Origin: Merismopedia glauca CCAP 1448/3 | Lineage (GTDB): Bacteria; Cyanobacteriota; Cyanobacteriia; Cyanobacteriales; CCAP-1448 | Reading direction: 5' to 3' | Assembly (NCBI RefSeq): GCF_003003775.1 | Contig: NZ_PVWJ01000007.1 | Location: 1-64,000, forward strand | Length of the DNA stretch: 64,000 bases | In this document: positions 1 through 64,000 of the stretch, piece by piece | How positions within the stretch are numbered: the stretch's first letter is position 1 | Layout: the number at the start of each line of letters is the position of its first letter | Program-made: the position numbers and the translations under genes | Notes under the pieces: generated by a model | What the model was told of the DNA's origin: nothing | Databases searched by the model: none | Seen by the model: only the letters and a program-made list of their open reading frames with translations

Positions 1-786
1 TAAGGCTCTAGCTGATTCGGCTGTTCCCATTCTCCCTAAAGCGATCGCGCTGGCAATACATACTTCTAAATTTAGATCGTTGAGTAACGGCTCAATATAA
101 CTGACTAAATCTAGCTCTTTAGCTAAGTCCTGACGCAATCCTAAGCCTGTTACAGCCGCTTTTCTGACTTCAGGACTGAAATCTGCCAAACTTTTCCTTA
201 AAATGGCTGGAATTCGAGGATCGTGGAAACTAGATAAGGCGGCGATCGCGTTGCTGCGTACCTCTACTTGAGGATCTGTAACTACGCTCAAAAGTGGGGC
301 GATCGTTTGAGACAGGTGAATTTGAGCCAGGGTACGAACTGCTAATAGTCGGGTTTCTGCTGCTTTTAGTAACTCAGCGATCGCGTCAATAGTGGGAGTC
401 CCAATTTTACCCAAGGTGGCGATCGCCATTTCGGTTAGTTCTGCTTCTGGAGAGGTATTAATAATATTTACTAGGGATTCTACGATTTTGGGGTGCTGGA
501 AATCTGCCAAAATTCCCCCAGCAAACCACCGTAACTCGACATCTGCTTCTTCATCGGTGAGGATCTCTAAAAGAGGGGCGATCGCGATTTCTCCCAGCTT
601 CGGAATTACTTTGACAACATCCCAACGTTGTTGAAAGTCTCCGAATTCTAGTACCTGTAAGGCTAGGGGTAATATTTCTGCTGTTGGTAAGTCAGATGAG
701 GATAAGAGTTTTTGGAGATAATCATTGACAGATGTCCAATCTTGGATACTGGCGGCGCGTCGTACTGGTTGCAAAAGATCCGACAT
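1..786 (-). CDS. HEAT-repeat protein, 3' end cut by window edge
   Basis: The reading frame on the minus strand starts at the ATG whose A is base 786 (MSDLLQPVRRAASIQDW...) and stays open for 262 codons to base 1, so the C-terminus lies outside the window. From about residue 50 onward it is a run of roughly 30-residue helical pairs with the HEAT pattern (for example ADVELRWFAGGILADF, PQVEVRSNAIAALSSF, PEVRKAAVTGLG), similar to PBS-lyase-type HEAT repeats common in cyanobacteria. Such solenoids bind proteins or, in phycobilisome lyases, help bilin attachment; nothing here decides between these. No signal peptide is visible, so it is probably cytoplasmic. Family assignment is good, function is open. 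Confidence 0.8.
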   Translation of the reverse strand, partial: MSDLLQPVRRAASIQDWTSVNDYLQKLLSSSDLPTAEILPLALQVLEFGDFQQRWDVVKVIPKLGEIAIAPLLEILTDEEADVELRWFAGGILADFQHPKIVESLVNIINTSPEAELTEMAIATLGKIGTPTIDAIAELLKAAETRLLAVRTLAQIHLSQTIAPLLSVVTDPQVEVRSNAIAALSSFHDPRIPAILRKSLADFSPEVRKAAVTGLGLRQDLAKELDLVSYIEPLLNDLNLEVCIASAIALGRMGTAESARAL

Positions 787-1009
787 TGGGTAAGTGGAAG
801 AGAAAGGTGAACTTATACCATTTGGCTTTCAATTTACTACAAATTGAGTGAGCAGGGTATTGATTTCTGGTGCCTGGAATAGTTGTGGGATAGCTATTAA
901 GCATGGCGATCGTCTTGTACTCTAGTTATGGGGTAAAATCCTCCATAAGATTTGCCCTCAACCCCTTCGACTATGCTCAGAGTAACCTTTAGCTAGGGTG
1001 AGTATATTT

Positions 1010-1276
1010 ATGCTTGAGCTTTTAATTAGTTTTCTGGTAGCGCTAAAGCCTTTATTAGTCCCAATATGTTCTATTAGTGCTTGGATTTTGATATTTTTAG
1101 TCTTGTTGAGCTTGTGGAGTGCGATCGCCGAAACAATCTACAAAACTCAGCAAATGCATCAAATCCCTTGCTCTCAATGTCAGTTTTTCTGCAACGATTA
1201 TCGCCTTAAATGTACGGTACATCCAGACATCGCTAATTCTGAAGAGGCTATAGGTTGTCGGGATTATCTACCTTAA
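1010..1276 (+). CDS. small membrane protein with Cys-rich tail, conserved cyanobacterial type
   Basis: Predicted 88 residues from ATG 1010; a GTG in the same frame at 998 is possible, but the AGGGTGAG stretch sits at ribosome-binding distance from the ATG. The first half is one or two hydrophobic segments (LLISFLVALKPLLV and ILIFLVLLSLW). The second half is soluble and Cys-rich: CSQCQFFCNDYRLKCTVHP, then a final CRDYLP. The spacing of the five cysteines and one histidine suggests metal binding or disulfides, which is inference. I recognise the KCTVHP...CRDY tail as recurring in small cyanobacterial proteins of unknown function. The stop codon abuts a GGAAGAA heptamer array. Confidence 0.65.
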   Translation: MLELLISFLVALKPLLVPICSISAWILIFLVLLSLWSAIAETIYKTQQMHQIPCSQCQFFCNDYRLKCTVHPDIANSEEAIGCRDYLP

Positions 1277-1308
1277 GGAAGAAGGAAGAAGGAAGAAGGA
1301 AGAGGGAA
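1275..1308. repeat. GGAAGAA-type heptamer repeat (STRR)
   Basis: Tandem AAGGAAG heptamers directly after the stop of the upstream gene. Similar arrays occur at about 7062-7102, 11102-11131, 33539-33568, 35395-35427 and 37078-37119. These are short tandemly repeated repetitive sequences of the kind known from filamentous and other cyanobacteria. Confidence 0.8.
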
Positions 1309-1343
1309 AAATAAAAAGTCGATTTTGGTGGGGAAGAGCTTGA

Positions 1344-1784
1344 TTAATAGTTTATTCGAGATTTAGATGATGGTGACAGCTTGACTAACCTGTGTAAATA
1401 CCACCATCCTAAAATACAGCCCAGAAAATAATGAGGAAAATCCCACCAAACAAAAGTTGTACCCAACAGGAGTTTACCTAAGAAGTGCGATCGCCAAAAC
1501 TCTAGAATTGGTGGATGCCATAATTGGAGAAATTCTAGGCTGCAAGTAAAGATAAATACTCCCAAACAAATGGGAAAAATTTGCTCTTTGCGGCTAAAAA
1601 AGGTAAATAAAATCAAACACCAAAACAATTCATACAAAATGTCCCCAGCCGAATCATTAACCCATTCTCTACCCCAACCTGTATAAAACTTAGTTGAAAT
1701 TCCCGCGATCGCCGTCAAGGTAATTGATAAAAATAAAGGTATTTTTAGATAGTTTGGGGATAGTAACCGTTTGGGGATTTTCAC
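1344..1784 (-). CDS. DUF2809-like integral membrane protein
   Basis: Predicted 146 residues starting MKIPKRLLSPNYLK. It has about four hydrophobic helices and the signature FYTGWGREWVNDSAGDILYE followed by a polar pair in the third helix (SLEFLQLWHPP), which matches the small DUF2809 membrane family (length normally 120-150). Function of the family is unknown. It stands alone, convergent with the small gene at 1010-1276 and separated from the next minus-strand gene by about 100 bases, so it probably has its own promoter. Confidence 0.7.
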   Translation of the reverse strand: MKIPKRLLSPNYLKIPLFLSITLTAIAGISTKFYTGWGREWVNDSAGDILYELFWCLILFTFFSRKEQIFPICLGVFIFTCSLEFLQLWHPPILEFWRSHFLGKLLLGTTFVWWDFPHYFLGCILGWWYLHRLVKLSPSSKSRINY

Positions 1785-1890
1785 AGGAACCAGACTTACG
1801 CAAAGACATTATAGGTAGAGTGGGGATTGCCCACCCTACTCTATATATAGGGTAAATTTTGGAAATTTGCGTAATTCATAACGAATTAAC

Positions 1891-2595
1891 TTAACGCAAA
1901 GCTAAATCAGATTGTAAAGTTAGCTCTAACTCTCGATCTGGTTCGATGACAATCACCTCACCTCTCTTTTTATTACCCAAAATCCAACCGCCCACAGCCC
2001 CAAGCCCTGCACCGCCGATGATTTCGCCTAATCCAATCTTGCGATCGCCTGTCACGGCTGCTAAAATGGCGGCGGCACCAGCCCCAATTGCCGCACCTTT
2101 GAGGATAGAACCAGTATTATTGCGGTTAACTTCTTCGCGATCGTTAACTACTTCCGAAACTGCATCGAAACGGACGTTATTGCCATATAATCTTAACTCT
2201 CTGGCAACAAATCGCACCCCATCATCTTCAGGTTCCAATCTTCCCGAAACATCAGTTCCAGCCGGAATTAAAACTCTACCTTGGCGAGATTTAATATTAG
2301 CTGCTACTTGTAAGGTAATGGGAACAGTTTCATCGGGAGAAACGACAATTTTTTCAGCGCGATCGTAACGCACTGGAATTCTAGTTCCATCGGGAATAAC
2401 TACGCGATCATAGTAGGAAGAATTAGAGCGAGAAGGATAAGAAGGATAGGAAGGATAAGAATCGGTGCGAGAGCGGGAGGGAAATAATTGAGCAGAAGCA
2501 GAATTGGCAGAAATAATGGGGAGAGAGGCACTAGCTATGGTTCCAGAGACTAATAGTAATGCAGTTCCCGATCTAACCCAGTTTAAGGCAAACAT
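1891..2595 (-). CDS. exported protein with beta domain and glycine-zipper segment
   Basis: Predicted 234 residues. Residues 1-36 form a Sec signal peptide (basic start, hydrophobic core ALLLVSGTIASASL, AxA-type site SASA). A Ser/Tyr/Pro-rich linker (SYPSYPSYPSRS) follows. Residues about 65-150 form a beta-rich domain (RIPVRYDRAEKIVVSP, IPAGTDVSGRLEP) resembling the N-terminal part of TrbI/VirB10-like or conserved cyanobacterial envelope proteins. Residues about 160-205 contain Gly/Ala-rich segments (GAAIGAGAAAILAAVTG, GGAGLGAVGGWILG) typical of a glycine zipper that can insert in or associate with membrane. The C-terminus repeats an EPDRELELTLQSDL strand. Function unknown; a periplasmic or outer-membrane location is inferred. 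Confidence 0.65.
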   Translation of the reverse strand: MFALNWVRSGTALLLVSGTIASASLPIISANSASAQLFPSRSRTDSYPSYPSYPSRSNSSYYDRVVIPDGTRIPVRYDRAEKIVVSPDETVPITLQVAANIKSRQGRVLIPAGTDVSGRLEPEDDGVRFVARELRLYGNNVRFDAVSEVVNDREEVNRNNTGSILKGAAIGAGAAAILAAVTGDRKIGLGEIIGGAGLGAVGGWILGNKKRGEVIVIEPDRELELTLQSDLALR

Positions 2596-2670
2596 CTCAA
2601 GCTACTCCTTAGTGGAGAATAATCCTAGTAAACTAACTGACGAGCTAAGTTAGGAGTTTGTTTCTGAGAT

Positions 2671-2817
2671 CTATCTATTTGTATTTCTATCACTTGATAG
2701 GCGATCGCGCTGTGATGCAATAAACTGTTCGATAGATGCGTCGCGTTGGCGAAGCCTCTCCTCTGGAGAATCGAGCAATGTTCCGTCTAAATCAAAAATA
2801 ACTGATTCGATCGCCAT
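2671..2817 (-). pseudogene. truncated HAD-family hydrolase fragment
   Basis: A 48-residue minus-strand frame begins MAIESVIFDLDGTLLDS, the unmistakable DxDGT motif I of haloacid dehalogenase phosphatases, and continues into IEQFIASQRDRL, which is the next conserved stretch in the cyanobacterial members. The frame stops at base 2671, and HAD enzymes need about 200 residues, so motifs II-IV and the cap are gone. Between the two conserved parts sits PEERLRQRDA, encoded by GAGAGGCTTCGCCAACGCG, a palindrome half common in dispersed cyanobacterial repeats. I read this as a degraded gene interrupted by a small repeat and then deleted downstream. Confidence 0.7.
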
Positions 2818-2925
2818 CCAATAATTGGGGGTGCTAAGCGGAAGATGAGTAATTCCCCCTGTAGATTATATTTATACCAGTCACCAGAATAGTTAGGATA
2901 TTTTCAAACCCTAAATTTTACGGCT

Positions 2926-3008
2926 GTAAAGACGTAGCAGTGCTACCTCCTGACTAGCCCCTGCGGGGCGGCTTCGCCTACTGACTTCTGACTCCTGACT
3001 CTGACTCC
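2926..3008. repeat. repeat cluster: GACGTAGCAGTGCTAC palindrome half and TGACTTC heptamers
   Basis: The first part is a degenerate copy of the palindrome also seen at 5436-5464 and 8387-8416. It is followed by GCGGGGCGGCTTCGCC and tandem TGACTTC/TGACTCC heptamers that run up to four bases before the ATG of the penicillin-binding protein gene, so any ribosome-binding site there is made of repeat sequence. Confidence 0.7.
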
Positions 3009-3011
3009 ACC

Positions 3012-5264
3012 ATGACTAATCCCCAACCACCGAATTCTTCTAAAACCATTTTGGGTCAAATTACGCAAGCCGTACACACGATCCAAGCAAAAGCTAACTT
3101 TTCGCAATTGGTCTTGAAACCCAATGCTAGAGTACCGGAATTGAGAATTCAAGAGACGGATACACCCCAGCCTCAAGTCTATCCATTATTGGGAGATAAG
3201 TATGTGGTGGGGCGCAGTTCGAGATCTTGCGATATTGTGGTGCGGAATCCTGTAGTCAGCCAAATCCATTTTTCAGTCCAAAGGGAAGGGAAACGGGCGT
3301 TTACGATTAAAGATGAGAACTCGACTAATGGAATTTATATCGGTAGGAGACGGATTAGTTCTTTACCACTGAGGCATGGAGATAATTTTACTTTAGGTCC
3401 GCCAGAGTTAGCCGCAGCCGTTAAGGTTAAGTATCATAACCCGCCATCCTGGTATAAGAAGTTATTTGGCTATACTTTGTATGGAATTGGGGGAGTTACC
3501 GCTTTAATTGCGGGGGCGATCGCGATCGCTTCAGCACCAGTATCTGTGAAACCCTTAAAAGATGCGACAGGACCTGTCGTCATCTATTCGAGAGATTTGG
3601 AAGCACCTTTGCGTCAGCCTCGGAATCAGGCTCACGTAGATATGACGAGTCTCAAGGAGTTTTCACCTTATCTACCCCAAAGTTTGATGGCATCAGAAGA
3701 TGCGCGGTTTAATTGGCATTTTGGAGTCGATCCGATTGGGACTTTACGCGCTATTTTGATTAACACCCGCAAAGGGGAAGTCCGTCAGGGGGGTAGTACT
3801 TTAACTCAACAAGTTGCGCGCAGTTTATTCCGCGATTATGTGGGGACAGAAGACTCAATCGATCGCAAAGTTAAAGAAGCTATAGTCGCAATTAAGCTAG
3901 AAAGCTTTTACAGCAAAGACGATATACTCTTAACTTACCTCAATCGAGTGTATTTGGGTGAGGAAATCTTTGGATTTGAAGATGCCGCCCGTCAATACTT
4001 TGGTAAATCGGCTAAAGACCTCACTTTTAGCGAATCGGCTACCTTGGTCGGAATTTTACCCGCCCCAAATGCTTTTAATCCCTGTGCTAGCCCTGAAAAG
4101 GCTCTAGAACGTCGAAATTTAGTTATTGAAAGGACTTTGGGTTTAGGTTGGGTTACCACCGAAGAAGCGCGCCAAGCTAGGCGATCGCGGATTGATGTAA
4201 AGGCAGGGGCGTGCGATGCAATCAAGAGAACTCAAGCTCCGTATTTTTATAGTTATGTTTTCGCGGAGATGGAGCAGATTTTAGGAGAAGAATTGGCTAA
4301 AGAAGGAAATTTTATTGTTGAAACTGGTTTAGATTTAAACTGGCAAAAACAAGCAGAACAGAACCTTCGCAATAGTATTAGTACCAATGGCAAAAACTTC
4401 CGCTACTCTGAAGGTGCATTAGTCACTCTTGATGCTAATACCGGAGAAATTAGGGCGATGGTGGGAGGAACGAATTTTCAAAAGAGTCAGTTTAATCGAG
4501 CTACAAAAGCAAAAAGGCAGCCAGGTTCTACTTTTAAGTTGTTTACTTATACTTCTGCTATTGAAAGGGGGATTTCGCCGGGAAAGTCGTATTCCTGCGC
4601 TCCCTTAACTTGGCAGGGACAAGCTTATAAAGGTTGCGAACGGGCGAACACACCTGCTGTCACGATGGCTGACGGGCTAGCTTTATCAGAAAATGCAGTA
4701 GCTTTGCGGGTTGCTCAAGATGTAGGCTTAGATCGAGTGGTGGAAATGGCACAAAGATTGGGGGTGCAATCCCCTTTAAAATCGGTTCCTGGCTTGGTAT
4801 TAGGGCAAAGTGAGGTCAACGTGCTAGAAATAACTGGTGCTTACGGTGCTGTAGCCAATCGGGGAGTGTGGAACCGTCCCCACGCTATTAGAAGGATATA
4901 TGATAGCAGCCAGTGTCGCGATCGCTCTAAACCTCAAACGTGTGTCGTCGTCTATGCGGCTGACAAAGATGAAACTGTGCCCAAAAGGGTGCTAAATGCT
5001 GATACTGCTGTAACTATGACTACCATGCTGCAAGGGGTTGTTCAACGAGGTACTGGTAGAGGTGCGGCGATCGGTTTGGGTGAAGAAGCGGGAAAAACTG
5101 GAACGACTAACCGAGGAGTCGATCTATGGTTCGTCGGTTTTGTACCTAGCGAACGCCTAGTAACAGGAATTTGGTTGGGAAATGACGATAACAGTCCCAC
5201 TCGCGGGAGTAGCGCCCAATCTGCTCGACTCTGGGGCGATTATATGCGGCAGATCTTGAGGTAG
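3012..5264 (+). CDS. class A penicillin-binding protein with N-terminal FHA domain
   Basis: Predicted 750 residues. Order of domains: an FHA phosphothreonine-binding domain at about 60-130 (YVVGRSSRSCDIVV, then SQIHFS and NSTNGIYI); one transmembrane helix at about 155-180; a GT51 glycosyltransferase at about 200-370 with catalytic Glu229 in SEDARF and the GGSTLTQQ motif; and a transpeptidase at about 430-735 with SxxK at Ser506-Lys509, SxN at Ser559-Asn561 and KTG at 695-697. It polymerises and cross-links peptidoglycan in the periplasm. All catalytic motifs are intact. The cytoplasmic FHA domain implies recruitment by, or sensing of, a phosphorylated protein; a Ser/Thr kinase gene lies 13 kb away, but no link is shown. 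The start is set by the FHA length and the first ATG after the repeats. Confidence 0.92.
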   Translation: MTNPQPPNSSKTILGQITQAVHTIQAKANFSQLVLKPNARVPELRIQETDTPQPQVYPLLGDKYVVGRSSRSCDIVVRNPVVSQIHFSVQREGKRAFTIKDENSTNGIYIGRRRISSLPLRHGDNFTLGPPELAAAVKVKYHNPPSWYKKLFGYTLYGIGGVTALIAGAIAIASAPVSVKPLKDATGPVVIYSRDLEAPLRQPRNQAHVDMTSLKEFSPYLPQSLMASEDARFNWHFGVDPIGTLRAILINTRKGEVRQGGSTLTQQVARSLFRDYVGTEDSIDRKVKEAIVAIKLESFYSKDDILLTYLNRVYLGEEIFGFEDAARQYFGKSAKDLTFSESATLVGILPAPNAFNPCASPEKALERRNLVIERTLGLGWVTTEEARQARRSRIDVKAGACDAIKRTQAPYFYSYVFAEMEQILGEELAKEGNFIVETGLDLNWQKQAEQNLRNSISTNGKNFRYSEGALVTLDANTGEIRAMVGGTNFQKSQFNRATKAKRQPGSTFKLFTYTSAIERGISPGKSYSCAPLTWQGQAYKGCERANTPAVTMADGLALSENAVALRVAQDVGLDRVVEMAQRLGVQSPLKSVPGLVLGQSEVNVLEITGAYGAVANRGVWNRPHAIRRIYDSSQCRDRSKPQTCVVVYAADKDETVPKRVLNADTAVTMTTMLQGVVQRGTGRGAAIGLGEEAGKTGTTNRGVDLWFVGFVPSERLVTGIWLGNDDNSPTRGSSAQSARLWGDYMRQILR

Positions 5265-5311
5265 GGTGGTTTAACGAAGTCAGAAGTCAGAAGGAGGGGC
5301 GCAAAGCTTTC

Positions 5312-5536
5312 ATTGGTGTCAACTTAAGGCTCAAATGATTGCTGCACGCTGGTTTTGAGCCACAACCGCCCGGAGGTTGAAAACCCCTGGCTTATAGCTA
5401 AAGTCCTCTAAAGAGGACTCTAAGAACTATTTTCAGTAGAGACGTAGCACTGCTACGTCTCTACCAGTGGACTTGGGCTACTCGCTTTGAACTTGAGTTC
5501 ACGGCGGGGTAAAGGTTTCACGTTAAGGTGAAGGGC
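5312..5536. repeat. MITE-like element, copy A (degenerate end, nested palindrome)
   Basis: Begins ATTGGTGTCAACTTAAGG and matches, in opposite orientation, the 205-bp element at 35466-35670 along its length: the shared blocks are GGTTGAAAACCCCTGG, AAGTCCTCTAAAGAGGACT, the GGACTT/GAACTTGAGTTC part and GGGGTAAAGGTTTCACG. The far end (CGTTAAGGTGAAGGGCAT) has lost the GTTGACACC terminus seen in copy B. No coding capacity. It fills most of the gap between the PBP gene and the Tudor-domain gene. Confidence 0.8.
5436..5464. repeat. 29-bp palindrome nested in MITE copy A
   Basis: GTAGAGACGTAGCA, one central C, then the exact reverse complement. It replaces the left arm of the AGTCCACTTCAGTGGACT hairpin that copy B keeps at this place, so it looks like a later insertion. 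Related halves occur at 2926 and 8387. Confidence 0.8.
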
Positions 5537-5572
5537 ATAATTCTCTGATAATCCTAATTAGGGAACATGGGA

Positions 5573-6880
5573 TTAGGAAATATCATCCAAATCAACCCAT
5601 TCGTCGTAGGATGAGTCATAACCTACATACTGCACGAAGTATTGTTGACCTTGGGTTTTGCCAATAATTGCCGAAAACCACTCTTCTTCATCTTCATCCC
5701 AGACTTTAACTTTATCACCGATCGCATATCCATTTGCGTCAGAGGAACTGCGATCGCGAATGCGGATATCGTCTTCTTCAACCCATTCATCATCCGATGA
5801 ACCGTAACCGACGTAATGTATAAAGAATCGTTTCTCAGCAATTTTCTCAATCGTGGCTTGATACCAATCCTCGTCGTCTTCGTCCCAAACTTCTATGCTT
5901 TGATTTACCGCATACTTATCGCTGGTATTTGAGTTTGCAGGAGATAAAACCCGATCTTGGCTGGGTTTTGGTGCTGCTAAAACTTCTGCTTTGACTAAAG
6001 CGTGAGCTTGTACAATTAATTTACGAGCTACAGTTTGGATTCCTGTATGTTCGTAATAATTGGTGGTTTGGTCTAAAAATGCAGCCACAAAATCTAAGTT
6101 ATCATCAGCAATTTGAATAAAATTACCTAAACTGCTAGAAATAGATTGGGGCGTTACACCTGTCTTGGAGACTAAATTACTCATCCAACCTTGTACCGAG
6201 TTAAAACCTTGAGTAATAAAACCAAGTTTATCGGTGGGGTTGCTACCTGGCAAAGAACTGCTTACGGTTGAAAAGAGAGGATTTTGAGTAATTGCAGTGG
6301 TATCTGCGCTAGTCATAATTCCCTGGATTTTGCCCAAAAAGTCAGGACCTAACGGCAAAATTCCATCTAAACAAACTAAAGCTACCATCCGCATTAAAGA
6401 TGCATCTTGGTAGTGAGTTCCCAGCGAATTGGCAAATTCTTGAGGATTGGGTTGGGGAATACCGTTAAGTTTCGAGAAAGCAATGATTTCGATCGCGATT
6501 TTGAGGACTAGATCGATAGTTTGGGTTACGTCTGCTTTGGGAGTGATGTTGCCTAAGAAAGAGAGAAAGCCGATTTTTTCCCCAACTTTGTTCGCTAAAG
6601 CTGCCGTTGCCATTGCCGTATCTGCTTTATCAATGATTTGATAGAGTTTAATGGCACTTTGATAGCCTTGTTGCGGGTCGTGATATAAAGTAGTAGCGCG
6701 ATCGCGAATTCTTTGAATTACATTAGCATCGGTTTCTCCTGTAATTGTGCGGATACTATTGTCAAACCCGACTAAATTACTCCACTGACTTGGTGCTACA
6801 AAATCAAGAGCTTTTAATACTTTGACGGTAATATTATCATTAGGTAACTCATCAACCAATTGAATAATTGATTTATCCAT
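5573..6880 (-). CDS. helical protein with two C-terminal Tudor/chromo-barrel domains
   Basis: Predicted 435 residues from ATG 6880 (MDKSIIQLVDELPNDN). An in-frame upstream ATG at 6919 is less likely because GGAG lies eight bases before 6880. Residues about 1-320 are mostly helical and low in known motifs. Two tandem beta-barrel domains follow (about 328-372 and 385-432), each built as [IK]-V-WDED-E-W-[YF]-A-I ... FxxHYVGYxSSxDEWV, the pattern of Tudor-knot/chromo-barrel or agenet-like folds that in eukaryotes bind methyl-lysine. The aromatic positions Trp/Tyr/Trp are kept in both copies. No signal peptide. Target and function are unknown; protein-protein binding is the safest inference. Confidence 0.75.
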   Translation of the reverse strand: MDKSIIQLVDELPNDNITVKVLKALDFVAPSQWSNLVGFDNSIRTITGETDANVIQRIRDRATTLYHDPQQGYQSAIKLYQIIDKADTAMATAALANKVGEKIGFLSFLGNITPKADVTQTIDLVLKIAIEIIAFSKLNGIPQPNPQEFANSLGTHYQDASLMRMVALVCLDGILPLGPDFLGKIQGIMTSADTTAITQNPLFSTVSSSLPGSNPTDKLGFITQGFNSVQGWMSNLVSKTGVTPQSISSSLGNFIQIADDNLDFVAAFLDQTTNYYEHTGIQTVARKLIVQAHALVKAEVLAAPKPSQDRVLSPANSNTSDKYAVNQSIEVWDEDDEDWYQATIEKIAEKRFFIHYVGYGSSDDEWVEEDDIRIRDRSSSDANGYAIGDKVKVWDEDEEEWFSAIIGKTQGQQYFVQYVGYDSSYDEWVDLDDIS

Positions 6881-7048
6881 AGCTAATTCTCCAAACCACA
6901 AATAGTTATTACAAAACAATAAGGTTCCGATATGTACGTGTAATTACGTAAGCTTTAAGAGAAACCTATTGCATATTGATAGAGTTCCCAAATCTAATAG
7001 AAAAGTAACTTGTTTGAGCAATGAAAGTTCACCTAAGCTGCTGTGAAT

Positions 7049-7633
7049 CTAAACTATATATTTGCTTTCCCTTCCTCCTTCTTCCCTCTTCCCTCTTCCT
7101 TTATTCAACAAATATTGCAAGTAGTTAGCCGCAGTAATTGACTGTTTCAAACTCGAAAATATGTCTAAATTTGAGATAGAATAACCATTAGTTAAATGAG
7201 GCGATCGCCAAAATTCTAAATGTGCTACTGGTGGATCTGCATAGAAACTTTCCACACCAGTTCCCAACCAAGCCGAAGTGACGTGAGTAAAATAATCGTG
7301 ACTGAAGCGATAGATCTCAAAGTTACCAAATAAAGGCACGCCCCAACCATCAAAAGCTACCAAAGCTTCGACTTTTCCACCTGATAATTGCCACAACCAA
7401 GCAGCAGCTATAGCACCTACCACTCCAGCACTAAAACCAATCAAAATTAGCTGTGATGTTCGATCTATTTGATGTCGACTCAAAAAGTGATAAATATCAA
7501 GTCCACAGTAGCCTGGGTAAAGATCGCTAGGAAACATTAATACTTCTATCCCTTGCCAATTAACTGAGTCAACAAAACTTTGAGTCAGAGAAGGGGCATG
7601 AACGCCAGGACAAATAACCGCGATCGCACTCAA
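7049..7633 (-). CDS. alpha/beta-hydrolase-like conserved protein
   Basis: Predicted 194 residues. The frame has no ATG at a suitable place; TTG at 7631-7633 gives MSAIAVICPGVHAP, the expected first beta strand, so I take it as the start. LILIGFSAGVVGAIAAAW is a nucleophile elbow (GxSxG) after a strand, as in alpha/beta hydrolases. A conserved Asp/His pair cannot be fixed by eye. The last residues (KGRGKREEGGRES) are encoded by GGAAGAA-type heptamers and are not part of the fold. Divergent from the exported-protein gene at 7686, with about 50 bases between. Substrate unknown. Confidence 0.65.
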   Translation of the reverse strand: MSAIAVICPGVHAPSLTQSFVDSVNWQGIEVLMFPSDLYPGYCGLDIYHFLSRHQIDRTSQLILIGFSAGVVGAIAAAWLWQLSGGKVEALVAFDGWGVPLFGNFEIYRFSHDYFTHVTSAWLGTGVESFYADPPVAHLEFWRSPHLTNGYSISNLDIFSSLKQSITAANYLQYLLNKGRGKREEGGRESKYIV

Positions 7634-7685
7634 TTTTTTTGGCTACAATAGGGACATCTTAAGATTTCAACTTTGAGGTAAAGTG

Positions 7686-8105
7686 ATGACTAAGCTACCT
7701 CTGTTATCTGGTTTGGGGGTTTCGCTAGGACTACTTTTCCTGGTTACTCAGGCTGCACCTAGTTTGGCAAATCCCGTCAGAGTCTATTATCCCATTAACA
7801 GGTATCAACCATACCAAGGTTATACTAACTGGATTTATGGTAGTCCGATTCCCGCTCCCATGCCAGTTAATCCTATTACTGGAAGCGCGGTGAATTCTCA
7901 GTCCTACAATGGGTATATCATTAGACAGCCTCTAAATAGAAGCTATCGACGAATCAATAATTCAATTTTGGTAAACCCTACAGTCATTAACTCCCAAGTA
8001 TCCAATTCAGTTTTAGTCAATCCTGTGGTTGTTGATACCGATTCAGACTTACCTGTTTATCTGAGGAGATCTGAGGGATATAGGAACCAATACTGGCATT
8101 ATTAA
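7686..8105 (+). CDS. small secreted Asn/Tyr-rich protein
   Basis: Predicted 139 residues. GAGG lies seven bases before ATG 7686; a GTG one codon earlier is also possible. Residues 1-28 are a signal peptide (LSGLGVSLGLLFLVTQAAPSLA). The mature part is rich in Asn, Tyr, Pro and Ile and carries the reiterated phrase NSILVNPTVINSQ / NSVLVNPVVVD. No known domain is recognised, and no cysteines or lipobox are present. A secreted or periplasmic location is inferred. TACAAT at about 7644 could be its -10 box. Confidence 0.6.
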   Translation: MTKLPLLSGLGVSLGLLFLVTQAAPSLANPVRVYYPINRYQPYQGYTNWIYGSPIPAPMPVNPITGSAVNSQSYNGYIIRQPLNRSYRRINNSILVNPTVINSQVSNSVLVNPVVVDTDSDLPVYLRRSEGYRNQYWHY

Positions 8106-8267
8106 TCCGATACTACCAATGTCCAGCTAAGATAGGATATTCCTCCCAAAATAGCTGCCCTGTCACATCTATTTTTCTGGCAAAAGTTGTCTAAAGCTGG
8201 TATAATGAATCTTGGAATTTTGCCAACCTAAAATTCCCAGCAAAACTCAAGTAAAAATATCTAATTC

Positions 8268-8339
8268 GCTGGTGTAGCTCAGTGGTAGAGCAACGCACTT
8301 GTAATGCGTGGGTCGCAAGTTCAACTCTTGTCACCAGCT
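8268..8339 (+). tRNA. tRNA-Thr (UGU anticodon)
   Basis: A 72-nt cloverleaf: acceptor GCTGGTG pairs with CACCAGC, D-arm GCTC...GAGC, anticodon stem CGCAC/GTGCG with loop TTGTAAT (anticodon TGT), and a T-arm containing GTTCAACTC. The discriminator base is T and CCA is not encoded. No tRNA partner lies next to it. Confidence 0.95.
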
Positions 8340-8386
8340 TTGTTAAATAATACGATTTTCATTTTGTTGTGGTAAATAATTGGTGT

Positions 8387-8447
8387 GTAGAGACGTTGCA
8401 TTGCAACCTCTCTAAGATAAAGATGGCTGGCGGTTAAAACCGCAGCC
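8387..8447. repeat. two hairpin repeats downstream of tRNA-Thr
   Basis: A degenerate copy of the GTAGAGACGT palindrome (8387-8416) is followed by GGCTGGCGGTTAAAACCGCAGCC (23 bases; GCGGTT/AACCGC stem at its core) at 8425-8447. The same GCGGTT-AACCGC stem opens the triple-hairpin repeats near 18.4 and 20.4 kb. The pair lies within 140 bases of the cysS start. Confidence 0.65.
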
Positions 8448-8529
8448 TATAATATGGGACAGCTAAAGTCTGCCCAGTTATAAACTTTAGAAGCGCAACA
8501 ACTTAAAGCAACTATACTAAGAAAGCCAT

Positions 8530-9999
8530 ATGACCCTTTGCGTATACGATACCCTAACTCGTCGCCAAGAAGCATTTACCACGGTTGAACCAGGTAAAGT
8601 CAAAATGTATTGCTGCGGGGTGACGGTGTATGACTATTGCCATTTGGGTCATGCGAGGGCTTATATTATTTGGGATACGGTACGTCGCTACTTGTTATGG
8701 CGGGGATATGCGGTTCGGTACGTGCAGAATTTTACCGATATTGATGACAAAATCCTCAACCGCGCTCGTTTAGAACACTCTTCAATGGAAGCAGTCGCGG
8801 AAAAATACACTGAGGCTTATTTTGAGGATATGCAACGCCTCAACGTGATGGATGCAGATGAATATCCCCGCGCGACTCACAATCTAGATGGAATTAAACG
8901 CCTGATTCACGAACTGGAACATCGGGGTTATGCTTATCCAGCAGAGGGGGATGTTTATTACCGAGTGGGGAAATTTACCAGCTATGGAAAGCTGTCAGGA
9001 CGCAGTTTAGACGATCTGCAAGCTGGAGCTAGTGGTAGAGTAGAAGATGGGGAAAGTGGTAAGAAAGAAAATCCCTATGACTTTGCTTTGTGGAAAGGTG
9101 CAAAACCTGGCGAACCTGCCTGGGAATCTCCTTGGGGTGCTGGAAGACCTGGATGGCATATAGAATGTTCGGCTATGGTGCGTCAATCTTTGGGAGAGAC
9201 GATTGATATTCACTGTGGTGGTAACGATCTGGTTTTCCCTCATCACGAAAACGAAATTGCTCAGTCGGAAGCGGTGACGGAAAAACCTTTAGCCCGTTAT
9301 TGGTTGCATAATGGGATGGTGACGGTGAATGGACAGAAAATGTCCAAGTCTTTGGGTAATTTTACTACAATTCGGGATCTATTGGATGGCAAGTGGTCTT
9401 TGCACCCGCAAGCTGTAGAAGCAATGGCGGTGCGCTTGTTCGTGTTACAGGCTGACTACCGCAAACCTTTAGATTTTACGACGGAAGCGATCGCCTCTGC
9501 CCAAAATAGTTGGCAAACGCTGAAGGAGGCTTTACTCTTTGGTTATGAGTCTGGAGACAAGTTCGGCTGGGGTGAGTTGAGTGATTCAGATATATTGGTA
9601 GAGGAACTAGACAAGTTTCAAACTGCTGTCGATCGCGATTTTAACTTTCCCAGTGGCTTAGCAGTAGTCTTTGAATTAGCCAAAGAATTGAGGATTAATC
9701 GCAATCTATCGATCCATGAAGGGAAAACCGAGACTCCAGTTGCCCAATTAAAACAAAAATGGCAAACTTTAGTCACTTTGATGGAAGTTTTGGGTTTACA
9801 AGTCCAACTAGAAGCAGAAAATGATGACGCACAACAGGGATTAACCGATGCAGAAATCGCTTCTTTGATTGAACAACGCCAAGCAGCCAGAAAATCTCGC
9901 AATTTTGCAGAAGGCGATCGCATCCGTCAGGAATTACAAACACAAGGAATTTCTTTAATTGATAGCCCAGATGGACTAACTAGATGGTATCGAAATTAA
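8530..9999 (+). CDS. cysS: cysteinyl-tRNA synthetase
   Basis: Predicted 489 residues, the usual length. It charges tRNA-Cys with cysteine in the cytoplasm, using ATP. The class I signatures are complete: HLGH (HIGH motif) near residue 36 and KMSKS near 275. The zinc ligands are visible as Cys in [10 protein letters not shown], Cys in HIECSAM and the His/Glu pair of FPHHENE. The C-terminal part contains the anticodon-binding helical bundle ([20 protein letters not shown]). The start ATG follows tRNA-Thr by 190 bases, with repeats between, so the two are probably not co-transcribed. No anomalies. Confidence 0.97.
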
Positions 10000-10098
10000 A
10001 CCTCTATCGGATCGGATAATTTGTCTCAAATCGATCGCAAATGTCACTTTCACCATTTTTTCAGTGTCTGAATTAACACCAGCAATTCTCCATCTCAG

Positions 10099-10212
10099 TA
10101 TAATTGCGGAAAGTTGTTTCTACCTCTTGTAATTTGCACTCTAAATGTTAGAAAATATATTAATTAGAAGTGGTATAGAATGCGATCGCTTCACGGCGGT
10201 CGCTTCTTTTTT
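10099..10212 (+). ncRNA. candidate small RNA ending in an intrinsic terminator
   Basis: In the 500-base gap after cysS, TATAAT at 10099-10104 is followed about 80 bases later by a hairpin with a T run. A transcript from about 10111 to 10212 would be near 100 nt, contains no plausible ORF, and has TTAACA 20 bases upstream of the -10, a poor spacing for a -35. The hairpin may instead just terminate cysS. I do not recognise the sequence as Yfr1, 6S or another named cyanobacterial RNA. Confidence 0.3.
10182..10212 (+). terminator. rho-independent-like terminator
   Basis: GCGATCG (10182-10188), an eight-base loop, CGGTCGC (10197-10203; one G-T pair), then TTCTTTTTT. It lies 180 bases downstream of cysS. 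A HIP1 octamer forms the left arm. Confidence 0.65.
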
Positions 10213-10501
10213 AGCTAAGCTCACTTACTCAAACTTAACTACTTACTAAATCTCAAACGGCAATCCCCCCTAAGCTTCCCTACACCAAATAAACAGTAAT
10301 TTCAACATCAATTTAGGGGATGATTTTAGGTAATTACGGATTAATTAGGACAATAATAGATACTTTTTGAAACTAAACTATTGCTAGCTAATAAATGCGC
10401 TTACAGATCTGCCCTTTCTTCAGTTTTCTGCATAACATTAACCAGTAGAGCGATCGCTTCTTTCTAGGCTAATCAGCAAAATATCGGTGATGAAATCGGA
10501 T

Positions 10502-11074
10502 CTATTCAATTCCAGGAACTTTTTGATAAATTGAGGCGATCGCACACTGGAAATCCACACTAGCAAAATAAACCTCTTCTGTAGCTCCAAAGGTTTGTTC
10601 CACCCAACCTGCTTCTGTTAGTCTAAAACAGCTAACCTTTAGCTCAGACTGATTTACCAGTACATATTCCTTTAAACATGGGGAAGTTTGATAATCGACA
10701 AATTTATCACCTCTATCGAAGGAAGCAGTTGAATCAGATAGAATTTCAATGACTAAAGTTGGGTAAAAAATAAAGTCTTCTGTGGTTTCCAGATCTCGTT
10801 CATCACAGGTAACGGTAACATCAGGGTAGTAGTAGCAATCAGCTTCTTTAAGTCTGACTTTAATATCAGAAGATAAAACTATACAATTTGTTTCTAAAAG
10901 ATGGTTTCCCAGCAATCTGACGAGATTGCCAGCAATAATAACATGGGGTTTCTTCGCTCCCACCATAGCATAGACGTGTCCTCGTCGATACTCATGCTTA
11001 ATGGGACTAACCCGTTCGCCAGCTAGATAATCTTCAGGAGAAATATAAAAGAAATTTTGTCGATTGGCAACCAT
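10502..11074 (-). CDS. Uma2-family (DUF820) putative endonuclease
   Basis: Predicted 190 residues from ATG 11074 (MVANRQNFFYISPEDYLAGE). The open frame runs 36 codons further upstream, but that part is encoded by GGAAGAA heptamers and the family normally starts with this phrase. Uma2 proteins have a PD-(D/E)XK nuclease fold; visible elements are EYRRGHVYAM, the YYYPDVTVTC strand with Asp, and PTLVIEILSDST with the Glu. They are strongly expanded in cyanobacteria and their biological role is unsettled. It stands alone on the minus strand, divergent from the NUDIX gene. Confidence 0.88.
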   Translation of the reverse strand: MVANRQNFFYISPEDYLAGERVSPIKHEYRRGHVYAMVGAKKPHVIIAGNLVRLLGNHLLETNCIVLSSDIKVRLKEADCYYYPDVTVTCDERDLETTEDFIFYPTLVIEILSDSTASFDRGDKFVDYQTSPCLKEYVLVNQSELKVSCFRLTEAGWVEQTFGATEEVYFASVDFQCAIASIYQKVPGIE

Positions 11075-11101
11075 AAAGGTATGTCTTATTGAGCTATTTT
11101 T

Positions 11102-11131
11102 AAGGAAGAAGGAAGAAGGAAGAGGGAAGAA
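11102..11131. repeat. GGAAGAA-type heptamer repeat
   Basis: Tandem heptamers just upstream of the Uma2 start. They create the false in-frame N-terminal extension of that gene. Confidence 0.75.
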
Positions 11132-11230
11132 GTTAGAATTGTACCTCATAGCTCTTGGAAACTGCTGTATATCAGCTACCATAAGCGTGTACAGTAATGT
11201 CAGTAGACTCAGCTTCTGACTCCTTTCCCT

Positions 11231-11791
11231 ATGCTAGGTCAAGAACCCCCCGAATTGCTCCAGCAGCGCTTGTTTTACCAAGGTCGCAAGTTTAGTTTCG
11301 ATGTCAACCATTATCGTCTACCCAATGGTGCTGAGGGGAATTGGGAGTGCGTGCGTCATCCTGGTGGTGCTTTAGCAGTACCTGTCACCCCTGAAGGTAA
11401 GTTAGTTTTGGTGCGTCAGTATCGGTTTGCGATGCAAGGTAGACTATTAGAGTTTCCCGCAGGGACTGTAGAGCCGAATGAAGATCCGGCAGATACGATC
11501 GCACGCGAAATAGAGGAAGAGACTGGATATACCAGCAAAAAGTGGCATAAGTTAGGTCAATTTCCGTTAGCGCCTGGATATTCTGATGAAATTATCTATG
11601 CCTTCTTAGCCGAAGATTTAGAAAAGTTACCCCAACCACCCGATCAAGATGCAGATGAAGACATTGAAGTAGTTTTAATGAGTCCAGAAGAGCTAGAGAA
11701 AGCGATCGCCTTTGGTGAACCCATAGATGCTAAATCTATCTCTAGTTTCTTGCTATATCGCTGTCACCTCTTGACATCGCGTCATACCTAG
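11231..11791 (+). CDS. NUDIX hydrolase, ADP-ribose pyrophosphatase type
   Basis: Predicted 186 residues. The NUDIX box is complete: Gly of AGTVEP followed by E-x7-R-E-I-x-E-E-x-G-Y (IAREIEEETGY). The preceding VRQYRFAMQGRLLEFPAG is the signature of ADP-ribose pyrophosphatases and related sugar-nucleotide diphosphatases, which split ADP-ribose into AMP and ribose-5-phosphate. In cyanobacteria related enzymes also regulate NAD metabolism, but no regulator domain is fused here. It ends 38 bases before the STAND ATPase gene, on the same strand, so co-transcription is possible. Confidence 0.9.
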   Translation: MLGQEPPELLQQRLFYQGRKFSFDVNHYRLPNGAEGNWECVRHPGGALAVPVTPEGKLVLVRQYRFAMQGRLLEFPAGTVEPNEDPADTIAREIEEETGYTSKKWHKLGQFPLAPGYSDEIIYAFLAEDLEKLPQPPDQDADEDIEVVLMSPEELEKAIAFGEPIDAKSISSFLLYRCHLLTSRHT

Positions 11792-11829
11792 AGGCTAATT
11801 GAAGAAAGCGCTTCTGTGCAGGAACTTCT

Positions 11830-13911
11830 ATGTCGTCGATCGCCCAACGTCTCAGCCAAGAAAGACAACGCCGATTTGTGGGTCGAAGTGCCGAAATTAC
11901 CCTGTTTCAGGGGGCGATCGCCACTACTGAGTTTCCATTTGTAGTCTTGCACATTTTTGGACCTGGAGGCGTAGGCAAGACGACTTTAATGGGACAATAC
12001 TTGCAACTATGCCAGCAGCATCAGATTTCTGGAATTTATCTAGATGCGCGTCATCTAGAAGCCACTAGCGAATCATTTTTGACGGCTTTAAAATCCCTTT
12101 TGCATCTAGAGCCAACAGACTCTCCTGTAGCCATTTTAGGTGAGGAAACAGGCAAAAAAGTCTTATTGATCGACACTTACGAAACTATAGCTGTTTTGGA
12201 TGACTGGCTGAGGGAAGAATTTATTCCTCAACTCCCAGAAAATACACTCATAGTTTTAGCAGGTCGTCTCCCGCCAAGTCCAGGCTGGCGCAGCGATACA
12301 GGATGGCAAGAAATCGCACGTTACCTGTCTTTACGAAATCTCAGTCCCGAAGAAAGCCAAATTTACCTAATAAGTCGCGCTGTACCAGCTACTCAACATC
12401 AAGCGGTTTTAGAATTTACTCACGGACATCCTTTGGCTTTATCTCTAGTCGCTGATGTCTTGGCTCAGGGGCAAGAAGTCAATTTTCAGGCAGAAGCTGC
12501 TCCAGACGTGGTTAAAACCCTTTTAGAAAGGTTTATTGAAGATATTCCTAGTTATCAGCAGCGCTTGGCTTTGGAAGCTTTTGCTTTAGTCAGGTTAACC
12601 ACTGAAAACTTGTTATCCCAAATGCTGGATTTACCAGATGTATATGAGTTATTTGAGTGGTTAAGACAATTATCGTTTACGGATTCAGGAAATTTAGGAA
12701 TTTTCCCCCACGATCTAGTTAGGGAAGTCTTAATCGCCGATTTGCGGTGGCGCAATCCAGATAGATACATGGAACTGCATCAGCGATCGCGCAACTACTA
12801 CATGAAGCTATTAGATCAAGCTCAGGGAGTAGAACAGCAACGAGTGCTATTTGACTACATTTTCTTGCATCGAGATAATCCCTCCGTGCGTCCTCGCTTT
12901 ACTTGGCAACAAGATCGTGGCTTAAGTACTCAACCAATGCAACAGACCGATATTACTGCTATTTTATCGATGTTAGCCACCCATGAAGGCGAAGAATCAG
13001 CCAAAATAGCGGCTCACTGGGTCAGCAGACAGCCACAAAACTTCTGGGTATTTCGGGGAACAGATGGCTCAATTGCCGGATTTATCTGCCTATTAGCCTT
13101 AAACTTAGCTATTACCGACGATTTCAAAATAGATCCAGGAGCGATCGCCGCTTACCGCTATCTCCAAAACCATGCTCCATTGCGGTCTGGAGAAGGCGCT
13201 ACCATGTTCCGTTTCTGGATGGCAAAAGACACCTACCAAGAAGTTTCAAGCGTCCAAAGCCTAATTTTCATCACTTTCGTGCAACATTATCGCACCACTG
13301 CCAACTTAGCCTTTACCTTCTTACCTTGCAGCGATCCAGAATATTGGGCGGAAATGTTCGCTTATGCCGATCTAACCAGATTACCCCAGGCTGATTTTGA
13401 GGTAGGAGGACGACGTTGGGGAACGTATGGACATGATTGGCGGGTAGTTTCCCCCACAGCTTGGCAAGAATTACTCGCTCAAAGAGAAATAGCGGCTTCG
13501 GCTCAAGCAATTCAACCCCAACAGGTGAGCGAACCGCTACTAGTTCTCAGTCAAGCCGAATTCATTCAAGCCGTTCAAGATGCCCTGCGCCATTATACTC
13601 GCTCTGAAGAATTGTTACACAACCCCCTACTGCGATCGCGCCTCGTTTTAGAGCAACTTTCCGCCAAAGCTACCACTAAAGAGAAAATAGCAGTATTGCA
13701 GAACTTACTCAAAACCACGGCTGAATCTTGGCGTTCCAACCCCCGCGAAGAAAAACTTTATCGCGCTATCTATCGCACCTACCTACAACCTGCACCTACT
13801 CAAGAACAAGCTGCGGAATTACTCGATCTTCCTTTTAGCACCTATCGCCGCCACCTGAAATCGGGAATTGATAAGCTAGCCATGAGTTTATGGCAAAGGG
13901 AAATCAGTTAA
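11830..13911 (+). CDS. STAND/AAA-like ATPase with C-terminal helix-turn-helix
   Basis: Predicted 693 residues. An N-terminal NTPase begins with FVGRSAEI, as in STAND/NACHT-related regulators; Walker A is GPGGVGKTTL with Lys50, and Walker B is VLLIDTYE with Asp115. A winged-helix-like region follows (EFTHGHPLALSLVADVL marks the GxP motif). The middle, about 330-560, contains a region with GNAT-like strands (FWVFRGTDGSIAGFICLLAL). The C-terminal 60 residues (EQAAELLDLPFSTYRRHLKS) look like a sigma-region-4/LuxR-type DNA-binding HTH. I infer an ATP-dependent transcription regulator or signalling switch. No effector domain for defence is evident. Confidence 0.72.
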   Translation: MSSIAQRLSQERQRRFVGRSAEITLFQGAIATTEFPFVVLHIFGPGGVGKTTLMGQYLQLCQQHQISGIYLDARHLEATSESFLTALKSLLHLEPTDSPVAILGEETGKKVLLIDTYETIAVLDDWLREEFIPQLPENTLIVLAGRLPPSPGWRSDTGWQEIARYLSLRNLSPEESQIYLISRAVPATQHQAVLEFTHGHPLALSLVADVLAQGQEVNFQAEAAPDVVKTLLERFIEDIPSYQQRLALEAFALVRLTTENLLSQMLDLPDVYELFEWLRQLSFTDSGNLGIFPHDLVREVLIADLRWRNPDRYMELHQRSRNYYMKLLDQAQGVEQQRVLFDYIFLHRDNPSVRPRFTWQQDRGLSTQPMQQTDITAILSMLATHEGEESAKIAAHWVSRQPQNFWVFRGTDGSIAGFICLLALNLAITDDFKIDPGAIAAYRYLQNHAPLRSGEGATMFRFWMAKDTYQEVSSVQSLIFITFVQHYRTTANLAFTFLPCSDPEYWAEMFAYADLTRLPQADFEVGGRRWGTYGHDWRVVSPTAWQELLAQREIAASAQAIQPQQVSEPLLVLSQAEFIQAVQDALRHYTRSEELLHNPLLRSRLVLEQLSAKATTKEKIAVLQNLLKTTAESWRSNPREEKLYRAIYRTYLQPAPTQEQAAELLDLPFSTYRRHLKSGIDKLAMSLWQREIS

Positions 13912-14050
13912 TTGATGGTAGGGTGCCATCAGATCTGCACATTGGGAGGATGCGATCGCAGTTGGTAACCACCCCAATCAATTCTATGACTGAGCATAGC
14001 GAGAGATTAATCAGATTTGCCAGTAATAATGTCAAACAAATGGTTAACAG

Positions 14051-14161
14051 ATGAACTACGAATTAGCAGAAATCGAAGATATACTGATAAAAAGTGGTTA
14101 CGTAAAGATTGCTGCTTCGTCCATACAAATTAATGGCTCACTCGGTATATGTTCGTTTTGA
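14051..14161 (+). other. small ORF, 36 residues, possible gene remnant
   Basis: ATG 14051 to TGA 14161 encodes MNYELAEIEDILIKSGYVKI and 16 more residues. It ends 32 bases before the sulfotransferase ATG. Composition looks protein-like, but I recognise no family and there is no clear ribosome-binding site. It may be the remains of a gene. The rest of the 13912-14193 gap shows nothing else. Confidence 0.25.
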
Positions 14162-14193
14162 TATAAATCTAAAACCACTCCCATTTGAGCAAA

Positions 14194-15093
14194 ATGCTTG
14201 ACTTTCCTCAAAAAACTAGAGAACTTCACAACCACCATTTTGATTCCACCATCTGGAACGACTTGCAATTTCGCGATGATGATATTGTTATTGCCACCTA
14301 CGGTAAATCTGGCACAACTTGGATGCAACAGATTTTAGGGCAGCTAATATTTAATGGAGCCGAAGGACTTGATGTAGCAGAGATGTCACCTTGGCTAGAT
14401 TTGCGAGTTCCACCAAAGGAAGTAAAACTACCTATAGTAGAAGCACAGACACATCGTCGTTTCCTCAAGACACATCTACCAGTGGATGCCTTGGTGTTTT
14501 CGCCCAAAGCCAAATACATCTATATTGGACGAGATGGTCGGGATGTGGTGTGGAGTTTGTACAATCATCACAGCAATGCTAATGAGTCATGGTATGAAGC
14601 TCTGAATGACACTCCTGGGCGTGTAGGACCACCAATCGGTAAACCACCTGAGTCGATTCAGCAGTATTTTCATGATTGGCTGGAGCAAGATGGCTACCCT
14701 TTTTGGTCGATTTGGGAAAATGTCAAGTCTTGGTGGGAAATCCAACACCTACCGAATGTGCTTTTAGTTCACTATGCACAACTGAAACAGGATCTACCAG
14801 GACAAATTCGACGAATTGCCGAGTTTTTAAACATCTCTATTGATGAGGAAAAATGGGATGCCATTGTCGAACACTGTAGCTTCGATTATATGAAGCAACA
14901 CGCTGCTCAAAGCGTTCCTTTGGGTGGCACTCTTTGGAAGGGAGGTGCTAAAACCTTTATCCATCAAGGAATTAACGGTAGATGGCGCGATACGTTAAGT
15001 CCCGAAGAAAGTCAGAGATACGAACAAATAGCTAGGGAAAAACTTGGAGAAGATTGTGCATATTGGCTAGCTACAGGTGAATTTTCCAATTAA
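14194..15093 (+). CDS. sulfotransferase domain protein
   Basis: Predicted 299 residues from ATG 14194; an in-frame TTG three codons earlier is possible. It transfers sulfate from PAPS to a hydroxyl or amine acceptor. The 5'-phosphosulfate loop is TYGKSGTTWMQQIL near residue 35, and the 3'-phosphate-binding segment is YIGRDGRDVVWSLYNHH near 110. Catalytic His is likely in LKTHLPVDAL. The C-terminal GxxGxWRDTLS motif is present (GINGRWRDTLSPEE). The protein resembles soluble cytosolic-type sulfotransferases rather than membrane-anchored ones. Small broken frames lie on both sides, suggesting an accessory gene. The acceptor is unknown. Confidence 0.9.
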   Translation: MLDFPQKTRELHNHHFDSTIWNDLQFRDDDIVIATYGKSGTTWMQQILGQLIFNGAEGLDVAEMSPWLDLRVPPKEVKLPIVEAQTHRRFLKTHLPVDALVFSPKAKYIYIGRDGRDVVWSLYNHHSNANESWYEALNDTPGRVGPPIGKPPESIQQYFHDWLEQDGYPFWSIWENVKSWWEIQHLPNVLLVHYAQLKQDLPGQIRRIAEFLNISIDEEKWDAIVEHCSFDYMKQHAAQSVPLGGTLWKGGAKTFIHQGINGRWRDTLSPEESQRYEQIAREKLGEDCAYWLATGEFSN

Positions 15094-15130
15094 ATCAGAT
15101 CATATGCTGCTCGCTGATTTAATTTACTAG

Positions 15131-15277
15131 TTGACATTTGATAATAAAACCATAGCCACCAAATTTAATAATTATCGTTTTGCTGACTACAAAGAAACTG
15201 TTATTGATTTATTAGCAAGGGTGTGTACTGTTAGTGTGGAGACAATGAAAATTATTCAAGCGATGGAAAAAGTTTGA
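15131..15277 (+). other. small ORF or gene remnant downstream of sulfotransferase
   Basis: A 48-codon frame from TTG 15131 to TGA 15277 has normal-looking composition (NNYRFADYKETVIDLLARV, then VETMKIIQAMEKV). There is no ATG and no known domain. It could be the 3' remnant of a deleted gene. The rest of the 15094-15490 gap contains only palindromes. Confidence 0.25.
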
Positions 15278-15387
15278 AATTCTTTTCTTGTGGTGCAGGC
15301 AAAATGTCTACACAGGCTTCCAGCCTGTTGCACAATTTTATTTCGTAATACCAAATCACTAAAATATCTGCTACATCTGAATTTTCT

Positions 15388-15415
15388 GTAGGGGCGCAAT
15401 GCATTGCGCCCCTAC
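15388..15415. repeat. 28-bp perfect palindrome
   Basis: GTAGGGGCGCAATG followed by its exact reverse complement. This family of interspersed palindromes is frequent in cyanobacterial intergenic DNA. A weaker inverted repeat (CAGGCTTCCAGCCTG) lies 80 bases before it. Confidence 0.85.
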
Positions 15416-15490
15416 CAATATTTGTGGCATTTATAAGATTAATTGCTATAAATCACTGAGGAACGGCGACATATTTACTATACGTGCTAT

Positions 15491-16228
15491 TTACATCACT
15501 TTTGCAATTTCACTCATTTCTGCTTCAGATAAGGGCTGTACTACCAACTCAACTCCAAAACACTCACTCGCAGCTTCAGTCAAGGCTTCGACTGCGCTCA
15601 ACCTTAATTCTTCCCCTTGTATTTTTAAACCTGTCAGTGGTAATAACGTAGATTCCCCAAAAACCTGACTCAGCAAATCTAAATCTGGGTTTAAACTCAT
15701 TGAACCATGCTGTAAAACCGCATCACCACGCCGTAATTGAGCGCTACCAACCAACTTCGTGCCATCAGCACAAACTAAGTCTGCACCCGTCGCCGTTCCA
15801 AAACAGTTGGGATTGTGGATATAACCTTTCCCCGCCATACCGTAATGCAAATCTACCCCTAAATTGCGCCATCCTTGAATTATAAACTGGCAAATATATT
15901 CGTATACTTCCGTTCGCGTCCCTTTAATTCCAGAAGTAATCACAGCATAGGTTAAATCTCCTTGATGCAACACGGCACGCCCACCTGTAGGACGACGTAC
16001 TAAATCTATGGGTTGTCCTTGCCAAGTTAAATTTTGCCAAAATTCTGGATAGCGACGCTGATGATATCCTAAAGAAATTGCTGGTGGCGACCAAGTATAG
16101 AAGCGCAAAGTCGGAGGATGCACCCCCAAAAGATGCTGTTCTAGCAACCAAAGGTCGATCGCCATTTGCCACCGACCTGATACGTTTAATATTGGTATTA
16201 ATCGCCAATAAGAGCTATGCTGCGCCAA
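15491..16228 (-). CDS. lipoate-protein ligase A family (biotin/lipoyl attachment) protein
   Basis: Predicted 245 residues. It starts with TTG at 16226-16228 (MAQHSSYWRLIPIL), 14 bases inside the 3' end of the YbjN-like gene, so translation is probably coupled. The lipoate ligase core is clear: YTWSPPAISLGYHQ, RRPTGGRAVLHQGDLTYAV (the RRxxGGxxVxH signature) and the later DGTKLVGSAQLRRGDAVLQH with the invariant Lys. Such enzymes attach lipoate or octanoate to the E2 and GcvH subunits; cyanobacterial members sit in this family too. Whether this is a ligase or a transferase cannot be decided here. Confidence 0.85.
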   Translation of the reverse strand: MAQHSSYWRLIPILNVSGRWQMAIDLWLLEQHLLGVHPPTLRFYTWSPPAISLGYHQRRYPEFWQNLTWQGQPIDLVRRPTGGRAVLHQGDLTYAVITSGIKGTRTEVYEYICQFIIQGWRNLGVDLHYGMAGKGYIHNPNCFGTATGADLVCADGTKLVGSAQLRRGDAVLQHGSMSLNPDLDLLSQVFGESTLLPLTGLKIQGEELRLSAVEALTEAASECFGVELVVQPLSEAEMSEIAKVM

Positions 16229-16691
16229 ATTCAGCCTTTAATGCATCATCATTATTATCAGCGATCGTGGCGACTACAGTAATCGCACGAGAGATTTCCC
16301 CAGGCGAGATTTCTGCGAGAGTACGACTAGCCACCACTGCTACTTGATTATTAACAATACAGAAGCGAGATTCAAAGGTTTCCGTCCAATTCATCTCTAA
16401 CAATTTCCGCATCAATTGCACTTCATTTTTAGCAGGTAATGGCAAGATAAAAGACCAAACCGTCAAACTATCTTCGTCAGTTTCGCCAGTCAGTTGCACG
16501 AAAACCTCAACGCTACCATAGCAAAACTTCCATAATGAACCACCTTCATTTTCACCAAACATGACCTTTTGGTCTTGATCCATAGTGGAAATCACAGCTT
16601 CAATCGTTTCTTTATGATTGATACCACTCATGAGTTCGTCAGATGTAGTTTCGCTAGTAATTTCTTCGATGTCACTTGGGGATGCACTCAT
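16215..16691 (-). CDS. YbjN-like protein
   Basis: Predicted 158 residues. An acidic N-terminal segment of about 25 residues (SASPSDIEEITSETTSD) precedes a compact alpha/beta domain: FGENEGGSLWKFCYGSVEVFV, LTVWSFILPLPA, VQLMRKLLEMNWTETFESRF, then a strand-helix pair NNQVAVVASRTLAEISP. This pattern fits the YbjN fold, related to type III secretion chaperones, and is widespread in cyanobacteria with unknown function. It is the first gene of a two-gene unit with the lipoate-ligase gene, which overlaps its last 14 bases. A terminator shields it from the ferritin-like gene upstream. Confidence 0.75.
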   Translation of the reverse strand: MSASPSDIEEITSETTSDELMSGINHKETIEAVISTMDQDQKVMFGENEGGSLWKFCYGSVEVFVQLTGETDEDSLTVWSFILPLPAKNEVQLMRKLLEMNWTETFESRFCIVNNQVAVVASRTLAEISPGEISRAITVVATIADNNDDALKAEFGAA

Positions 16692-16725
16692 AAATTTATG
16701 ACTTTGATTGACTTGAGGTATGGAA

Positions 16726-16757
16726 TCAAAAAAAATAAGGGGTATTTCTTACCCCCC
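16726..16757 (-). terminator. intrinsic terminator after ferritin-like gene
   Basis: On the minus strand GGGGTA, a five-base loop, TACCCC, then TTATTTTTTTT. It lies 34 bases beyond the stop of the ferritin-like gene and just before the YbjN-like ATG. Confidence 0.75.
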
Positions 16758-16790
16758 AAAATTCTAGCGATAGATGAGCGCTTTATGTGA

Positions 16791-17687
16791 CTAGTTTGGC
16801 TTTTTATTAGCTTTAGCAGAGTTAGTATTGAGATTGAGAAACATCGGCACAAATCTCTCCATAAAAGCCTTTGGATCTCGATTCCAAGCTCTTTGAGCAA
16901 TATTTACCCGACTCATTTGCAACTCTGGTGCGACTAAAGCTTGGGGTAAGTGTTCCATCAGGTATTGAGGACGTTCCCACAGAGGCATAGTTTTGGCGAC
17001 ATCGAGCAGTTTTTCTACTCGTCGTAATTCTGCACCTAGGGTGATATCCATCCCAGACTCAAACGCAGCTTGCTCTATCGCCGCATATTTGCGTTTGGCT
17101 TGTTCCACTTGTTGACGGTGACTGGGACTTTTGTCGGCTATTTGTGCTAACCAGCGATTTCCCCAACGAACGTGTCCTGCTTCTTCAGGAAAAATCCGCT
17201 CAATGGTTTCCCTAATTTTGACATTTTCTGGGGTTTGCGGGGCTTGTTTGAGGGCATAAATATGCGCCGAAAAGTATTCGCAACCGCGCTTTTCCGTGAC
17301 GTTGATCGCAGCTATGGTAGATATCAGAACATCATCCAAGTTTTTCTCCACATTTTTTGCCTGAGTATCCAGCAGTTCCTCAAATTTGTCCACATAAGAG
17401 ATTCCTGGTGGTTTACCAACGGCTGCGCCTAATTCTACTAACAAATCCGTCAACCACATAGCGTGACGGGCTTCATCAGAGACATGGTGAGATAAATCTT
17501 TGAGCAGTTCTGGGCATCTTCCATCTAATGCCTCAATCACGCTAGTTAAATCTTTACAACTGCGCTGTTCGCTATAGCGGTAACGATTCAGGGTAATGAG
17601 GTGAATTTCGCGATCGCTCACTACCTGTCGCAAAATTTCCCGCGCCCCTAAAGAGTTCTTGAATTTGCGAGGATAAGCAACTGTCAT
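16791..17687 (-). CDS. ferritin-like diiron-carboxylate domain protein
   Basis: Predicted 298 residues. Four-helix ferritin-like features are visible: Glu in YRYSEQRSC, DEARHAMW (ExxH) near residue 72, EKRGCEYF near 131 and FPEEAGHVRWG (second ExxH) near 165. Paired E...ExxH motifs bind a diiron centre in oxidases, oxygenases and ferritins. The rest is helical, ending with a low-complexity NTNSAKANKKPN tail. It is a cyanobacterial conserved protein of unknown substrate; MiaE- or COQ7-type chemistry would be a guess. Divergent from nothing close, and closed by its own terminator. Confidence 0.78.
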   Translation of the reverse strand: MTVAYPRKFKNSLGAREILRQVVSDREIHLITLNRYRYSEQRSCKDLTSVIEALDGRCPELLKDLSHHVSDEARHAMWLTDLLVELGAAVGKPPGISYVDKFEELLDTQAKNVEKNLDDVLISTIAAINVTEKRGCEYFSAHIYALKQAPQTPENVKIRETIERIFPEEAGHVRWGNRWLAQIADKSPSHRQQVEQAKRKYAAIEQAAFESGMDITLGAELRRVEKLLDVAKTMPLWERPQYLMEHLPQALVAPELQMSRVNIAQRAWNRDPKAFMERFVPMFLNLNTNSAKANKKPN

Positions 17688-17751
17688 GGATTTTTACGTG
17701 TTTTTGTGAACTATCTTAAACCCATGCTAACAAAACAGTGCGATCGCCGTA

Positions 17752-17779
17752 TGTTGGTTTGACGACAGGAAACCCAACA
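17752..17779. repeat. TGTTGG...CCAACA inverted repeat, copy 1 of 3
   Basis: TGTTGGTTTGACGACAGGAAACCCAACA, a degenerate hairpin, shared with 20313-20350 and 38024-38056, all between genes. Confidence 0.65.
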
Positions 17780-17855
17780 TCCATAACATAATATGTCTGA
17801 TATTATTTATATCTAATTAAATCATCCTTAATTTGTCTTAATTTTGGCAATTACT

Positions 17856-18290
17856 CTAGAAATTAATTCGTGGAAAATCTGCGACAATTCTTTGATACTT
17901 TTGACTAACTTCTTGTGGATTATAATTAGGATTAATCGTCTCAAACTTCAAAGATTTCAGTTTGCCAATGCATTCACTAGCTTCAGTTAAAAGTTGAGGA
18001 TCGGCAACTTGTTTTTGGATACTAGCAGTAATGGTGGCACCTAAAGTTAATGCAGAGGCGATCGCGCAAGTAATCTTCCAAGTTTCTGTAGCTTTTGCAC
18101 CTGTAAAAACTGCTTGTCCAGCCACAAAAGTAGCCAACGCTGTCAGAATTAGATGAATTAAACTATACCGATTATTTTTATCTCTAAGTTGCTGTTGGTA
18201 GCTTTGGGCTTTGTTTAAACTCTCATTTATATGTTGTTCAATCACACGATTGTGTTGATTAAATTGCCCTGGGTTACGATCTTGATACAT
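17856..18290 (-). CDS. SLATT-like two-transmembrane protein
   Basis: Predicted 144 residues. A polar N-terminal helix (NRVIEQHINESLNKAQSYQQ) leads into two adjacent hydrophobic helices, about 44-66 (LIHLILTALATFVAGQAVF) and 72-92 (WKITCAIASALTLGATITA), followed by a soluble helical tail. This layout, with the short hairpin between the two helices, is that of SLATT-type or DUF4231-type proteins, which are proposed membrane effectors next to nucleotide-signalling genes. No SMODS nucleotidyltransferase or SLOG gene is nearby, so it may be a lone family member with another role. The assignment rests on topology and is tentative. Confidence 0.5.
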   Translation of the reverse strand: MYQDRNPGQFNQHNRVIEQHINESLNKAQSYQQQLRDKNNRYSLIHLILTALATFVAGQAVFTGAKATETWKITCAIASALTLGATITASIQKQVADPQLLTEASECIGKLKSLKFETINPNYNPQEVSQKYQRIVADFPRINF

Positions 18291-18423
18291 AACTTTTTCC
18301 TAACTGGTTATGAGGGTTGTCGATCAAAATGATAACTCTAACATCTCTGCTAATCGCACCTATGATCCGCGCGACTTCTTCTACAACCTTTTTGGTTTTC
18401 GTGTTGTGTGTCTTGCTGGCATT

Positions 18424-18480
18424 GGCGGTTGAAACCGCGTCTACACAGACGAAACCCGCCTGCGCGGGTTGAATTAATTC
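18424..18480. repeat. triple-hairpin repeat, copy 1
   Basis: Three successive hairpins in 57 bases: GCGGTTGAAACCGC, GTCTACACAGAC, and AACCCGCCTGCGCGGGTT. Two further copies lie at 18545-18602 and 20391-20447, more than 90% alike. The 18291-18661 gap holds copies 1 and 2 and no gene. Confidence 0.9.
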
Positions 18481-18544
18481 GTTCGCACCAAATCGATCTA
18501 AACCTGCAATAACCTGCATTAATCCGCATCAATCGGTAGGCATC

Positions 18545-18602
18545 GGCGGTTGAAACCGCGTCTACACAGACGAAACCCGCCTGCGCGGGTTCAATTAATT
18601 CT
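18545..18602. repeat. triple-hairpin repeat, copy 2
   Basis: Same three stems as copy 1 with one change near the end (GGGTTCAATTAATTC). It ends about 60 bases before the kinase start codon and probably lies in its leader or promoter. Confidence 0.9.
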
Positions 18603-18661
18603 CCCGCATCAATAGCTCTGAACTTGGTATGATATCCTAAATCGGTAATCTCACCACTTAC

Positions 18662-20290
18662 ATGAACCAACCGCCCCTAGTTGGACAAACCCTCCGCAGT
18701 CACTACCACATCATCCAATCTTTAGGTAGTGGAGGTTTTGGCGATACATATTTGGCACAAGATTTAGACCTACCAGGAAAACCCTACTGTGTCGTTAAAC
18801 ACCTCAAACCCAAAACCAACGATCCAGCCGTATTACCCATAGCTAAAGGTTTATTTGACCGAGAAGCCCAAACCCTATACCAATTAGGGAGCAATAGCGA
18901 ACAGATTCCGAGGCTATTTGCCCATTTTGAAGAAAATGGCGAATTCTATCTAGTTCAAGAGTTTGTCGATGGACATGACTTGACTAGAGAGATTATTCCA
19001 GGACAAATTAAGCCAGAAGCAGTCACCTGCAAACTCCTCAAAGACATTCTGGAAGTATTAGCCGTAGTTCATCAACGCAACGTCATCCATCGGGATATTA
19101 AACCGCAAAACTTGATGCGCCGCAAATCAGATGGCAAAATAGTCTTAATCGACTTTGGTGCCGTTAAAGAAATTGGCACCTTGCTGATGAACTCTCAAGG
19201 ACAAACCAGCGTTTCAGTAGCTGTGGGTTCACCTGGGTATATGCCCAACGAACAAAGCAATGGTAGACCGAAATTTGCCAGTGACGTATATGCTGTAGGA
19301 ATGATGGGGATTCAAGCCTTAACAGGGTTTTTGCCCCAGCAACTGCAAGAAGATCCAGAAACAGGAGAAATCCTGTGGCGAGATTATGCCCAAGTAAGTG
19401 ACGAACTGGGTGAAGTCTTAGATAAGATGGTGCGCGACCACTTCAGCCAGAGGTATCAGACGGCTAGTGCAGCTTTAGAAGCATTAATGCCAATTATTGA
19501 CCCGCCATCTCTTCCTATCCCACTACCAACTATTCCCTCAACGCCACCACCAGTATTTACGATACCTTTTGTTTCACCTGTAACACCCCCAACATCACCA
19601 CCAAAGCCATCTCCGAGAACTACATCACGACCAACTAGACACAAATTCCTCAATTTGATATCTATTATTGGAGTGGTATTGGGAGGACTAGGTATTTGGG
19701 AAGTAATCAAGCGAACCTCCACAGAAGTTTCTACTATTGGAAATTATAGTCCTTCTACTCAAGTCTCTCCTGCGGAAAGCCCTAGTCCATTAACCACGCT
19801 AACTACTATTCCTAATACTTCTAACACTGGTAATTGGTACAGTTATAAATCAGAAGATGGTTCTTATAGTGCTGATTTTCCCGCCAAACCACAAGAACAG
19901 AAACGGAATGTGAAATCGGCTGGCAAAGAAGTTAATTTTACCCTAGTTAATTACCAAGACCAACCTAATAAAAGGTTTTATGCAACTGCTGTTAGTAATA
20001 TACCTTTACCACCAGGAACAAAATTCGATGTGGAAAAAGGCTTAGATGGCGCTCGCGATAATGCTCTTAAAAGTGGCAATGCCAAGCTTATCAAAGAAAC
20101 TAAAATTAGTCTAAATGGATATCAAGGTAGAGAACTTACGATGCAAGGTGAGGGTACTCTGGTTGCCAAACAAAAAATGTTTGCAGATGCCAAAAACTTC
20201 AAACTCTACCAAGCTATTTTAGTAGCAGAAGATGGTAACGTAGACTTTCCCGAAGGGCAAAAGTTTTTTGAGTCTTTTTTCATCAAGTAG
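18662..20290 (+). CDS. Hanks-type Ser/Thr protein kinase, membrane anchored
   Basis: Predicted 542 residues. Kinase domain at about 12-285 with all key residues: glycine loop LGSGGFGDTY, Lys46 in CVVKHL, HRDIKPQN (143-150) and DFG (164-166), plus a GSPGYMPNE activation segment. A Pro/Thr-rich linker (about 285-330) leads to a transmembrane helix at about 336-355 (LISIIGVVLGGLGIWEVI). The extracytoplasmic part, about 390-542, is a beta-rich domain (WYSYKSEDGSYSADFPAKP) found in other cyanobacterial kinases and exported proteins. It phosphorylates Ser/Thr in response to an envelope signal; ligand and substrates are unknown. Triple-hairpin repeats flank the gene on both sides. Confidence 0.93.
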   Translation: MNQPPLVGQTLRSHYHIIQSLGSGGFGDTYLAQDLDLPGKPYCVVKHLKPKTNDPAVLPIAKGLFDREAQTLYQLGSNSEQIPRLFAHFEENGEFYLVQEFVDGHDLTREIIPGQIKPEAVTCKLLKDILEVLAVVHQRNVIHRDIKPQNLMRRKSDGKIVLIDFGAVKEIGTLLMNSQGQTSVSVAVGSPGYMPNEQSNGRPKFASDVYAVGMMGIQALTGFLPQQLQEDPETGEILWRDYAQVSDELGEVLDKMVRDHFSQRYQTASAALEALMPIIDPPSLPIPLPTIPSTPPPVFTIPFVSPVTPPTSPPKPSPRTTSRPTRHKFLNLISIIGVVLGGLGIWEVIKRTSTEVSTIGNYSPSTQVSPAESPSPLTTLTTIPNTSNTGNWYSYKSEDGSYSADFPAKPQEQKRNVKSAGKEVNFTLVNYQDQPNKRFYATAVSNIPLPPGTKFDVEKGLDGARDNALKSGNAKLIKETKISLNGYQGRELTMQGEGTLVAKQKMFADAKNFKLYQAILVAEDGNVDFPEGQKFFESFFIK

Positions 20291-20312
20291 TTAGTTATAC
20301 AACAGAGTTTTT

Positions 20313-20350
20313 GTAGGTTGGGTTGAACGGAGTGAAACCCAACAAACCCA
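20313..20350. repeat. GGTTGGGTTGAACG...GAAACCCAAC inverted repeat, copy 2 of 3
   Basis: Imperfect hairpin 22 bases after the kinase stop. It may act as a transcription attenuator, but there is no T run after it. Confidence 0.6.
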
Positions 20351-20390
20351 GGAATATATCGGGGTAGATCTGATTCAGATATTCAGCATC

Positions 20391-20447
20391 GGCGGTTGAA
20401 ACCGCATCTATACAGACGAAACCCGCCTGCGCGGGTTGAATTAACTC
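20391..20447. repeat. triple-hairpin repeat, copy 3
   Basis: Same three stems (GCGGTTGAAACCGC, GTCTATACAGAC, ACCCGCCTGCGCGGGT). Its last bases overlap the stop codon of the minus-strand gene ending at 20441, and it sits between two convergent genes. Confidence 0.88.
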
Positions 20448-21673
20448 GCCTTACCTACCGCCTCCATCGCCGCTTCTAAAGCAATAGCTACATGAGTCCA
20501 ATGAGTTCCCCCTTGACAAAAAACCACATATGGCTCCCTTAATGGCCCATCAGCCGAAAATTCCGAAGTACTACCATCAATAAACGTCCCTCCAGCCATA
20601 ACTAACTCGCTTTCATATCCCGGCATTCCTGAAGGTACGGGATCTAGATAAGAACCAATGGGTGAGTTTTGCTGAATTGCCCGACAAAATGCGATAATTT
20701 TCTCCTTAGAACCCAGTTTAATTCCCTGAATCACATCTCGACGGGGTGCTTCTGGCAAGGGATTAACTGGATACCCGAGCTTGTCAAAGATATAAGCTGT
20801 TAAGTGGTTTCCTTTCAAGGCTTCTCCCACCATTTGCGGTGCTAGAAACAATCCTTGAAATAACAGCCGATTTTGGTCAAAAGTCGCCCCTCCACAGCTA
20901 CCAATTCCTGGCGCAGTCAGGCGGTAGGTAGCAACTTCTACTAAGTCTGCTTTTCCTGCTACATAGCCACCAGCAGTGACTATAGTTCCCCCAGGGTTTT
21001 TAATCAAAGAACCCGCCATCAAATCAGCACCTACCGCCGTAGGTTCGACATTATCGACAAATTCCCCATAGCAGTTATCCACAAAGCAAATAACATCTGG
21101 TTTCTGCTGTTTGACGAGATGGACTATTTTTTCGATCTCAGCGATTGAGAGACTAGATCGCCAAGCATAGCCACAAGAACGCTGAATATGAACTAATCTG
21201 GTCTTTTCCGTGACGGATTGTGCCAGTTTCTCCCAATCGATCGCACCTTCAGGGGTGAGGGATAATTCTCTGTAAGTAATTCCTAACTCAGATAGAGATC
21301 CCTGACCTTTTCCTCTAATGCCGATAACTTCTTCTAAAGTATCGTAGGGATGACCAGCTACAGCCAGCATTTCATCTCCAGGGCGCAAAATCCCGTATAA
21401 AGCACAGGCTATAGCATGAGTCCCAGAAACGAACTGTACCCTCACTGCGGCAGCTTCTGCGCCCACCACGTCTGCAAATACCCGATCTAGGGTTTCTCGC
21501 CCTAAATCGTCATGACCGTAGCCACTGACGCTACTAAAATGATGTACCCCTACCCGATGGCGACGAAAGGCTGCTAAAACTTTTTTAAGATTTTGCTTGA
21601 CCTGAAGGTCAATAGCAGAAAATATTGGAGATAGAGCATTTTCTGCTGCTTGCATCTGCGTGCAAGTATTCAT
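20441..21673 (-). CDS. PLP-dependent Met_gamma_lyase/aluminium-resistance family protein
   Basis: Predicted 410 residues. The fold is that of the large cysteine/methionine-metabolism PLP enzymes, and the specific signatures are those of the family often called methionine gamma-lyase family or aluminium resistance protein (PF06838): HHFSSVSGYGHDDLGRE, VSGTHAIACALYGILRPGDE, ICFVDNCYGEFVD and GSLIKNPGGT, where Lys225 should hold the cofactor. Substrate is not established for the family. The stop codon lies inside repeat copy 3. It is transcribed towards the kinase gene and has a 400-base upstream gap shared with the desaturase gene. Confidence 0.88.
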   Translation of the reverse strand: MNTCTQMQAAENALSPIFSAIDLQVKQNLKKVLAAFRRHRVGVHHFSSVSGYGHDDLGRETLDRVFADVVGAEAAAVRVQFVSGTHAIACALYGILRPGDEMLAVAGHPYDTLEEVIGIRGKGQGSLSELGITYRELSLTPEGAIDWEKLAQSVTEKTRLVHIQRSCGYAWRSSLSIAEIEKIVHLVKQQKPDVICFVDNCYGEFVDNVEPTAVGADLMAGSLIKNPGGTIVTAGGYVAGKADLVEVATYRLTAPGIGSCGGATFDQNRLLFQGLFLAPQMVGEALKGNHLTAYIFDKLGYPVNPLPEAPRRDVIQGIKLGSKEKIIAFCRAIQQNSPIGSYLDPVPSGMPGYESELVMAGGTFIDGSTSEFSADGPLREPYVVFCQGGTHWTHVAIALEAAMEAVGKAS

Positions 21674-22078
21674 CAGTACCTCTAAATTGGGAGATTAGGG
21701 ATTTCCACACCCTATTAACGAGTCAAAGTCCTGAATCCCTTGACCCAAACCGATCTTGGTTTTACCGGATCGATATTGTAGATTAGAGCATACTGAGGTT
21801 CTAGGACTGAGGTAGGCGATAATTAAGAGGGTATGTTAATCTAACAAGTTTTAAGTGTGTAGTCCATAGGTAATAATACGGTAATCCGTCTATTGCCGAT
21901 GCTAACTCCCTTTATACTTAACCCAATAAAAAGTTAAGATATGTAAATAAACGCTTGAAACTTAGTCGGAGTCTCATATTAGCGATCGCCAATTTCAAAA
22001 AGCCAATCTTGACCGATGAACCTCTAAGTTCATCTCTGTAGTCCAAGATAGTTCAACCAATCGTTTTAAGGTTATTAC
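21674..22078. other. 405-base intergenic region, divergent promoters expected
   Basis: It lies between the divergent PLP-enzyme gene and the first desaturase gene. A short inverted repeat, GGTAATAATACGGTAATCC, occurs near 21869. No ORF or terminator is seen. Desaturase genes are commonly temperature regulated in cyanobacteria, so a long leader would fit, but I see no specific motif. Confidence 0.4.
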
Positions 22079-22903
22079 ATGACTGTTGCTACCACCACTA
22101 AACCAGCCTTAGCTTGGGATAATATCCTTTACATGGCTTTTATCCACAGCATAGCCCTTTTAGCCCTATTGCCCGTTAATTTTAATTGGGCAGCCGTAGG
22201 AGTCGCCATCTTTCTACATTGGTTGACAGAGGGCTTAGGAATTGGCTTAGGTTTTCATCGCTTAGTCAGCCACCGTAGTTATCAAACTCCCAAATGGTTA
22301 GAGTACTTCTTAGTATTTTGCGGTACTTTGTCCTGTCAAGGAGGGCCAATTGACTGGGTAGGCTTACATCGCCAACACCACCTCTACTCAGATCAACATC
22401 AAGATCCCCATGATTCTCATAAAGGCTTTTGGTGGAGTCACATGGAATGGATGTTACATGACTGTGAAGGAAATAAAGATATTCCTCGCTTCACTAAAGA
22501 TATTATTAACGATCCGTTCTATCAATTCTGTCAAAAATACTTCATTCCCGTCCAAGTCGCTTTAGGTTTATTATTGTTCGCTATTGGTGGCTGGTCATTT
22601 GTGATTTGGGGTATTTTCGTCCGTTTGGTGGTGGTATTCCACTGCACCTGGTTAGTTAATAGTGCTTGTCACCAGTTTGGCTATCAAAGCCATGATTCTG
22701 GAGACAAATCTACTAACTGCTGGTGGGTAGCATTACTGACCTATGGCGAAGGTTGGCACAATAATCACCATGCTTATCAATATTCAGCCCGTCATGGACT
22801 CCAATGGTGGGAAATCGATCTGACTTGGCTGACAATTAGCTTATTACAAACACTTGGTTTAGCTACCAACGTCAAGCTAGCAACTAACGAAAGCGATAAA
22901 TAA
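22079..22903 (+). CDS. desC: acyl-lipid delta-9 desaturase, DesC type (first copy)
   Basis: Predicted 274 residues, the length of the shorter cyanobacterial DesC enzymes. It introduces a double bond at carbon 9 of membrane-lipid acyl chains, using ferredoxin and oxygen. The three His boxes are HRLVSH (60-65), HRQHH (97-101) and HNNHH in EGWHNNHHAYQ near 230. Hydrophobic segments flank them (MAFIHSIALLALLP, VQVALGLLLFAIGGW), which suits a thylakoid or plasma-membrane protein. A strong terminator closes it 26 bases downstream. It is the first of a tandem pair; the last third is nearly identical in DNA to the second copy. Confidence 0.93.
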   Translation: MTVATTTKPALAWDNILYMAFIHSIALLALLPVNFNWAAVGVAIFLHWLTEGLGIGLGFHRLVSHRSYQTPKWLEYFLVFCGTLSCQGGPIDWVGLHRQHHLYSDQHQDPHDSHKGFWWSHMEWMLHDCEGNKDIPRFTKDIINDPFYQFCQKYFIPVQVALGLLLFAIGGWSFVIWGIFVRLVVVFHCTWLVNSACHQFGYQSHDSGDKSTNCWWVALLTYGEGWHNNHHAYQYSARHGLQWWEIDLTWLTISLLQTLGLATNVKLATNESDK

Positions 22904-22928
22904 GTTAGTTTTGAATGTCAACGCTGGG

Positions 22929-22958
22929 GGAGAGGATGGGTTTTCCTCTCCTTTTTTT
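22929..22958 (+). terminator. intrinsic terminator after first desaturase gene
   Basis: GGAGAGGA, a seven-base loop, TCCTCTCC, followed by seven T. It indicates that the two desaturase copies are transcribed separately. Confidence 0.9.
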
Positions 22959-23169
22959 CTGGCTAATTTTCTGTCAATGTAGAAGAGTGAGTCAAATACA
23001 ATGTTAAGTTTTATATAGGCGATCGCCTATGTGTATTGACACTCAACTCAAAAGCTTGACTCCCTGAACCTCAAGCCTGCACTTAGTCTGTAAAATCACT
23101 CTAGATTGAGGCATAAAAAGGGTTTCCGGCAATTGAAGGCATTGTTAACATCGTTTTGCAGGTTACTAC

Positions 23170-23994
23170 ATGACTGTTGCCACCATTACTAAACCGCCGT
23201 TGTCTTGGTATGTCATCATTTACATGGCTTTAATCCACGGAATTGCCCTATTTGCTCTTTTACCCAGTAATTTTAGTTGGACAGCAGTAGGTCTTGCCAT
23301 TGTTTTGCACTGGGTAACAGGGGGTTTAGGAGTTACTCTAGGTTTCCATCGCTTGGTGACTCACCGCAGCTTTCAAACTCCTAAGTGGCTAGAATACTTC
23401 TTCGTCTTTTGCGGAACTTTAGCCTGTCAAGGTGGTCCCATCCAATGGGTAGGCTTACATCGTCAGCATCACCTCTATTCAGACAAACCCCAAGATCCCC
23501 ACGATTCTCATGAAGGGTTTTGGTGGAGTCATATGCAATGGATGTTTCACGACATCGAACCCAATAAGCATATAGCCCGCTTTACCAAAGATATCAACGA
23601 AGATCCATTTTATGTGTTTTGTCAAAAGTATTTTATTCCCATTCAAGTAGCGGTAGGTTTGTTACTATTTGCCTTTGGGGGTTGGCCATTTGTAGTTTGG
23701 GGTATTTTCGTCCGTTTGGTAGCTGTGTTCCATTCCACCTGGTTTGTTAATAGTGCTTGTCACCAGTTCGGCTATCAAAGCCATGACTCTGGAGATAGAT
23801 CTACTAACTGCTGGTGGGTAGCATTACTAACCTATGGCGAAGGTTGGCACAATAATCACCATGCTTACCAGTATTCAGCCCGTCATGGACTCCAATGGTG
23901 GGAAATCGACCTGACTTGGATGACGATTCACTTACTGGAAATATTAGGTTTAGCGACTAATGTCAAGTTAGTTAATAGTGAAGTCAATAGTTAA
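23170..23994 (+). CDS. desC: acyl-lipid delta-9 desaturase, DesC type (second copy)
   Basis: Predicted 274 residues, tandem paralogue of the preceding gene. His boxes HRLVTH, HRQHH and HNNHH are all intact. The N-terminal two-thirds differ at many positions (for example HWVTGGLGVTLGFHRLVTH here versus HWLTEGLGIGLGFHRLVSH), whereas the last third is almost unchanged. The 25 bases before the ATG are also shared (ATCGTTTT..GGTTA.TAC). Two DesC copies may act at different lipid positions or temperatures, as known in some Nostoc. The stop codon lies in a 161-bp inverted-repeat-bounded element. Confidence 0.93.
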   Translation: MTVATITKPPLSWYVIIYMALIHGIALFALLPSNFSWTAVGLAIVLHWVTGGLGVTLGFHRLVTHRSFQTPKWLEYFFVFCGTLACQGGPIQWVGLHRQHHLYSDKPQDPHDSHEGFWWSHMQWMFHDIEPNKHIARFTKDINEDPFYVFCQKYFIPIQVAVGLLLFAFGGWPFVVWGIFVRLVAVFHSTWFVNSACHQFGYQSHDSGDRSTNCWWVALLTYGEGWHNNHHAYQYSARHGLQWWEIDLTWMTIHLLEILGLATNVKLVNSEVNS

Positions 23995-24151
23995 ACCACT
24001 GACACCTCCCAACGCTAAACGCGAAGCGCGTTATAGCGTGGGCTTCCAAGAATCACTTCTTGAAGTTTCTGCTTCACGGGAGTTGAAGGTAAAGAAAGAC
24101 ATCCTTATTGATGCAGTACCTCCATCCCCAGGCGGCTAATCAGTGGTTAAA
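23991..24151. repeat. 161-bp element with inverted ends, resembles IS200/IS605 terminal RNA region
   Basis: Bounded by TTAAACCACTGA and TCAGTGGTTAAA, an 11/12 inverted repeat. Inside is the hairpin AACGCTAAACGCG...CGCGTTATAGCGT. Read on the minus strand, the segment ends GAAGCCCACGCT...GCGTTGGGAGGTGTCA, which resembles the right end of cyanobacterial IS200/IS605 (TnpB) elements as I remember them. No transposase remains. It separates the convergent second desaturase gene and queC and could terminate both. Confidence 0.5.
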
Positions 24152-24166
24152 TCCAGGGTAAACACC

Positions 24167-24862
24167 TCAATAAGCTGCCTTGGCATTTAATTTACTCGAT
24201 AGAGGATCAACTAATCGTAGTTCATCAAAAGCAGCCAACCGCAAACGACAAGAATCACAGACACCACAAGCTAATTCTTCTCCTGCATAGCAAGACCAAG
24301 TTCTTGACCAAGGTACTCCCAAAGTATTACCTAATTCAATTATTTCGGTTTTCTTGAGCTTAATTAGAGGTGCGATAATCTGAATCGGTTGTCCTTCCCT
24401 GCCTTGCTTAGTACCTAAGCGAAAAACTTCCTGCATGGCTTGGAGATAATCAGGGCGACAATCAGGGTAACCAGAGTAATCTAGAGCATTAACCCCAATA
24501 TAAACCCGTTGGGCTGCTATAGCTTCAGCATAACCTAAAGCGAAACTCAAAAAGATGGTATTTCTAGCTGGAACATAAGTTACTGGAATCGCGGCTGACA
24601 TCTGTTCTAAAGAGCGATCGCCTGGGATATCAATTCCATCATCCGTTAAAGCCGAACCACCCCAGAGGCGCAAATCAAACTGAACCACCTGATGTTGAAC
24701 CACACCCACAGCATTAGCGATCGCTCTGGCTGCATCCAATTCTCTGAGATGGCGCTGTCCGTAGTCAAATGAAATAGCGTAACATTGACAACCATCAGCT
24801 TTAGCTTGATACAAAACTGTAGAAGAATCTAGTCCTCCAGATAGTAAAATTACTGCTTTCAT
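24167..24862 (-). CDS. queC: 7-cyano-7-deazaguanine synthase
   Basis: Predicted 231 residues, normal for QueC. It converts 7-carboxy-7-deazaguanine to preQ0 with ammonia and ATP in the queuosine pathway. The PP-loop is LLSGGLDSSTVLYQ at 7-20, then FDYGQRH, and the zinc site is the C-terminal Cys cluster in SCYAGEELACGVCDSCRLRL. The motif GVNALDYSGYPDCRPDY is typical. The C-terminus ends KLNAKAAY. It has no operon partner here; the QueD-like gene is 17 kb away. I looked for a preQ1 riboswitch upstream and saw none. Confidence 0.95.
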   Translation of the reverse strand: MKAVILLSGGLDSSTVLYQAKADGCQCYAISFDYGQRHLRELDAARAIANAVGVVQHQVVQFDLRLWGGSALTDDGIDIPGDRSLEQMSAAIPVTYVPARNTIFLSFALGYAEAIAAQRVYIGVNALDYSGYPDCRPDYLQAMQEVFRLGTKQGREGQPIQIIAPLIKLKKTEIIELGNTLGVPWSRTWSCYAGEELACGVCDSCRLRLAAFDELRLVDPLSSKLNAKAAY

Positions 24863-25132
24863 ATTTTTGATTTCACTTACCCAGCCATCTAATCAATGCT
24901 AATGCATCACCACAATTAGTTTAGAGCTAGTTATGCCTCCTTTTTGTTCCCAATAGATCTCAATCACCTGTCATTTAGGTAGATCCAGGTATATGATCGA
25001 GCATTAGTGGCGATCGCGCTGCGCGCAGCTACGTGATTGCTCTATATGTAGCCCAAGCGATCGCATCTTAATCTCAAAAATCGTTTTTTAAAGACTTATC
25101 GCTGGCTAATTCACCTAAATAGGTATATTTCG

Positions 25133-26629
25133 ATGCTTTTTCGTTCATTTACTGTACGATCTACCACCTTAATAGCTCTAGCTGCTGGTATAGCTATAGT
25201 TTACCTGCCCCAAGAATTAGCTTCTTCACAAACAGCCTCTCCCACACCATCAGCTACACCAGATATTAATCCCAATCCTAATCTTTTGCAGGTTCCTACC
25301 GATCCAGCCGCAGTTAAAGTACAACGAACCCAACCAATTACCTTACAAGAAGCATTAGATCTAGCCGAACGCAACAATCGACAACTACAAACTGCTAAAA
25401 TCACCCTACAAGGTTCAGAAGCTGCCTTAGATGTGGCTAAAGCGGCGCGATCGCCAACTCTCAGCTTGCAATCTAATTTAAATTACAACGATTCGGCTAA
25501 TTCTCAACTCAGTCAAAGTCAAGGCAGTTTCAATCTAGGAGGACAAAACCTTAACATCGATCGAGATACCACTAGCGCCACCTTTGATACTACCTTGCAG
25601 CTAGATTACAACCTGTACAATGCTGGTAGGCGTAATGCTAATATCAATGCGGCGCAAGAACAAGTACGAGTCGATCGCCTACAAGTTCAAGTAACTCAGG
25701 AACAATTGCGTTTAGATGTAGCTAATGCCTATTATGCTTTGCAACAAGCAGACGCGCAATTAGAAACCTTGCAAGACTCGTTAAGAGAAGCAGATCGGAG
25801 CGTCAGAGATGCTAAGTTGCTGGAAAGTAACGGTTTAGGCACTAAATTTGACATTTTACAAGCTCAAGTCCAAGAAGCACAAGCTTATCAAAATTTAGCT
25901 AATGCTGTTAGCCAGCAAAAAACTGCTCGACGCAACTTAGTTCAACTTTTGAGCTTAGCTGATGATGTTGAAGTCATAACCGCAGAACCAATTCAAGAAG
26001 CCGAAGACTGGGAAATTCCCTTAGAAGACACAATCGTCTTAGCCTTGAAAAATCGGGTAGAACTTCAGCAACAACTCGCTAGACGACAAATTGCTATAGC
26101 TAACCAAACAGTCGCTTTAGCCGATACTAAGCCCCAAGTGAATCTATTTGCTAACTACAATTTACTTGATAGTTTAAAGGACAATCAAGGAATAGCCAAT
26201 GGTTATAGCTTAGGTGCGAGCTTGACATGGCGGTTATATGATGGAGGTGCAGCCAGAGCCGGAGCCAGACAGCAAAGAGCAAATCAGGCTCTAGCCGAAA
26301 CTGGTTTTGCTGACACCCGCAATCAGATTCGTTTACAGGTTGAACAAGCTTATTTCCAAATCAACGCCAACCGACAAAACATTCAAGCTGCGACTCTAGC
26401 ATTAACCCAAGCTCAAGAAAGTTTGAGATTAGCTAGATTGCGCTTTACTGAAGGTGAAGGAACTCAATTAGAAGTCCTCACAGCGCAAACTGCTTTAACT
26501 ACGGCTCGTGTTAATCGTTTACAGGCTATTTTAGACTATAACCGTGCTTTGGCTTCTTTACAACGAGCTATAGGCATAGCAGGAGTCAGGAGTCAGGAGT
26601 CAGGAGCCAGGAGTAAACTAAGTCTGTAA
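25133..26629 (+). CDS. TolC-family outer-membrane efflux protein
   Basis: Predicted 498 residues. Residues 1-34 are a signal peptide. A Pro/Thr/Ser linker precedes two outer-membrane-efflux repeats: ITLQEALDLAERNNRQLQ (start of repeat 1) and EDTIVLALKNRVELQQQLAR (start of repeat 2), with long alternating Gln/Ala-rich coiled helices (ANAYYALQQADAQLETLQ). It should form the trimeric channel of a type I secretion or multidrug efflux system. No inner-membrane partner lies beside it, as is usual for cyanobacterial TolC/HgdD. The final GVRSQESGARSKLSL is encoded by AGGAGTC heptamers, so the native end was probably near RAIGIA. Confidence 0.9.
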   Translation: MLFRSFTVRSTTLIALAAGIAIVYLPQELASSQTASPTPSATPDINPNPNLLQVPTDPAAVKVQRTQPITLQEALDLAERNNRQLQTAKITLQGSEAALDVAKAARSPTLSLQSNLNYNDSANSQLSQSQGSFNLGGQNLNIDRDTTSATFDTTLQLDYNLYNAGRRNANINAAQEQVRVDRLQVQVTQEQLRLDVANAYYALQQADAQLETLQDSLREADRSVRDAKLLESNGLGTKFDILQAQVQEAQAYQNLANAVSQQKTARRNLVQLLSLADDVEVITAEPIQEAEDWEIPLEDTIVLALKNRVELQQQLARRQIAIANQTVALADTKPQVNLFANYNLLDSLKDNQGIANGYSLGASLTWRLYDGGAARAGARQQRANQALAETGFADTRNQIRLQVEQAYFQINANRQNIQAATLALTQAQESLRLARLRFTEGEGTQLEVLTAQTALTTARVNRLQAILDYNRALASLQRAIGIAGVRSQESGARSKLSL

Positions 26630-26699
26630 ACTAAGTTTAGTCGGTTAATGCCCCTCTGCCCCTCTTCCCCTCTGCTCCTCTGCCCCAATGCCCAATGCC
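26581..26699. repeat. heptamer array plus interspersed repeat at tolC-like 3' end
   Basis: AGGAGTC heptamers (26581-26612) run through the stop codon. AGTAAACTAAGTCTGTAAAC with its continuation to 26653 follows, and is repeated at 42369-42410 before dnaG. CCCCTCTG and CCCAATG units run on to the stop of the next gene. Confidence 0.85.
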
Positions 26700-27221
26700 C
26701 TATTTATACTGCCAGTTTAAAGCGTGCAAGTAATCATAACTACCACCGCCAATAAACCTATACTCAATGGCTAAATCTCTCACGTTGTTGAGTGGAATAT
26801 CGAATTGTTTCACTTCATCGCGATCGACTTTGAGTGTTCTAGTTAAATTACCTTCGGTATAAAACAGTATTTGTGCTTGTAGCAGAGTTGAGTCATCAGG
26901 AATTGCAAAGGAGCCTTCCAATTTCGACAAATTTGCTTCTTGTGGCAAACCACAGCTAAATAAGTGGAAAAAATTGGGATAAGCCTTCAAACTCCAAATG
27001 CTATTTTCCAGCTTTTTCCCCACAGAAATATTTCTAGGTTCTACTACAGGAGTATTACCCGCGATTTTCAGGCAATTGATGGTTCCAGGGTTTGCTACTT
27101 CGTTGGCTGATTGCGCTTTCAGAGGTTGACTACCTACTAAACCAAGCATTACTTGAGACACTAAGTAGATAGCGGTAACTACAGTAGTAGGAGTTAGGGA
27201 GAAATTTGGCTTTCTTTTCAT
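26700..27221 (-). CDS. exported hypothetical protein
   Basis: Predicted 173 residues. Residues about 1-36 are a signal peptide (VVTAIYLVSQVMLGLVGSQPLKAQS). The mature part has two cysteines (INCLKIAG, FSCGLPQ) that could form a disulfide and a beta-rich body with FAIPDDSTLLQAQILFYTEG. I do not recognise the family. The stop codon touches the CCCAATG repeats, and the gene converges on the TolC-type gene. Secretion to the periplasm is inferred. Confidence 0.6.
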   Translation of the reverse strand: MKRKPNFSLTPTTVVTAIYLVSQVMLGLVGSQPLKAQSANEVANPGTINCLKIAGNTPVVEPRNISVGKKLENSIWSLKAYPNFFHLFSCGLPQEANLSKLEGSFAIPDDSTLLQAQILFYTEGNLTRTLKVDRDEVKQFDIPLNNVRDLAIEYRFIGGGSYDYLHALNWQYK

Positions 27222-27356
27222 ATAAATTCTTGACTACATTAACTTCATTTAGATTGTAGTCATACAGTCTGTCAAGAAGGGAATATCTTTCTCTAAATTT
27301 GCCTTAATGATACTTTTGTACTATAATACATTTGTTCTGATTTATCGGAGGCAAAG

Positions 27357-27809
27357 ATGATGGCAGTCAAACCAATCCCTGAAGGTTATCACACGGTTAC
27401 GCCTTACCTTTTTGTGCCATCTGCATTAACTTTCATCAAGTTTCTCACCCAGGCGTTTGCAGCCGAGGAAATTCGTCGGACTCTACACCCAGAAGGCTAC
27501 ATCATGAATGCTGAGGTGAGAATTGGCGATTCACTCATCATGGTTGGGGAAGCTAGAGGTGAATGTCCGCCAATGCCCAGTTCGATTTATCTTTATGTGG
27601 AAAATACCGACGCAACTTACAAACGGGCGCTTCAAGCAGGTGGTACTTCCATGATGGAGCCAACAGATGAATTTTGGGGCGATCGCCATGCCGCACTCAA
27701 AGATCCAAGCGGGAATTGTTGGATGATTGCGACTCATGTTGAAGATGTCTCATCGGCAGAAATAGAACAGCGCATTAAAACTTTGTTTGGGAGCAAAGAA
27801 CCAGTGTAA
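27357..27809 (+). CDS. VOC-superfamily protein, PhnB-like
   Basis: Predicted 150 residues. GGAGG is eight bases before the first ATG. The vicinal-oxygen-chelate fold is seen as two beta-alpha-beta-beta-beta units: YHTVTPYLFVPSALTFIKFL, IGDSLIMVGEA, SSIYLYVENTDATYKRALQA and the closing FWGDRHAALKDPSGNCWMIA. This matches the PhnB/glyoxalase-like branch, whose exact substrates are unknown. The usual metal His/Glu set is only partly obvious. It begins a same-strand run (VOC, VOC, DUF1772, P450) with short gaps. Confidence 0.85.
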   Translation: MMAVKPIPEGYHTVTPYLFVPSALTFIKFLTQAFAAEEIRRTLHPEGYIMNAEVRIGDSLIMVGEARGECPPMPSSIYLYVENTDATYKRALQAGGTSMMEPTDEFWGDRHAALKDPSGNCWMIATHVEDVSSAEIEQRIKTLFGSKEPV

Positions 27810-27849
27810 GTGAGCATCTCTCGATCGATGAACTTTGAGAAGGAAAAAT

Positions 27850-28251
27850 ATGGCTACACAAATTTTCGTGAACCTACCCGTCAAACATCTCAATCGGTCT
27901 GTGGAGTTTTTTACCCAACTTGGCTTCAGTTTTAACGCCCAATTTACTGATGAGACAGCCACTTGCATGATCGTAGGAGAGAATATCTTCGTCATGTTAT
28001 TGACTTATGACAAATTCAAGACTTTTACTCCCAAAGACATTTGTGATGCCACCAAAAGCACAGAAGTGCTGGTCTGTTTGTCGGCTGAGAGTCGAGAAGC
28101 AGTCGATGAAATGGTTAGAGGGGCGATCGCGGCTGGCGGTATCACCTATAATGAACCAATAGACCACGGGTTCATGTATGGACATGGATTTCAGGATTTA
28201 GATGGTCATATTTGGGAACTTGTCTACATGGAACCTAGCGCCATCAACTAA
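27850..28251 (+). CDS. VOC-superfamily (glyoxalase/extradiol-type) protein
   Basis: Predicted 133 residues from ATG 27850, with GAGAAGGA just upstream; an in-frame TTG at 27835 is unlikely. Starts with IFVNLPVKHLNRSVEFFTQLGFSF, the common opening of small glyoxalase-like proteins, and ends with HGFQDLDGHIWELVYMEP, containing the conserved Gly-His-x-Trp-Glu. It follows the PhnB-like gene by 40 bases, so one transcript is likely. Function unknown; detoxification or antibiotic binding are typical for the family. Confidence 0.85.
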   Translation: MATQIFVNLPVKHLNRSVEFFTQLGFSFNAQFTDETATCMIVGENIFVMLLTYDKFKTFTPKDICDATKSTEVLVCLSAESREAVDEMVRGAIAAGGITYNEPIDHGFMYGHGFQDLDGHIWELVYMEPSAIN

Positions 28252-28313
28252 GGTCGATCGTGCCATGATACAATGCGCCACAAGCCCTTGAACCGCAATT
28301 CCCTAGAGGCTTT

Positions 28314-28802
28314 ATGCTCATAACTCACCACTCGCTTTTCGCCTTAAAGCTTTTCTCGGTACTGGGGTGCGGACTGGTAGCCGGAATCTTTTTTGCCTTC
28401 TCATCTTTTGTGATGAGTGCCCTAACTCGACTCCAGCCAGCACAGGGAATTGCTGCCATGCAATCGATTAATATCACAGTCATCAACCCATTGTTTATGA
28501 CGGTGTTTTTAGGAACGGCTGCGGCTTGTATCTTTCTGGCTATCTTCTCAGTGTTGAGGTGGCATCAACCGGATTCTGTCTACTTGCTGGTGGGCAGCTT
28601 GCTGTATCTCATCGGTGCATTAGGTGTGACTATCGCCTTTAATGTGCCGATGAACGAAGCGCTGGCGAAGGTCGATTCAGGTAGCCCTGACGGCGCGAAT
28701 CTATGGGCTAGCTACCTGACCAACTGGACAGTCTGGAACCACATTCGGACAGTAGGGGCACTTGGGGCAGCAGCATTATTTACTAGCGCTCTGTGCCATT
28801 AA
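28314..28802 (+). CDS. DUF1772 (anthrone-oxygenase-like) membrane protein
   Basis: Predicted 162 residues with four hydrophobic helices (LFSVLGCGLVAGIFFAFSSF, NPLFMTVFLGTAAACIFLAI, VYLLVGSLLYLIGALGVTI and a last one near 145). The phrases FNVPMNEALAKVD and YLTNWTVWNHIRTVGALGAA are the DUF1772 signature; fungal relatives oxidise anthrones. It commonly sits with VOC proteins in bacterial accessory clusters. It starts 62 bases after the second VOC gene and ends 50 bases before the P450 gene. Confidence 0.85.
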   Translation: MLITHHSLFALKLFSVLGCGLVAGIFFAFSSFVMSALTRLQPAQGIAAMQSINITVINPLFMTVFLGTAAACIFLAIFSVLRWHQPDSVYLLVGSLLYLIGALGVTIAFNVPMNEALAKVDSGSPDGANLWASYLTNWTVWNHIRTVGALGAAALFTSALCH

Positions 28803-28852
28803 TGGTATGAGGTAGTTAAATAGTTGTTTCTGCAACAAGAAACAAAGCGACT

Positions 28853-30502
28853 ATGTTAGTCTCAATTGATAAAACTACACTATTTACTTTTTTGTTGTGG
28901 CTGTTATTAGCGGTTTTAATAGTATGGTTATGGCTACGAATCTGGTATTTTCGACTTGTATTTGATGCACGCAGTCAAATTTACCATCTAGAGGGTAAAA
29001 CAGTACCAGGTTCTTTTCCTAGAATGTTACTAGGCAATCTAGTTGATGTTTATCGTTCCCGCAATCGTTTATCTGCATATCATTTATTTCACCAACAATT
29101 TGGGGAAATAGTCCAAATTTTCTGGATGTGGCGGCAGCAAATTTCTGTGACTAATTATCAGATGATCCGTCACATTCTCGTTGATAATCAAAAAAACTAT
29201 GCTAAGTTTCCTCCTAATTCTCTAATTCAGCGTCTTTATGGCAATAGTGTTCTCACTAACAATGGGGACGAATGGAAACGTCATCGGTTGTTGCTCAATG
29301 AGGTTTTCTCCAAACAGCAAGTCGCCAGTTTTCACGAGATTTTTGTGGATTATTCGGAACAACTTGCTAATAAATGGAATGGATATATTAAGAAATCTGG
29401 AGAAAGTGCAGAAGTTAATATTTATCCACAACTGCTAGCTCTGTTCTTAGATATTGTGGCTAAAGTAGCTATCGGTCAGGATTTTGAAGCTTTGCAAGGT
29501 GAGGCTCATGAGTTTCTCCAGCATCTCAAGTATATTGTGCATCAAAGCACTCGACCCGTACACCAATTTACTAACTGGTGGAAATATCTTCCTTTGCCAT
29601 CGAACCGTAAGCTTGAGCAAGCTTTTGTGGCGATAGACGATTTTCTCGACAGATTAATTCGTCAAAGAGCAGAAATGTTCGATCCAGACTCATCTAATGT
29701 GCTGGATTTATTACTACAGGCGAAAAATTCTCTGGAAACTGAGCTACAACCGTTAACAGATCGAGAGGTACGGGACAACTTACTGGCTATTATTATTAAT
29801 GGACATGAAACTGTAGCCACTAGTGTGTCTATCAGCTTGTATCTTTTAGCTCAACATCCAGAGAAATTGGCTCGCGCTCAGGCTGAGGTAGACCAAATTA
29901 TGGACAGAGAGCAGGGAAAATTAACAGAGGCTGGATTATCAGAACTCGATTATCTCAATAGCGTTGTCATCGAATCACTCCGCTTGTGCCCTCCAATGGC
30001 TGGATTGCAACGAATTAGTAGCGATCGCGATGTTTTAGAAGGCTGGTCGATTCCTGCTCTGCAAGTAGTAGGAATTACCTTAATGCCATTACACCAGAAC
30101 CCCGAATACTTTGGCGAACAACCAGAGCAATTTCATCCCGAACGCTATCTTGATGATGAGGATGAGGCTAAAAATGCTCTAATAGACGTAGATAACGCCA
30201 CACAATCGTTTAAACAATGTCCATTTAGCAGATTTGTTACCCCAGATCCTAAGTCTAACAGCAGGAGAACCAAGGCTAGCGTTTACTTCCCACTTACCTT
30301 CGGAGATGGTGCGAGAAAATGTCTAGGAGAACATTTTGCCATGTATGAAATGAAGGTGGCACTCTTCGTGTTGCTTTACTACTTCGACTTTCAGGTAGCA
30401 CCTAATTTTGAAGCTGAATTGGAACTCGGAAAATTCGGATTGTTTCTGACAACTTTTCCTAAAGGAGGCGTTGAGATGGTTATTAGTCGCCGCGTTCATT
30501 GA
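28853..30502 (+). CDS. cytochrome P450 with N-terminal membrane anchor
   Basis: Predicted 549 residues, long for a bacterial P450. An N-terminal hydrophobic helix (about 12-28, LLWLLLAVLIVWLWL) resembles eukaryotic-type anchors. The core has the I-helix IIINGHETVATS, the K-helix ExxR at Glu374-Arg377, and the haem loop FGDGARKCLGEHFA with Cys490 as thiolate ligand. A roughly 35-residue insertion (ALIDVDNATQSFKQ...NSRRTKAS) lies between the PERF-like FHPERYLD and the haem loop. It should hydroxylate a hydrophobic substrate, perhaps a lipid or terpenoid, using ferredoxin. It ends the VOC/DUF1772 run. Confidence 0.93.
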   Translation: MLVSIDKTTLFTFLLWLLLAVLIVWLWLRIWYFRLVFDARSQIYHLEGKTVPGSFPRMLLGNLVDVYRSRNRLSAYHLFHQQFGEIVQIFWMWRQQISVTNYQMIRHILVDNQKNYAKFPPNSLIQRLYGNSVLTNNGDEWKRHRLLLNEVFSKQQVASFHEIFVDYSEQLANKWNGYIKKSGESAEVNIYPQLLALFLDIVAKVAIGQDFEALQGEAHEFLQHLKYIVHQSTRPVHQFTNWWKYLPLPSNRKLEQAFVAIDDFLDRLIRQRAEMFDPDSSNVLDLLLQAKNSLETELQPLTDREVRDNLLAIIINGHETVATSVSISLYLLAQHPEKLARAQAEVDQIMDREQGKLTEAGLSELDYLNSVVIESLRLCPPMAGLQRISSDRDVLEGWSIPALQVVGITLMPLHQNPEYFGEQPEQFHPERYLDDEDEAKNALIDVDNATQSFKQCPFSRFVTPDPKSNSRRTKASVYFPLTFGDGARKCLGEHFAMYEMKVALFVLLYYFDFQVAPNFEAELELGKFGLFLTTFPKGGVEMVISRRVH

Positions 30503-30527
30503 CTGGTAAGGCATTGCTGATTTGAAG

Positions 30528-30556
30528 TATGAATTGTTGATTGTTGATTGTTGATT
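30528..30556. repeat. TTGTTGA heptamer repeat
   Basis: About four tandem units between the P450 gene and the next membrane-protein gene. The same unit is repeated at 52806-52842. Confidence 0.75.
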
Positions 30557-30612
30557 AGAACTCTTGCAAAAGTGAAAAAATAATAGTTTCTAGGAATGAT
30601 AAGTTTAAAAAT

Positions 30613-31215
30613 ATGGCTATTGAGACAAATATTTGGATTTATTGGTTTTTTTGTGCGATCGCAACAGTTCTGGTCATCTTCAATCGAAAATTTGCTGACA
30701 CATTACTCAGTCCCGATCTAAATTCTCCCCAAAAAGACCAAAACTATAAAATTTCTCTAATTTTAGGATGGGTATTCACGCTTTTAGCCTCTGCAATTTA
30801 TATCTTATTTACAGCCAAAAAGGAAACAGGTTCCTATGAACTTACAGATCTGATTGGGTTTTCTTTTTTTAACGGTGTTCTCGAACAATTCATGTTTATA
30901 TTTTGGTTCTTGGTAGGTTGTTATTTGGCACAAAAAAAATTTGCCAAGCACTCAATGGTCATCTTTGTTTTCGGGTATATTGGCTATTTCCTTTATTCAG
31001 GATTGATTCATCCTTTATTTTGGTTTCAGGTGCTTCCAGATCATGAACCTTTTATGCCAATGGCTTTCATTTTGCCCTTGATGTCGATCTTTTGGATGTG
31101 GTTATTTTGGAGATATCGAGCGGTGGTAGCGATCTCGATCATGCATATTGTGATCGATTTCCTCACAGTTGGTCACTTGCATTTTCCTTGGTTTGAATCC
31201 ATTCAGTTAATTTAA
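30613..31215 (+). CDS. multi-span membrane protein, possibly divergent CPBP-like
   Basis: Predicted 200 residues with about six hydrophobic helices. Weak CPBP/ABI-protease-like marks are LEQFMFIFWFLVG near residue 96 and ISIMHIVIDFL near 178, but the usual EExxxR is absent, so this is only a resemblance. The protein is rich in Phe, Trp and Ile. No partner gene is coupled; it lies 110 bases after the P450 gene on the same strand. Function unknown. Confidence 0.5.
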   Translation: MAIETNIWIYWFFCAIATVLVIFNRKFADTLLSPDLNSPQKDQNYKISLILGWVFTLLASAIYILFTAKKETGSYELTDLIGFSFFNGVLEQFMFIFWFLVGCYLAQKKFAKHSMVIFVFGYIGYFLYSGLIHPLFWFQVLPDHEPFMPMAFILPLMSIFWMWLFWRYRAVVAISIMHIVIDFLTVGHLHFPWFESIQLI

Positions 31216-31299
31216 ACAAATGGATCAAAATTCTCTATTAACACATTCAAGGAAAATGGTATCTGTTTGGGGAATCTTTACTCTCTAGATAAATGTGTT

Positions 31300-31635
31300 C
31301 TACGAAGCAAGTTTAAAAGCTTCGATGAATAAACCGTAAGTCATACCAATTTTCAAACAGTTGATTAATTGTGGTAAAAACTGAGAGTTCGTTTTGTCTC
31401 CATGCTGACGGTAAACATATCTACTTACCAGTTCTGTTAAGAAAACTAAAATAGCCGCACCTGTCAAATCTAATTCCGCTTTTTGTCCTGCGGTAGTTGG
31501 AATTGCTGTGCCTAAGAAAATACCAAATAACAGACTTATGACGAAAAGGGAGATTTTCCGCCAAGGATTGCTCGACCAAACTCTTAATTGGGTTAAACTA
31601 GCACCGATTAAGTTATTGAGGCGGGTATTTTGCAT
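31300..31635 (-). CDS. ycf20: Ycf20/DUF565 membrane protein
   Basis: Predicted 111 residues. The N-terminal TRLNNLIGASLTQLRVWSSN, then NPWRKISLFVISLLFGIFLG and VFLTELVSRYVYRQ, are the pattern of Ycf20, found in cyanobacteria, algae and plants. In plants and algae, relatives influence non-photochemical quenching; the biochemical role is unknown. Two or three membrane helices are predicted, probably in the thylakoid. It is divergent from the GT39 gene and stands alone. Confidence 0.88.
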   Translation of the reverse strand: MQNTRLNNLIGASLTQLRVWSSNPWRKISLFVISLLFGIFLGTAIPTTAGQKAELDLTGAAILVFLTELVSRYVYRQHGDKTNSQFLPQLINCLKIGMTYGLFIEAFKLAS

Positions 31636-31776
31636 TGAATGCTAAAAGCCAGAAGGAAGAAGGTTGATGTCGCTCTCGTCCCGACTAAACTAGATCTTAA
31701 CTAAAAGCTACAGAACATATTAATCTATGTTTGGGCTGTAAAAGACTAGTTGAACGGAATAAATCGCTCAAAACTG

Positions 31777-33525
31777 ATGAACTTAGATTTACAAAAGCAG
31801 TGGTCAAAAAATCCTAAATTAATTGCTAGCTTATCAATTCTCTGGTTATTACTAATTAGTTGGTTAGCTTTTTTCTGGAATGTTGGCAATATTAGCATCA
31901 TAGACGAAACTGAGCCTTTATTTGCAGAAGCTTCTAGGCAAATGGTAGCTACTGGAGACTGGATTACTCCTTACTATAACGGAGTTACAAGATTTGATAA
32001 ACCTATCTTGATTTACTGGCTACAAGCTCTTGCTTTCTCGATTTTTGGTGTTAATGAATGGGCAGTCAGATTACCCTCAACTCTCAGCGCCTTTGGGTTA
32101 ACCTGTTTAGGATTTTATACTCTACGATATTTTGGGGTTAATCCTTTTCAGAATTCCAGTCGGAAGTTAAGTAATTCTCTTCGTCAGCAGGAACTTTGGT
32201 ACTCAGCGTTCATCGGAGCAAGTTTAATAGCTCTTAACCCCCTAACTATAGCTTGGGGACGCACGGGGGTATCTGATAGCTTATTAACAGCTTGTATTGG
32301 TGGCGGTTTAATGAGTTTTTTTATCGCCTACGCTACCAATCAACACAAAACCATTTGGTATATAGCCTTTTACATCCTCATTGGGTTAGCAGCTTTAACC
32401 AAAGGACCTGTAGGTATAGTACTACCAGCAGCGATCGCTTTGATTTTCCTGTTCTATGTCGGGAATCTCAAACCAGTGTTTCGAGAAATGAAGCTGCTTT
32501 GGGGAATTTTTATAATTCTCTTAATTAATGTCCCTTGGTATGCCTTGGCGATTTGGAGAAACGGGGAGAGTTTTATCAACTCGTTTTTCGGATATCACAA
32601 TGTTGAGAGGTTCACCACAGTAGTAAATCACCATGCAGGACCTTGGTATATTTATTTTCCGGTACTCTTAGTCGGATTTGCGCCTTGGAGTCTTTATTTA
32701 CCTTTGGCTGTAGCTGAAACTAGATTCTGGCAGCGTCGATATTGGCAAAAAATACCTCGAAGTACTCATTTAGGTTTGTTTTTGACAATTTGGCTGGTTA
32801 TTGTTTTTCTTTTCTTTTCAGTGGCGGTTACTAAAAGACCTAACTATATTTTACCCTTGATTCCCGCCACCGCCATGTTAGTGGGCATGATGTGGAGTTC
32901 TTACCTGACAAATCCTCAACCCCAAAAGAACGATCCAGGTTTGGTACTAAGTGGATTAGTCAACGTCGCAGCTTTATCTGGTTTGGCGATCGCACTTTAC
33001 CACCTTACTAGTCTCATCGGATCTGACCCCTTAACTCCCGATCTGATCCCAGCTTTAGAAAGGTCTAACCTAGCGATTCAAGGTAGTATTATTTGGGCAG
33101 TTACAGCACTAATAGCCGCGATTATGATTGTCATGAGAAAATCGCCTTGGTTATGGCTTCCCAATTTGATAGGATTCCTCACCTTACTGATAGTAGTCAT
33201 GATGCCAGCATCATTTCTAATAGATCGAGTCCGTCAACAACCCTTACGAGAATTATCCGCTCTAGCGGTTCAAGTTCGACAGCCTAAAGAACAATTAGTG
33301 ATGCTGGGATTTGAAAAGCCTAGCGTTGTCTATTACACCAAGCAACCAGTCAAATTTATCCAAAATAACGAAACTATTGAGCAATACATCGAAAGTCAAA
33401 AGCAATCCTGGCTATTAATTAGTCCAGAGGATAAACTACGTCAGTTAGGATTATCTACGAATATTTCGGAAAGTATCGGAAAATCTGGTGCTTATCAGTT
33501 ATTAAGGGTCAAAAAATCTGGTTAA
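31777..33525 (+). CDS. ArnT-like glycosyltransferase family 39 membrane protein
   Basis: Predicted 582 residues from ATG 31777 (MNLDLQKQWSKN); a TTG nine codons upstream is in frame. The N-terminal periplasmic loop has the GT-C catalytic acidic residues in ISIIDETEPLFAEASRQM, followed by DWITPYYNGVTRFDKPILIY, as in ArnT and related PMT-family enzymes. About 12 transmembrane helices and a C-terminal soluble domain of about 90 residues follow. It transfers a sugar from a polyprenyl-phosphate donor to lipid or protein in the outer leaflet. Substrate unknown. Confidence 0.9.
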   Translation: MNLDLQKQWSKNPKLIASLSILWLLLISWLAFFWNVGNISIIDETEPLFAEASRQMVATGDWITPYYNGVTRFDKPILIYWLQALAFSIFGVNEWAVRLPSTLSAFGLTCLGFYTLRYFGVNPFQNSSRKLSNSLRQQELWYSAFIGASLIALNPLTIAWGRTGVSDSLLTACIGGGLMSFFIAYATNQHKTIWYIAFYILIGLAALTKGPVGIVLPAAIALIFLFYVGNLKPVFREMKLLWGIFIILLINVPWYALAIWRNGESFINSFFGYHNVERFTTVVNHHAGPWYIYFPVLLVGFAPWSLYLPLAVAETRFWQRRYWQKIPRSTHLGLFLTIWLVIVFLFFSVAVTKRPNYILPLIPATAMLVGMMWSSYLTNPQPQKNDPGLVLSGLVNVAALSGLAIALYHLTSLIGSDPLTPDLIPALERSNLAIQGSIIWAVTALIAAIMIVMRKSPWLWLPNLIGFLTLLIVVMMPASFLIDRVRQQPLRELSALAVQVRQPKEQLVMLGFEKPSVVYYTKQPVKFIQNNETIEQYIESQKQSWLLISPEDKLRQLGLSTNISESIGKSGAYQLLRVKKSG

Positions 33526-33599
33526 TTGCATATAAAAGGAAGAAAGAAGAGAGAAGAAGGGAAAGAAAATAGGCAAATTTGTACGGCAGCAATTATTGC

Positions 33600-34721
33600 T
33601 TATTGCTGTAGTTGAGTAGATAGTGGATATTGAGAATTAATTGTAATTCCTGGAAATTTGGAGATATTGGGGAGACGCGAACCCCAAGACACCCAAGCGC
33701 TACCAGATGGAAGATTAGCGATCGCTTCTGGGTAATTAGTTAGCCAAATTAGGGGAGTATTTATCGGTACTTCAGCACTAGCTTCTTCATTGAAACTGAC
33801 TCTAGCTAGAGTTTCCAATACCGCCTGATTACCCCAAACTAATCCTGTGGCTGCTGTCCATAATTTCACATTAAGCTGACAGCGACTCGCATAAAAATAT
33901 AGGGAAGCAGCCGCGATCGCAGCTTGTTCAAAGTCGGTTTCTTCCCATTTACTCCCACTATCTAAGCAAATCGTCACTTCTTGAGAACCCGTAAAAACCT
34001 CTAATTCCCGAACTTGAAATTCTCCATAACGGGCGCTAGTACGCCAGTGAATTAAACGAGTAGGATCGCCATACCGATAGGGACGCAAACCCCGTGAAAT
34101 GCCTTCTGTAGCCAGTTGAGCGCGATTGGATAGGCTTTGAAGGGGTGAATTTTCCGACTGACCTAATTTATCGATTAACGGGCAACTCTTGAGGGGTAAA
34201 ACTGTAGGATAGACAATAGCTGTAGCTGGTACATTTCTGGAGCAACGACACCAAAATAGTCCTAATGGGGTAGCAGTGCGAATTTGGACTTCATGCCAAT
34301 GATACACGCCGCGACGGGTTGTAGGTAGCTCGTACACCCAATGGAAATCCGATTGAGGATAAATAGTTTCTATTGCCGTACTAGCAGGTTTGCCGACTAC
34401 ATAAGGCAACATATCTTGGACTTGCAACAAAGTTTTGGGCTGTTTAGTCGGATTATGGACTATAATATCGATAGTCAACACATCCCCCATTGTCACAGGA
34501 GCGATCGCTTCTCTAGATACTTGTAATTGTGTGAGCGATCGCTTGGGTAAAATCGCCGCTAATAACAACAGCGCAAAAATCATACCGCTAATAGCATACA
34601 GCCATCCTGCCATAGTATTAGTCGCCGCCGCAAAAAAGGAAATGCCAATCCCTGCTAACAACCAACCTGCATAAGCTGGTGCTACCCAGTGCGTTTCTAA
34701 CCAATCTGTAAGACGTTGCAT
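33600..34721 (-). CDS. DUF58 domain protein
   Basis: Predicted 373 residues. Two N-terminal membrane helices (about 15-60: AGWLLAGIGISFFAAATNTM, WLYAISGMIFALLLLAAI), a beta domain, then the DUF58 signature GLRPYRYGDPTRLIHWRTSA and a VWA-like segment (VTICLDSGSKWEETDF). DUF58 proteins usually partner with a MoxR-type AAA ATPase and a transglutaminase-like protein, but neither is beside this copy. Likely function is assembly or regulation at the membrane; not established. Confidence 0.88.
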   Translation of the reverse strand: MQRLTDWLETHWVAPAYAGWLLAGIGISFFAAATNTMAGWLYAISGMIFALLLLAAILPKRSLTQLQVSREAIAPVTMGDVLTIDIIVHNPTKQPKTLLQVQDMLPYVVGKPASTAIETIYPQSDFHWVYELPTTRRGVYHWHEVQIRTATPLGLFWCRCSRNVPATAIVYPTVLPLKSCPLIDKLGQSENSPLQSLSNRAQLATEGISRGLRPYRYGDPTRLIHWRTSARYGEFQVRELEVFTGSQEVTICLDSGSKWEETDFEQAAIAAASLYFYASRCQLNVKLWTAATGLVWGNQAVLETLARVSFNEEASAEVPINTPLIWLTNYPEAIANLPSGSAWVSWGSRLPNISKFPGITINSQYPLSTQLQQ

Positions 34722-34851
34722 TTTTCCATCACTAGTTATTTGGCATAAGTTGATTTTTCCCTAACTTATTCCGAAACAAAACTAATTGGGAAAAACAGTT
34801 ATGAGCGATCGCATCCCCAAAGTCTGCCGATCTAGCAGAAGCCATTAAATA

Positions 34852-35394
34852 CTAAACTGGCGCGTAAAAAGCGATCGCCGTACTACCATAAACTTTGTCT
34901 CGACAAATCTCTAAACTCTCGATTTCAGGCGGTTGCCAGATTTTGGGATGGTACTCGACGGCTAATTCTCCAGATGTTGCTAGCAGTTGATATTGAGCGA
35001 TCGCTTGTAAAACTGGTAGATATAATTCGCTAGCATAGGGTGGATCGAAGTAGATGCGATCGAATTGTTGTCCTTCCAGTTGGGGCAGTTTTTTGACTAG
35101 ATCTCCCCGAATAATTTGAATTTTTTGCTCTGAATTAACTACTTGCTGCCAATTTTCTGTAATAATCGCAATAGCACGACTAGATTGCTCAATTGCTACG
35201 GCTATAGTGGCTCCTCTGCATAAGGCTTCGGCCCCCATTGAACCACTCCCAGCACACAAATCTAACCACCTACAACCATCAATCCTACCTTGCCAAATAT
35301 TAAATACAGCCTGTCTAACCCGACTGGGAGTCGGTCTAGTGGCTTGACCTGGTAAAGTTTTGAGAGAGCGATTGCCGTAAATTCGGAGACTCAC
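34852..35394 (-). CDS. rsmD: 16S rRNA (guanine966-N2)-methyltransferase
   Basis: Predicted 180 residues starting with GTG (MSLRIYGNRSLKTL). It methylates G966 of 16S rRNA with S-adenosylmethionine. RPTPSRVRQAVFNIW is the RsmD N-terminal signature; LDLCAGSGSMGAEAL is motif I, and FDPPY is the catalytic motif IV. Length matches the family. GGAAGAA heptamers lie directly before the start codon, so the ribosome-binding region is repeat-derived. Confidence 0.95.
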   Translation of the reverse strand: MSLRIYGNRSLKTLPGQATRPTPSRVRQAVFNIWQGRIDGCRWLDLCAGSGSMGAEALCRGATIAVAIEQSSRAIAIITENWQQVVNSEQKIQIIRGDLVKKLPQLEGQQFDRIYFDPPYASELYLPVLQAIAQYQLLATSGELAVEYHPKIWQPPEIESLEICRDKVYGSTAIAFYAPV

Positions 35395-35427
35395 AAGAAG
35401 AAGGAAGAAGGAAGAGGGAAGGAGGAG
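35395..35427. repeat. GGAAGAA-type heptamer repeat
   Basis: Array immediately upstream of the rsmD start (on its 5' side). Confidence 0.8.
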
Positions 35428-35465
35428 TTAATTCTCTAAAACTCTTGTGGGGTAGGCATCCTGCC

Positions 35466-35670
35466 ATAGGTGTCAACTTAACGTGAAACCTTTACCCCGC
35501 CGCGAACTCAAGTTCGCGGCTAATAGCTCAAGTCCACTGAAGTGGACTGAAAATATTTCTTAGAGTCCTCTTTAGAGGACTTTAGCTGTTAGCCAGGGGT
35601 TTTCAACCCCTGGCGGTCGTTGCCTAAACCCAGCGTGCAGCAACCGTTTGAGCCTTAAATTGACACCAAT
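35466..35670. repeat. MITE-like element, copy B, with 11-bp target duplication
   Basis: 205 bases beginning ATAGGTGTCAACTTAA and ending TTAAATTGACACCAAT, which is an imperfect terminal inverted repeat (14 of 16). It is flanked on both sides by GGCATCCTGCC (35455-35465 and 35671-35681), an apparent target-site duplication. Inside are three stem-loops: GAACTCAAGTTC, AGTCCACTGAAGTGGACT and AGTCCTCTTTAGAGGACT, plus CCAGGGGTTTTCAACCCCTGG. No ORF. It is inserted between rsmD and the Deg protease gene. Confidence 0.88.
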
Positions 35671-35725
35671 GGCATCCTGCCTGCCCCAGTTTTGAGAATA
35701 AACTAGATCCAGTTTTGAAGATAAA

Positions 35726-36934
35726 CTAGGATCGATTTGCCGATCTGGCTACAGGAAAGGCACCTGTGCGGACATTGACTTCCAATGTTTGTCCCTGACG
35801 GCGCAATTTAATGGGCAAGTTAGCACCAACTTCAACATCGTTCACTGATTGCTGAAGGCGATCAGCGGTGGTGGTAGGCTGACCGTTAACTTCAATAATA
35901 GTATCTCCCGATTTTAAACCACCCTTAGCGGCAGGAGAATTAGGTAATACTCTCAAAATAAGTACACCTTTGTCTTCATCAATCTTGAGACGACCATTAG
36001 AACTACTATTAATCTGGCGTTTGATTTCTGGCGTGAGGGTAGCCATTTGAATGCCTAAATATGCGTGTTCCACCTTACCAGTTTTTACCAGGCGATCGGC
36101 GATATTTTTAGCGGTATTGATGGGAATAGCAAATCCCAAGCCTTGCGCCCTTCTAATAATAGCCGTATTCATCCCAATTACTTGACCATTGGCGTTCAAC
36201 AGTGGTCCACCTGAGTTTCCTGGGTTAATCGCTGCATCTGTTTGAATGAAGTTCACCCGTTTGTCAGGTATCCCCACTTGGCTGCTAGTTCTCCCAGTAC
36301 CGCTAATAATGCCTGTGGTGACGGTATTATCTAAACCTAGGGGGTTACCAATGGCGATCGCCCATTCTCCTGGTTTGAGGTCTTCTGAGTTGCCTAAACT
36401 GACTGTCGGGAGGTTATTGGCTTCAACTTTGATCACAGCCACATCAGTCACGGGATCTGTACCCATGACTTTCCCCTGCAATGTCCGTCCATCTTTTAGC
36501 ACTACAGAGACGCGATCGGCACCAGCAACTACGTGCGCGTTGGTGAGGATTTGACCGTCACTACTAATAATAAATCCAGATCCAGTACCTTCTTCAACTC
36601 TTTGTTGGGGAGATGTGGGAATGCGATCGCCAAAAAACTCGCGGAAGAACGGATCTTGGAGGATTTCAGGAACTTCAGCCGTTACAGTGCGAGAAGCATC
36701 AATTCTCACTACCGCAGGGCCAACTTTTTCTACTACATCTGTAATAAAGTTATTTCGAGTAGGTGCATCAGGTATGGGAGCAGCGATCGCTGGAGCTAAT
36801 TGCGCTTGATTTTCCGGTTTTTGAGCGAAATAAGTCCCTGAAACGCCCGCCGTAGCTCCAATAGCTATTAAAGAAAGAGATGTAATAGTTCTTCGCCAGT
36901 TTTTAGCTTTAGGGTTGGTATCTTGTTTTAACAT
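35726..36934 (-). CDS. Deg/HtrA-type serine endopeptidase (HhoA/HhoB/HtrA group)
   Basis: Predicted 402 residues. An N-terminal signal/anchor helix at about 17-37 is followed by the chymotrypsin-like protease domain with His134 (TNAHVV), Asp164 (TDVAVIKV) and Ser241 (NPGNSGGPLLN), and one PDZ domain at about 295-395 (VLPNSPAAKGGLKSGDTIIE). It degrades or refolds damaged proteins in the periplasm or thylakoid lumen. The PDZ count and length agree with the three cyanobacterial Deg proteins; which one it is cannot be told from this sequence alone. Confidence 0.94.
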   Translation of the reverse strand: MLKQDTNPKAKNWRRTITSLSLIAIGATAGVSGTYFAQKPENQAQLAPAIAAPIPDAPTRNNFITDVVEKVGPAVVRIDASRTVTAEVPEILQDPFFREFFGDRIPTSPQQRVEEGTGSGFIISSDGQILTNAHVVAGADRVSVVLKDGRTLQGKVMGTDPVTDVAVIKVEANNLPTVSLGNSEDLKPGEWAIAIGNPLGLDNTVTTGIISGTGRTSSQVGIPDKRVNFIQTDAAINPGNSGGPLLNANGQVIGMNTAIIRRAQGLGFAIPINTAKNIADRLVKTGKVEHAYLGIQMATLTPEIKRQINSSSNGRLKIDEDKGVLILRVLPNSPAAKGGLKSGDTIIEVNGQPTTTADRLQQSVNDVEVGANLPIKLRRQGQTLEVNVRTGAFPVARSANRS

Positions 36935-37072
36935 ATAAACTACCTTTAAGTCAGTAAATTATTGTCCTTCAATATCGAATGTAGATATTTTTTATGACTT
37001 TGTAGCAACAATTTTGTGTCATTTCGATTTTGGATTTTGGATTGGTTAGATCTACAAAACACAAAGCTTGAA

Positions 37073-37963
37073 CTACTCTTCCTTTTTCCTTCTTCCTTCT
37101 TCCTTCTTCCTTTCTTCTAAAGTATGATTGAGAAACTCAGGTCGCGATCGCTGAGTCATGACTAATACTTCATGTAAGCCATCCCAGTTTTCGGATTCAA
37201 TCAGAGAGATAAATTCACCCAAAGTCTCTTGATACTGATAGAGCGATCGCAACAGTTCTTCTCGATTATATTCTGCCATCATTCGGCGTAGCTCTGGATT
37301 GCCGCCACCGACTCGACTTGTATCTTTAAACCCAGAACTGGCGACTTGTCTGGCTAGTTGCTGAATATCTGGATTCGGTTCTTTTAAACAAGTAGCGATT
37401 AAACTCGCACTCACCATCGCAGGTAAATGAGAAATCCAACTGACAGCGCGATCGTGGATTTCTGGCGAACATTGATATAGTTTAGCTCCTAAAGCTGCCA
37501 CTATTTCCGTGACTACAGCTACTGATTCTTGAGGAGTTACTTCTGTGGGTGTGAGAACGTAGGGATTGTGGCGGAACAAATCTTTTTGAGCATATTTTAA
37601 GCCACTTTCTTCTTTTCCCGCCATTGGATGTCCGCCGACAAAGTTGTGCCAATGGGGTGTAATGGCTGATACGATCGCCCCTTTAGCCGAACCTGCATCG
37701 GTGACGATCGTATTTTCTCTCAAATGAGGGATTAATTCTAGGGTAGTAGATGCGATCGCTCCCAAGGGAGTACAAATAAAAACTACATCAACCGTTTTTA
37801 CCATATCTAAATCGGTACTAGCTGCTGATACTATCCCCATTTCTACAGCTAAGTTACAAGTTGACTCTTTCCTCGATACTCCGATAACTTGGTAATTTAA
37901 ATCTTGCAAATCCCAAGCTAATGAGCCACCAATTAAACCTAATCCCACTATGCCAATTTTCAT
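37073..37963 (-). CDS. tyrA: prephenate/arogenate dehydrogenase
   Basis: Predicted 296 residues. The N-terminal Rossmann loop MKIGIVGLGLIGGSLAWDL binds NAD(P); VFICTPLGAIASTTLELI, TDAGSAKGAIV and FVGGHPMAGKEESG are the TyrA signatures. It makes tyrosine precursors; cyanobacterial enzymes usually prefer arogenate with NADP. Length is usual up to about residue 281. The last 15 residues (LEERKKEEGRRKKEE) are encoded by GGAAGAA heptamers, so the native stop has been lost or displaced. The hpsJ gene upstream is about 115 bases away. Confidence 0.94.
   Translation of the reverse strand: MKIGIVGLGLIGGSLAWDLQDLNYQVIGVSRKESTCNLAVEMGIVSAASTDLDMVKTVDVVFICTPLGAIASTTLELIPHLRENTIVTDAGSAKGAIVSAITPHWHNFVGGHPMAGKEESGLKYAQKDLFRHNPYVLTPTEVTPQESVAVVTEIVAALGAKLYQCSPEIHDRAVSWISHLPAMVSASLIATCLKEPNPDIQQLARQVASSGFKDTSRVGGGNPELRRMMAEYNREELLRSLYQYQETLGEFISLIESENWDGLHEVLVMTQRSRPEFLNHTLEERKKEEGRRKKEE
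37078..37119. repeat. GGAAGAA-type heptamer repeat inside tyrA 3' end
   Basis: CTTCCTT units on the plus strand overlap the coding end of tyrA and add a charged tail to its product. Confidence 0.85.
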
Positions 37964-38023
37964 CAGATTTTACAATTTGGGATATATATAAGCGTTTCTA
38001 TTTAATTTATGAAAATTAGAAGA

Positions 38024-38056
38024 GTAGGTTGGGTTGACGATAGGAAACCCAACACC
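38024..38056. repeat. GGTTGGGTTGACG...GAAACCCAAC inverted repeat, copy 3 of 3
   Basis: Imperfect hairpin between tyrA and hpsJ, related to 17752-17779 and 20313-20350. Confidence 0.7.
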
Positions 38057-38078
38057 ACATCTGCATAAAAAAGGGTTT

Positions 38079-38882
38079 TTAACGGTTTAGCCGCCAGATA
38101 TATATAAATAAAATTCCTGAGATTAAAGCTCCTATTGCATACTTAATGGCATTTTTTAATGCACCCTGACTTGCTGTTGATTTTAACTGCGTTTCAGCAG
38201 CTAATATCTGCTGTATTTGTGTTTGTAATTGCTTTTTAATTTCAGGTGCATTTTTCAAAATATCTGCCTTAGCTTTTGACAGGTTTTGATCGGTTACAGG
38301 TTGACCTTGATTCAAGCGAGTTACTAAGTTTTTAAATTCTGTATCGTTGCCCTCTTTTGCCACTTTTTCTACTTGTGTTGCCAAAGCTTCTCGTTGCTCT
38401 AGCGCTCTTCTTTGGGTAGCTATTTCGATCTTTTGGCGGTTTAGAGCTATTTGTTCTTGATTTTTCGATTTTTCAATTTTTCTAGTGTTTTCTTGTCGAA
38501 TCTTAGGATCGATATTGAAATTAACTTCAGAATTAATTTGATTTTGAACGCGGGGAGTATCTACCAAAATCAAGGGAAACAATAATAAAAATATGACCCC
38601 TAAAAGTAAAGAGAACCACCTCAAAACTTGGAGAATTCTAGTTTCTATGACAGAACCTACCCGACTCTCTCCATAGAAAATTAATGCTATAGCAATCAGA
38701 GGTACTGCTACTCGTTCTACTAACTGAGGTATAACGTAAAGCTCCCAGTTAAAATCTAATAATTGGATAGGCCACAAAATGTCTATAATATCGATAATTG
38801 CTAATACTAATAAACAATAACCGACAGGACGAAAAACGGTACGGGGCGACCAATTCACTGGCACAGATTTACTTTTAGTCAT
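38079..38882 (-). CDS. hpsJ: HpsJ family protein
   Basis: Predicted 267 residues. Three N-terminal membrane helices (about 18-36, 55-72, 84-106) are followed by a long charged coiled coil (RKIEKSKNQEQIALNRQKIE and on to about residue 225), and a last membrane helix (YAIGALISGILFIYIWRL). This layout is the HpsJ family, tied to hormogonium polysaccharide and S-layer/exosortase loci in cyanobacteria. It is the third gene of a tight minus-strand operon, seven bases after the cyanoexosortase-associated gene. Exact role not known. Confidence 0.82.
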   Translation of the reverse strand: MTKSKSVPVNWSPRTVFRPVGYCLLVLAIIDIIDILWPIQLLDFNWELYVIPQLVERVAVPLIAIALIFYGESRVGSVIETRILQVLRWFSLLLGVIFLLLFPLILVDTPRVQNQINSEVNFNIDPKIRQENTRKIEKSKNQEQIALNRQKIEIATQRRALEQREALATQVEKVAKEGNDTEFKNLVTRLNQGQPVTDQNLSKAKADILKNAPEIKKQLQTQIQQILAAETQLKSTASQGALKNAIKYAIGALISGILFIYIWRLNR

Positions 38883-38889
38883 AATATAT

Positions 38890-39576
38890 TTAAGCTCTAG
38901 GAAAATTCATCTGCCACCAATCATACCAAGAAAACCAAACTTTTTCTATTTCTACAAAGGCTTTTTCTGGCGGTAAATTACCGATTGGCATTGATAAATG
39001 CGTCCACATACATCTACGATCTTGAAGCTCTTCTTGACCTAAAAACCAAGAAATCAGTTTATTCCAACCACCATTTTTGTTAGTGTAGTCGTATCTTTGG
39101 CGATTCAGAAAAAACTGGGATACATTAGCTGTTGCACCACCACGAGGGTTGATACAACTGATGATTTGAATTTTTTTGTCATACAAAAAAATATTATAAA
39201 AACCTATATCTGGCTGCTGTTTAACTTTTAAATCTGGGTTTTTGTCCGAAGGATTTTTAAAGTAATAATCCTTGAGAAAGGTATTAACATTTCCAGTTGT
39301 ATTAACTAAGTAATGCATATCAATATTTACCTTTAATTGATTTTGGCTATATTGATAGTTTCGGGCACCAAAAAATTGTCCATCATCTTTTTTGCCAGGC
39401 ATTATAGATTGACTTTTATCAAATTTCCATTGTGTTATAGGTATACTTTCTGGAAAGGTGTAAGGATTATATTTTACTAAATTAGTTCCAGCTTTAGGCT
39501 CTAATATTACTTTGACTAAAACGACAAAAACACCGATAAAAGTTAATGTCAAAAAACTCAAACGCAGAGATGGCAT
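38890..39576 (-). CDS. cyanoexosortase A system-associated protein
   Basis: Predicted 228 residues. One N-terminal membrane helix (RLSFLTLTFIGVFVVLVKVI) and an extracytoplasmic domain rich in Lys, Tyr and Asn, with YNPYTFPESIPITQWKF, IDMHYLVNTTGNVNTFL and the C-terminal CMWTHLSMP. The size, topology and position, 17 bases after crtA and seven before hpsJ, identify it as the accessory protein found with cyanoexosortase A. It resembles EpsI-like proteins that accompany exosortases. Function inferred: help in sorting PEP-CTERM proteins or polymer export. Confidence 0.82.
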   Translation of the reverse strand: MPSLRLSFLTLTFIGVFVVLVKVILEPKAGTNLVKYNPYTFPESIPITQWKFDKSQSIMPGKKDDGQFFGARNYQYSQNQLKVNIDMHYLVNTTGNVNTFLKDYYFKNPSDKNPDLKVKQQPDIGFYNIFLYDKKIQIISCINPRGGATANVSQFFLNRQRYDYTNKNGGWNKLISWFLGQEELQDRRCMWTHLSMPIGNLPPEKAFVEIEKVWFSWYDWWQMNFPRA

Positions 39577-39593
39577 AATTATTTACTTGTTAC

Positions 39594-40451
39594 TTAACTA
39601 AGAGATGCAGAGTCACTTTCTTGAGTATTTTCCGATCTGAGCAATAGATAGCAAAATCCTGCAAACACTAATGCTGCAATTAAGGAAAAAACTAAAGAAC
39701 CATCTCCTTCGTGCCAATAATCGAAAGCCTCTTGCTGAGAATTCGCGGCTAATAAAGACATAATCACGACGCGAATGCAATTAACTACAAATCCAATCAC
39801 CATTGCTATCAAAGGAACGATGATTTTTTTAGTTAAACTTAAAGGAAACATAATTATAAATAGCAACGCCAGGGCTTCCATTTGGGCTATAGCTTCCACA
39901 CCAGAACAAGCCGTATAAACTTCGATAACTTGGTTAGGAAGAATTATATTAACACCTTCTCTGCCTACTTGAAAACCTGAGTACCAGAGCAAAAGTGTCG
40001 AAAATTTAGCAGTGTATTCGGCTAAATTGATAGAACCAAGAAAAGCGATCGTTATTTTATTAATAACTAAACAAAAAAGAATTAATAATTCTTGCCAATA
40101 TTGTTTGAGTTGATGAAATCCAGAAGCGATTAACGCTAAACCCAAACCAGACAGTAAAGGTGCAGTGTATAAAAACTTACTATCAACAGCAGGTAAGATG
40201 CTCTTAAATAATACTATTAGTAAGAGAAAAGATCCCAAAATACAGGCAGATAAATCATTTCGCCAAACTAATGTGGCTCGTTTCTCCCAAATTAGAGAAC
40301 CTACAGCTAACCAGTAAATCAGACTAATCCCAAAGAGATCGCCAGTTTCTACTTTACCAACTATGGTGAGATGAATGGCAACTAACCCCGACGCGATCGC
40401 CAATAACCAAAACTGCGGTTGACGCGATAATGAAAAATCTATATTAACCAT
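39594..40451 (-). CDS. crtA: cyanoexosortase A
   Basis: Predicted 285 residues with about eight membrane helices. Catalytic residues of the exosortase/archaeosortase family are in place: Cys182 in TACSGVEAIAQM, Arg227 in NCIRVVIMSLLA and His247 in YWHEGDGSLVFSL. It cleaves PEP-CTERM-type sorting signals and passes the protein to a cell-envelope acceptor. It is the first gene of the crtA-associated protein-hpsJ operon. No protein with a clear PEP-CTERM tail is encoded in the window, so the substrates are elsewhere. The symbol crtA is used for cyanoexosortase A and is not the carotenoid gene. Confidence 0.92.
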   Translation of the reverse strand: MVNIDFSLSRQPQFWLLAIASGLVAIHLTIVGKVETGDLFGISLIYWLAVGSLIWEKRATLVWRNDLSACILGSFLLLIVLFKSILPAVDSKFLYTAPLLSGLGLALIASGFHQLKQYWQELLILFCLVINKITIAFLGSINLAEYTAKFSTLLLWYSGFQVGREGVNIILPNQVIEVYTACSGVEAIAQMEALALLFIIMFPLSLTKKIIVPLIAMVIGFVVNCIRVVIMSLLAANSQQEAFDYWHEGDGSLVFSLIAALVFAGFCYLLLRSENTQESDSASLS

Positions 40452-40567
40452 CCACTCAACTCCCTATCCTCAAGTTATAGATTGTAGGTTACCCCAAAAT
40501 CTGACAGTTCTAGATATATACAATTAATTTTACTGACATCTTCCAGAAAAAAGTTGATTTCTGAAAC

Positions 40568-40606
40568 CCAAAACCAGAAAACTCATCTTTACCTGGTAAA
40601 GATGAG
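40568..40606 (-). terminator. strong hairpin terminator between CAAD and cyanoexosortase genes
   Basis: CTCATCTTTACC and GGTAAAGATGAG make a perfect 12-bp stem with a single-base loop at 40582-40606. On the minus strand TTTTCTGGTTTT follows. It should end the CAAD transcript and make crtA the head of its own unit. Confidence 0.7.
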
Positions 40607-40658
40607 CTATAAATGGAATTATTTCGCGAAAAAAGGAGATTTTAAGGTATTAAACTGA

Positions 40659-41102
40659 CTATTGTTTCCCTAAAAACTGAGATTTAAAGTTTTCAACTTC
40701 TTGAGATAATTCTTGACGAGAGGATGCTTGTAAGAGGTAACGGTAAACAAACCAAGCTGTATAACTGATACCTATCAGTTCAAATGTAGGTGCTAACAAA
40801 GGAATTTCATTGACAGCACCTAACAAAGCCAAAGTCACCTTCAATGTAACGAAAGCTCCTAGAATTAAACCAACAGTAATTAATGGTTTTTGGTTGTTAG
40901 AAAGAAATTGACCGATATAATCAGGCAATTCTGACAATATTTGAGAAGCTTGATTAGATAATTCCTGTAGTTGCACCTTGGTGGTATTAGGAGCAGAAAA
41001 CTGAGCCAAAGCCCCTCCAGTATCTACTTTAACCTCAATTTTAGGTTTAGAAGCCTCTAGAGTGTTAACTTCAACTTGGGGAGTATCGTTAGTTTGATCC
41101 AT
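40659..41102 (-). CDS. CAAD-domain protein
   Basis: Predicted 147 residues. A soluble N-terminal part of about 70 residues precedes the CAAD domain: amphipathic helix NQASQILSELPDYIGQFL, two membrane helices (LITVGLILGAFVTLKVTLAL, LAPTFELIGISYTAWFVYRY) and the C-terminal amphipathic helix. CAAD was first named in cyanobacterial aminoacyl-tRNA synthetases anchored to thylakoids; free copies resemble CURT1, which curves thylakoid membrane. This is a free copy. No operon partner; a terminator follows. Confidence 0.9.
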   Translation of the reverse strand: MDQTNDTPQVEVNTLEASKPKIEVKVDTGGALAQFSAPNTTKVQLQELSNQASQILSELPDYIGQFLSNNQKPLITVGLILGAFVTLKVTLALLGAVNEIPLLAPTFELIGISYTAWFVYRYLLQASSRQELSQEVENFKSQFLGKQ

Positions 41103-41193
41103 AGGTTATATTTTCACCAACTTGGGACGACGATATTATAGTGTGACATACCCGACTATACTGTCAGGTTAGCTAGGTACTTTTGCCAGCAGT

Positions 41194-41322
41194 ATGTTAA
41201 ACAATCTAGATTTTAGCTATTGTTGGCTACAAGCAACTAGTTTGGAGCGGCGATCGCTATTTTGGCGGTTTATTAATCACTATTTCCGGCAAAATGGCGA
41301 TATATCAGGCTTTGATGGCTAA
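41194..41322 (+). pseudogene. short ORF resembling the start of a GNAT acetyltransferase
   Basis: A 42-residue plus-strand frame (ATG 41194 to TAA 41322) reads YCWLQATSLERRSLFWRFIN then HYFRQNGD, which resembles the N-terminus of cyanobacterial GNAT proteins (W-x-x-A-x-x-L-[DE]-R-x-L-L-x-x-F). The acetyl-CoA-binding motif that should follow is absent. I read it as a fragment. It lies between the convergent starts of the CAAD and QueD-like genes. Confidence 0.35.
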
Positions 41323-41337
41323 AAAATGGCAATTTCT

Positions 41338-42210
41338 CTAAACTAATGCTAGTAATTGCCCGCTTGATTCCATATTGAGTGATTTAGTTCCCGTCTCACC
41401 CCAATAAATTTCGCAAGAATTATTAGGACTTTCGATCAATTTGACTTTGTGTAACTCTGCTCCGACTTTCCGAATCGGGGTTTCTATAAGCTGACAGATA
41501 TGAATGGCAATATTTTCTGCTGTTGGTACTACTTGAGCAAAGTAAGGAATATCTTTGTTCAAAAATGTATGATCGAAAGGTTCAATGACAGTATCTTCGA
41601 CTAGTTTGTGCAAGTCTACCAAATTAACTATCATCCCAGTACGAGAGTCAATTTCTCCTTTGATGGTGACTTCTAAATGATAATTGTGTCCGTGTCCGTT
41701 AGGACGAGCGCACTTACCATAAATCTGATAATTTTCATCCTCACTCAACTCATTGAGAGCTAGTCGGTGAGCCGCGCTAAAATGAGTGCCAATTGTGAGA
41801 TATGCTTCCATACCGTTTCCTAAATACTCCGCCCAAAGTTCTGGATGTTCAAACAGTTGGATTTTTACCAAAGGTAAATGAGGTGCAAGTCTGTTCCAAA
41901 TTACTCGCGCTATATTTTCAGTAGTGGGTAAAGTTTCCTCAAACTCAGCCCATACTTGATTGAGATAAGAGTAATCTAGTTGACTTGTAATTTCTCTTTT
42001 GATTACTTGCTTGACATCAGATAGGTTGAGTACCATACCATAGTCATCTAGTTCCCCAAACAGAGAGATATACAGAACATAGTTATGTCCATGTCCTGGG
42101 AAAGCACTACACTGTTCAAATTGCTCCACGTTTTCGTCTGCACTCAGTTCTGGTAACCAGTAGCGATGACTGGCAGAAAATTGAGCGCGACGATTAATAA
42201 CGCATTTCAT
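41338..42210 (-). CDS. tandem 6-pyruvoyl/6-carboxytetrahydropterin synthase (QueD-like) fusion
   Basis: Predicted 290 residues with two PTPS/QueD domains in one chain (about 1-130 and 138-280). Each has zinc-site histidines: His15, His40 and His42 in the first, His149, His173 and His175 in the second. Catalytic Cys is present in both (Cys34, Cys167). The second keeps the catalytic Asp-His pair (PFDHTFLN, 213-214), while the first has Asp-Tyr (QLDYSYLN, 79-80), so it probably has lost normal activity. QueD makes the carboxytetrahydropterin used for queuosine. The gene is monocistronic. Pterin or deazaguanine synthesis are both possible roles. Confidence 0.88.
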   Translation of the reverse strand: MKCVINRRAQFSASHRYWLPELSADENVEQFEQCSAFPGHGHNYVLYISLFGELDDYGMVLNLSDVKQVIKREITSQLDYSYLNQVWAEFEETLPTTENIARVIWNRLAPHLPLVKIQLFEHPELWAEYLGNGMEAYLTIGTHFSAAHRLALNELSEDENYQIYGKCARPNGHGHNYHLEVTIKGEIDSRTGMIVNLVDLHKLVEDTVIEPFDHTFLNKDIPYFAQVVPTAENIAIHICQLIETPIRKVGAELHKVKLIESPNNSCEIYWGETGTKSLNMESSGQLLALV

Positions 42211-42368
42211 GTAAAGTTACGTAAACACCCACATTCCAGGATAAACGAATTTGTTAACTAGTCGCCACTAACCCACCAGTAGTTAAAATGAAGATATCGT
42301 TATCCTAAGTGAGTTGGCGATCGCTCATCTGTGCCAATGGCAGATAGAATGACTATGCCAAAGTCAAA

Positions 42369-42436
42369 AGTAAACTAAGTCTGTAAACTTAGTTTAATTG
42401 GTCAATGCCCATTGCCCCTTGCCCAATTCCCCAATT
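42369..42436. repeat. interspersed repeat with CCCAATT/CCCATTG units upstream of dnaG
   Basis: AGTAAACTAAGTCTGTAAAC and following bases match 26612-26653 almost base for base. CCCATTG-type units follow and end just before the dnaG ATG, producing a false in-frame extension. Confidence 0.85.
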
Positions 42437-42439
42437 AGA

Positions 42440-44380
42440 ATGTCAATTACCCGTTTGCATCCAGAAACTATCGAACAAGTCAAGCAAAGAGTCGATATTG
42501 TAGACGTAGTTTCCGAACACGTAGTTTTAAAGAAGCGGGGTAAAGATTATCTAGGTTTATGCCCTTTTCATGGGGAAAAAAGCCCTAGTTTCAGTGTTAG
42601 CCCGACTAAGCAGATGTATTACTGCTTTGGCTGTCAAGCTGGGGGGAATGCGATTAATTTTTTGATGGAAATTGGGAAGCAATCTTTTGCTGAAGTGGTA
42701 GTAGATTTAGCTAAACGCTACCAAGTCCCAATTCAAGCTTTAGATCCCCAAGAAGGACAAGAATTACAGCGAAAACTATCTCAAAGAGAATTACTGTATG
42801 AAATTGTGGCTCTAGCGAGTAAGTTTTACGAACACGCTTTACAGCAGCCTCAAGGAGCAGTAGCTTTCACATATTTGCGCCAAGAAAGACGTTTATCGCC
42901 AGAAACCATCCAAAAGTTTCAATTAGGGTATGCACCTGCGGGTTGGGATACTCTCTACAGATACTTAATCGAACAAAAACGCTACTCAGTGCAATTGGTA
43001 GAACAAGCTGGGTTGATTATACCGCGTCAATCTGGCTCTGGTTACTACGATCGCTTTCGCGATCGCCTGATGGTTCCCATACACGATAATCAAGGAAGAG
43101 TCATCGGCTTTGGGGGAAGAACCCTCACAGACGAACAACCTAAATATCTCAACTCTCCCGAAACAGATTTGTTCGATAAAGGTAAAACTTTATTCGCTCT
43201 AGATCGCGCTAAAAACGCCATCAGCCAGCAAGATCGAGCGGTGGTAGTGGAAGGGTATTTTGACGCTATAGCCCTCCATGCAGCCGGAATTGAGTGCGTT
43301 GTAGCTTGTTTGGGGACTGCTCTTTCTCTCGCTCAAATGCGTCAGTTAGTCCGCTACACGGAATCGAAACAAATTATCTTGAATTTTGACGCGGATCGGG
43401 CTGGAAATACGGCTGCGGCTCGTGCTATCTCTGAAGTAGCAGATCTAGCTAATCGCGGGGAAATTATGCTCAGAGTATTGAATCTTCCTGATGGTAAGGA
43501 TGCTGACGAGTTTCTCAAATCTCGCCTTGAGGGTAAAGTTGAATACGAGCAATTATTAACTACAGCCCCCTTGTGGATTGATTGGCAAATTAGTAGGATC
43601 GTGAGCGATCGCCAATTATCCCAAGCCGATGAATTTCAGCAGGTATCCCAGCAGTTAGTCAAGTTACTCAGTCAGATTACAGACAGCAACACTCGTACCC
43701 ACTACCTGCAACATTGTGCCCAACTTCTGAGCCAAGGGGAAGTTAGAGTCGTTCCTCTACTACTAGAAAATCTGCAAACCCAAGTCAAAAGATTAATGCG
43801 ATCGCGTAGCGGCACGCTATGGGCTGGCTTTCCGCAATCTGTAGCACCAATATCCCTAATCAAGACTGAATCTCCAGGATATCTCTCTAAAATAGCCGAG
43901 GAGTTACTTTTAAGACTTTATTTCCACTCTCCCGAACAGCGCCAGGAAATTGTAAATGGGATTGAAGCTAGAAGGTTGCTGGATAATTTACATCATGAGC
44001 TTCTCTGGGGAAAGCTATTAAACTTTCCAACCAATTTTACAGACAAAAGAGATGCTAACGCCTTATTTTCTTGGTTACAAGAAGAAACTAAAGCCTATCC
44101 CCAGATTTTAGAGAATATCGCTCACCTATGGTACTTAGACGAAAAAGCTGAACAGGAAATGCAACGCGGCGCTCTAGTTGTACGGGCGGCGATCGCAACT
44201 TTAGAAATGGTAAAATGCGAACAACAAAAACGCTACTGCTTGCAAAAGTGGCTAGCTTCAGATACCCCAGAAAGTACTAAAGAGTTCTATTATCAGCAGT
44301 TTTACAGCGTTCAACAGCGTATAGCTCAATTAGAAGCTGAGAGGCAGTTTGACTTATCCGATCTAACCCAAGTCTTTTAG
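42440..44380 (+). CDS. dnaG: DNA primase
   Basis: Predicted 646 residues from ATG 42440 (MSITRLHPETIEQVKQRVDI); the open frame before it is repeat sequence. It makes RNA primers for DNA replication. CHC2-type zinc finger at about 40-64 (LCPFHGEKSPSF, YYCFGC); RNA polymerase/TOPRIM core at about 150-370 with VVVEGYFDAIALHAAG and FDADRAGNTAAARA; C-terminal DnaB-interaction region from about 460 on. All parts are intact. It stands alone rather than in the rpsU-dnaG-rpoD order of other bacteria, as usual in cyanobacteria. Confidence 0.96.
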   Translation: MSITRLHPETIEQVKQRVDIVDVVSEHVVLKKRGKDYLGLCPFHGEKSPSFSVSPTKQMYYCFGCQAGGNAINFLMEIGKQSFAEVVVDLAKRYQVPIQALDPQEGQELQRKLSQRELLYEIVALASKFYEHALQQPQGAVAFTYLRQERRLSPETIQKFQLGYAPAGWDTLYRYLIEQKRYSVQLVEQAGLIIPRQSGSGYYDRFRDRLMVPIHDNQGRVIGFGGRTLTDEQPKYLNSPETDLFDKGKTLFALDRAKNAISQQDRAVVVEGYFDAIALHAAGIECVVACLGTALSLAQMRQLVRYTESKQIILNFDADRAGNTAAARAISEVADLANRGEIMLRVLNLPDGKDADEFLKSRLEGKVEYEQLLTTAPLWIDWQISRIVSDRQLSQADEFQQVSQQLVKLLSQITDSNTRTHYLQHCAQLLSQGEVRVVPLLLENLQTQVKRLMRSRSGTLWAGFPQSVAPISLIKTESPGYLSKIAEELLLRLYFHSPEQRQEIVNGIEARRLLDNLHHELLWGKLLNFPTNFTDKRDANALFSWLQEETKAYPQILENIAHLWYLDEKAEQEMQRGALVVRAAIATLEMVKCEQQKRYCLQKWLASDTPESTKEFYYQQFYSVQQRIAQLEAERQFDLSDLTQVF

Positions 44381-44620
44381 CTGTATAGGTATTTATCTAT
44401 GCATTTGTTTACAAAAAAAATTTTTGACAAAACTAAATTTATCAGCTAGATTGTCGAAATAAAGTTTAAAGTTCTTGTATAAATATATTAGTCTCGATCT
44501 GAATCAAATATAATACTATTCAGTAATCGACATACGCCTATAGTTAAAAATACTACACTGTTTGTGTCAAAATTACTGACTAGCTATTAACGATTACAAA
44601 CTCATATTCCAGCCAACACT

Positions 44621-44845
44621 ATGACAGCCGCCATCATCAACCAAATTTTTTTAGGCGAACTTTTGGTAAGAAAAAAAGTTATCACCAGAAGTCAGTTGCG
44701 AGAGTGTTTAGCAGTTCAGCGCCAAACAAAACAGAAGTTGGGGGAGATTATCCTTGAAAAACGCCTATTATCTGCCCAAGAAATCAGTTTAATCCTGAAA
44801 GAACAACATTGGCGGAACTTAGGATATTGGGTAATCGGCGATTAA
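44621..44845 (+). CDS. stand-alone T2SSE_N/MshEN-like domain protein
   Basis: Predicted 74 residues. FLGELLVRKKVITRSQLREC and LAVQRQTKQKLGEIILEKRL plus LLSAQEISLILKEQH reproduce the N-terminal helical domain of PilB/GspE-type secretion and pilus ATPases, which in MshE binds cyclic di-GMP. No ATPase domain follows, and the frame ends cleanly, so it is an independent small protein. It could modulate a pilus motor, which is inference. A 240-base gap before it contains no gene. Confidence 0.75.
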   Translation: MTAAIINQIFLGELLVRKKVITRSQLRECLAVQRQTKQKLGEIILEKRLLSAQEISLILKEQHWRNLGYWVIGD

Positions 44846-44919
44846 TTCTGAGTAAAGAGTAAAGAGTTAATAGATCTCTTAAATGCTTGATAGCTGATGA
44901 GGCAATATTGAGGTTCAAT

Positions 44920-45426
44920 CTACGAACACATGAGAGTTTCGCGGGTTTTTCTACCAGTTACAGGATTAACCCCATCAGCTATCTGACAAAGATAATCTTG
45001 TACCTCTTCCCGCAATAATACATCTGTAAAATCTGCGCCCTCTATGCTAGCACCATTAAACTTGGCATTGAAGGCAAATGCCCCTTCGAGAACGGCATTT
45101 TTGAGATTTGCTTTCGATAATCTTGCTGTATCTAATGTGGCATTAGTCAGATTCGCACTTTCTAAGTTAGCTGATTCTAGATTAGCCCCAAAGAAACTAA
45201 CCCCTCTTAAATCCGCACCACTCAAATTACTATTTTTTAAATTAGCTTTAGTAAAGCTAGAATCTGTCAGTACCTTACCGGAAAAATCGGTATTCGCCAG
45301 ACTTGCTTTATCATAGTCTTGTGCCCAAGCTGGAGCAATTAAGGCTCCATAAAAAACTAAGCTGACAAGAAAGAAGCTAAAAAAACCTCTGATGACAGCA
45401 GATATGTGGTAACGGCGATCGCTCAT
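44920..45426 (-). CDS. pentapeptide-repeat protein, probably lumenal
   Basis: Predicted 168 residues. Residues about 13-36 form a signal peptide (FFLVSLVFYGALIAPAWAQ). The central part is about 17 pentapeptides of the A(D/N)LxN type (SGADLRGVSFFGANLESANL, KANLKNAVLEGA), giving a right-handed quadrilateral beta-helix. The C-terminal DYLCQIADGVNPVTGRKTRE with two Cys is shared with plant thylakoid lumen proteins of the TL17/TL20.3 kind. Probably in the thylakoid lumen or periplasm; function unknown. Confidence 0.88.
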   Translation of the reverse strand: MSDRRYHISAVIRGFFSFFLVSLVFYGALIAPAWAQDYDKASLANTDFSGKVLTDSSFTKANLKNSNLSGADLRGVSFFGANLESANLESANLTNATLDTARLSKANLKNAVLEGAFAFNAKFNGASIEGADFTDVLLREEVQDYLCQIADGVNPVTGRKTRETLMCS

Positions 45427-45492
45427 TCTGGATTAACAGACCTATGAACCTTCTCTCCTGTAATAGTACCAGGCTAGTTACATCAAGTTTCC

Positions 45493-45978
45493 ATGAATTC
45501 GGTTAATAAATCTAAACTCACCCATAATATAGGTTATTTAGGAGAAGAACTAGTAGCCCAATGGCTACAACAGCAAGGCTTTCAAATCTTTGCTCGTCGT
45601 TGGCGTTGCTTGTGGGGAGAAATAGATTTAGTTGGCTTACTACTACCAAATACTATTACCAAAACTCTGCCCAAATTAGTATTTGTGGAAGTTAAAACCC
45701 GCCGTCAAGGTAATTGGGATGCAGGGGGTTTACTAGCCATTACCCCAGCCAAACAAGCTAAAATTAGGCAATCCGCAGCTTTTTTGATCGCCGAATATCC
45801 AGATTTATCTAATTATGCTTGTCAGTTTGATGTCGCTTTGGTACATTACCTGCAAGCTAATCTAAATAACACCCAAAATACCCCAATTGACGGGTCTTCC
45901 CTAGCAATTGGAAAACCGATCTCGATCCAAGGTTACACGTTATACATACAAGATTATATAGAATCTGCTTTTGATTAG
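45493..45978 (+). CDS. YraN/UPF0102 family putative endonuclease
   Basis: Predicted 161 residues. Signature motifs: GYLGEELVAQWLQQQGFQIF, WGEIDLVG with catalytic Asp, FVEVKTRRQG with Glu and Lys (PD-(D/E)XK site) and AKIRQSAAFLIAEYP. The family is predicted to cut DNA in repair or uptake. A small insertion (LLPNTITKTLPK) lies between the Asp and Glu motifs, and the C-terminus extends by about 25 residues. Divergent from the pentapeptide gene. Confidence 0.9.
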   Translation: MNSVNKSKLTHNIGYLGEELVAQWLQQQGFQIFARRWRCLWGEIDLVGLLLPNTITKTLPKLVFVEVKTRRQGNWDAGGLLAITPAKQAKIRQSAAFLIAEYPDLSNYACQFDVALVHYLQANLNNTQNTPIDGSSLAIGKPISIQGYTLYIQDYIESAFD

Positions 45979-46146
45979 ATATTATCCCTCTTGAACTTAG
46001 AAGATCTAATCTCAACAAGTTAAGTAGATAGGTAAAATGTAATAGATAAATATTTTCAAGTTAATGCGATTTAGGTAATTACAGTCAGTTTCCTGGAATT
46101 GTCTGACTAAAGTCCTCAAAATACCCTAGTTAAAAGTTAACTTCAT

Positions 46147-47817
46147 ATGAACTTCAAATATATACTACCAGCCTCCTTCGTTGGATTATCTATAGCCTTG
46201 GTTCAACCCCAATCTGGATTAGCGCTAACTTCAGCAGAAGTGAGTAAAATTGCTGAAAGCATCACTGTGCGGATTGAATTAGCCAATGGTAAAACTCAGG
46301 GTTCAGGAGTCATTATTAAACGTGTTGGTGACACTTATACTGTAATTACGGCTCTCCACGTTGTTTCGAGAGAGGGAAGTTATCAACTTTTTACTCCTGA
46401 TGGTAGCAGCTACCCACTTGAATCTAGTCAAATCCAAAAGATAGGAACAGATTTAGATTTAGCAATAGTGAAATTTACCAGCAATAAAACTTATAATGTG
46501 GCAAAAATGGGGGATTCTGGACAGGCAGCCACAGGAACTGAGGTTTACGTAGCTGGCTTTCCTATTGCAACTTCGGCTGTCAATGTTTCTTTATACCGCT
46601 TTACCAAAGGGGAAATTACGGCTAATGCCACTCAACCTTTAGCCGATGGCTATGGCTTAGTTTATAGCAATGCCACTCTCAATGGTATGAGTGGAGGACC
46701 TGTAGTTAATGATAAAGGCGAACTAGTCGGAATCCACGGTAAAGCTGAAACCACAGCCAATCAAGACAAACAGATTATTCGTACTGGGTTTAACTTAGGT
46801 ATTCCCATTAACAGATATACTCGCGAATCAAGCACTACTATCGCTAGTCTTCCTCCCCGCACCACAACTAATTCTGCACCTACCGCAGATGACTATTTTC
46901 TCCAAGGTAAAAGTAAGTATGAAAAGGGGGAATTTCAAGCTGCTTTTAGAGATTTAAACCAAGCTATCAAAATTAATCCCGAATATGCCGAAGCTTATGC
47001 TAGCCGCGCCCAAATGCGTTACGATCAAGGTGATTTCCAAGGTGCAGTAGCAGATTTTGATCGCTCTATCGATCTCAATCCCAAGAATTCTCTAGCTTAC
47101 AATGGACGGGGATTAACCAAGTTTTTACTAGAAGATACTCAAGGAGCGATCGCCGACTATAATCAAGCAATTAGTCTCGATCCCAAATCTGTATTTCCCT
47201 TCAATAACCGCGCCAACGCTAAAGCTAAGCTAGGAGATACCAAAGGTGCCATTGAAGACTACAATCGTGCTATCGAACTGGATTCTAGCCAAGGCTTACC
47301 CTATGCCAATCGCGGTTCTTTGCGGTTGAAATTGGGAGATAAAAAAGGTGCAACGGCAGATTTCAACCAAGCTATTCGCATAGAGCCTAAATCTGGGAAT
47401 ATTTACGGGGTTAGAGGTATAGCGCTTTATCAAAGTGGAGACAAGCGAGGCGCTTTAGCCGATTTAGATAAGGCGACTCAACTCAATCCGAATTTGGGTT
47501 TTGCTTACGGTGGAAAAGGAATTGTTCGCCTTCAACTAGCCGATTATCAAGGTTCGATTAGAGACTTTGAAACAGCGATTCGGTTAATGCCAGATGTGGC
47601 TTATTGGTATGCCATTAGAGGTATTGCTTACTTCCAAATAGATAATACACCCAAAGCTGTCTCTGATTGGGATAAAGCTGCTGCTATAGCTAAAAAACAA
47701 GGAAACGCCACAATTTATAAACAAGTCCAAGATATGAAGAAAATTACTGAGTTAACGCCAGAGCAACAAAAGCTCTTACGCCCTCTGTTGCAGCAATATT
47801 TAGAAAAACTGCAATAA
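46147..47817 (+). CDS. trypsin-like serine protease fused to TPR repeats, exported
   Basis: Predicted 556 residues. Signal peptide at 1-27 (SFVGLSIALVQPQSGLA). A chymotrypsin-like domain at about 30-230 has His in VITALHVVSR, Asp in DLDLAIVKF and Ser in LNGMSGGPVVND, so it is probably active. From about 250 to 530 come eight TPR motifs, for example DYFLQGKSKYEKGEFQAAFR, EAYASRAQMRYDQGDFQGAV and YANRGSLRLKLGDKKGATAD. Such protease-TPR fusions are frequent in cyanobacteria. The TPR part should hold a partner. Location periplasmic or lumenal; substrate unknown. Confidence 0.9.
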   Translation: MNFKYILPASFVGLSIALVQPQSGLALTSAEVSKIAESITVRIELANGKTQGSGVIIKRVGDTYTVITALHVVSREGSYQLFTPDGSSYPLESSQIQKIGTDLDLAIVKFTSNKTYNVAKMGDSGQAATGTEVYVAGFPIATSAVNVSLYRFTKGEITANATQPLADGYGLVYSNATLNGMSGGPVVNDKGELVGIHGKAETTANQDKQIIRTGFNLGIPINRYTRESSTTIASLPPRTTTNSAPTADDYFLQGKSKYEKGEFQAAFRDLNQAIKINPEYAEAYASRAQMRYDQGDFQGAVADFDRSIDLNPKNSLAYNGRGLTKFLLEDTQGAIADYNQAISLDPKSVFPFNNRANAKAKLGDTKGAIEDYNRAIELDSSQGLPYANRGSLRLKLGDKKGATADFNQAIRIEPKSGNIYGVRGIALYQSGDKRGALADLDKATQLNPNLGFAYGGKGIVRLQLADYQGSIRDFETAIRLMPDVAYWYAIRGIAYFQIDNTPKAVSDWDKAAAIAKKQGNATIYKQVQDMKKITELTPEQQKLLRPLLQQYLEKLQ

Positions 47818-47853
47818 GAAGTCAGAAGTCAGAAGTCAGAAGTCAGAAGTTAA
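47818..47853. repeat. AGAAGTC heptamer repeat
   Basis: Five tandem units start with the base after the stop codon of the protease-TPR gene. CCGCAGGCTGCGCGCAGCGC, a strong hairpin, follows near 47920. Confidence 0.85.
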
Positions 47854-48012
47854 GAGGAATGCAAAGTCCTCAATCAACAGAGAAATAGAACTGTTCGGTG
47901 CTGGAAACGATTCCTGTAGCCGCAGGCTGCGCGCAGCGCATATCCCGATTCCCGATTCCCAAAACACCAGAAATATTGGACTTATGCAAGAGATCTATTG
48001 TTGCAGTAGCTT

Positions 48013-48879
48013 ATGAGGCTGAAGAAGTTATTTATCGGCGTGCTAGGGTTAGGAACTACAGCTTATGTTCTGGCGACTCTAGTATTGTACTTCTTGCAAT
48101 CTAAATTGATATTTATTCCTTCTCAGGTAATTGAAACTACTCCAGCTACATTCAAGTTACCTTATCAAGAGATTTGGCTGCCCGTCAAAAACTCTAGAGG
48201 TGAGGTTGAGAAGATGCATGGTTGGTGGTTACCTTCTAGTCAACCCAATGCTAAAGTGTTGCTGTATCTACATGGGAATGGGCTAAATATTGGCGCTAAC
48301 GTAGCTCATGCCAATCGATTCCATAAATTAGGTTTTTCCGTCTTACTGATGGATTATCGGGGTTATGGACGCAGTGAGGGAGGTTTTCCGACAGAGGCTA
48401 GCGTGTATGAAGATGCGGCAACGATGTGGGATTATTTGGTTAATCAGCAGCGTATTTCTCCCCAGAATATTTTTATTTACGGGCATTCTTTGGGAGGAGC
48501 TATAGCCGTAGATTTAGCCGCGAAACACCCAAATGCAGCAGCTTTGATCGTGGAGAGTTCCTTTGCTTCCATCCGCAAAATGGTGGATTATCAACCACAA
48601 TATCGCTTTTTTCCCATTGACTTGATTTTACGGAACAAATTTGATTCTGTCACTAAAGTGCGATCGCTCAAAATGCCAGTTTTGTTCTTTCATGGCACAG
48701 TAGATACAACTATTCCCTATCAAATGAGCGAACAATTATTCGCTGCCGCACCAGAACCGAAAAGATTGTTACTGATTCCTAAAGCTGGACATAGTAACCT
48801 AGCAGATATAGCCGGAAAAACTTATCTCCAAGCCGTGCAAAAACTAATCGAGCAAGCTGACTACAAATCGCTAAATTAA
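48013..48879 (+). CDS. alpha/beta hydrolase with N-terminal membrane anchor
   Basis: Predicted 288 residues. A hydrophobic helix at about 6-29 (LFIGVLGLGTTAYVLATLVL) is followed by an alpha/beta-hydrolase core: oxyanion strand LLYLHGNGLNIG, DYRGYGRSEG, the nucleophile elbow YGHSLGGAIA with catalytic Ser, an Asp in FFHGTVDTTIP and the His in KAGHSNLAD. This is the BEM46/ABHD13-like group, which often faces the periplasm. Substrate unknown. It follows the protease-TPR gene by about 190 bases filled with repeats. Confidence 0.9.
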   Translation: MRLKKLFIGVLGLGTTAYVLATLVLYFLQSKLIFIPSQVIETTPATFKLPYQEIWLPVKNSRGEVEKMHGWWLPSSQPNAKVLLYLHGNGLNIGANVAHANRFHKLGFSVLLMDYRGYGRSEGGFPTEASVYEDAATMWDYLVNQQRISPQNIFIYGHSLGGAIAVDLAAKHPNAAALIVESSFASIRKMVDYQPQYRFFPIDLILRNKFDSVTKVRSLKMPVLFFHGTVDTTIPYQMSEQLFAAAPEPKRLLLIPKAGHSNLADIAGKTYLQAVQKLIEQADYKSLN

Positions 48880-48974
48880 TCATAGGCGCATAACCCAATT
48901 ACATTAACTCTTTACTCCTTACTCTTTACTCAGCCAAATCTTAAATTAATTTTGCACAGGTACTTACTGACTAT

Positions 48975-49607
48975 TTATGTCCCTAATCCCCCATCCAAGT
49001 GATTAGTATCAGCTTTTAATTCACAAACCCATTGCAAATCATCGTAGACAAATTGAAATAAAGAGCAAAGGGGAACTTTAATATCCTGAAGATACGTCTT
49101 AGGTGATAGTCCTAAAATACACCCAGCCACAGATGCGCTGTGTCCTAGTAAGAGAATATCATCTGTATATTCGGCAGCTAATAATTTAGCTGTCAATCCT
49201 GCTCTAGAGAGGACTTGAGCTTCAGTTTCTGGGTATTGGGGAATAACTTTGGATCTATAAATAGTATCTATTCTAGGAAATAAAACCTTGAGTTCTGATA
49301 AAGGTGCTGTTTCTGGGTGGTGAGTCATCCAATCAGAATTGAGCCATTCACTCAAGCCAGATTCAATCTTGACCTCTAGATTCAGAATCGTAGCAACAGT
49401 ATGAGCCGTTTGGATTGTTCGTAGGAAAGGAGACACGAAAATCTGAGAAATTTTTTGCGATCGCAATCGCTGTGCTAGTTGGTAAGCTTGTATCATTCCA
49501 TCATCTGACAAAGGTGGGTCGTAGCGACGCTTTGCAGTTAAAAACCAATCGGGGTTGACAAAATCCAAGCGATTAGCGTGTCTAGCTAGCCAAACTGTTT
49601 GCACCAT
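48975..49607 (-). CDS. histidine phosphatase family protein
   Basis: Predicted 210 residues from ATG 49607 (MVQTVWLARHANRLDF); a TTG two codons upstream is the only alternative. The phosphoglycerate-mutase-like site has RHA in place of the usual RHG, with the phospho-acceptor His. SPFLRTIQTAHTVA supplies the second Arg, and LLLGHSASVAGC the second His. It hydrolyses a phosphomonoester; substrate unknown. It resembles small UBASH3/Sts-type phosphatases in LARHANRLDFVNPDW. Confidence 0.85.
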   Translation of the reverse strand: MVQTVWLARHANRLDFVNPDWFLTAKRRYDPPLSDDGMIQAYQLAQRLRSQKISQIFVSPFLRTIQTAHTVATILNLEVKIESGLSEWLNSDWMTHHPETAPLSELKVLFPRIDTIYRSKVIPQYPETEAQVLSRAGLTAKLLAAEYTDDILLLGHSASVAGCILGLSPKTYLQDIKVPLCSLFQFVYDDLQWVCELKADTNHLDGGLGT

Positions 49608-50106
49608 ACTCAAGTATCGGTCACTTCGATCGACTTTTTTACACCTTATTAGACAACAAATTTTTAGTTAAGACTATCATTCGTCTCCCAAATTAGGGTT
49701 TTACAAACCCTAAAAACCTTGATACATAAGGAAAAAAAAAATTTTCCAAATTTGTTGCATTAAATGCATCTCTTCTGGGGTATGGTGGGTACTCTCTTAA
49801 TACAGACCAATCAGTAGATACTCTTGAGATACTCTTGTAGATCGATGTTAAACATTGATACACCCTAACCGCCATCCCGAAAAATACCTAAATCTACTTG
49901 AAGTATTAACTATGACTACCAAATTATTCGGAGACAGTAAATTGTATACAACAGAAACTGAAGGTTACAAAAACTCGATTCTGTAGGACTAGTAACTGAT
50001 TTCTGCCTAGTAAACTGATTTTTCCCAAATAACTCCAAACCGCATCCCTCACATATTTCTACTTCCTACTGACAACTTTAAACCTGAACTTTCAACGCCT
50101 ACTGTT
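49608..50106. other. 500-base leader region of sigma-factor gene
   Basis: No supported gene. A 24-codon frame at 49912-49986 (MTTKLFGDSKLYTTETEGYK, then NSIL) could be a leader peptide but has no clear ribosome-binding site. The region is AT-rich, and it contains the start of the divergent phosphatase gene and the sigma-factor promoter. I see no consensus promoter that I would defend. Confidence 0.3.
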
Positions 50107-51063
50107 ATGAAAACTACCCCTACTTCCACCGATAATGTTCGCGCTTACCTCAAAGAAATTGGTCGCGTCCCCCTCCTGAGTCACGAACAAGAAATCTTAT
50201 ATGGAAAGCAGGTACAGCGTTTAAGTACTTTCCAAGAGGTGAAAGAATCTCTCCAAGAAAAATTAGGTTATGAACCTAGTGTATCGGAATGGGCACGAGC
50301 CTGCCATGTGGAAGTAGCAGAATTAGAAAAGGCGATCGCTCAAGGTGACTTTGCTAAGCGTAAAATGGTAGAAGCTAACCTGCGCTTAGTCGTTTCCATC
50401 GCCAAGAAGTACATCAAGCGTAATATTGACCTCTTGGACTTAATTCAAGAAGGTAGTATTGGAATGCAGCGCGGTGTGGAAAAGTTCGATCCTACCAAAG
50501 GATACCGTTTTTCTACTTACGCCTACTGGTGGATTCGTCAAGCCATTACTAGAGCTATAGCGGAAAAAGCACGTTCTGTCCGTCTCCCCATTCATATTAC
50601 CGAAAAACTTAACAAAATCAAAAAAGCTCAGCGCCAGATGTCGCAACAGCTAGGAAGAGCAGCTACAGTCGCCGAATTGGCTGCTGAATTAGATTTAACT
50701 CCCCAACAGGTAAGAGAGTACCTAGAAAAAGCACGTCAACCCATTTCCTTAGATTTACGAGTCGGAGACAACCAAGATACAGAATTAGGGGATTTACTAG
50801 AAGACACAGGACCATCTCCCGAAGATTTTGTCTCTCAAGCTTCATTACAAACCGATTTACAAAGGTTGATGGCAGATTTAACTCCCCAACAACGGGAAGT
50901 ATTAACCCTCAGATTTGGTTTAACTGATGGTAAACCTTTAACCCTGACTAAAATCGGTACTCTGCTTAATATTAGTCGGGAACGGGTGCGCCAAATTGAA
51001 CGGGAAGCTTTATCGAAACTTCGCAAGCGCAAGAGTGATGTGAAAGAGTATTTAGCTAGTTAA
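50107..51063 (+). CDS. group 2 RNA polymerase sigma factor, SigD/SigB-like
   Basis: Predicted 318 residues, the same length as typical group 2 sigma factors. Region 1.2 begins [16 protein letters not shown]; region 2 contains [35 protein letters not shown] and [18 protein letters not shown]; region 3 [19 protein letters not shown]; region 4 ends [18 protein letters not shown]. Group 2 sigmas lack the group 1 N-terminal part and direct stress, light or stationary-phase transcription in cyanobacteria. Which paralogue it is cannot be set without alignment, though SigD is my best guess. A terminator follows. Confidence 0.93.
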
Positions 51064-51111
51064 ATCTAATACTAGAGTAGTGCTACGTCTGTACAGAAGT
51101 GTATTATTCTT

Positions 51112-51147
51112 AATCCCTAATTAAGTCAAATTAATTGGGGATTTTTT
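51112..51147 (+). terminator. intrinsic terminator after sigma-factor gene
   Basis: AATCCC T AATTAA pairs with TTAATT G GGGATT around a short loop, followed by TTTTTT. It is 48 bases after the stop codon. Confidence 0.8.
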
Positions 51148-51232
51148 GAGGCATAAATTCATCGCTATCGCTTTTAACGAGTCTATTTAGCGAACTAGGA
51201 AGACTTTGGGTATGCAATCTGCGGTTACTGAA

Positions 51233-52087
51233 TTATGCCTGTCTTTCTAACCATGTCACTAAATCCGCCTTCTGGGAAAAGTCTAATAAGTCTTCCCCCA
51301 AAACTTCCAACTGTGCTAAGGATAAACCCCGAACCTGTTGTTCCAAGTTGGATTCAACCTTACCCAATCGCCTTGTCAACAGACGTATCACCAATGAGAG
51401 AGCCTCTTGTTGCTGTCCCTGCTGTAATCCCTGCTGTAATCCCTGCTGTAATCCCCGTTGCAAAATCTCCTGGTAAATAACAGACTCACGCATAATATCC
51501 TCGCTCAATAATTGGTGAATTAGGTCTTTTTCAAATCTTAAGCCAGCAATAATTTCAGTACAGCTAGCCAAGTTTGTCCTTTGTTCGCTATCTTCAATTT
51601 TAGACACTTCCTCAGCAACTTTTCTGAGTAAACTAGCAGGGGAATTAGTTTGTGCTAGGGTAGCTAGAGGTAAGAGAGCGGGACTAGCTAAAAACACTTC
51701 TGGATCTTGCTCCCAGACGCGGATGGCTCGATAGCGGTGTAAGGTTGTTCTGTCGGTATACTGCTCTGTAAAGGCGACTTCTGAGGCAGTTTGTTGCAAA
51801 AAAATGACTACTTGCTCTACATCAGCCCCATATTCTCGCTTTACTCGCACTGAGTAATCGAGCATCCGAAAAGGAAGTGCTGGTTTAGAACTGGGTAAAG
51901 TTTGAAATTCGAGATGGAGAATTTGGTTGGCTGCTTTCAAAAAGGTGAGAGCATCAGCGCGAATGGGTTCTTGGAGAAGTTCGGTTTTGAGTAATTCAAT
52001 GTCTCTGGTTTCAGTAGCTAGGAGCCAACGAACGAAATCGGTTGGGTATTGCTCAGCTAAGAATTTACAGGCGTTGTCATAGCTCAT
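51233..52087 (-). CDS. Rpn-family putative nuclease/transposase with DUF4351-like tail
   Basis: Predicted 284 residues. The N-terminal part is the Rpn/PD-(D/E)XK fold (FLAEQYPTDFVRWLL, QILHLEFQTLPSSK with the D/E-x-Q motif). Near residue 225 is a run of LQQG units (RGLQQGLQQGLQQGQQQEAL) encoded by 12-bp tandem repeats, and then a DUF4351-like C-terminal helix (LTRRLGKVESNLEQQVRGLS, LAQLEVLGEDLLDF). These proteins are abundant in cyanobacteria; Rpn proteins promote recombination in E. coli. Its ATG overlaps the stop of purN by four bases. Confidence 0.88.
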   Translation of the reverse strand: MSYDNACKFLAEQYPTDFVRWLLATETRDIELLKTELLQEPIRADALTFLKAANQILHLEFQTLPSSKPALPFRMLDYSVRVKREYGADVEQVVIFLQQTASEVAFTEQYTDRTTLHRYRAIRVWEQDPEVFLASPALLPLATLAQTNSPASLLRKVAEEVSKIEDSEQRTNLASCTEIIAGLRFEKDLIHQLLSEDIMRESVIYQEILQRGLQQGLQQGLQQGQQQEALSLVIRLLTRRLGKVESNLEQQVRGLSLAQLEVLGEDLLDFSQKADLVTWLERQA

Positions 52088-52755
52088 AATTTACTGCATT
52101 GTGTCGATAGTTGTTGAGCTAGAATAGCGATCGCTTGTGGTAAAATCCGGTGTTCCTGAACTTGAATTCTGGCGTGGAGGGTTTCGGGAGTATCATCGGC
52201 TAGTACGGGAACCGCAGCTTGAATTAAAATAGGACCGCTATCTACCTCTAAGCTAACTAAATGGACTGTACAACCAGTCACCTTGACTCCATAGGCTAAT
52301 GCTTGTTCTATCGCATTTAAACCCCGAAAACTGGGTAATAGACTGGGGTGAATGTTAATTAAACGGTTCGGGAAAGCATCTATTAGCACTTGGGTAATAA
52401 TCCGCATCCACCCCGCCATCACGACTACATCTACCTGATGTGCTTGGAATGTGGCGACAATTTCTCTATCTAAAGCTTCTCGACTAGAAAAATTGCGGTG
52501 ATTGAGCAAGATGGCAGGAACTTTCCATTTATCGGCTCTAGCTACAACTTTGGCATCAGGATTATTGTAGATTAAAACGGGAACTTCGGCATTGAGTTGC
52601 TTCGAGGCGATCGCCTGCGCTATAGCTTCAAAATTAGTTCCACTCCCTGAAGCCATGATTCCCAAACGTAACGGAGGAGATTGGCTCAAGTCTGTAATGG
52701 ATAATTCTGGAGAGACTAAACAACTAAAATTGATTGGCGAAGAACTTTGAGTCAT
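52084..52755 (-). CDS. purN: phosphoribosylglycinamide formyltransferase
   Basis: Predicted 223 residues, about 25 longer than usual owing to an N-terminal extension before LRLGIMASGSGTNFEAI. It transfers a formyl group from 10-formyl-THF to GAR in purine synthesis. Active-site motifs: RLINIHPSLLPSFRGL with the Asn-x-His, YGVKVTGCTVHLVSLEVDSG with the Asp, and GPILIQAAVPV. Upstream are ATAGTTA and TTGTTGA heptamer arrays. The Rpn-like gene starts inside its stop codon (ATGA overlap), so both are likely co-translated. Confidence 0.95.
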   Translation of the reverse strand: MTQSSSPINFSCLVSPELSITDLSQSPPLRLGIMASGSGTNFEAIAQAIASKQLNAEVPVLIYNNPDAKVVARADKWKVPAILLNHRNFSSREALDREIVATFQAHQVDVVVMAGWMRIITQVLIDAFPNRLINIHPSLLPSFRGLNAIEQALAYGVKVTGCTVHLVSLEVDSGPILIQAAVPVLADDTPETLHARIQVQEHRILPQAIAILAQQLSTQCSKL

Positions 52756-52773
52756 GCGATTTTGGATTGTACC

Positions 52774-52895
52774 GTTAATAGTTAATAGTTAATAGTTAAT
52801 AGTTAATGGTTAATTGTTGATTGTTGATTGTTGATTGTTGATTGATTCGTTCCCCTCTTTCCTTCTGACTTCTGACTTCTGACTTTTGACTTCTA
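52774..52895. repeat. compound heptamer repeats ATAGTTA, TTGTTGA and TGACTTC
   Basis: Three different heptamer arrays lie in succession between purN and the next gene (about 52774-52808, 52806-52842, 52858-52895). Confidence 0.85.
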
Positions 52896-52896
52896 A

Positions 52897-53811
52897 TTAT
52901 GGTTGGGTAGGATGAGAACCAGTCGCGCAACGAATCGGTGCTGCTATATCTTCAACTAGAGTTGGTTGATTGGGAAGGGTTTGAGTGGGAACATCGGTTT
53001 CGCAAATAATAGAGGCGATCGTTTTTTCTCGCTCTTTACTTTTATACTCAAATACTGCACCTACATAACTATTTAAATTAGCTTTTTTGGCTTTGGCTGT
53101 AAAAACAACTTTACCAGTTTTATCTGAACTAACTTGTAATTGGTAAATATAGTCATCTGTAACTAGAGGAATTTTGACACCGAGTTGCTGAATTGTATTG
53201 GCAAATTCATTGTTTTCTAGAAAATAGATAGTCTGTTCGCGATTGACTAAATCTATATCTTGTTTGACAGAAGATGCGCTGTTAGAAGTTGGGTTATAAA
53301 TTTGAATATTTGCTGGCAATTCTGTAGATGCGGCTGTCTTTTCTAATAAGATAGTTCCAGCACCAAAGGTAGTTGGTCTGGGGGTTCCTGGTTGAGATTT
53401 TCCAAAATCTAAACGTAATTTACCATCCTTAGTTAATTCCCAAATACTCAGAATGCGTTGCCCATTTTTCAGAGAAATAATATCTATTTGTTGAGGTTTA
53501 GATTGGCTATTAACTTGATAAGCAAGCTCTAGAGTTGGGATTTTGGAACTTTCACTAACTCCAGCCGGAATAATTAAAGTATAGAATTTACCTTCAGGGG
53601 TAAAAACCAATCTTAAAATGTCTCCAGTTAGGGGATCTTTCGCTTCCCATTGTCCCCATAAAGGTTGGCTAAGATTAGGTTGATTCGGGATAGATGGTTG
53701 AATTTGAGGAGAATTAATCGGTGTTTGGGCGATCGCTCTTTGAGCAAAAATATGGTTATTTAGCCCAATTAATCCCATAAATAAGATATATCGCCAAAAG
53801 TTGGGGTGCAT
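52897..53811 (-). CDS. exported protein with type IV pilin G/H-like C-terminal domain
   Basis: Predicted 304 residues from ATG 53811; a TTG seven codons earlier is in frame. A signal peptide at about 1-28 (YILFMGLIGLNNHIFAQRAI) precedes a Pro/Gln/Asn linker. Residues about 50-165 form a beta-rich domain (LWGQWEAKDPLTGDILRLVF and so on), lipocalin-like in pattern. Residues about 185-280 match the cyanobacterial pilin G/H domain (NREQTIYFLENNEFANTIQQ then LGVKIPLVTDDYIYQLQ). The pilin prepilin-cleavage site and long hydrophobic N-helix are absent. Function unknown; periplasmic location is inferred. Confidence 0.72.
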   Translation of the reverse strand: MHPNFWRYILFMGLIGLNNHIFAQRAIAQTPINSPQIQPSIPNQPNLSQPLWGQWEAKDPLTGDILRLVFTPEGKFYTLIIPAGVSESSKIPTLELAYQVNSQSKPQQIDIISLKNGQRILSIWELTKDGKLRLDFGKSQPGTPRPTTFGAGTILLEKTAASTELPANIQIYNPTSNSASSVKQDIDLVNREQTIYFLENNEFANTIQQLGVKIPLVTDDYIYQLQVSSDKTGKVVFTAKAKKANLNSYVGAVFEYKSKEREKTIASIICETDVPTQTLPNQPTLVEDIAAPIRCATGSHPTQP

Positions 53812-54029
53812 AGGTGTTTTTGCCCCACACAAATAGATTGCTAGAAATTAATTTGATTGACTCATTAGTCAAACACAAAGCTACTTTAACACAAACAAAT
53901 CTCTATACTTAGCTGATTTTTAACCTGATTGCTACAAACAAAATAGACCTGTTTTGAAAATAAATTTCCATCAACAGAGTTCAAGGGATTAAGAAATAGA
54001 ATTCCCAATCCCCCATGTAACAACTACAA

Positions 54030-55142
54030 TTAAGTTTGAGGTAATAGCTGAGCAAACCCAAGCAAACCCAGAGAATCTAATAACAACAATATAGCTAGCA
54101 TAACGTAGACAATTGCGATCTTGGCTGACAAAGCTACAATTATAGGGCGAATTCCCAATTTAGCAAGTTGGCGAAAGTTAATACTCAATCCTACGCCAGA
54201 AAAAGCCAGTAAAAAAGACCAACGAGAAAGGTTTCCCAAACTAGTTAGTTGTTCGGGTTTCAGGATACCAAAGGTTCCTAACAGTGAGATGAAGAGGAAG
54301 CCGAGAATAAATTTGGGGAATTTTTGCCAGATAAATAACCCTTTATGCTCAATATTTCCAGCTTTTCCACGACTAGCCCAAAATAGGGCAAATCCTAGCA
54401 CCACAAAGCCAATGGTAGCATTGCGAGAGGCTTTGACTAAAGTGGCAATTTTCCCTGCTTCATCAGAATATAAAGTGCCAGCAGAAATAGCTTCAGCCGT
54501 ATTATCAATGACTAAACCAGCCCACAACCCGAATAAGCCACTGCTTAGATGACAATACTGCCCAATTAAAGGGTAAACAAATAAACCAAAGGCTCCTAAT
54601 ACTAAAATAATAGCGATCGCAAAAGCTGCATCTTCATCTTCGGCTTCAATGGCTCCTTTCCCAGCAATAATAGCAGAAACGCCGCAAATAGAAGAACCGA
54701 TCGCTAATAAACTAGTTATTTTATGGCTAAGCCCAAAAAAGCGACCAATTACTGTGGTTACTGCGATCGCTAGAGCAAGTTCAATCCCTACTAGTAACAA
54801 GCTTACCCCACCGAGCTTTAGAATATCTCCCAGTAAAAAACGCGCTCCTAGCAACACAATCCCTACTCTAAGCCAAAATTCGTAAGTTATGACCCCAGGA
54901 CGCAAGATTCTGGGTATACCAACTGTATTAGCGATTATTACCCCAAATAAGATAGCCCACAAAACATATTCAATATTGGGTAGGGTAATGTGCTGAACTT
55001 TACCATATTGTTTGACTGACTGTTCGACTAGTTTACCTGCATAACCAAGACCAAATAGGCATAAAATTCCAGGTAAATAGATGAAAAAAAAGCGAGAAAA
55101 AATAGCAGGATATTCCTGTTTTGATATTTGTAGTTGAGCCAT
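54030..55142 (-). CDS. YeiH/UPF0324 family putative sulfate exporter
   Basis: Predicted 370 residues, about ten membrane helices. Signatures: VGIVLLGARFLLGDILKLG, LLAIGSSICGVSAIIAGKGA, DEDAAFAIAIILVLGAFGLF and VIDNTAEAISAGTLYSDEAG. YeiH relatives are called putative sulfate or sulfonate exporters, but the substrate is not well proven. It lies 68 bases downstream of a 44-residue membrane-protein gene on the same strand, which I take as the first gene of the unit. No regulator is adjacent. Confidence 0.9.
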   Translation of the reverse strand: MAQLQISKQEYPAIFSRFFFIYLPGILCLFGLGYAGKLVEQSVKQYGKVQHITLPNIEYVLWAILFGVIIANTVGIPRILRPGVITYEFWLRVGIVLLGARFLLGDILKLGGVSLLLVGIELALAIAVTTVIGRFFGLSHKITSLLAIGSSICGVSAIIAGKGAIEAEDEDAAFAIAIILVLGAFGLFVYPLIGQYCHLSSGLFGLWAGLVIDNTAEAISAGTLYSDEAGKIATLVKASRNATIGFVVLGFALFWASRGKAGNIEHKGLFIWQKFPKFILGFLFISLLGTFGILKPEQLTSLGNLSRWSFLLAFSGVGLSINFRQLAKLGIRPIIVALSAKIAIVYVMLAILLLLDSLGLLGFAQLLPQT

Positions 55143-55210
55143 AATTTTTTAATAGAAGTCAGTCAAGTCGTTGAAATAAAATCTCAGAATCAAGTGATTA
55201 GATGGCATTA

Positions 55211-55345
55211 TTACCAAGGGACTGGCGGAATTACGCCAAAAAATACTAATCCTAACATCAAGATCGCCACAATTACCGACCACCAATCGAGAGATAACTG
55301 TTCTACCCAGTTAGGTGATCGTTGTGCTGCATTTCTTTTTTTCAC
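55211..55345 (-). CDS. 44-residue single-pass membrane protein upstream of YeiH-like gene
   Basis: GTG start at 55343-55345 preceded, at eight bases, by the strong ribosome-binding site GGAGGT on the minus strand. The protein begins MKKRNAAQRSPNWVEQLSLD, followed by WWSVIVAILMLGLVFFGVIP and PVPW. Layout: basic tail, amphipathic part, Asp-Trp-Trp at the interface, one membrane helix and a Pro/Trp end. It is 68 bases upstream of the YeiH-family gene on the same strand, so a subunit or regulator of that transporter is plausible. I recall similar WVEKLSLDWW-type peptides next to UPF0324 genes, which would need a search to confirm. Confidence 0.65.
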   Translation of the reverse strand: MKKRNAAQRSPNWVEQLSLDWWSVIVAILMLGLVFFGVIPPVPW

Positions 55346-55519
55346 CAACTTTCACCTCCAGTTCCAGTAAATCTTAGGGTATTAGGTTTTACTAAAAATC
55401 CCAATGCTTAAAATATTAATACCCAGATTGATGCACGATCTAACAATTGGATCGCAGTGTAATTACTTAAATTTGATGCTTCTTAAAACACAAACTTATA
55501 TGATTAGGCTGAATATACC

Positions 55520-55678
55520 GTGATTCGGTCTGATAAGTCAGAAAAAAAGCCTCGTCTTCCTGAATTAAAGTCTATTAGCAAATTGCGAAGTTTGCGTCAA
55601 GCAGCGATCGCCTATACATATAAACTGCTCAAAAAAACCCTCCTTTTTGTCAAAAAAATAGGTGTCAATCGAACCTAA
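55520..55678 (+). other. possible small basic ORF before tamB-like gene
   Basis: GTG 55520 to TAA 55678, 52 residues, many Lys/Arg (MIRSDKSEKKPRLPELKSIS, then KLRSLRQAAIAYTYKLLKK and on). No domain recognised and no good ribosome-binding site. It lies in the 420-base gap before the TamB-like gene and may be non-coding. Confidence 0.25.
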
Positions 55679-55766
55679 AGTAGAGGACAATATGAAATGA
55701 GGAGTGATTAAATAAAACAAAACACAGCCGCTTGCGACTGTTTTTATACCTTTGGTGTGGTGGACG

Positions 55767-58700
55767 ATGAGCAATTCATCTAATGCGCCTCAAGACCGAG
55801 AACCTCGCGCTAGGAACCTGTTCCAGCGTTTGAGGATGATTCTGTTGAGCCGAACTAGCATTACGATTGGTACGATTTTACTGCTAGGGGCGATCGCAGG
55901 GGGGATAGGTTTATGGATCTTCATCCAGCGCCAACTTGCTCCCTTAGTCGAAGAAAGTCTGCGGAAAAGTATCAATCGTCCGGTAGAGGTTGGGAAGTTA
56001 GAAAGCTTTTCTTGGACGGGTGCAGCGCGGTTTGGTAGGTCAGAAATTCCTCCGACTCCTACGGATACAGATCGTTTGACTGTAGAAGCTATAGAAGTTT
56101 CGGTGAATCCTTGGAGGTTGCTGTTTAATAACACCTTGCAACTCGATCTTACCCTGATTCAACCAGATGTCTATCTAGAACAAGATCCTAACCGAGTTTG
56201 GGCTGCAACGAAGATTAAGACAGGTAGCGGTGGGGGAGGACTAAAAACGGAAATTGAGTCCCTCAGAGTCGTTCGAGGACAGTTGATTTTAGTTCCTCTA
56301 CCAGATCCTGGTCAACCCAAAGGGGCGATCGCGCTTCAGCAAGTTAATGGAATTAGTCATTTTCTAGAGGAAAACAAGCGTATTAAGTTTGATTTGCAAG
56401 CTTTACCTGTAACAGGGGGAAATATACGACTTGTAGGAGATACTCGCCCAACTAAAGAACAATATAATCTGTTAGTTGCAGGAAAAACTCTTCTCGCTGA
56501 CGACATGAGTCGTCTGCTGAGATTGAAGGGATTGAAGTTTCCCGCAGGTCGATTTGATGGCAATTTAGAAGTTAAAATTGATGGCGATTTACCTGTATTA
56601 GCTTGGGGAAACGTTCGTGTAGATAAAGCTACTTTTAAAATAGCTAAAGTTCCCCAATTATTCTCTAATTCAACTGGAGATATTAGGTTTAGATCGACTG
56701 AAATTGAGATTCAAAATGTCAGTACGATCTATGGTGAAATTCCTGGGAGAGTGACGGGAACTTTAGATCCGAAAGCAGGTTTTAATATTACTGGGTTTAC
56801 TTATCCCGTACCTCTAAAACCAGGCCTGAGAACTCTGAAATTAAAGTTACCTGTATCGGCTGATGCTGAGTTCAGATCTAATCTTAGATTAGTAGGTGCT
56901 TGGGAAAAACCAACTCTTTCGGGAAGCGTATTTACAACCGATTTAGCCAGGATTGATAAACTCAATTTTAACTCCATTAGAGCCAACTTTCAACTAGTAG
57001 CTTCTCAACTATCGATTACTGGAATTGAAGCAAATCCAGCCGTCGGTGGTAAGATTAGTGGGGCGGGACAAATCAACTTAGAAAAAACTGGTAAAACCTT
57101 TTTTAATTTACAAGGTGAAAATATTCCTGGAGACATTATTGCTAAAACTTACCGAACCAATTTACCCATTACTTTGGGTAAGATTTCTGGAAGAACGCAA
57201 GTTTTTGGAACTCCAGGTAATTTACAAACCTTAGTTCAATTTGATGCACCTCAAGCTACCTATCCAGCTAAAGGAAACTTGTTGATTACACCAGGAGGAA
57301 ATATATTTTTCCCTTATGCTACTTTTCAAGTTGGACAAGGTAAAATAGAAACTAAAGGTAGATTAATAGAGAAGAATTGGCAAGCCGCAGTTCAGGCTAT
57401 AAATGTTAATGGGAATCAATTAGCTAATCTATTTAATGGTAAAGTACCTTCTGTATTTCAAGGGTTAATAGCAGGTAACTTTTTAGTAACTGGAAACCTG
57501 TCTCAAGCGCAGAAATTTACAGCTTTGGGAAGTGGTAATATTCAGTATGACCAAGGCAGTATTGCGGGGACAAATGTGCGGGTGAATAGCGACAGATGGC
57601 AAGGTAATTTTGTCGCTAGCAATCTCCCCATTCCCCGTTTATCTCCAGAAACTCCAGTCAATCTTAAACCTGGAAATATTACAGGTAGGTTTAATCTATC
57701 TGGCGATTTACAAGGCTTTAAACCGGAAAGTTTGCAAGGCAATGGTGTGGGTACAGTAGTCTTTCCTGACGGAGTTGTGACTACTAACAATTTACAACTA
57801 AATAATGGACGTTGGCAAGGTAATTTAATAGCCAATAGTTTAGCTATTACTCGCATTTCTCCCTTAGTTCCTCCTAACCTTAAACCTGGTAAAATCACAG
57901 GAGTTTTTAACGCTTCTGGAATCTTAGCCAAAATCCGTCCAGATAATATTCAAGGTCAAGGAAGTGGTAGTTTAGCTTTACCAGATGGTATCGTTAAAGC
58001 CGTTTTTGTTGAACTAAATAATGGGGATTGGCGAGGTAATTTTAGCACCGATAGTTTAGCCGTCACCAGAATAGTTCCAGAAATTCCTGTCAATTTGAGA
58101 TCTGGGAAAATTGCTGGCAATTTTGCTTTGCGGGGTAATGTCGCTAGAATTCGTCCAGATACAATAATCGGTGGCGGTTCGGGAATATTTACTCTACCAG
58201 ATGGAGTAATTAAAGCGACAAATTTACAATTAAATAATGGAGATTGGCGAGGTAATTTTACTACAAGTAATTTGGCAGTTAGTCGAGTAGTTCCTGATAT
58301 TCCTGTAAACTTGAAATCGGGGAAAGTTACTGGTGGTTTTGACTTAAGAGGGAACTTAGCTAAAGTTCGTCCAGATACAGTAATCGGTACTGGTTCAGGA
58401 ATATTTACTCTGCCGGATGGAGTAATTAAAGCGACAAATTTACAATTAAATAATGGGGATTGGCGCGGTAATTTTACAACCAATAATTTGACAGCTAGTA
58501 GAGTAGTCCCAGATATTCCTGTCACTTTGAGATCTGGCAAAATCGCTGGTAGTTTTGATTTAGCTGGAAACCTAGCCAAAGTTCGTCCAGACACAGTTAG
58601 AGGTGTCGGTTCTGGAACGTTTACACTTCCCAATGGTGAGATTAAAGCTGCAAATGTTAGGTTGAATTATGGAAATTTCCTAGCCAATTTAACCACAAAT

Positions 58701-61700
58701 AATCTAGCAATAGGACAACTATCACCGGAGATTCCAACTAATCTCAAACCAGGAAAACTGACGAGTAATTTCAGAGTTGCAGGAAACTTAGCTAATCTCA
58801 AACCAGAAAGTATTAACGCCAGTGGCGCGGGAACGTTACAATTACCATCAGGGGCGATCGCAGCTAATTCATTCAAGTTAACTAATGGTAATTTTCTGGC
58901 AAATCTCACCACAAACGATCTAGCAATAGGACAACTATCGCCAGATATTCCACCTAATCTCAAACCAGGAAAACTAACAAGTAATTTCACAGTTGCAGGA
59001 AACTTAGCTAACCTGAAACCAGAAAGTATTAACGCCAGTGGTTCGGGAACGTTACAATTACCATCAGCGGCGATCGCAGCTAATTCATTCAAGTTAACTA
59101 ATGGAAATTTCCTAGCCAATTTAACCACAAACGATCTGGCAATAGGACAACTATCGCCAGATATTCCACCTAATCTGAAACCAGGAAAACTAACAGGTAA
59201 TTTCACAGTTGCAGGAAACTTAGCTAACCTGAAACCAGAGAGTATTAACGGAAGCGGTTCGGGAAGTTTAATCTTACCTAATGGTAGAGTTACTGGTTCA
59301 AATTTACAACTAGCTCAAGGACGTTGGCAAGGAAATTTTGAGACTGATAATCTACTACTAGGACAAGTTGCGCCTCAAGTTCCAGATAATATTAAAGATG
59401 GCAAACTCACAGCTAATTTCTTCTTATCAGGAGATCTAGCTAGGCTAAGTCCAGACCAAATTAATGGCAATGGTAGTGGTAAACTAATTCTGCCTCAAGG
59501 TACAGTCAACGCCTCAAATGTAGAAATAAATCAAGGCAAATGGCAGGGGAATTTTCAAACTGATAATTTGGGTATAGCTTCATTAGTACCTCAAGTCGCC
59601 GATAATTTACCTGATGGCAAACTCACCGCTAACTTTAACCTATCTGGCAACTTAGCGACTCCTACCCTAGCCAGTTTGGAAGGGAATGGCGCTGGTAAAC
59701 TAACCTGGAAAGATGGTAACCTGACAGCCGAGAATGTGCTATTAAATAACGGTCGCTGGCAAGGTAACTTTAATACCACTAATCTAGATGTAGGGGCGAT
59801 CGCTCAATTTGCACCTACCCCCAACGGACAGCCACTAGAAGTTACAGGAAAGCTGAATGCGAATTTAAACGCTAGTGGCAGTTTAGCCAGTTTTAATCCT
59901 GGGAATCTCCAAGCCACAGGCACCATTAAACTAGTAGATTTCGTCGCCTATGGACGGAAATTTGAGCCACTGTTGGCTGGTAATCTCAATGTTACCCCAG
60001 AACAGGGTGTAAATCTGGATCTGACAGGAACCCAAGATCGAATTGCACTAGTTCTTTCACCCAGTTATCAACCAGTTTCATTTTACTTGCGTCAAGGCGA
60101 TCTGGTCGCTTCTGGAAAAACCGCAGGGGATAACTTCTTAATTGATACCCAAAACCTCCCCCTAGCACTGGTAAAAGATATCGCTCCCATTCCTGCTAAT
60201 TTCGCCTCACAACCCATCTCCGGATCGCTTTCTGGCAACTTTATTATTAACCTGAAAAACCAATCCATTCAAGCCAATAATGCAGTCGTAGACAAACCCG
60301 TATTTGGCAGATTTAGGGGAGATAAATTAACTGCCAATTTTACCTATGCTAACGGGAAAGCCACCATTTCTAATACCGAATTGCAGCAGGGAAATAACCG
60401 CTACATCCTCAATGCCAATATTACCCCAACCGCAAGAGGTCCGCAATTCCAGGCTAAATTGCAAATCCCTCAAGGAGACGTTCAAGATGTTTTAACCAGT
60501 TTCCAAATTTTTGAACTGCAAGATTTTGGCAGACAATTTGAGGGTAGAGAATTTGGGAATGCTAGTGATGTTCCAGCAGTCTTTTCGGGTATCTCATCCC
60601 AAAGCTTACTCACCCAAATCAACCGCTTAACAGAAATCAAAATTCTCCAAGCGAGACAAGAAACGCAAAGGCGCGAAGCTTTGATTCCCGATTTGAGAGA
60701 TTTAAAAGGTAAGTTTAGCGGCGAAATTAATGCTGCTGGTTCCCTATCTACAGGAATCAATGCTGACTTTAATTTAGAGGGAAAAGATTGGTTATGGCAA
60801 CGCTACCAAGCCGAACAAATCATCGCTAAAGGAACTTTTGAAAACGGAATTCTGACCTTACTGCCTTTGCGAATTCAATCCCAAGAAAGCCTATTTTCTT
60901 TAACTGGAACATTGGGTGGAGAACAGCAAGCAGGACAAGTTAAAATTGAGAATGTTCCTGCCGAATTAGTCCAAAGTATCTTCAAACTTCCAATTGATAT
61001 TAGTGGTAACTTAAACGCCACTGCCACCTTATCAGGTAGTACCGAAAATCCGTCTAGTCGGGGTGAAATTAGTCTAGTTCAAGGTAAGATTAATCAAACC
61101 CCAATTCAAAGCGTACAATCTAGTTTTGATTATTCTGATTCTACCTTAAATTTTTCGACTAATGGGATTATTTCTGGTAGCGATCCCATCCAGATTATTG
61201 GTTCAGTGCCCTACAAATTACCATTTTCCACCCAAGCGCCGACAAGCGATCGCCTTGCTATTAATGTTAGCGCTCAAAACCAAGCTTTAGGATTAATCAG
61301 TTTACTTAGTCGCAATCAAATAACTTGGGTAGATGGCAAAGGTCAAATCGATCTCAAAATAGAAGGTCAAATAGAACCAAACACTGGCAAAATATTAGAA
61401 CTGGTCGCGGCTGGAGTAGCAACAGTTGATAATGCAACTATCGAATCCTCCTCTCTTCAAGGAGAACCCCTAACCCAAGTCAAAGGAAAAGTTTTCTTTG
61501 ACTTCGATCATATTGATGTTGAAAGTTTACAAGGCAAATTTAGCCAAGGTCAAGTTAATGCGGTGGGAACTCTGGCTATTTCTAAACCTTCCTTAACTGA
61601 GAATCCTTTAACAATTAATTTAGACCAAATAGCTATTAATATTAAAGATCGCTACACAGGTGGAGTCCAAGGGAAGTTAATAGTTAATCGAACCTTATTT

Positions 61701-62690
61701 AATCCCGAAATTAGCGGAGAAATAGAGTTATTTAACGGTCAAGTTTTACTCACAGACCAAACGGAAACAGTTACTCAAGTGTTAGATAATAATAGCAAAA
61801 GTTTACCTGTTCCTAAAAGACAATTATTGGCTCAAGAAGCGACAAACCAACAGAAAAGTAATATTAGTTTTAACAACTTAAAGTTGCGTTTGGGAGACAA
61901 AGTTCAAATTACCAAAGAACCAATCCTCAACTTTTTAGCTTCAGGAAACTTGAATATTAATGGTACTTTAGACGCACCTTTACCTGAAGGGACGGTAGAA
62001 CTAGAACGTGGTCAGGTAAATCTCTTTACCACTCAGTTTCGCTTAGCTAGAGGTTACCAACAAACTGCCATATTTACCCCCAGACAAGGGTTAATTCCCA
62101 CATTAGATGTCCGCTTAATTGCAATCGTTCCCGAAACTACTCGCAGTCGCATTCCCATCGAACCTTTGTCTGCCGAAATCAGTGATATTCCCTCAACTAA
62201 TTTGGGTGCTGTACGGACGGTACGAATTGAAGCCAAAGTCACTGGACGCGCTGACGATCTAGCCGATACATTGAGTTTAAATAGTAATCCACCCCGCAGT
62301 CGCACAGAAATTGTGGCGTTATTAGGTGGCGGATTTGTTGATACTTTGGGACGAGGAGAAACTACTTTAGGTTTAGCTAATTTGGCTGGTTCAGCTTTAT
62401 TAGGAAATGTCCAAAATGCGATTGGAGATACTTTAGGATTGAGTGAATTTCGTCTGTTCCCGACAGTTATTTCTAACCAAAAACGGGGTAACTTAACTTT
62501 AGGTTTAGGCGCAGAAGCAGGGATTGATATTAACCCGAAATTCTCTCTTTCTGTGTTAGCAATTTTGAATGCCGATCAACCACCTCAATATGGGATTCGG
62601 TATCGATTAAACGATGAAGTTCTCTTCCGAGGTTCGACTGATTTTTCTGGGGAAACGCGGGCAGTGGTAGAGTATGAAAGTAGGTTTTAG
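55767..62690 (+). CDS. tamB: giant TamB/DUF490-like translocation and assembly protein
   Basis: Predicted 2307 residues from ATG 55767; a TTG five codons upstream is less likely. An N-terminal membrane helix at about 28-47 (ITIGTILLLGAIAGGIGLWI) is followed by a very long beta-strand-rich body of AsmA/TamB type and a C-terminal DUF490 domain of about 450 residues ending YRLNDEVLFRGSTDFSGETR then AVVEYESRF. It should form a hydrophobic groove across the periplasm for lipid or outer-membrane-protein transport. Between about residues 588 and 1390 there are about eleven repeats of 72 residues, so it is larger than E. coli TamB (about 1260). recG follows after 66 bases. Confidence 0.92.
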   Translation: MSNSSNAPQDREPRARNLFQRLRMILLSRTSITIGTILLLGAIAGGIGLWIFIQRQLAPLVEESLRKSINRPVEVGKLESFSWTGAARFGRSEIPPTPTDTDRLTVEAIEVSVNPWRLLFNNTLQLDLTLIQPDVYLEQDPNRVWAATKIKTGSGGGGLKTEIESLRVVRGQLILVPLPDPGQPKGAIALQQVNGISHFLEENKRIKFDLQALPVTGGNIRLVGDTRPTKEQYNLLVAGKTLLADDMSRLLRLKGLKFPAGRFDGNLEVKIDGDLPVLAWGNVRVDKATFKIAKVPQLFSNSTGDIRFRSTEIEIQNVSTIYGEIPGRVTGTLDPKAGFNITGFTYPVPLKPGLRTLKLKLPVSADAEFRSNLRLVGAWEKPTLSGSVFTTDLARIDKLNFNSIRANFQLVASQLSITGIEANPAVGGKISGAGQINLEKTGKTFFNLQGENIPGDIIAKTYRTNLPITLGKISGRTQVFGTPGNLQTLVQFDAPQATYPAKGNLLITPGGNIFFPYATFQVGQGKIETKGRLIEKNWQAAVQAINVNGNQLANLFNGKVPSVFQGLIAGNFLVTGNLSQAQKFTALGSGNIQYDQGSIAGTNVRVNSDRWQGNFVASNLPIPRLSPETPVNLKPGNITGRFNLSGDLQGFKPESLQGNGVGTVVFPDGVVTTNNLQLNNGRWQGNLIANSLAITRISPLVPPNLKPGKITGVFNASGILAKIRPDNIQGQGSGSLALPDGIVKAVFVELNNGDWRGNFSTDSLAVTRIVPEIPVNLRSGKIAGNFALRGNVARIRPDTIIGGGSGIFTLPDGVIKATNLQLNNGDWRGNFTTSNLAVSRVVPDIPVNLKSGKVTGGFDLRGNLAKVRPDTVIGTGSGIFTLPDGVIKATNLQLNNGDWRGNFTTNNLTASRVVPDIPVTLRSGKIAGSFDLAGNLAKVRPDTVRGVGSGTFTLPNGEIKAANVRLNYGNFLANLTTNNLAIGQLSPEIPTNLKPGKLTSNFRVAGNLANLKPESINASGAGTLQLPSGAIAANSFKLTNGNFLANLTTNDLAIGQLSPDIPPNLKPGKLTSNFTVAGNLANLKPESINASGSGTLQLPSAAIAANSFKLTNGNFLANLTTNDLAIGQLSPDIPPNLKPGKLTGNFTVAGNLANLKPESINGSGSGSLILPNGRVTGSNLQLAQGRWQGNFETDNLLLGQVAPQVPDNIKDGKLTANFFLSGDLARLSPDQINGNGSGKLILPQGTVNASNVEINQGKWQGNFQTDNLGIASLVPQVADNLPDGKLTANFNLSGNLATPTLASLEGNGAGKLTWKDGNLTAENVLLNNGRWQGNFNTTNLDVGAIAQFAPTPNGQPLEVTGKLNANLNASGSLASFNPGNLQATGTIKLVDFVAYGRKFEPLLAGNLNVTPEQGVNLDLTGTQDRIALVLSPSYQPVSFYLRQGDLVASGKTAGDNFLIDTQNLPLALVKDIAPIPANFASQPISGSLSGNFIINLKNQSIQANNAVVDKPVFGRFRGDKLTANFTYANGKATISNTELQQGNNRYILNANITPTARGPQFQAKLQIPQGDVQDVLTSFQIFELQDFGRQFEGREFGNASDVPAVFSGISSQSLLTQINRLTEIKILQARQETQRREALIPDLRDLKGKFSGEINAAGSLSTGINADFNLEGKDWLWQRYQAEQIIAKGTFENGILTLLPLRIQSQESLFSLTGTLGGEQQAGQVKIENVPAELVQSIFKLPIDISGNLNATATLSGSTENPSSRGEISLVQGKINQTPIQSVQSSFDYSDSTLNFSTNGIISGSDPIQIIGSVPYKLPFSTQAPTSDRLAINVSAQNQALGLISLLSRNQITWVDGKGQIDLKIEGQIEPNTGKILELVAAGVATVDNATIESSSLQGEPLTQVKGKVFFDFDHIDVESLQGKFSQGQVNAVGTLAISKPSLTENPLTINLDQIAINIKDRYTGGVQGKLIVNRTLFNPEISGEIELFNGQVLLTDQTETVTQVLDNNSKSLPVPKRQLLAQEATNQQKSNISFNNLKLRLGDKVQITKEPILNFLASGNLNINGTLDAPLPEGTVELERGQVNLFTTQFRLARGYQQTAIFTPRQGLIPTLDVRLIAIVPETTRSRIPIEPLSAEISDIPSTNLGAVRTVRIEAKVTGRADDLADTLSLNSNPPRSRTEIVALLGGGFVDTLGRGETTLGLANLAGSALLGNVQNAIGDTLGLSEFRLFPTVISNQKRGNLTLGLGAEAGIDINPKFSLSVLAILNADQPPQYGIRYRLNDEVLFRGSTDFSGETRAVVEYESRF
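58812..59243 (+). repeat. two nearly identical 216-bp tandem repeat units inside tamB
   Basis: Units start ATTAACGCCAGTGG at 58812 and 59028, and the next related unit begins at 59244, an exact 216-bp (72-codon) period. The two units differ at only a few positions. Flanking units of the same length are diverged. Confidence 0.92.
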
Positions 62691-62756
62691 ATAAGATCGC
62701 GATCGCAGGTCATACCAATTCTCTTTAACAAGACACTTAAATTAAATGCGTGACAG

Positions 62757-64000
62757 ATGAGCGATCGCCAAATAGACTGGATTAAGTTACAAAAAGCCCT
62801 AGCTATCGAAGTGGAAACTGGTTTTCGCGATATTGTAGGCAAACAGTATCGGTTTAGTGAGTTTCTATGTTTAAATTTGGGCGATCCATCGACTAGTTTG
62901 AGTTTAGAACACAAACGTCAATGTCAGGAGTTAGCTAGTAGATTTGCTCAGTATCCTGGGTTAGAATTGAGCGATCGCCAGCATTTAATTGCTAAAACTC
63001 GTCACTTCATTCTTCAAGTCAGACAAACATCCCCAAATCCTGAAGGTTTGAGGGTAGCTGAAACTGCTGTGACAGGTAAGATTCCTGTGACTAAGCCTTT
63101 GGTGGCTTTTGATAGTGAAATCACACCAGATAGACCTTTATTATATTTACCCAAGGTAGGGGCACGCAAAGCTGATGTTTTAGCTAAATTAGGGTTACAG
63201 ACAGTTAGAGATTTACTATTTTACTATCCCAGAGATCATATTGATTATGCCCGTCAAATCAACATTAGCCAACTCCAAGCCGGAGAAACCGTTACCATTT
63301 TGGGAACTGTGAGGCGGTGTACTTGTTTTACCAGTCCTAAAAACAAGAAATTGACGATTTTAGAGATTATTATTGAAGATCGTAGTGGCAAGATTCGTCT
63401 GAGTCGGTTTTTGGCGGGAGATAGATATAGTCATCGCGGGAGACAAGAAACCATTAAGCGCCAGTACCCCCCTGGTGCAGTTGTAGCCGCTTCGGGGTTA
63501 GTAGAAAATAACAAATATGGCTTGACTCTCAAAGATCCGCAAATAGAGGTTTTGGGCGATCGCCAAGATGCGATTGATTCAGTGACGATTGGGCGAATTG
63601 TGCCCATTTATCCCTTAACTGAGGGCATTGCTGCTGAAACCATTCGACAAGCGGTAATTGAAGCTTTACCCGCCGCCAAGCGCCTGAGAGATCCATTTCC
63701 CAGAGCCTTTAGGGAGGGATACGGGCTAATTCCTTTAAAGGATGCGATCGCTAACATCCATTTTCCCGAAAATCATGAAATTAAACAAGCTGCTCGCAGA
63801 AGGCTAGTATTTGATGAATTTTTCTACTTGCAACTGGGTTTTTTACAAAGGCGCAACCAATTACGTCAATCACAAACTGCCGCTAGCCTCGCCCCAACAG
63901 GTAAGTTGATCGAAGAATTCTACAATATTTTACCGTTTCAGCTAACTAAAGCGCAGCAACGGGTAATTAATGATGTCCTTAAAGATCTGCAAAAACCGAA
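62757..64000 (+). CDS. recG: ATP-dependent DNA helicase RecG, 3' end cut by window edge
   Basis: The frame from ATG 62757 (MSDRQIDWIKLQKALAIEVE) stays open for 414 codons to the window end; a stop has not been reached. It branch-migrates and restarts stalled replication forks. The N-terminal extension of about 130 residues is typical of cyanobacterial RecG; then LLYLPKVGARKADVLAKLGL and DLLFYYPRDHIDYARQI mark the wedge/OB domain, IVPIYPLTEGIAAETIRQAV the linker, and FQLTKAQQRVINDV the Q-motif of the helicase, just at the end. Walker A and later motifs lie beyond base 64000. Confidence 0.93.
   Translation, partial: MSDRQIDWIKLQKALAIEVETGFRDIVGKQYRFSEFLCLNLGDPSTSLSLEHKRQCQELASRFAQYPGLELSDRQHLIAKTRHFILQVRQTSPNPEGLRVAETAVTGKIPVTKPLVAFDSEITPDRPLLYLPKVGARKADVLAKLGLQTVRDLLFYYPRDHIDYARQINISQLQAGETVTILGTVRRCTCFTSPKNKKLTILEIIIEDRSGKIRLSRFLAGDRYSHRGRQETIKRQYPPGAVVAASGLVENNKYGLTLKDPQIEVLGDRQDAIDSVTIGRIVPIYPLTEGIAAETIRQAVIEALPAAKRLRDPFPRAFREGYGLIPLKDAIANIHFPENHEIKQAARRRLVFDEFFYLQLGFLQRRNQLRQSQTAASLAPTGKLIEEFYNILPFQLTKAQQRVINDVLKDLQKP

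Follow-up and report, generated by a model that had tools for sequence, protein, structure and literature searches.

A short element of Merismopedia glauca, very probably a MITE with the ends of a cyanobacterial IS4-family insertion sequence, set in a REP-like palindrome and carrying a hairpin array

Between an htrA-like gene and the rsmD-like gene that follows it, both on the minus strand, the genome of Merismopedia glauca CCAP 1448/3 carries a short, strongly folded sequence with inverted ends. What kind of element is it, what moves it, into what does it insert, and where does its hairpin-filled body come from? We considered these questions for the copy in a 64,000-nucleotide stretch of contig NZ_PVWJ01000007.1 (the window), together with the rest of the host assembly (5.2 Mb in 254 contigs) and other cyanobacterial genomes. 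We conclude with high confidence that the element is a non-autonomous MITE that has the ends of a cyanobacterial IS4-family insertion sequence (IS), sits in REP-like palindromes and carries a separate cargo. Its parts in the window are as follows.

35449–35464, unstranded: left half of the REP-like palindrome that the element interrupts, GGGGTAGGCATCCTGC ... TGCCTGCCCC; exact uninterrupted copies of GGGGTAGGCATCCTGCCTGCCCC lie elsewhere in the host, e.g. at C2:62471-62493
35456–35464, unstranded: target duplication, left copy, GCATCCTGC, 9 bp
35465–35481, plus strand: left terminal inverted repeat CATAGGTGTCAACTTAA, 1 mismatch from CATTGGTGTCAACTTAA
35465–35671, plus strand: whole MITE, 207 bp, without an ORF of at least 80 aa
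35497–35616, unstranded: strand-symmetric hairpin-array core; covariance model R1 gives 123.7 bits on plus and 114.6 bits on minus
35499–35520, unstranded: hairpin S1
35520–35527, unstranded: helix P2, 5' side, CTAATAGC
35531–35548, unstranded: hairpin S2, AGTCCACTGAAGTGGACT
35564–35581, unstranded: hairpin S3, AGTCCTCTTTAGAGGACT
35585–35592, unstranded: helix P2, 3' side, GCTGTTAG
35593–35613, unstranded: hairpin S4, CCAGGGGTTTTCAACCCCTGG
35655–35671, minus strand: right terminal inverted repeat CATTGGTGTCAATTTAA (read on minus)
35672–35680, unstranded: target duplication, right copy, GCATCCTGC, 9 bp
35672–35687, unstranded: right half of the interrupted REP-like palindrome

These boundaries come from comparison of the copies with one another and with autonomous relatives. 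A preliminary description, made from the window alone, had reported imperfect inverted ends and a body without an ORF, both of which we find as described, the ends lying just inside the two GGCATCCTGCC flanks. It had also given a length of 205 bp and an 11-bp target duplication. The length was wrong, as sister copies and the cognate IS show that an outer C and an outer G belong to the element, which in full reads CATTGGTG...CACCAATG. The 11-bp match itself is real, with GGCATCCTGCC at 35455–35465 and again at 35671–35681; the true duplication, in contrast, is the 9-bp GCATCCTGC, and because the target is palindromic, the match consists of these 9 bp plus one coincidental base per side. Empty repeats of the first type lack both the C that precedes ATTGG and the G that follows CCAAT, which are nevertheless present in the copies and are therefore the element's own. 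An IS231-like element whose duplication is truly 11 bp long, the outer C and G being part of the target, could account for the identity of GGCATCCTGCC over 11 bp on either side and for the fit of the ends to the published IS231 pattern, CAT-------AA--TAA. But in the eight copies of the AANGCNTT type, the C and G are present, are absent from the empty REP, and leave 8 bp of duplication; autonomous elements carry the C...G with 9-bp duplications; and IS231 duplications measure 10–12 bp (PMC2266710). Comparison between copies rules out a genuine 11-bp duplication, and the IS231-like reading as a whole seems to us extremely improbable.

Further copies with intact ends, whose lack the preliminary description had regarded as telling against mobility, are plentiful in the host, with 62 BLAST matches and 18 two-ended copies (both ends within 5 mismatches of the terminal inverted repeat). 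Perfect duplications, which differ in sequence between copies, flank 12 of the 18, eight of them 8 bp and four of them 9 bp long. All 12 of these clean copies sit in REP-like palindromes, with the duplication centred on the dyad axis in 12 of 12. The copies with 8-bp duplications (L004, L005, L006, L008, L009, L011, L012, and L017) lie in GTAGGGGCGC-AANGCNTT-GCGCCCCTAC, and those with 9-bp duplications (L001, L002, L007, and L013, the window copy being one of these four) lie in palindromes like GGGGTAGGCATCCTGCCTGCCCC. Even-length palindromes thus pair with 8 bp and odd-length palindromes with 9 bp in the host, a pairing that is not a rule, as an even palindrome with a 9-bp duplication is found in another genome (L273). 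Uninterrupted forms of both targets are present as well. The sequence GGGCGCAANGCNTTGCGCCC occurs at 94 host loci at up to 2 mismatches (the reversed pattern at 0), and the degenerate second type of REP has 17 exact uninterrupted host matches, 13 of which are identical to the window target GGGGTAGGCATCCTGCCTGCCCC. Each of these 13, which as empty sites are paralogous REPs within the host genome, has one GCATCCTGC, the predicted unoccupied state; in the protein neighboring the element, the closest named relatives, mostly Nostocales, show at most 72% identity.

REPs this abundant and nearly identical might also suggest that the copies are immobile repeats, multiplied through recombination of the REPs that flank them, and the flanks of some copies are indeed mismatched (L003) or otherwise unmatched or cut off (L018 and L027). 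Such recombination would not, however, create duplications that vary by copy and, on either side, agree with the REP variant at that site. Moreover, the copies L007 and L008 are 98.6% identical, yet their REP types differ and so do their duplications, as is expected under transposition. Identical REPs on either side could reflect recombination in a few copies, but as an account of the family, we find it scarcely credible and retain transposition of a MITE. Some REPs may have a further history. The window holds an empty REP, GGGCGCAATGCATTGCGCCC, at 15392–15411, with similar loci at L240–L254, and 4 of 15 empty REPs examined have ATACCAATTCAC-like inverted ends on both sides within 75 bp; by their sequence, some REPs look like the centers of another, longer element.

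The window contains a second copy, which had been described in opposite orientation and taken as a sign of mobility.

5311–5531, minus strand: second copy at 80% identity, with an intact left (window) end and a degenerated right one
5303–5310, unstranded: REP target half AAAGCTTT left of the second copy, right half lost
5436–5464, unstranded: foreign palindrome GTAGAGACGTAGCACTGCTACGTCTCTAC in place of half of hairpin S2; same exchange in L011 and L012

The copy and its orientation are real, but with its right end and right target half lost it shows no duplication; its core (5366–5507) still scores 67.8 bits with model R1. Other features of the window include a minus-strand 448-aa protein (5573–6919) with Pfam matches to Tudor-knot, MBT, and chromo-like domains in its C-terminal part, unusual for a bacterium; a 49-nt dispersed repeat (26605–26653 and 42362–42410, 86% identical), unrelated to the MITE; and a tandem array with a 216-nt period and units 60–90% identical (57645–59656), which is probably a repeat protein.

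As the mobilizer of the MITE, an IS4-type transposase had been proposed on the grounds that 10–12-bp duplications are known for that group. The proposal is supported by an autonomous partner with the same ends in other cyanobacterial genomes; the route to it was wrong in detail, as the duplications measure 8–9 bp in the host, and that of the autonomous element 9 bp. The partner, in G193 (C49:278-1729), is 1452 bp long, has two convergent ends that are exactly CATTGGTGTCAACTTAA, and encodes its transposase in a single 444-aa ORF. Its duplication, AATGCTTGC, lies within the palindrome GTAGGGGCGCAATGCTTGCGCCCC, the same kind of target as that of the MITE. The protein matches the NCBIfam IS4 model NF033592 (1e-54, 186 bits against a cut-off of 115) as well as Pfam DDE_Tnp_1, and it contains the Y-2-R-3-E-6-K signature as YRRRWKIEEAFSLTK, in which Y, R, E, and K are invariant across 11 aligned proteins. 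Nearly all relatives of this transposase at 52% identity or more are accompanied by a CATTGGTGTCAACTTAA end or one with one or two changes. Among 14 inspected two-ended ISs of the G193 clade, 11 are flanked by duplications, ten of 9 bp (three with one mismatch) and one of 10 bp, while nine of the 14 carry GTAGGGG in their left flank; palindromes of the form GTAGGGGC...GCCCCTAC are the main targets of the autonomous IS. A sister clade of ten relatives (36–41% identity) differs in its ends, which mostly read TGACAA in place of TGTCAA; an exact 9-bp duplication is present in five of the ten and a palindromic target in none. A named example of an autonomous element is that of the Nostoc sp. C057 plasmid p057_I (NZ_CP040290.1, WP_179076843.1), 1417 bp long, with ends CATTGGTGTCAAGTTAA and duplication GACTTACTT. 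In the host assembly, no transposase of the G193 family was found at E ≤ 0.01, although in 254 contigs a collapsed copy could be missed; the same query matches 154 of 391 genomes. The nearest relative, G001, has distant transposases only, and among the host's own IS4-like transposases (PF01609), no ORF is flanked by paired MITE-type ends within 5 mismatches.

The same ends are widespread. Of 391 genomes of the order, 125 contain the exact 17-mer CATTGGTGTCAAYTTAA, some of them more than 100 times, and the reversed control gave two matches in all. Duplications flank 41 of 65 end pairs from other genomes (37 of 9 bp, 4 of 10 bp), where the 65 include a few nested alternatives of one element and several of the 41 come from the same genomes and are not independent. 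A strong palindrome (at least 8 of 11 pairs) is present at the reconstructed site in 22 of these 41 insertions, as against 1.4% of 20,000 random positions, which, together with the 12 of 12 clean host copies, is the behavior of a REP-targeting IS. Because the other 19 lie outside strong palindromes, we regard the targeting as a preference that is strong but not absolute. Elsewhere, at least three further kinds of body lie between CATTGGTGTCAACTTAA-type ends, and a 326-bp internal-deletion derivative of the IS exists (L115/L116). Four genomes (G215, G319, G324, and G173) have dozens of exact IS4-type ends and no listed transposase match at E ≤ 1e-10; they hold either orphan MITE populations like that of the host or a more diverged mobilizer.

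How does this system compare with those already described? Small mobile dispersed repeats have reportedly been found in cyanobacteria by Elhai et al. in 2008. Those repeats, as cited in later work, and the GTAG-ended REPs known from cyanobacteria (PMC3733652) resemble the present ones in being palindromic, in belonging to the same phylum, and in the insertion of repeats into repeats. Cyanobacterial MITEs such as Nezha and the type II MITEs of Anabaena sp. 90 are likewise short, gene-less, and mostly intergenic, with inverted ends and strong folds (PMC3542288). Those of Anabaena sp. 90 were reported without a matching IS (PMC3542288), whereas for the present element, compared with them by description, one is found in other genomes. 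The closest parallel in targeting is ISRm22 of Sinorhizobium meliloti, an IS4-family element placed in the IS4Sa subgroup (PMC2266710), all copies of which were reported to interrupt REPs at the axis of the palindrome (PMC1525189). By its description, it is set apart from the present element by 6-bp duplications and alphaproteobacterial REPs, and the text considered mentions no MITE derivatives with a hairpin-array cargo (PMC1525189). The other ISs named there as inserting into REP palindromes, IS1397, ISKpn1, ISPsy8, IS621, and ISPpu9 (PMC1525189), are IS3- or IS110-family elements whose duplications are short or absent. Within the IS4 family, the autonomous partner resembles IS4Sa and IS231 in its single-ORF YREK DDE transposase, its length of 1.4–1.46 kb, and its CA(T) ends, and its duplication is about one helix turn long (9 bp, rarely 10), as in the family. 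The CATTGGTGTCAACTTAA ends satisfy both the IS231 pattern and that of IS4Sa, CA------T (PMC2266710). Published IS4Sa elements have 8–10-bp duplications and lengths of 1150–1750 bp (PMC2266710), values that the partner shares, such that it agrees with IS4Sa on ends, duplication, and length; the duplications of 8–9 bp in the host and 9–10 bp elsewhere fall outside the IS231 range. In the literature, we found neither the CATTGGTGTCAACTTAA end nor the core strings in any paper.

It is less simple to say what the body of the element is. It is not derived from the IS. Its layout is CC, S1, CTAATAGC, S2 (AGTCC..GGACT), a spacer, S3 (AGTCC..GGACT), GCTATTAG, S4, GG, so that the core consists of four hairpins and one long-range helix (P2), and the array is near its own reverse complement. 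The stem-loops that were noted earlier are borne out, the whole-element fold lying far beyond shuffled sequence (z = −12.4). Fourteen cores from many genera, chosen manually among BLAST matches and aligned by sequence alone, give 37 predicted pairs; 97.7% of cells pair, and 18 pairs show compensatory double changes, figures that describe those 14 cores; the observed covariation was reached by 0 of 500 shuffles. The double changes lie mostly in S1 and S4, and P2, nearly fixed in sequence, has none. Model R1 matches 39 of 194 cyanobacterial genomes at E ≤ 1e-5 and none of the other 155; most of the 39 have at least 18 scored hits, with the two strands of one locus counted twice, and the host has 91 matches, most of which pair up as the two strands of a locus. 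No paper searched describes the 118-position four-hairpin core, although it may overlap with what Elhai et al. reported in 2008. Variation within the array is itself palindromic. In L011, L012, and the second window copy, half of S2 is swapped for GTAGAGACGTAGCANTGCTACGTCTCTAC, and in L019 and L024, ATCACTGCGTGACGCTACGCGAAC lies within the S3 loop; in all five, palindromes are nested in palindromes, inserted into or replacing half of core hairpins. A separate 74-nt repeat has three copies in the window (18418–18491, 18539–18612, and 20385–20458), with hairpins GCGGTTGAAACCGC and CCCGCCTGCGCGGG. MITEs with the same ends in G080 and G012 (L111 and L112) have bodies built of its modules, and several such bodies match R1 weakly.

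The preliminary description had suggested that the body may be transcribed as a structured RNA. In a stronger form, the conserved object would be a functional RNA (a 3'-end stabilizer, an attenuator, or a small RNA) and the transposon ends only its vehicle. The fold, the compensatory changes between genomes, and the position between co-directional htrA-like and rsmD-like genes, owing to which the MITE would be transcribed if both genes are read together, all fit such a role. The structure is real, but its symmetry singles out no RNA function. The two strands match the model nearly equally, a symmetry for which a single-stranded function has no need. Some copies have exchanged half a hairpin for another palindrome, and covariation is weak within one genome. 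Rfam has no significant family for the element or the core. Furthermore, template switching during repair can perfect palindromes, and keep them perfect, without selection. Strand symmetry, half-hairpin replacement, and template switching together tell against an RNA function as the main reason for conservation, and we consider it unlikely, though less so than any of the other alternatives weighed here. Passive cargo is the role that we infer for the core within the MITE.

The core also travels in other company. Many cores occur in G005 and G060, although these genomes lack any exact IS4-type end. A second type of end was spotted by eye in the flanks of such cores and then followed with a pattern search and model R1, an automatic search for outer repeats having returned mostly noise. 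This end, ACTCAGATCTTGCACCA, defines a second MITE family in 78 of 391 genomes, with convergent pairs 85–250 bp apart, some with 3-bp duplications, TTA or TCA (L359–L388, e.g. L378:1501-1681). This shell may belong to the IS5/IS1031 group, which makes TNA duplications. Among 30 loci read, four (L375, L378, L381, and L388) have an R1 core between ACTCAGATCTTGCACCA ends, at E of about 1e-18 or better on the better strand, and in L361 a core lies beside a single such end. Between L378 and host copy L005, the cores are 85% identical although the ends are unrelated; G215 has cores in both types of shell.

A core that is made of palindromes and is found elsewhere without IS4-type ends, in an element whose targets end in GTAG like published cyanobacterial GTAG REPs (PMC3733652), might also be regarded as a composite, REPIN-like or derived from REPs, that a RAYT (a tyrosine HUH transposase) spreads by acting on hairpins, with the IS4-like ends incidental. 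Exact 8–10-bp duplications and ends identical to those of a DDE IS are unexpected under that scheme. To our knowledge, RAYT-type insertion produces no such target duplication. We thus judge a RAYT origin of the element very unlikely, but a RAYT may still explain the spread of empty REPs, or of the core outside its shells.

For the IS4-family MITE that we favor, movement most likely proceeded as follows. An IS4-type DDE (YREK) transposase bound the 17-bp ends and excised the element, which was then joined to target DNA with an 8–9-bp stagger. The usual target is a REP-like palindrome, with the stagger at, or within about a base of, its dyad axis. Insertion into extragenic repeats spares genes, allowing copies to accumulate, and the symmetric hairpin array, which also exists without these ends and in another type of MITE, rides along as a cargo module. 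Cut-and-paste chemistry and mobilization in trans are inferred, and because the transposase was not found in the host strain, activity there is likely to be past rather than present.

In itself, the element is ordinary, an IS4-type MITE in a REP, and ISRm22 has already made REP targeting by the IS4 family known. Its partner, corrected boundaries, and target are now added to this, and it is the hairpin core in two shells that lifts the element above routine. That the core is common to dozens of genomes and two end types suggests a little-known hitchhiking DNA module. We would go further only tentatively, and with slightly more doubt than belief, in proposing that the four-hairpin core is a distinct mobile module of cyanobacteria, passed between unrelated shells, whose structure is kept across much of the phylum because it aids the movement or survival of the DNA or acts when transcribed.

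More generally, a large set of orphan cyanobacterial MITEs is now tied to a cognate transposase and a precise target, which makes both trans-mobilization and REP targeting (with a palindrome such as GTAGGGGCGCAATGCTTGCGCCCCTAC) testable in vitro. That insertion is centered on REPs accounts for the rise of such elements to high copy number with genes left intact. The question that is raised is why the same symmetric hairpin array lies within unrelated transposon ends phylum-wide; answering it would help to show by what means bacterial palindromes spread and whether MITEs of bacteria can trade cargo.
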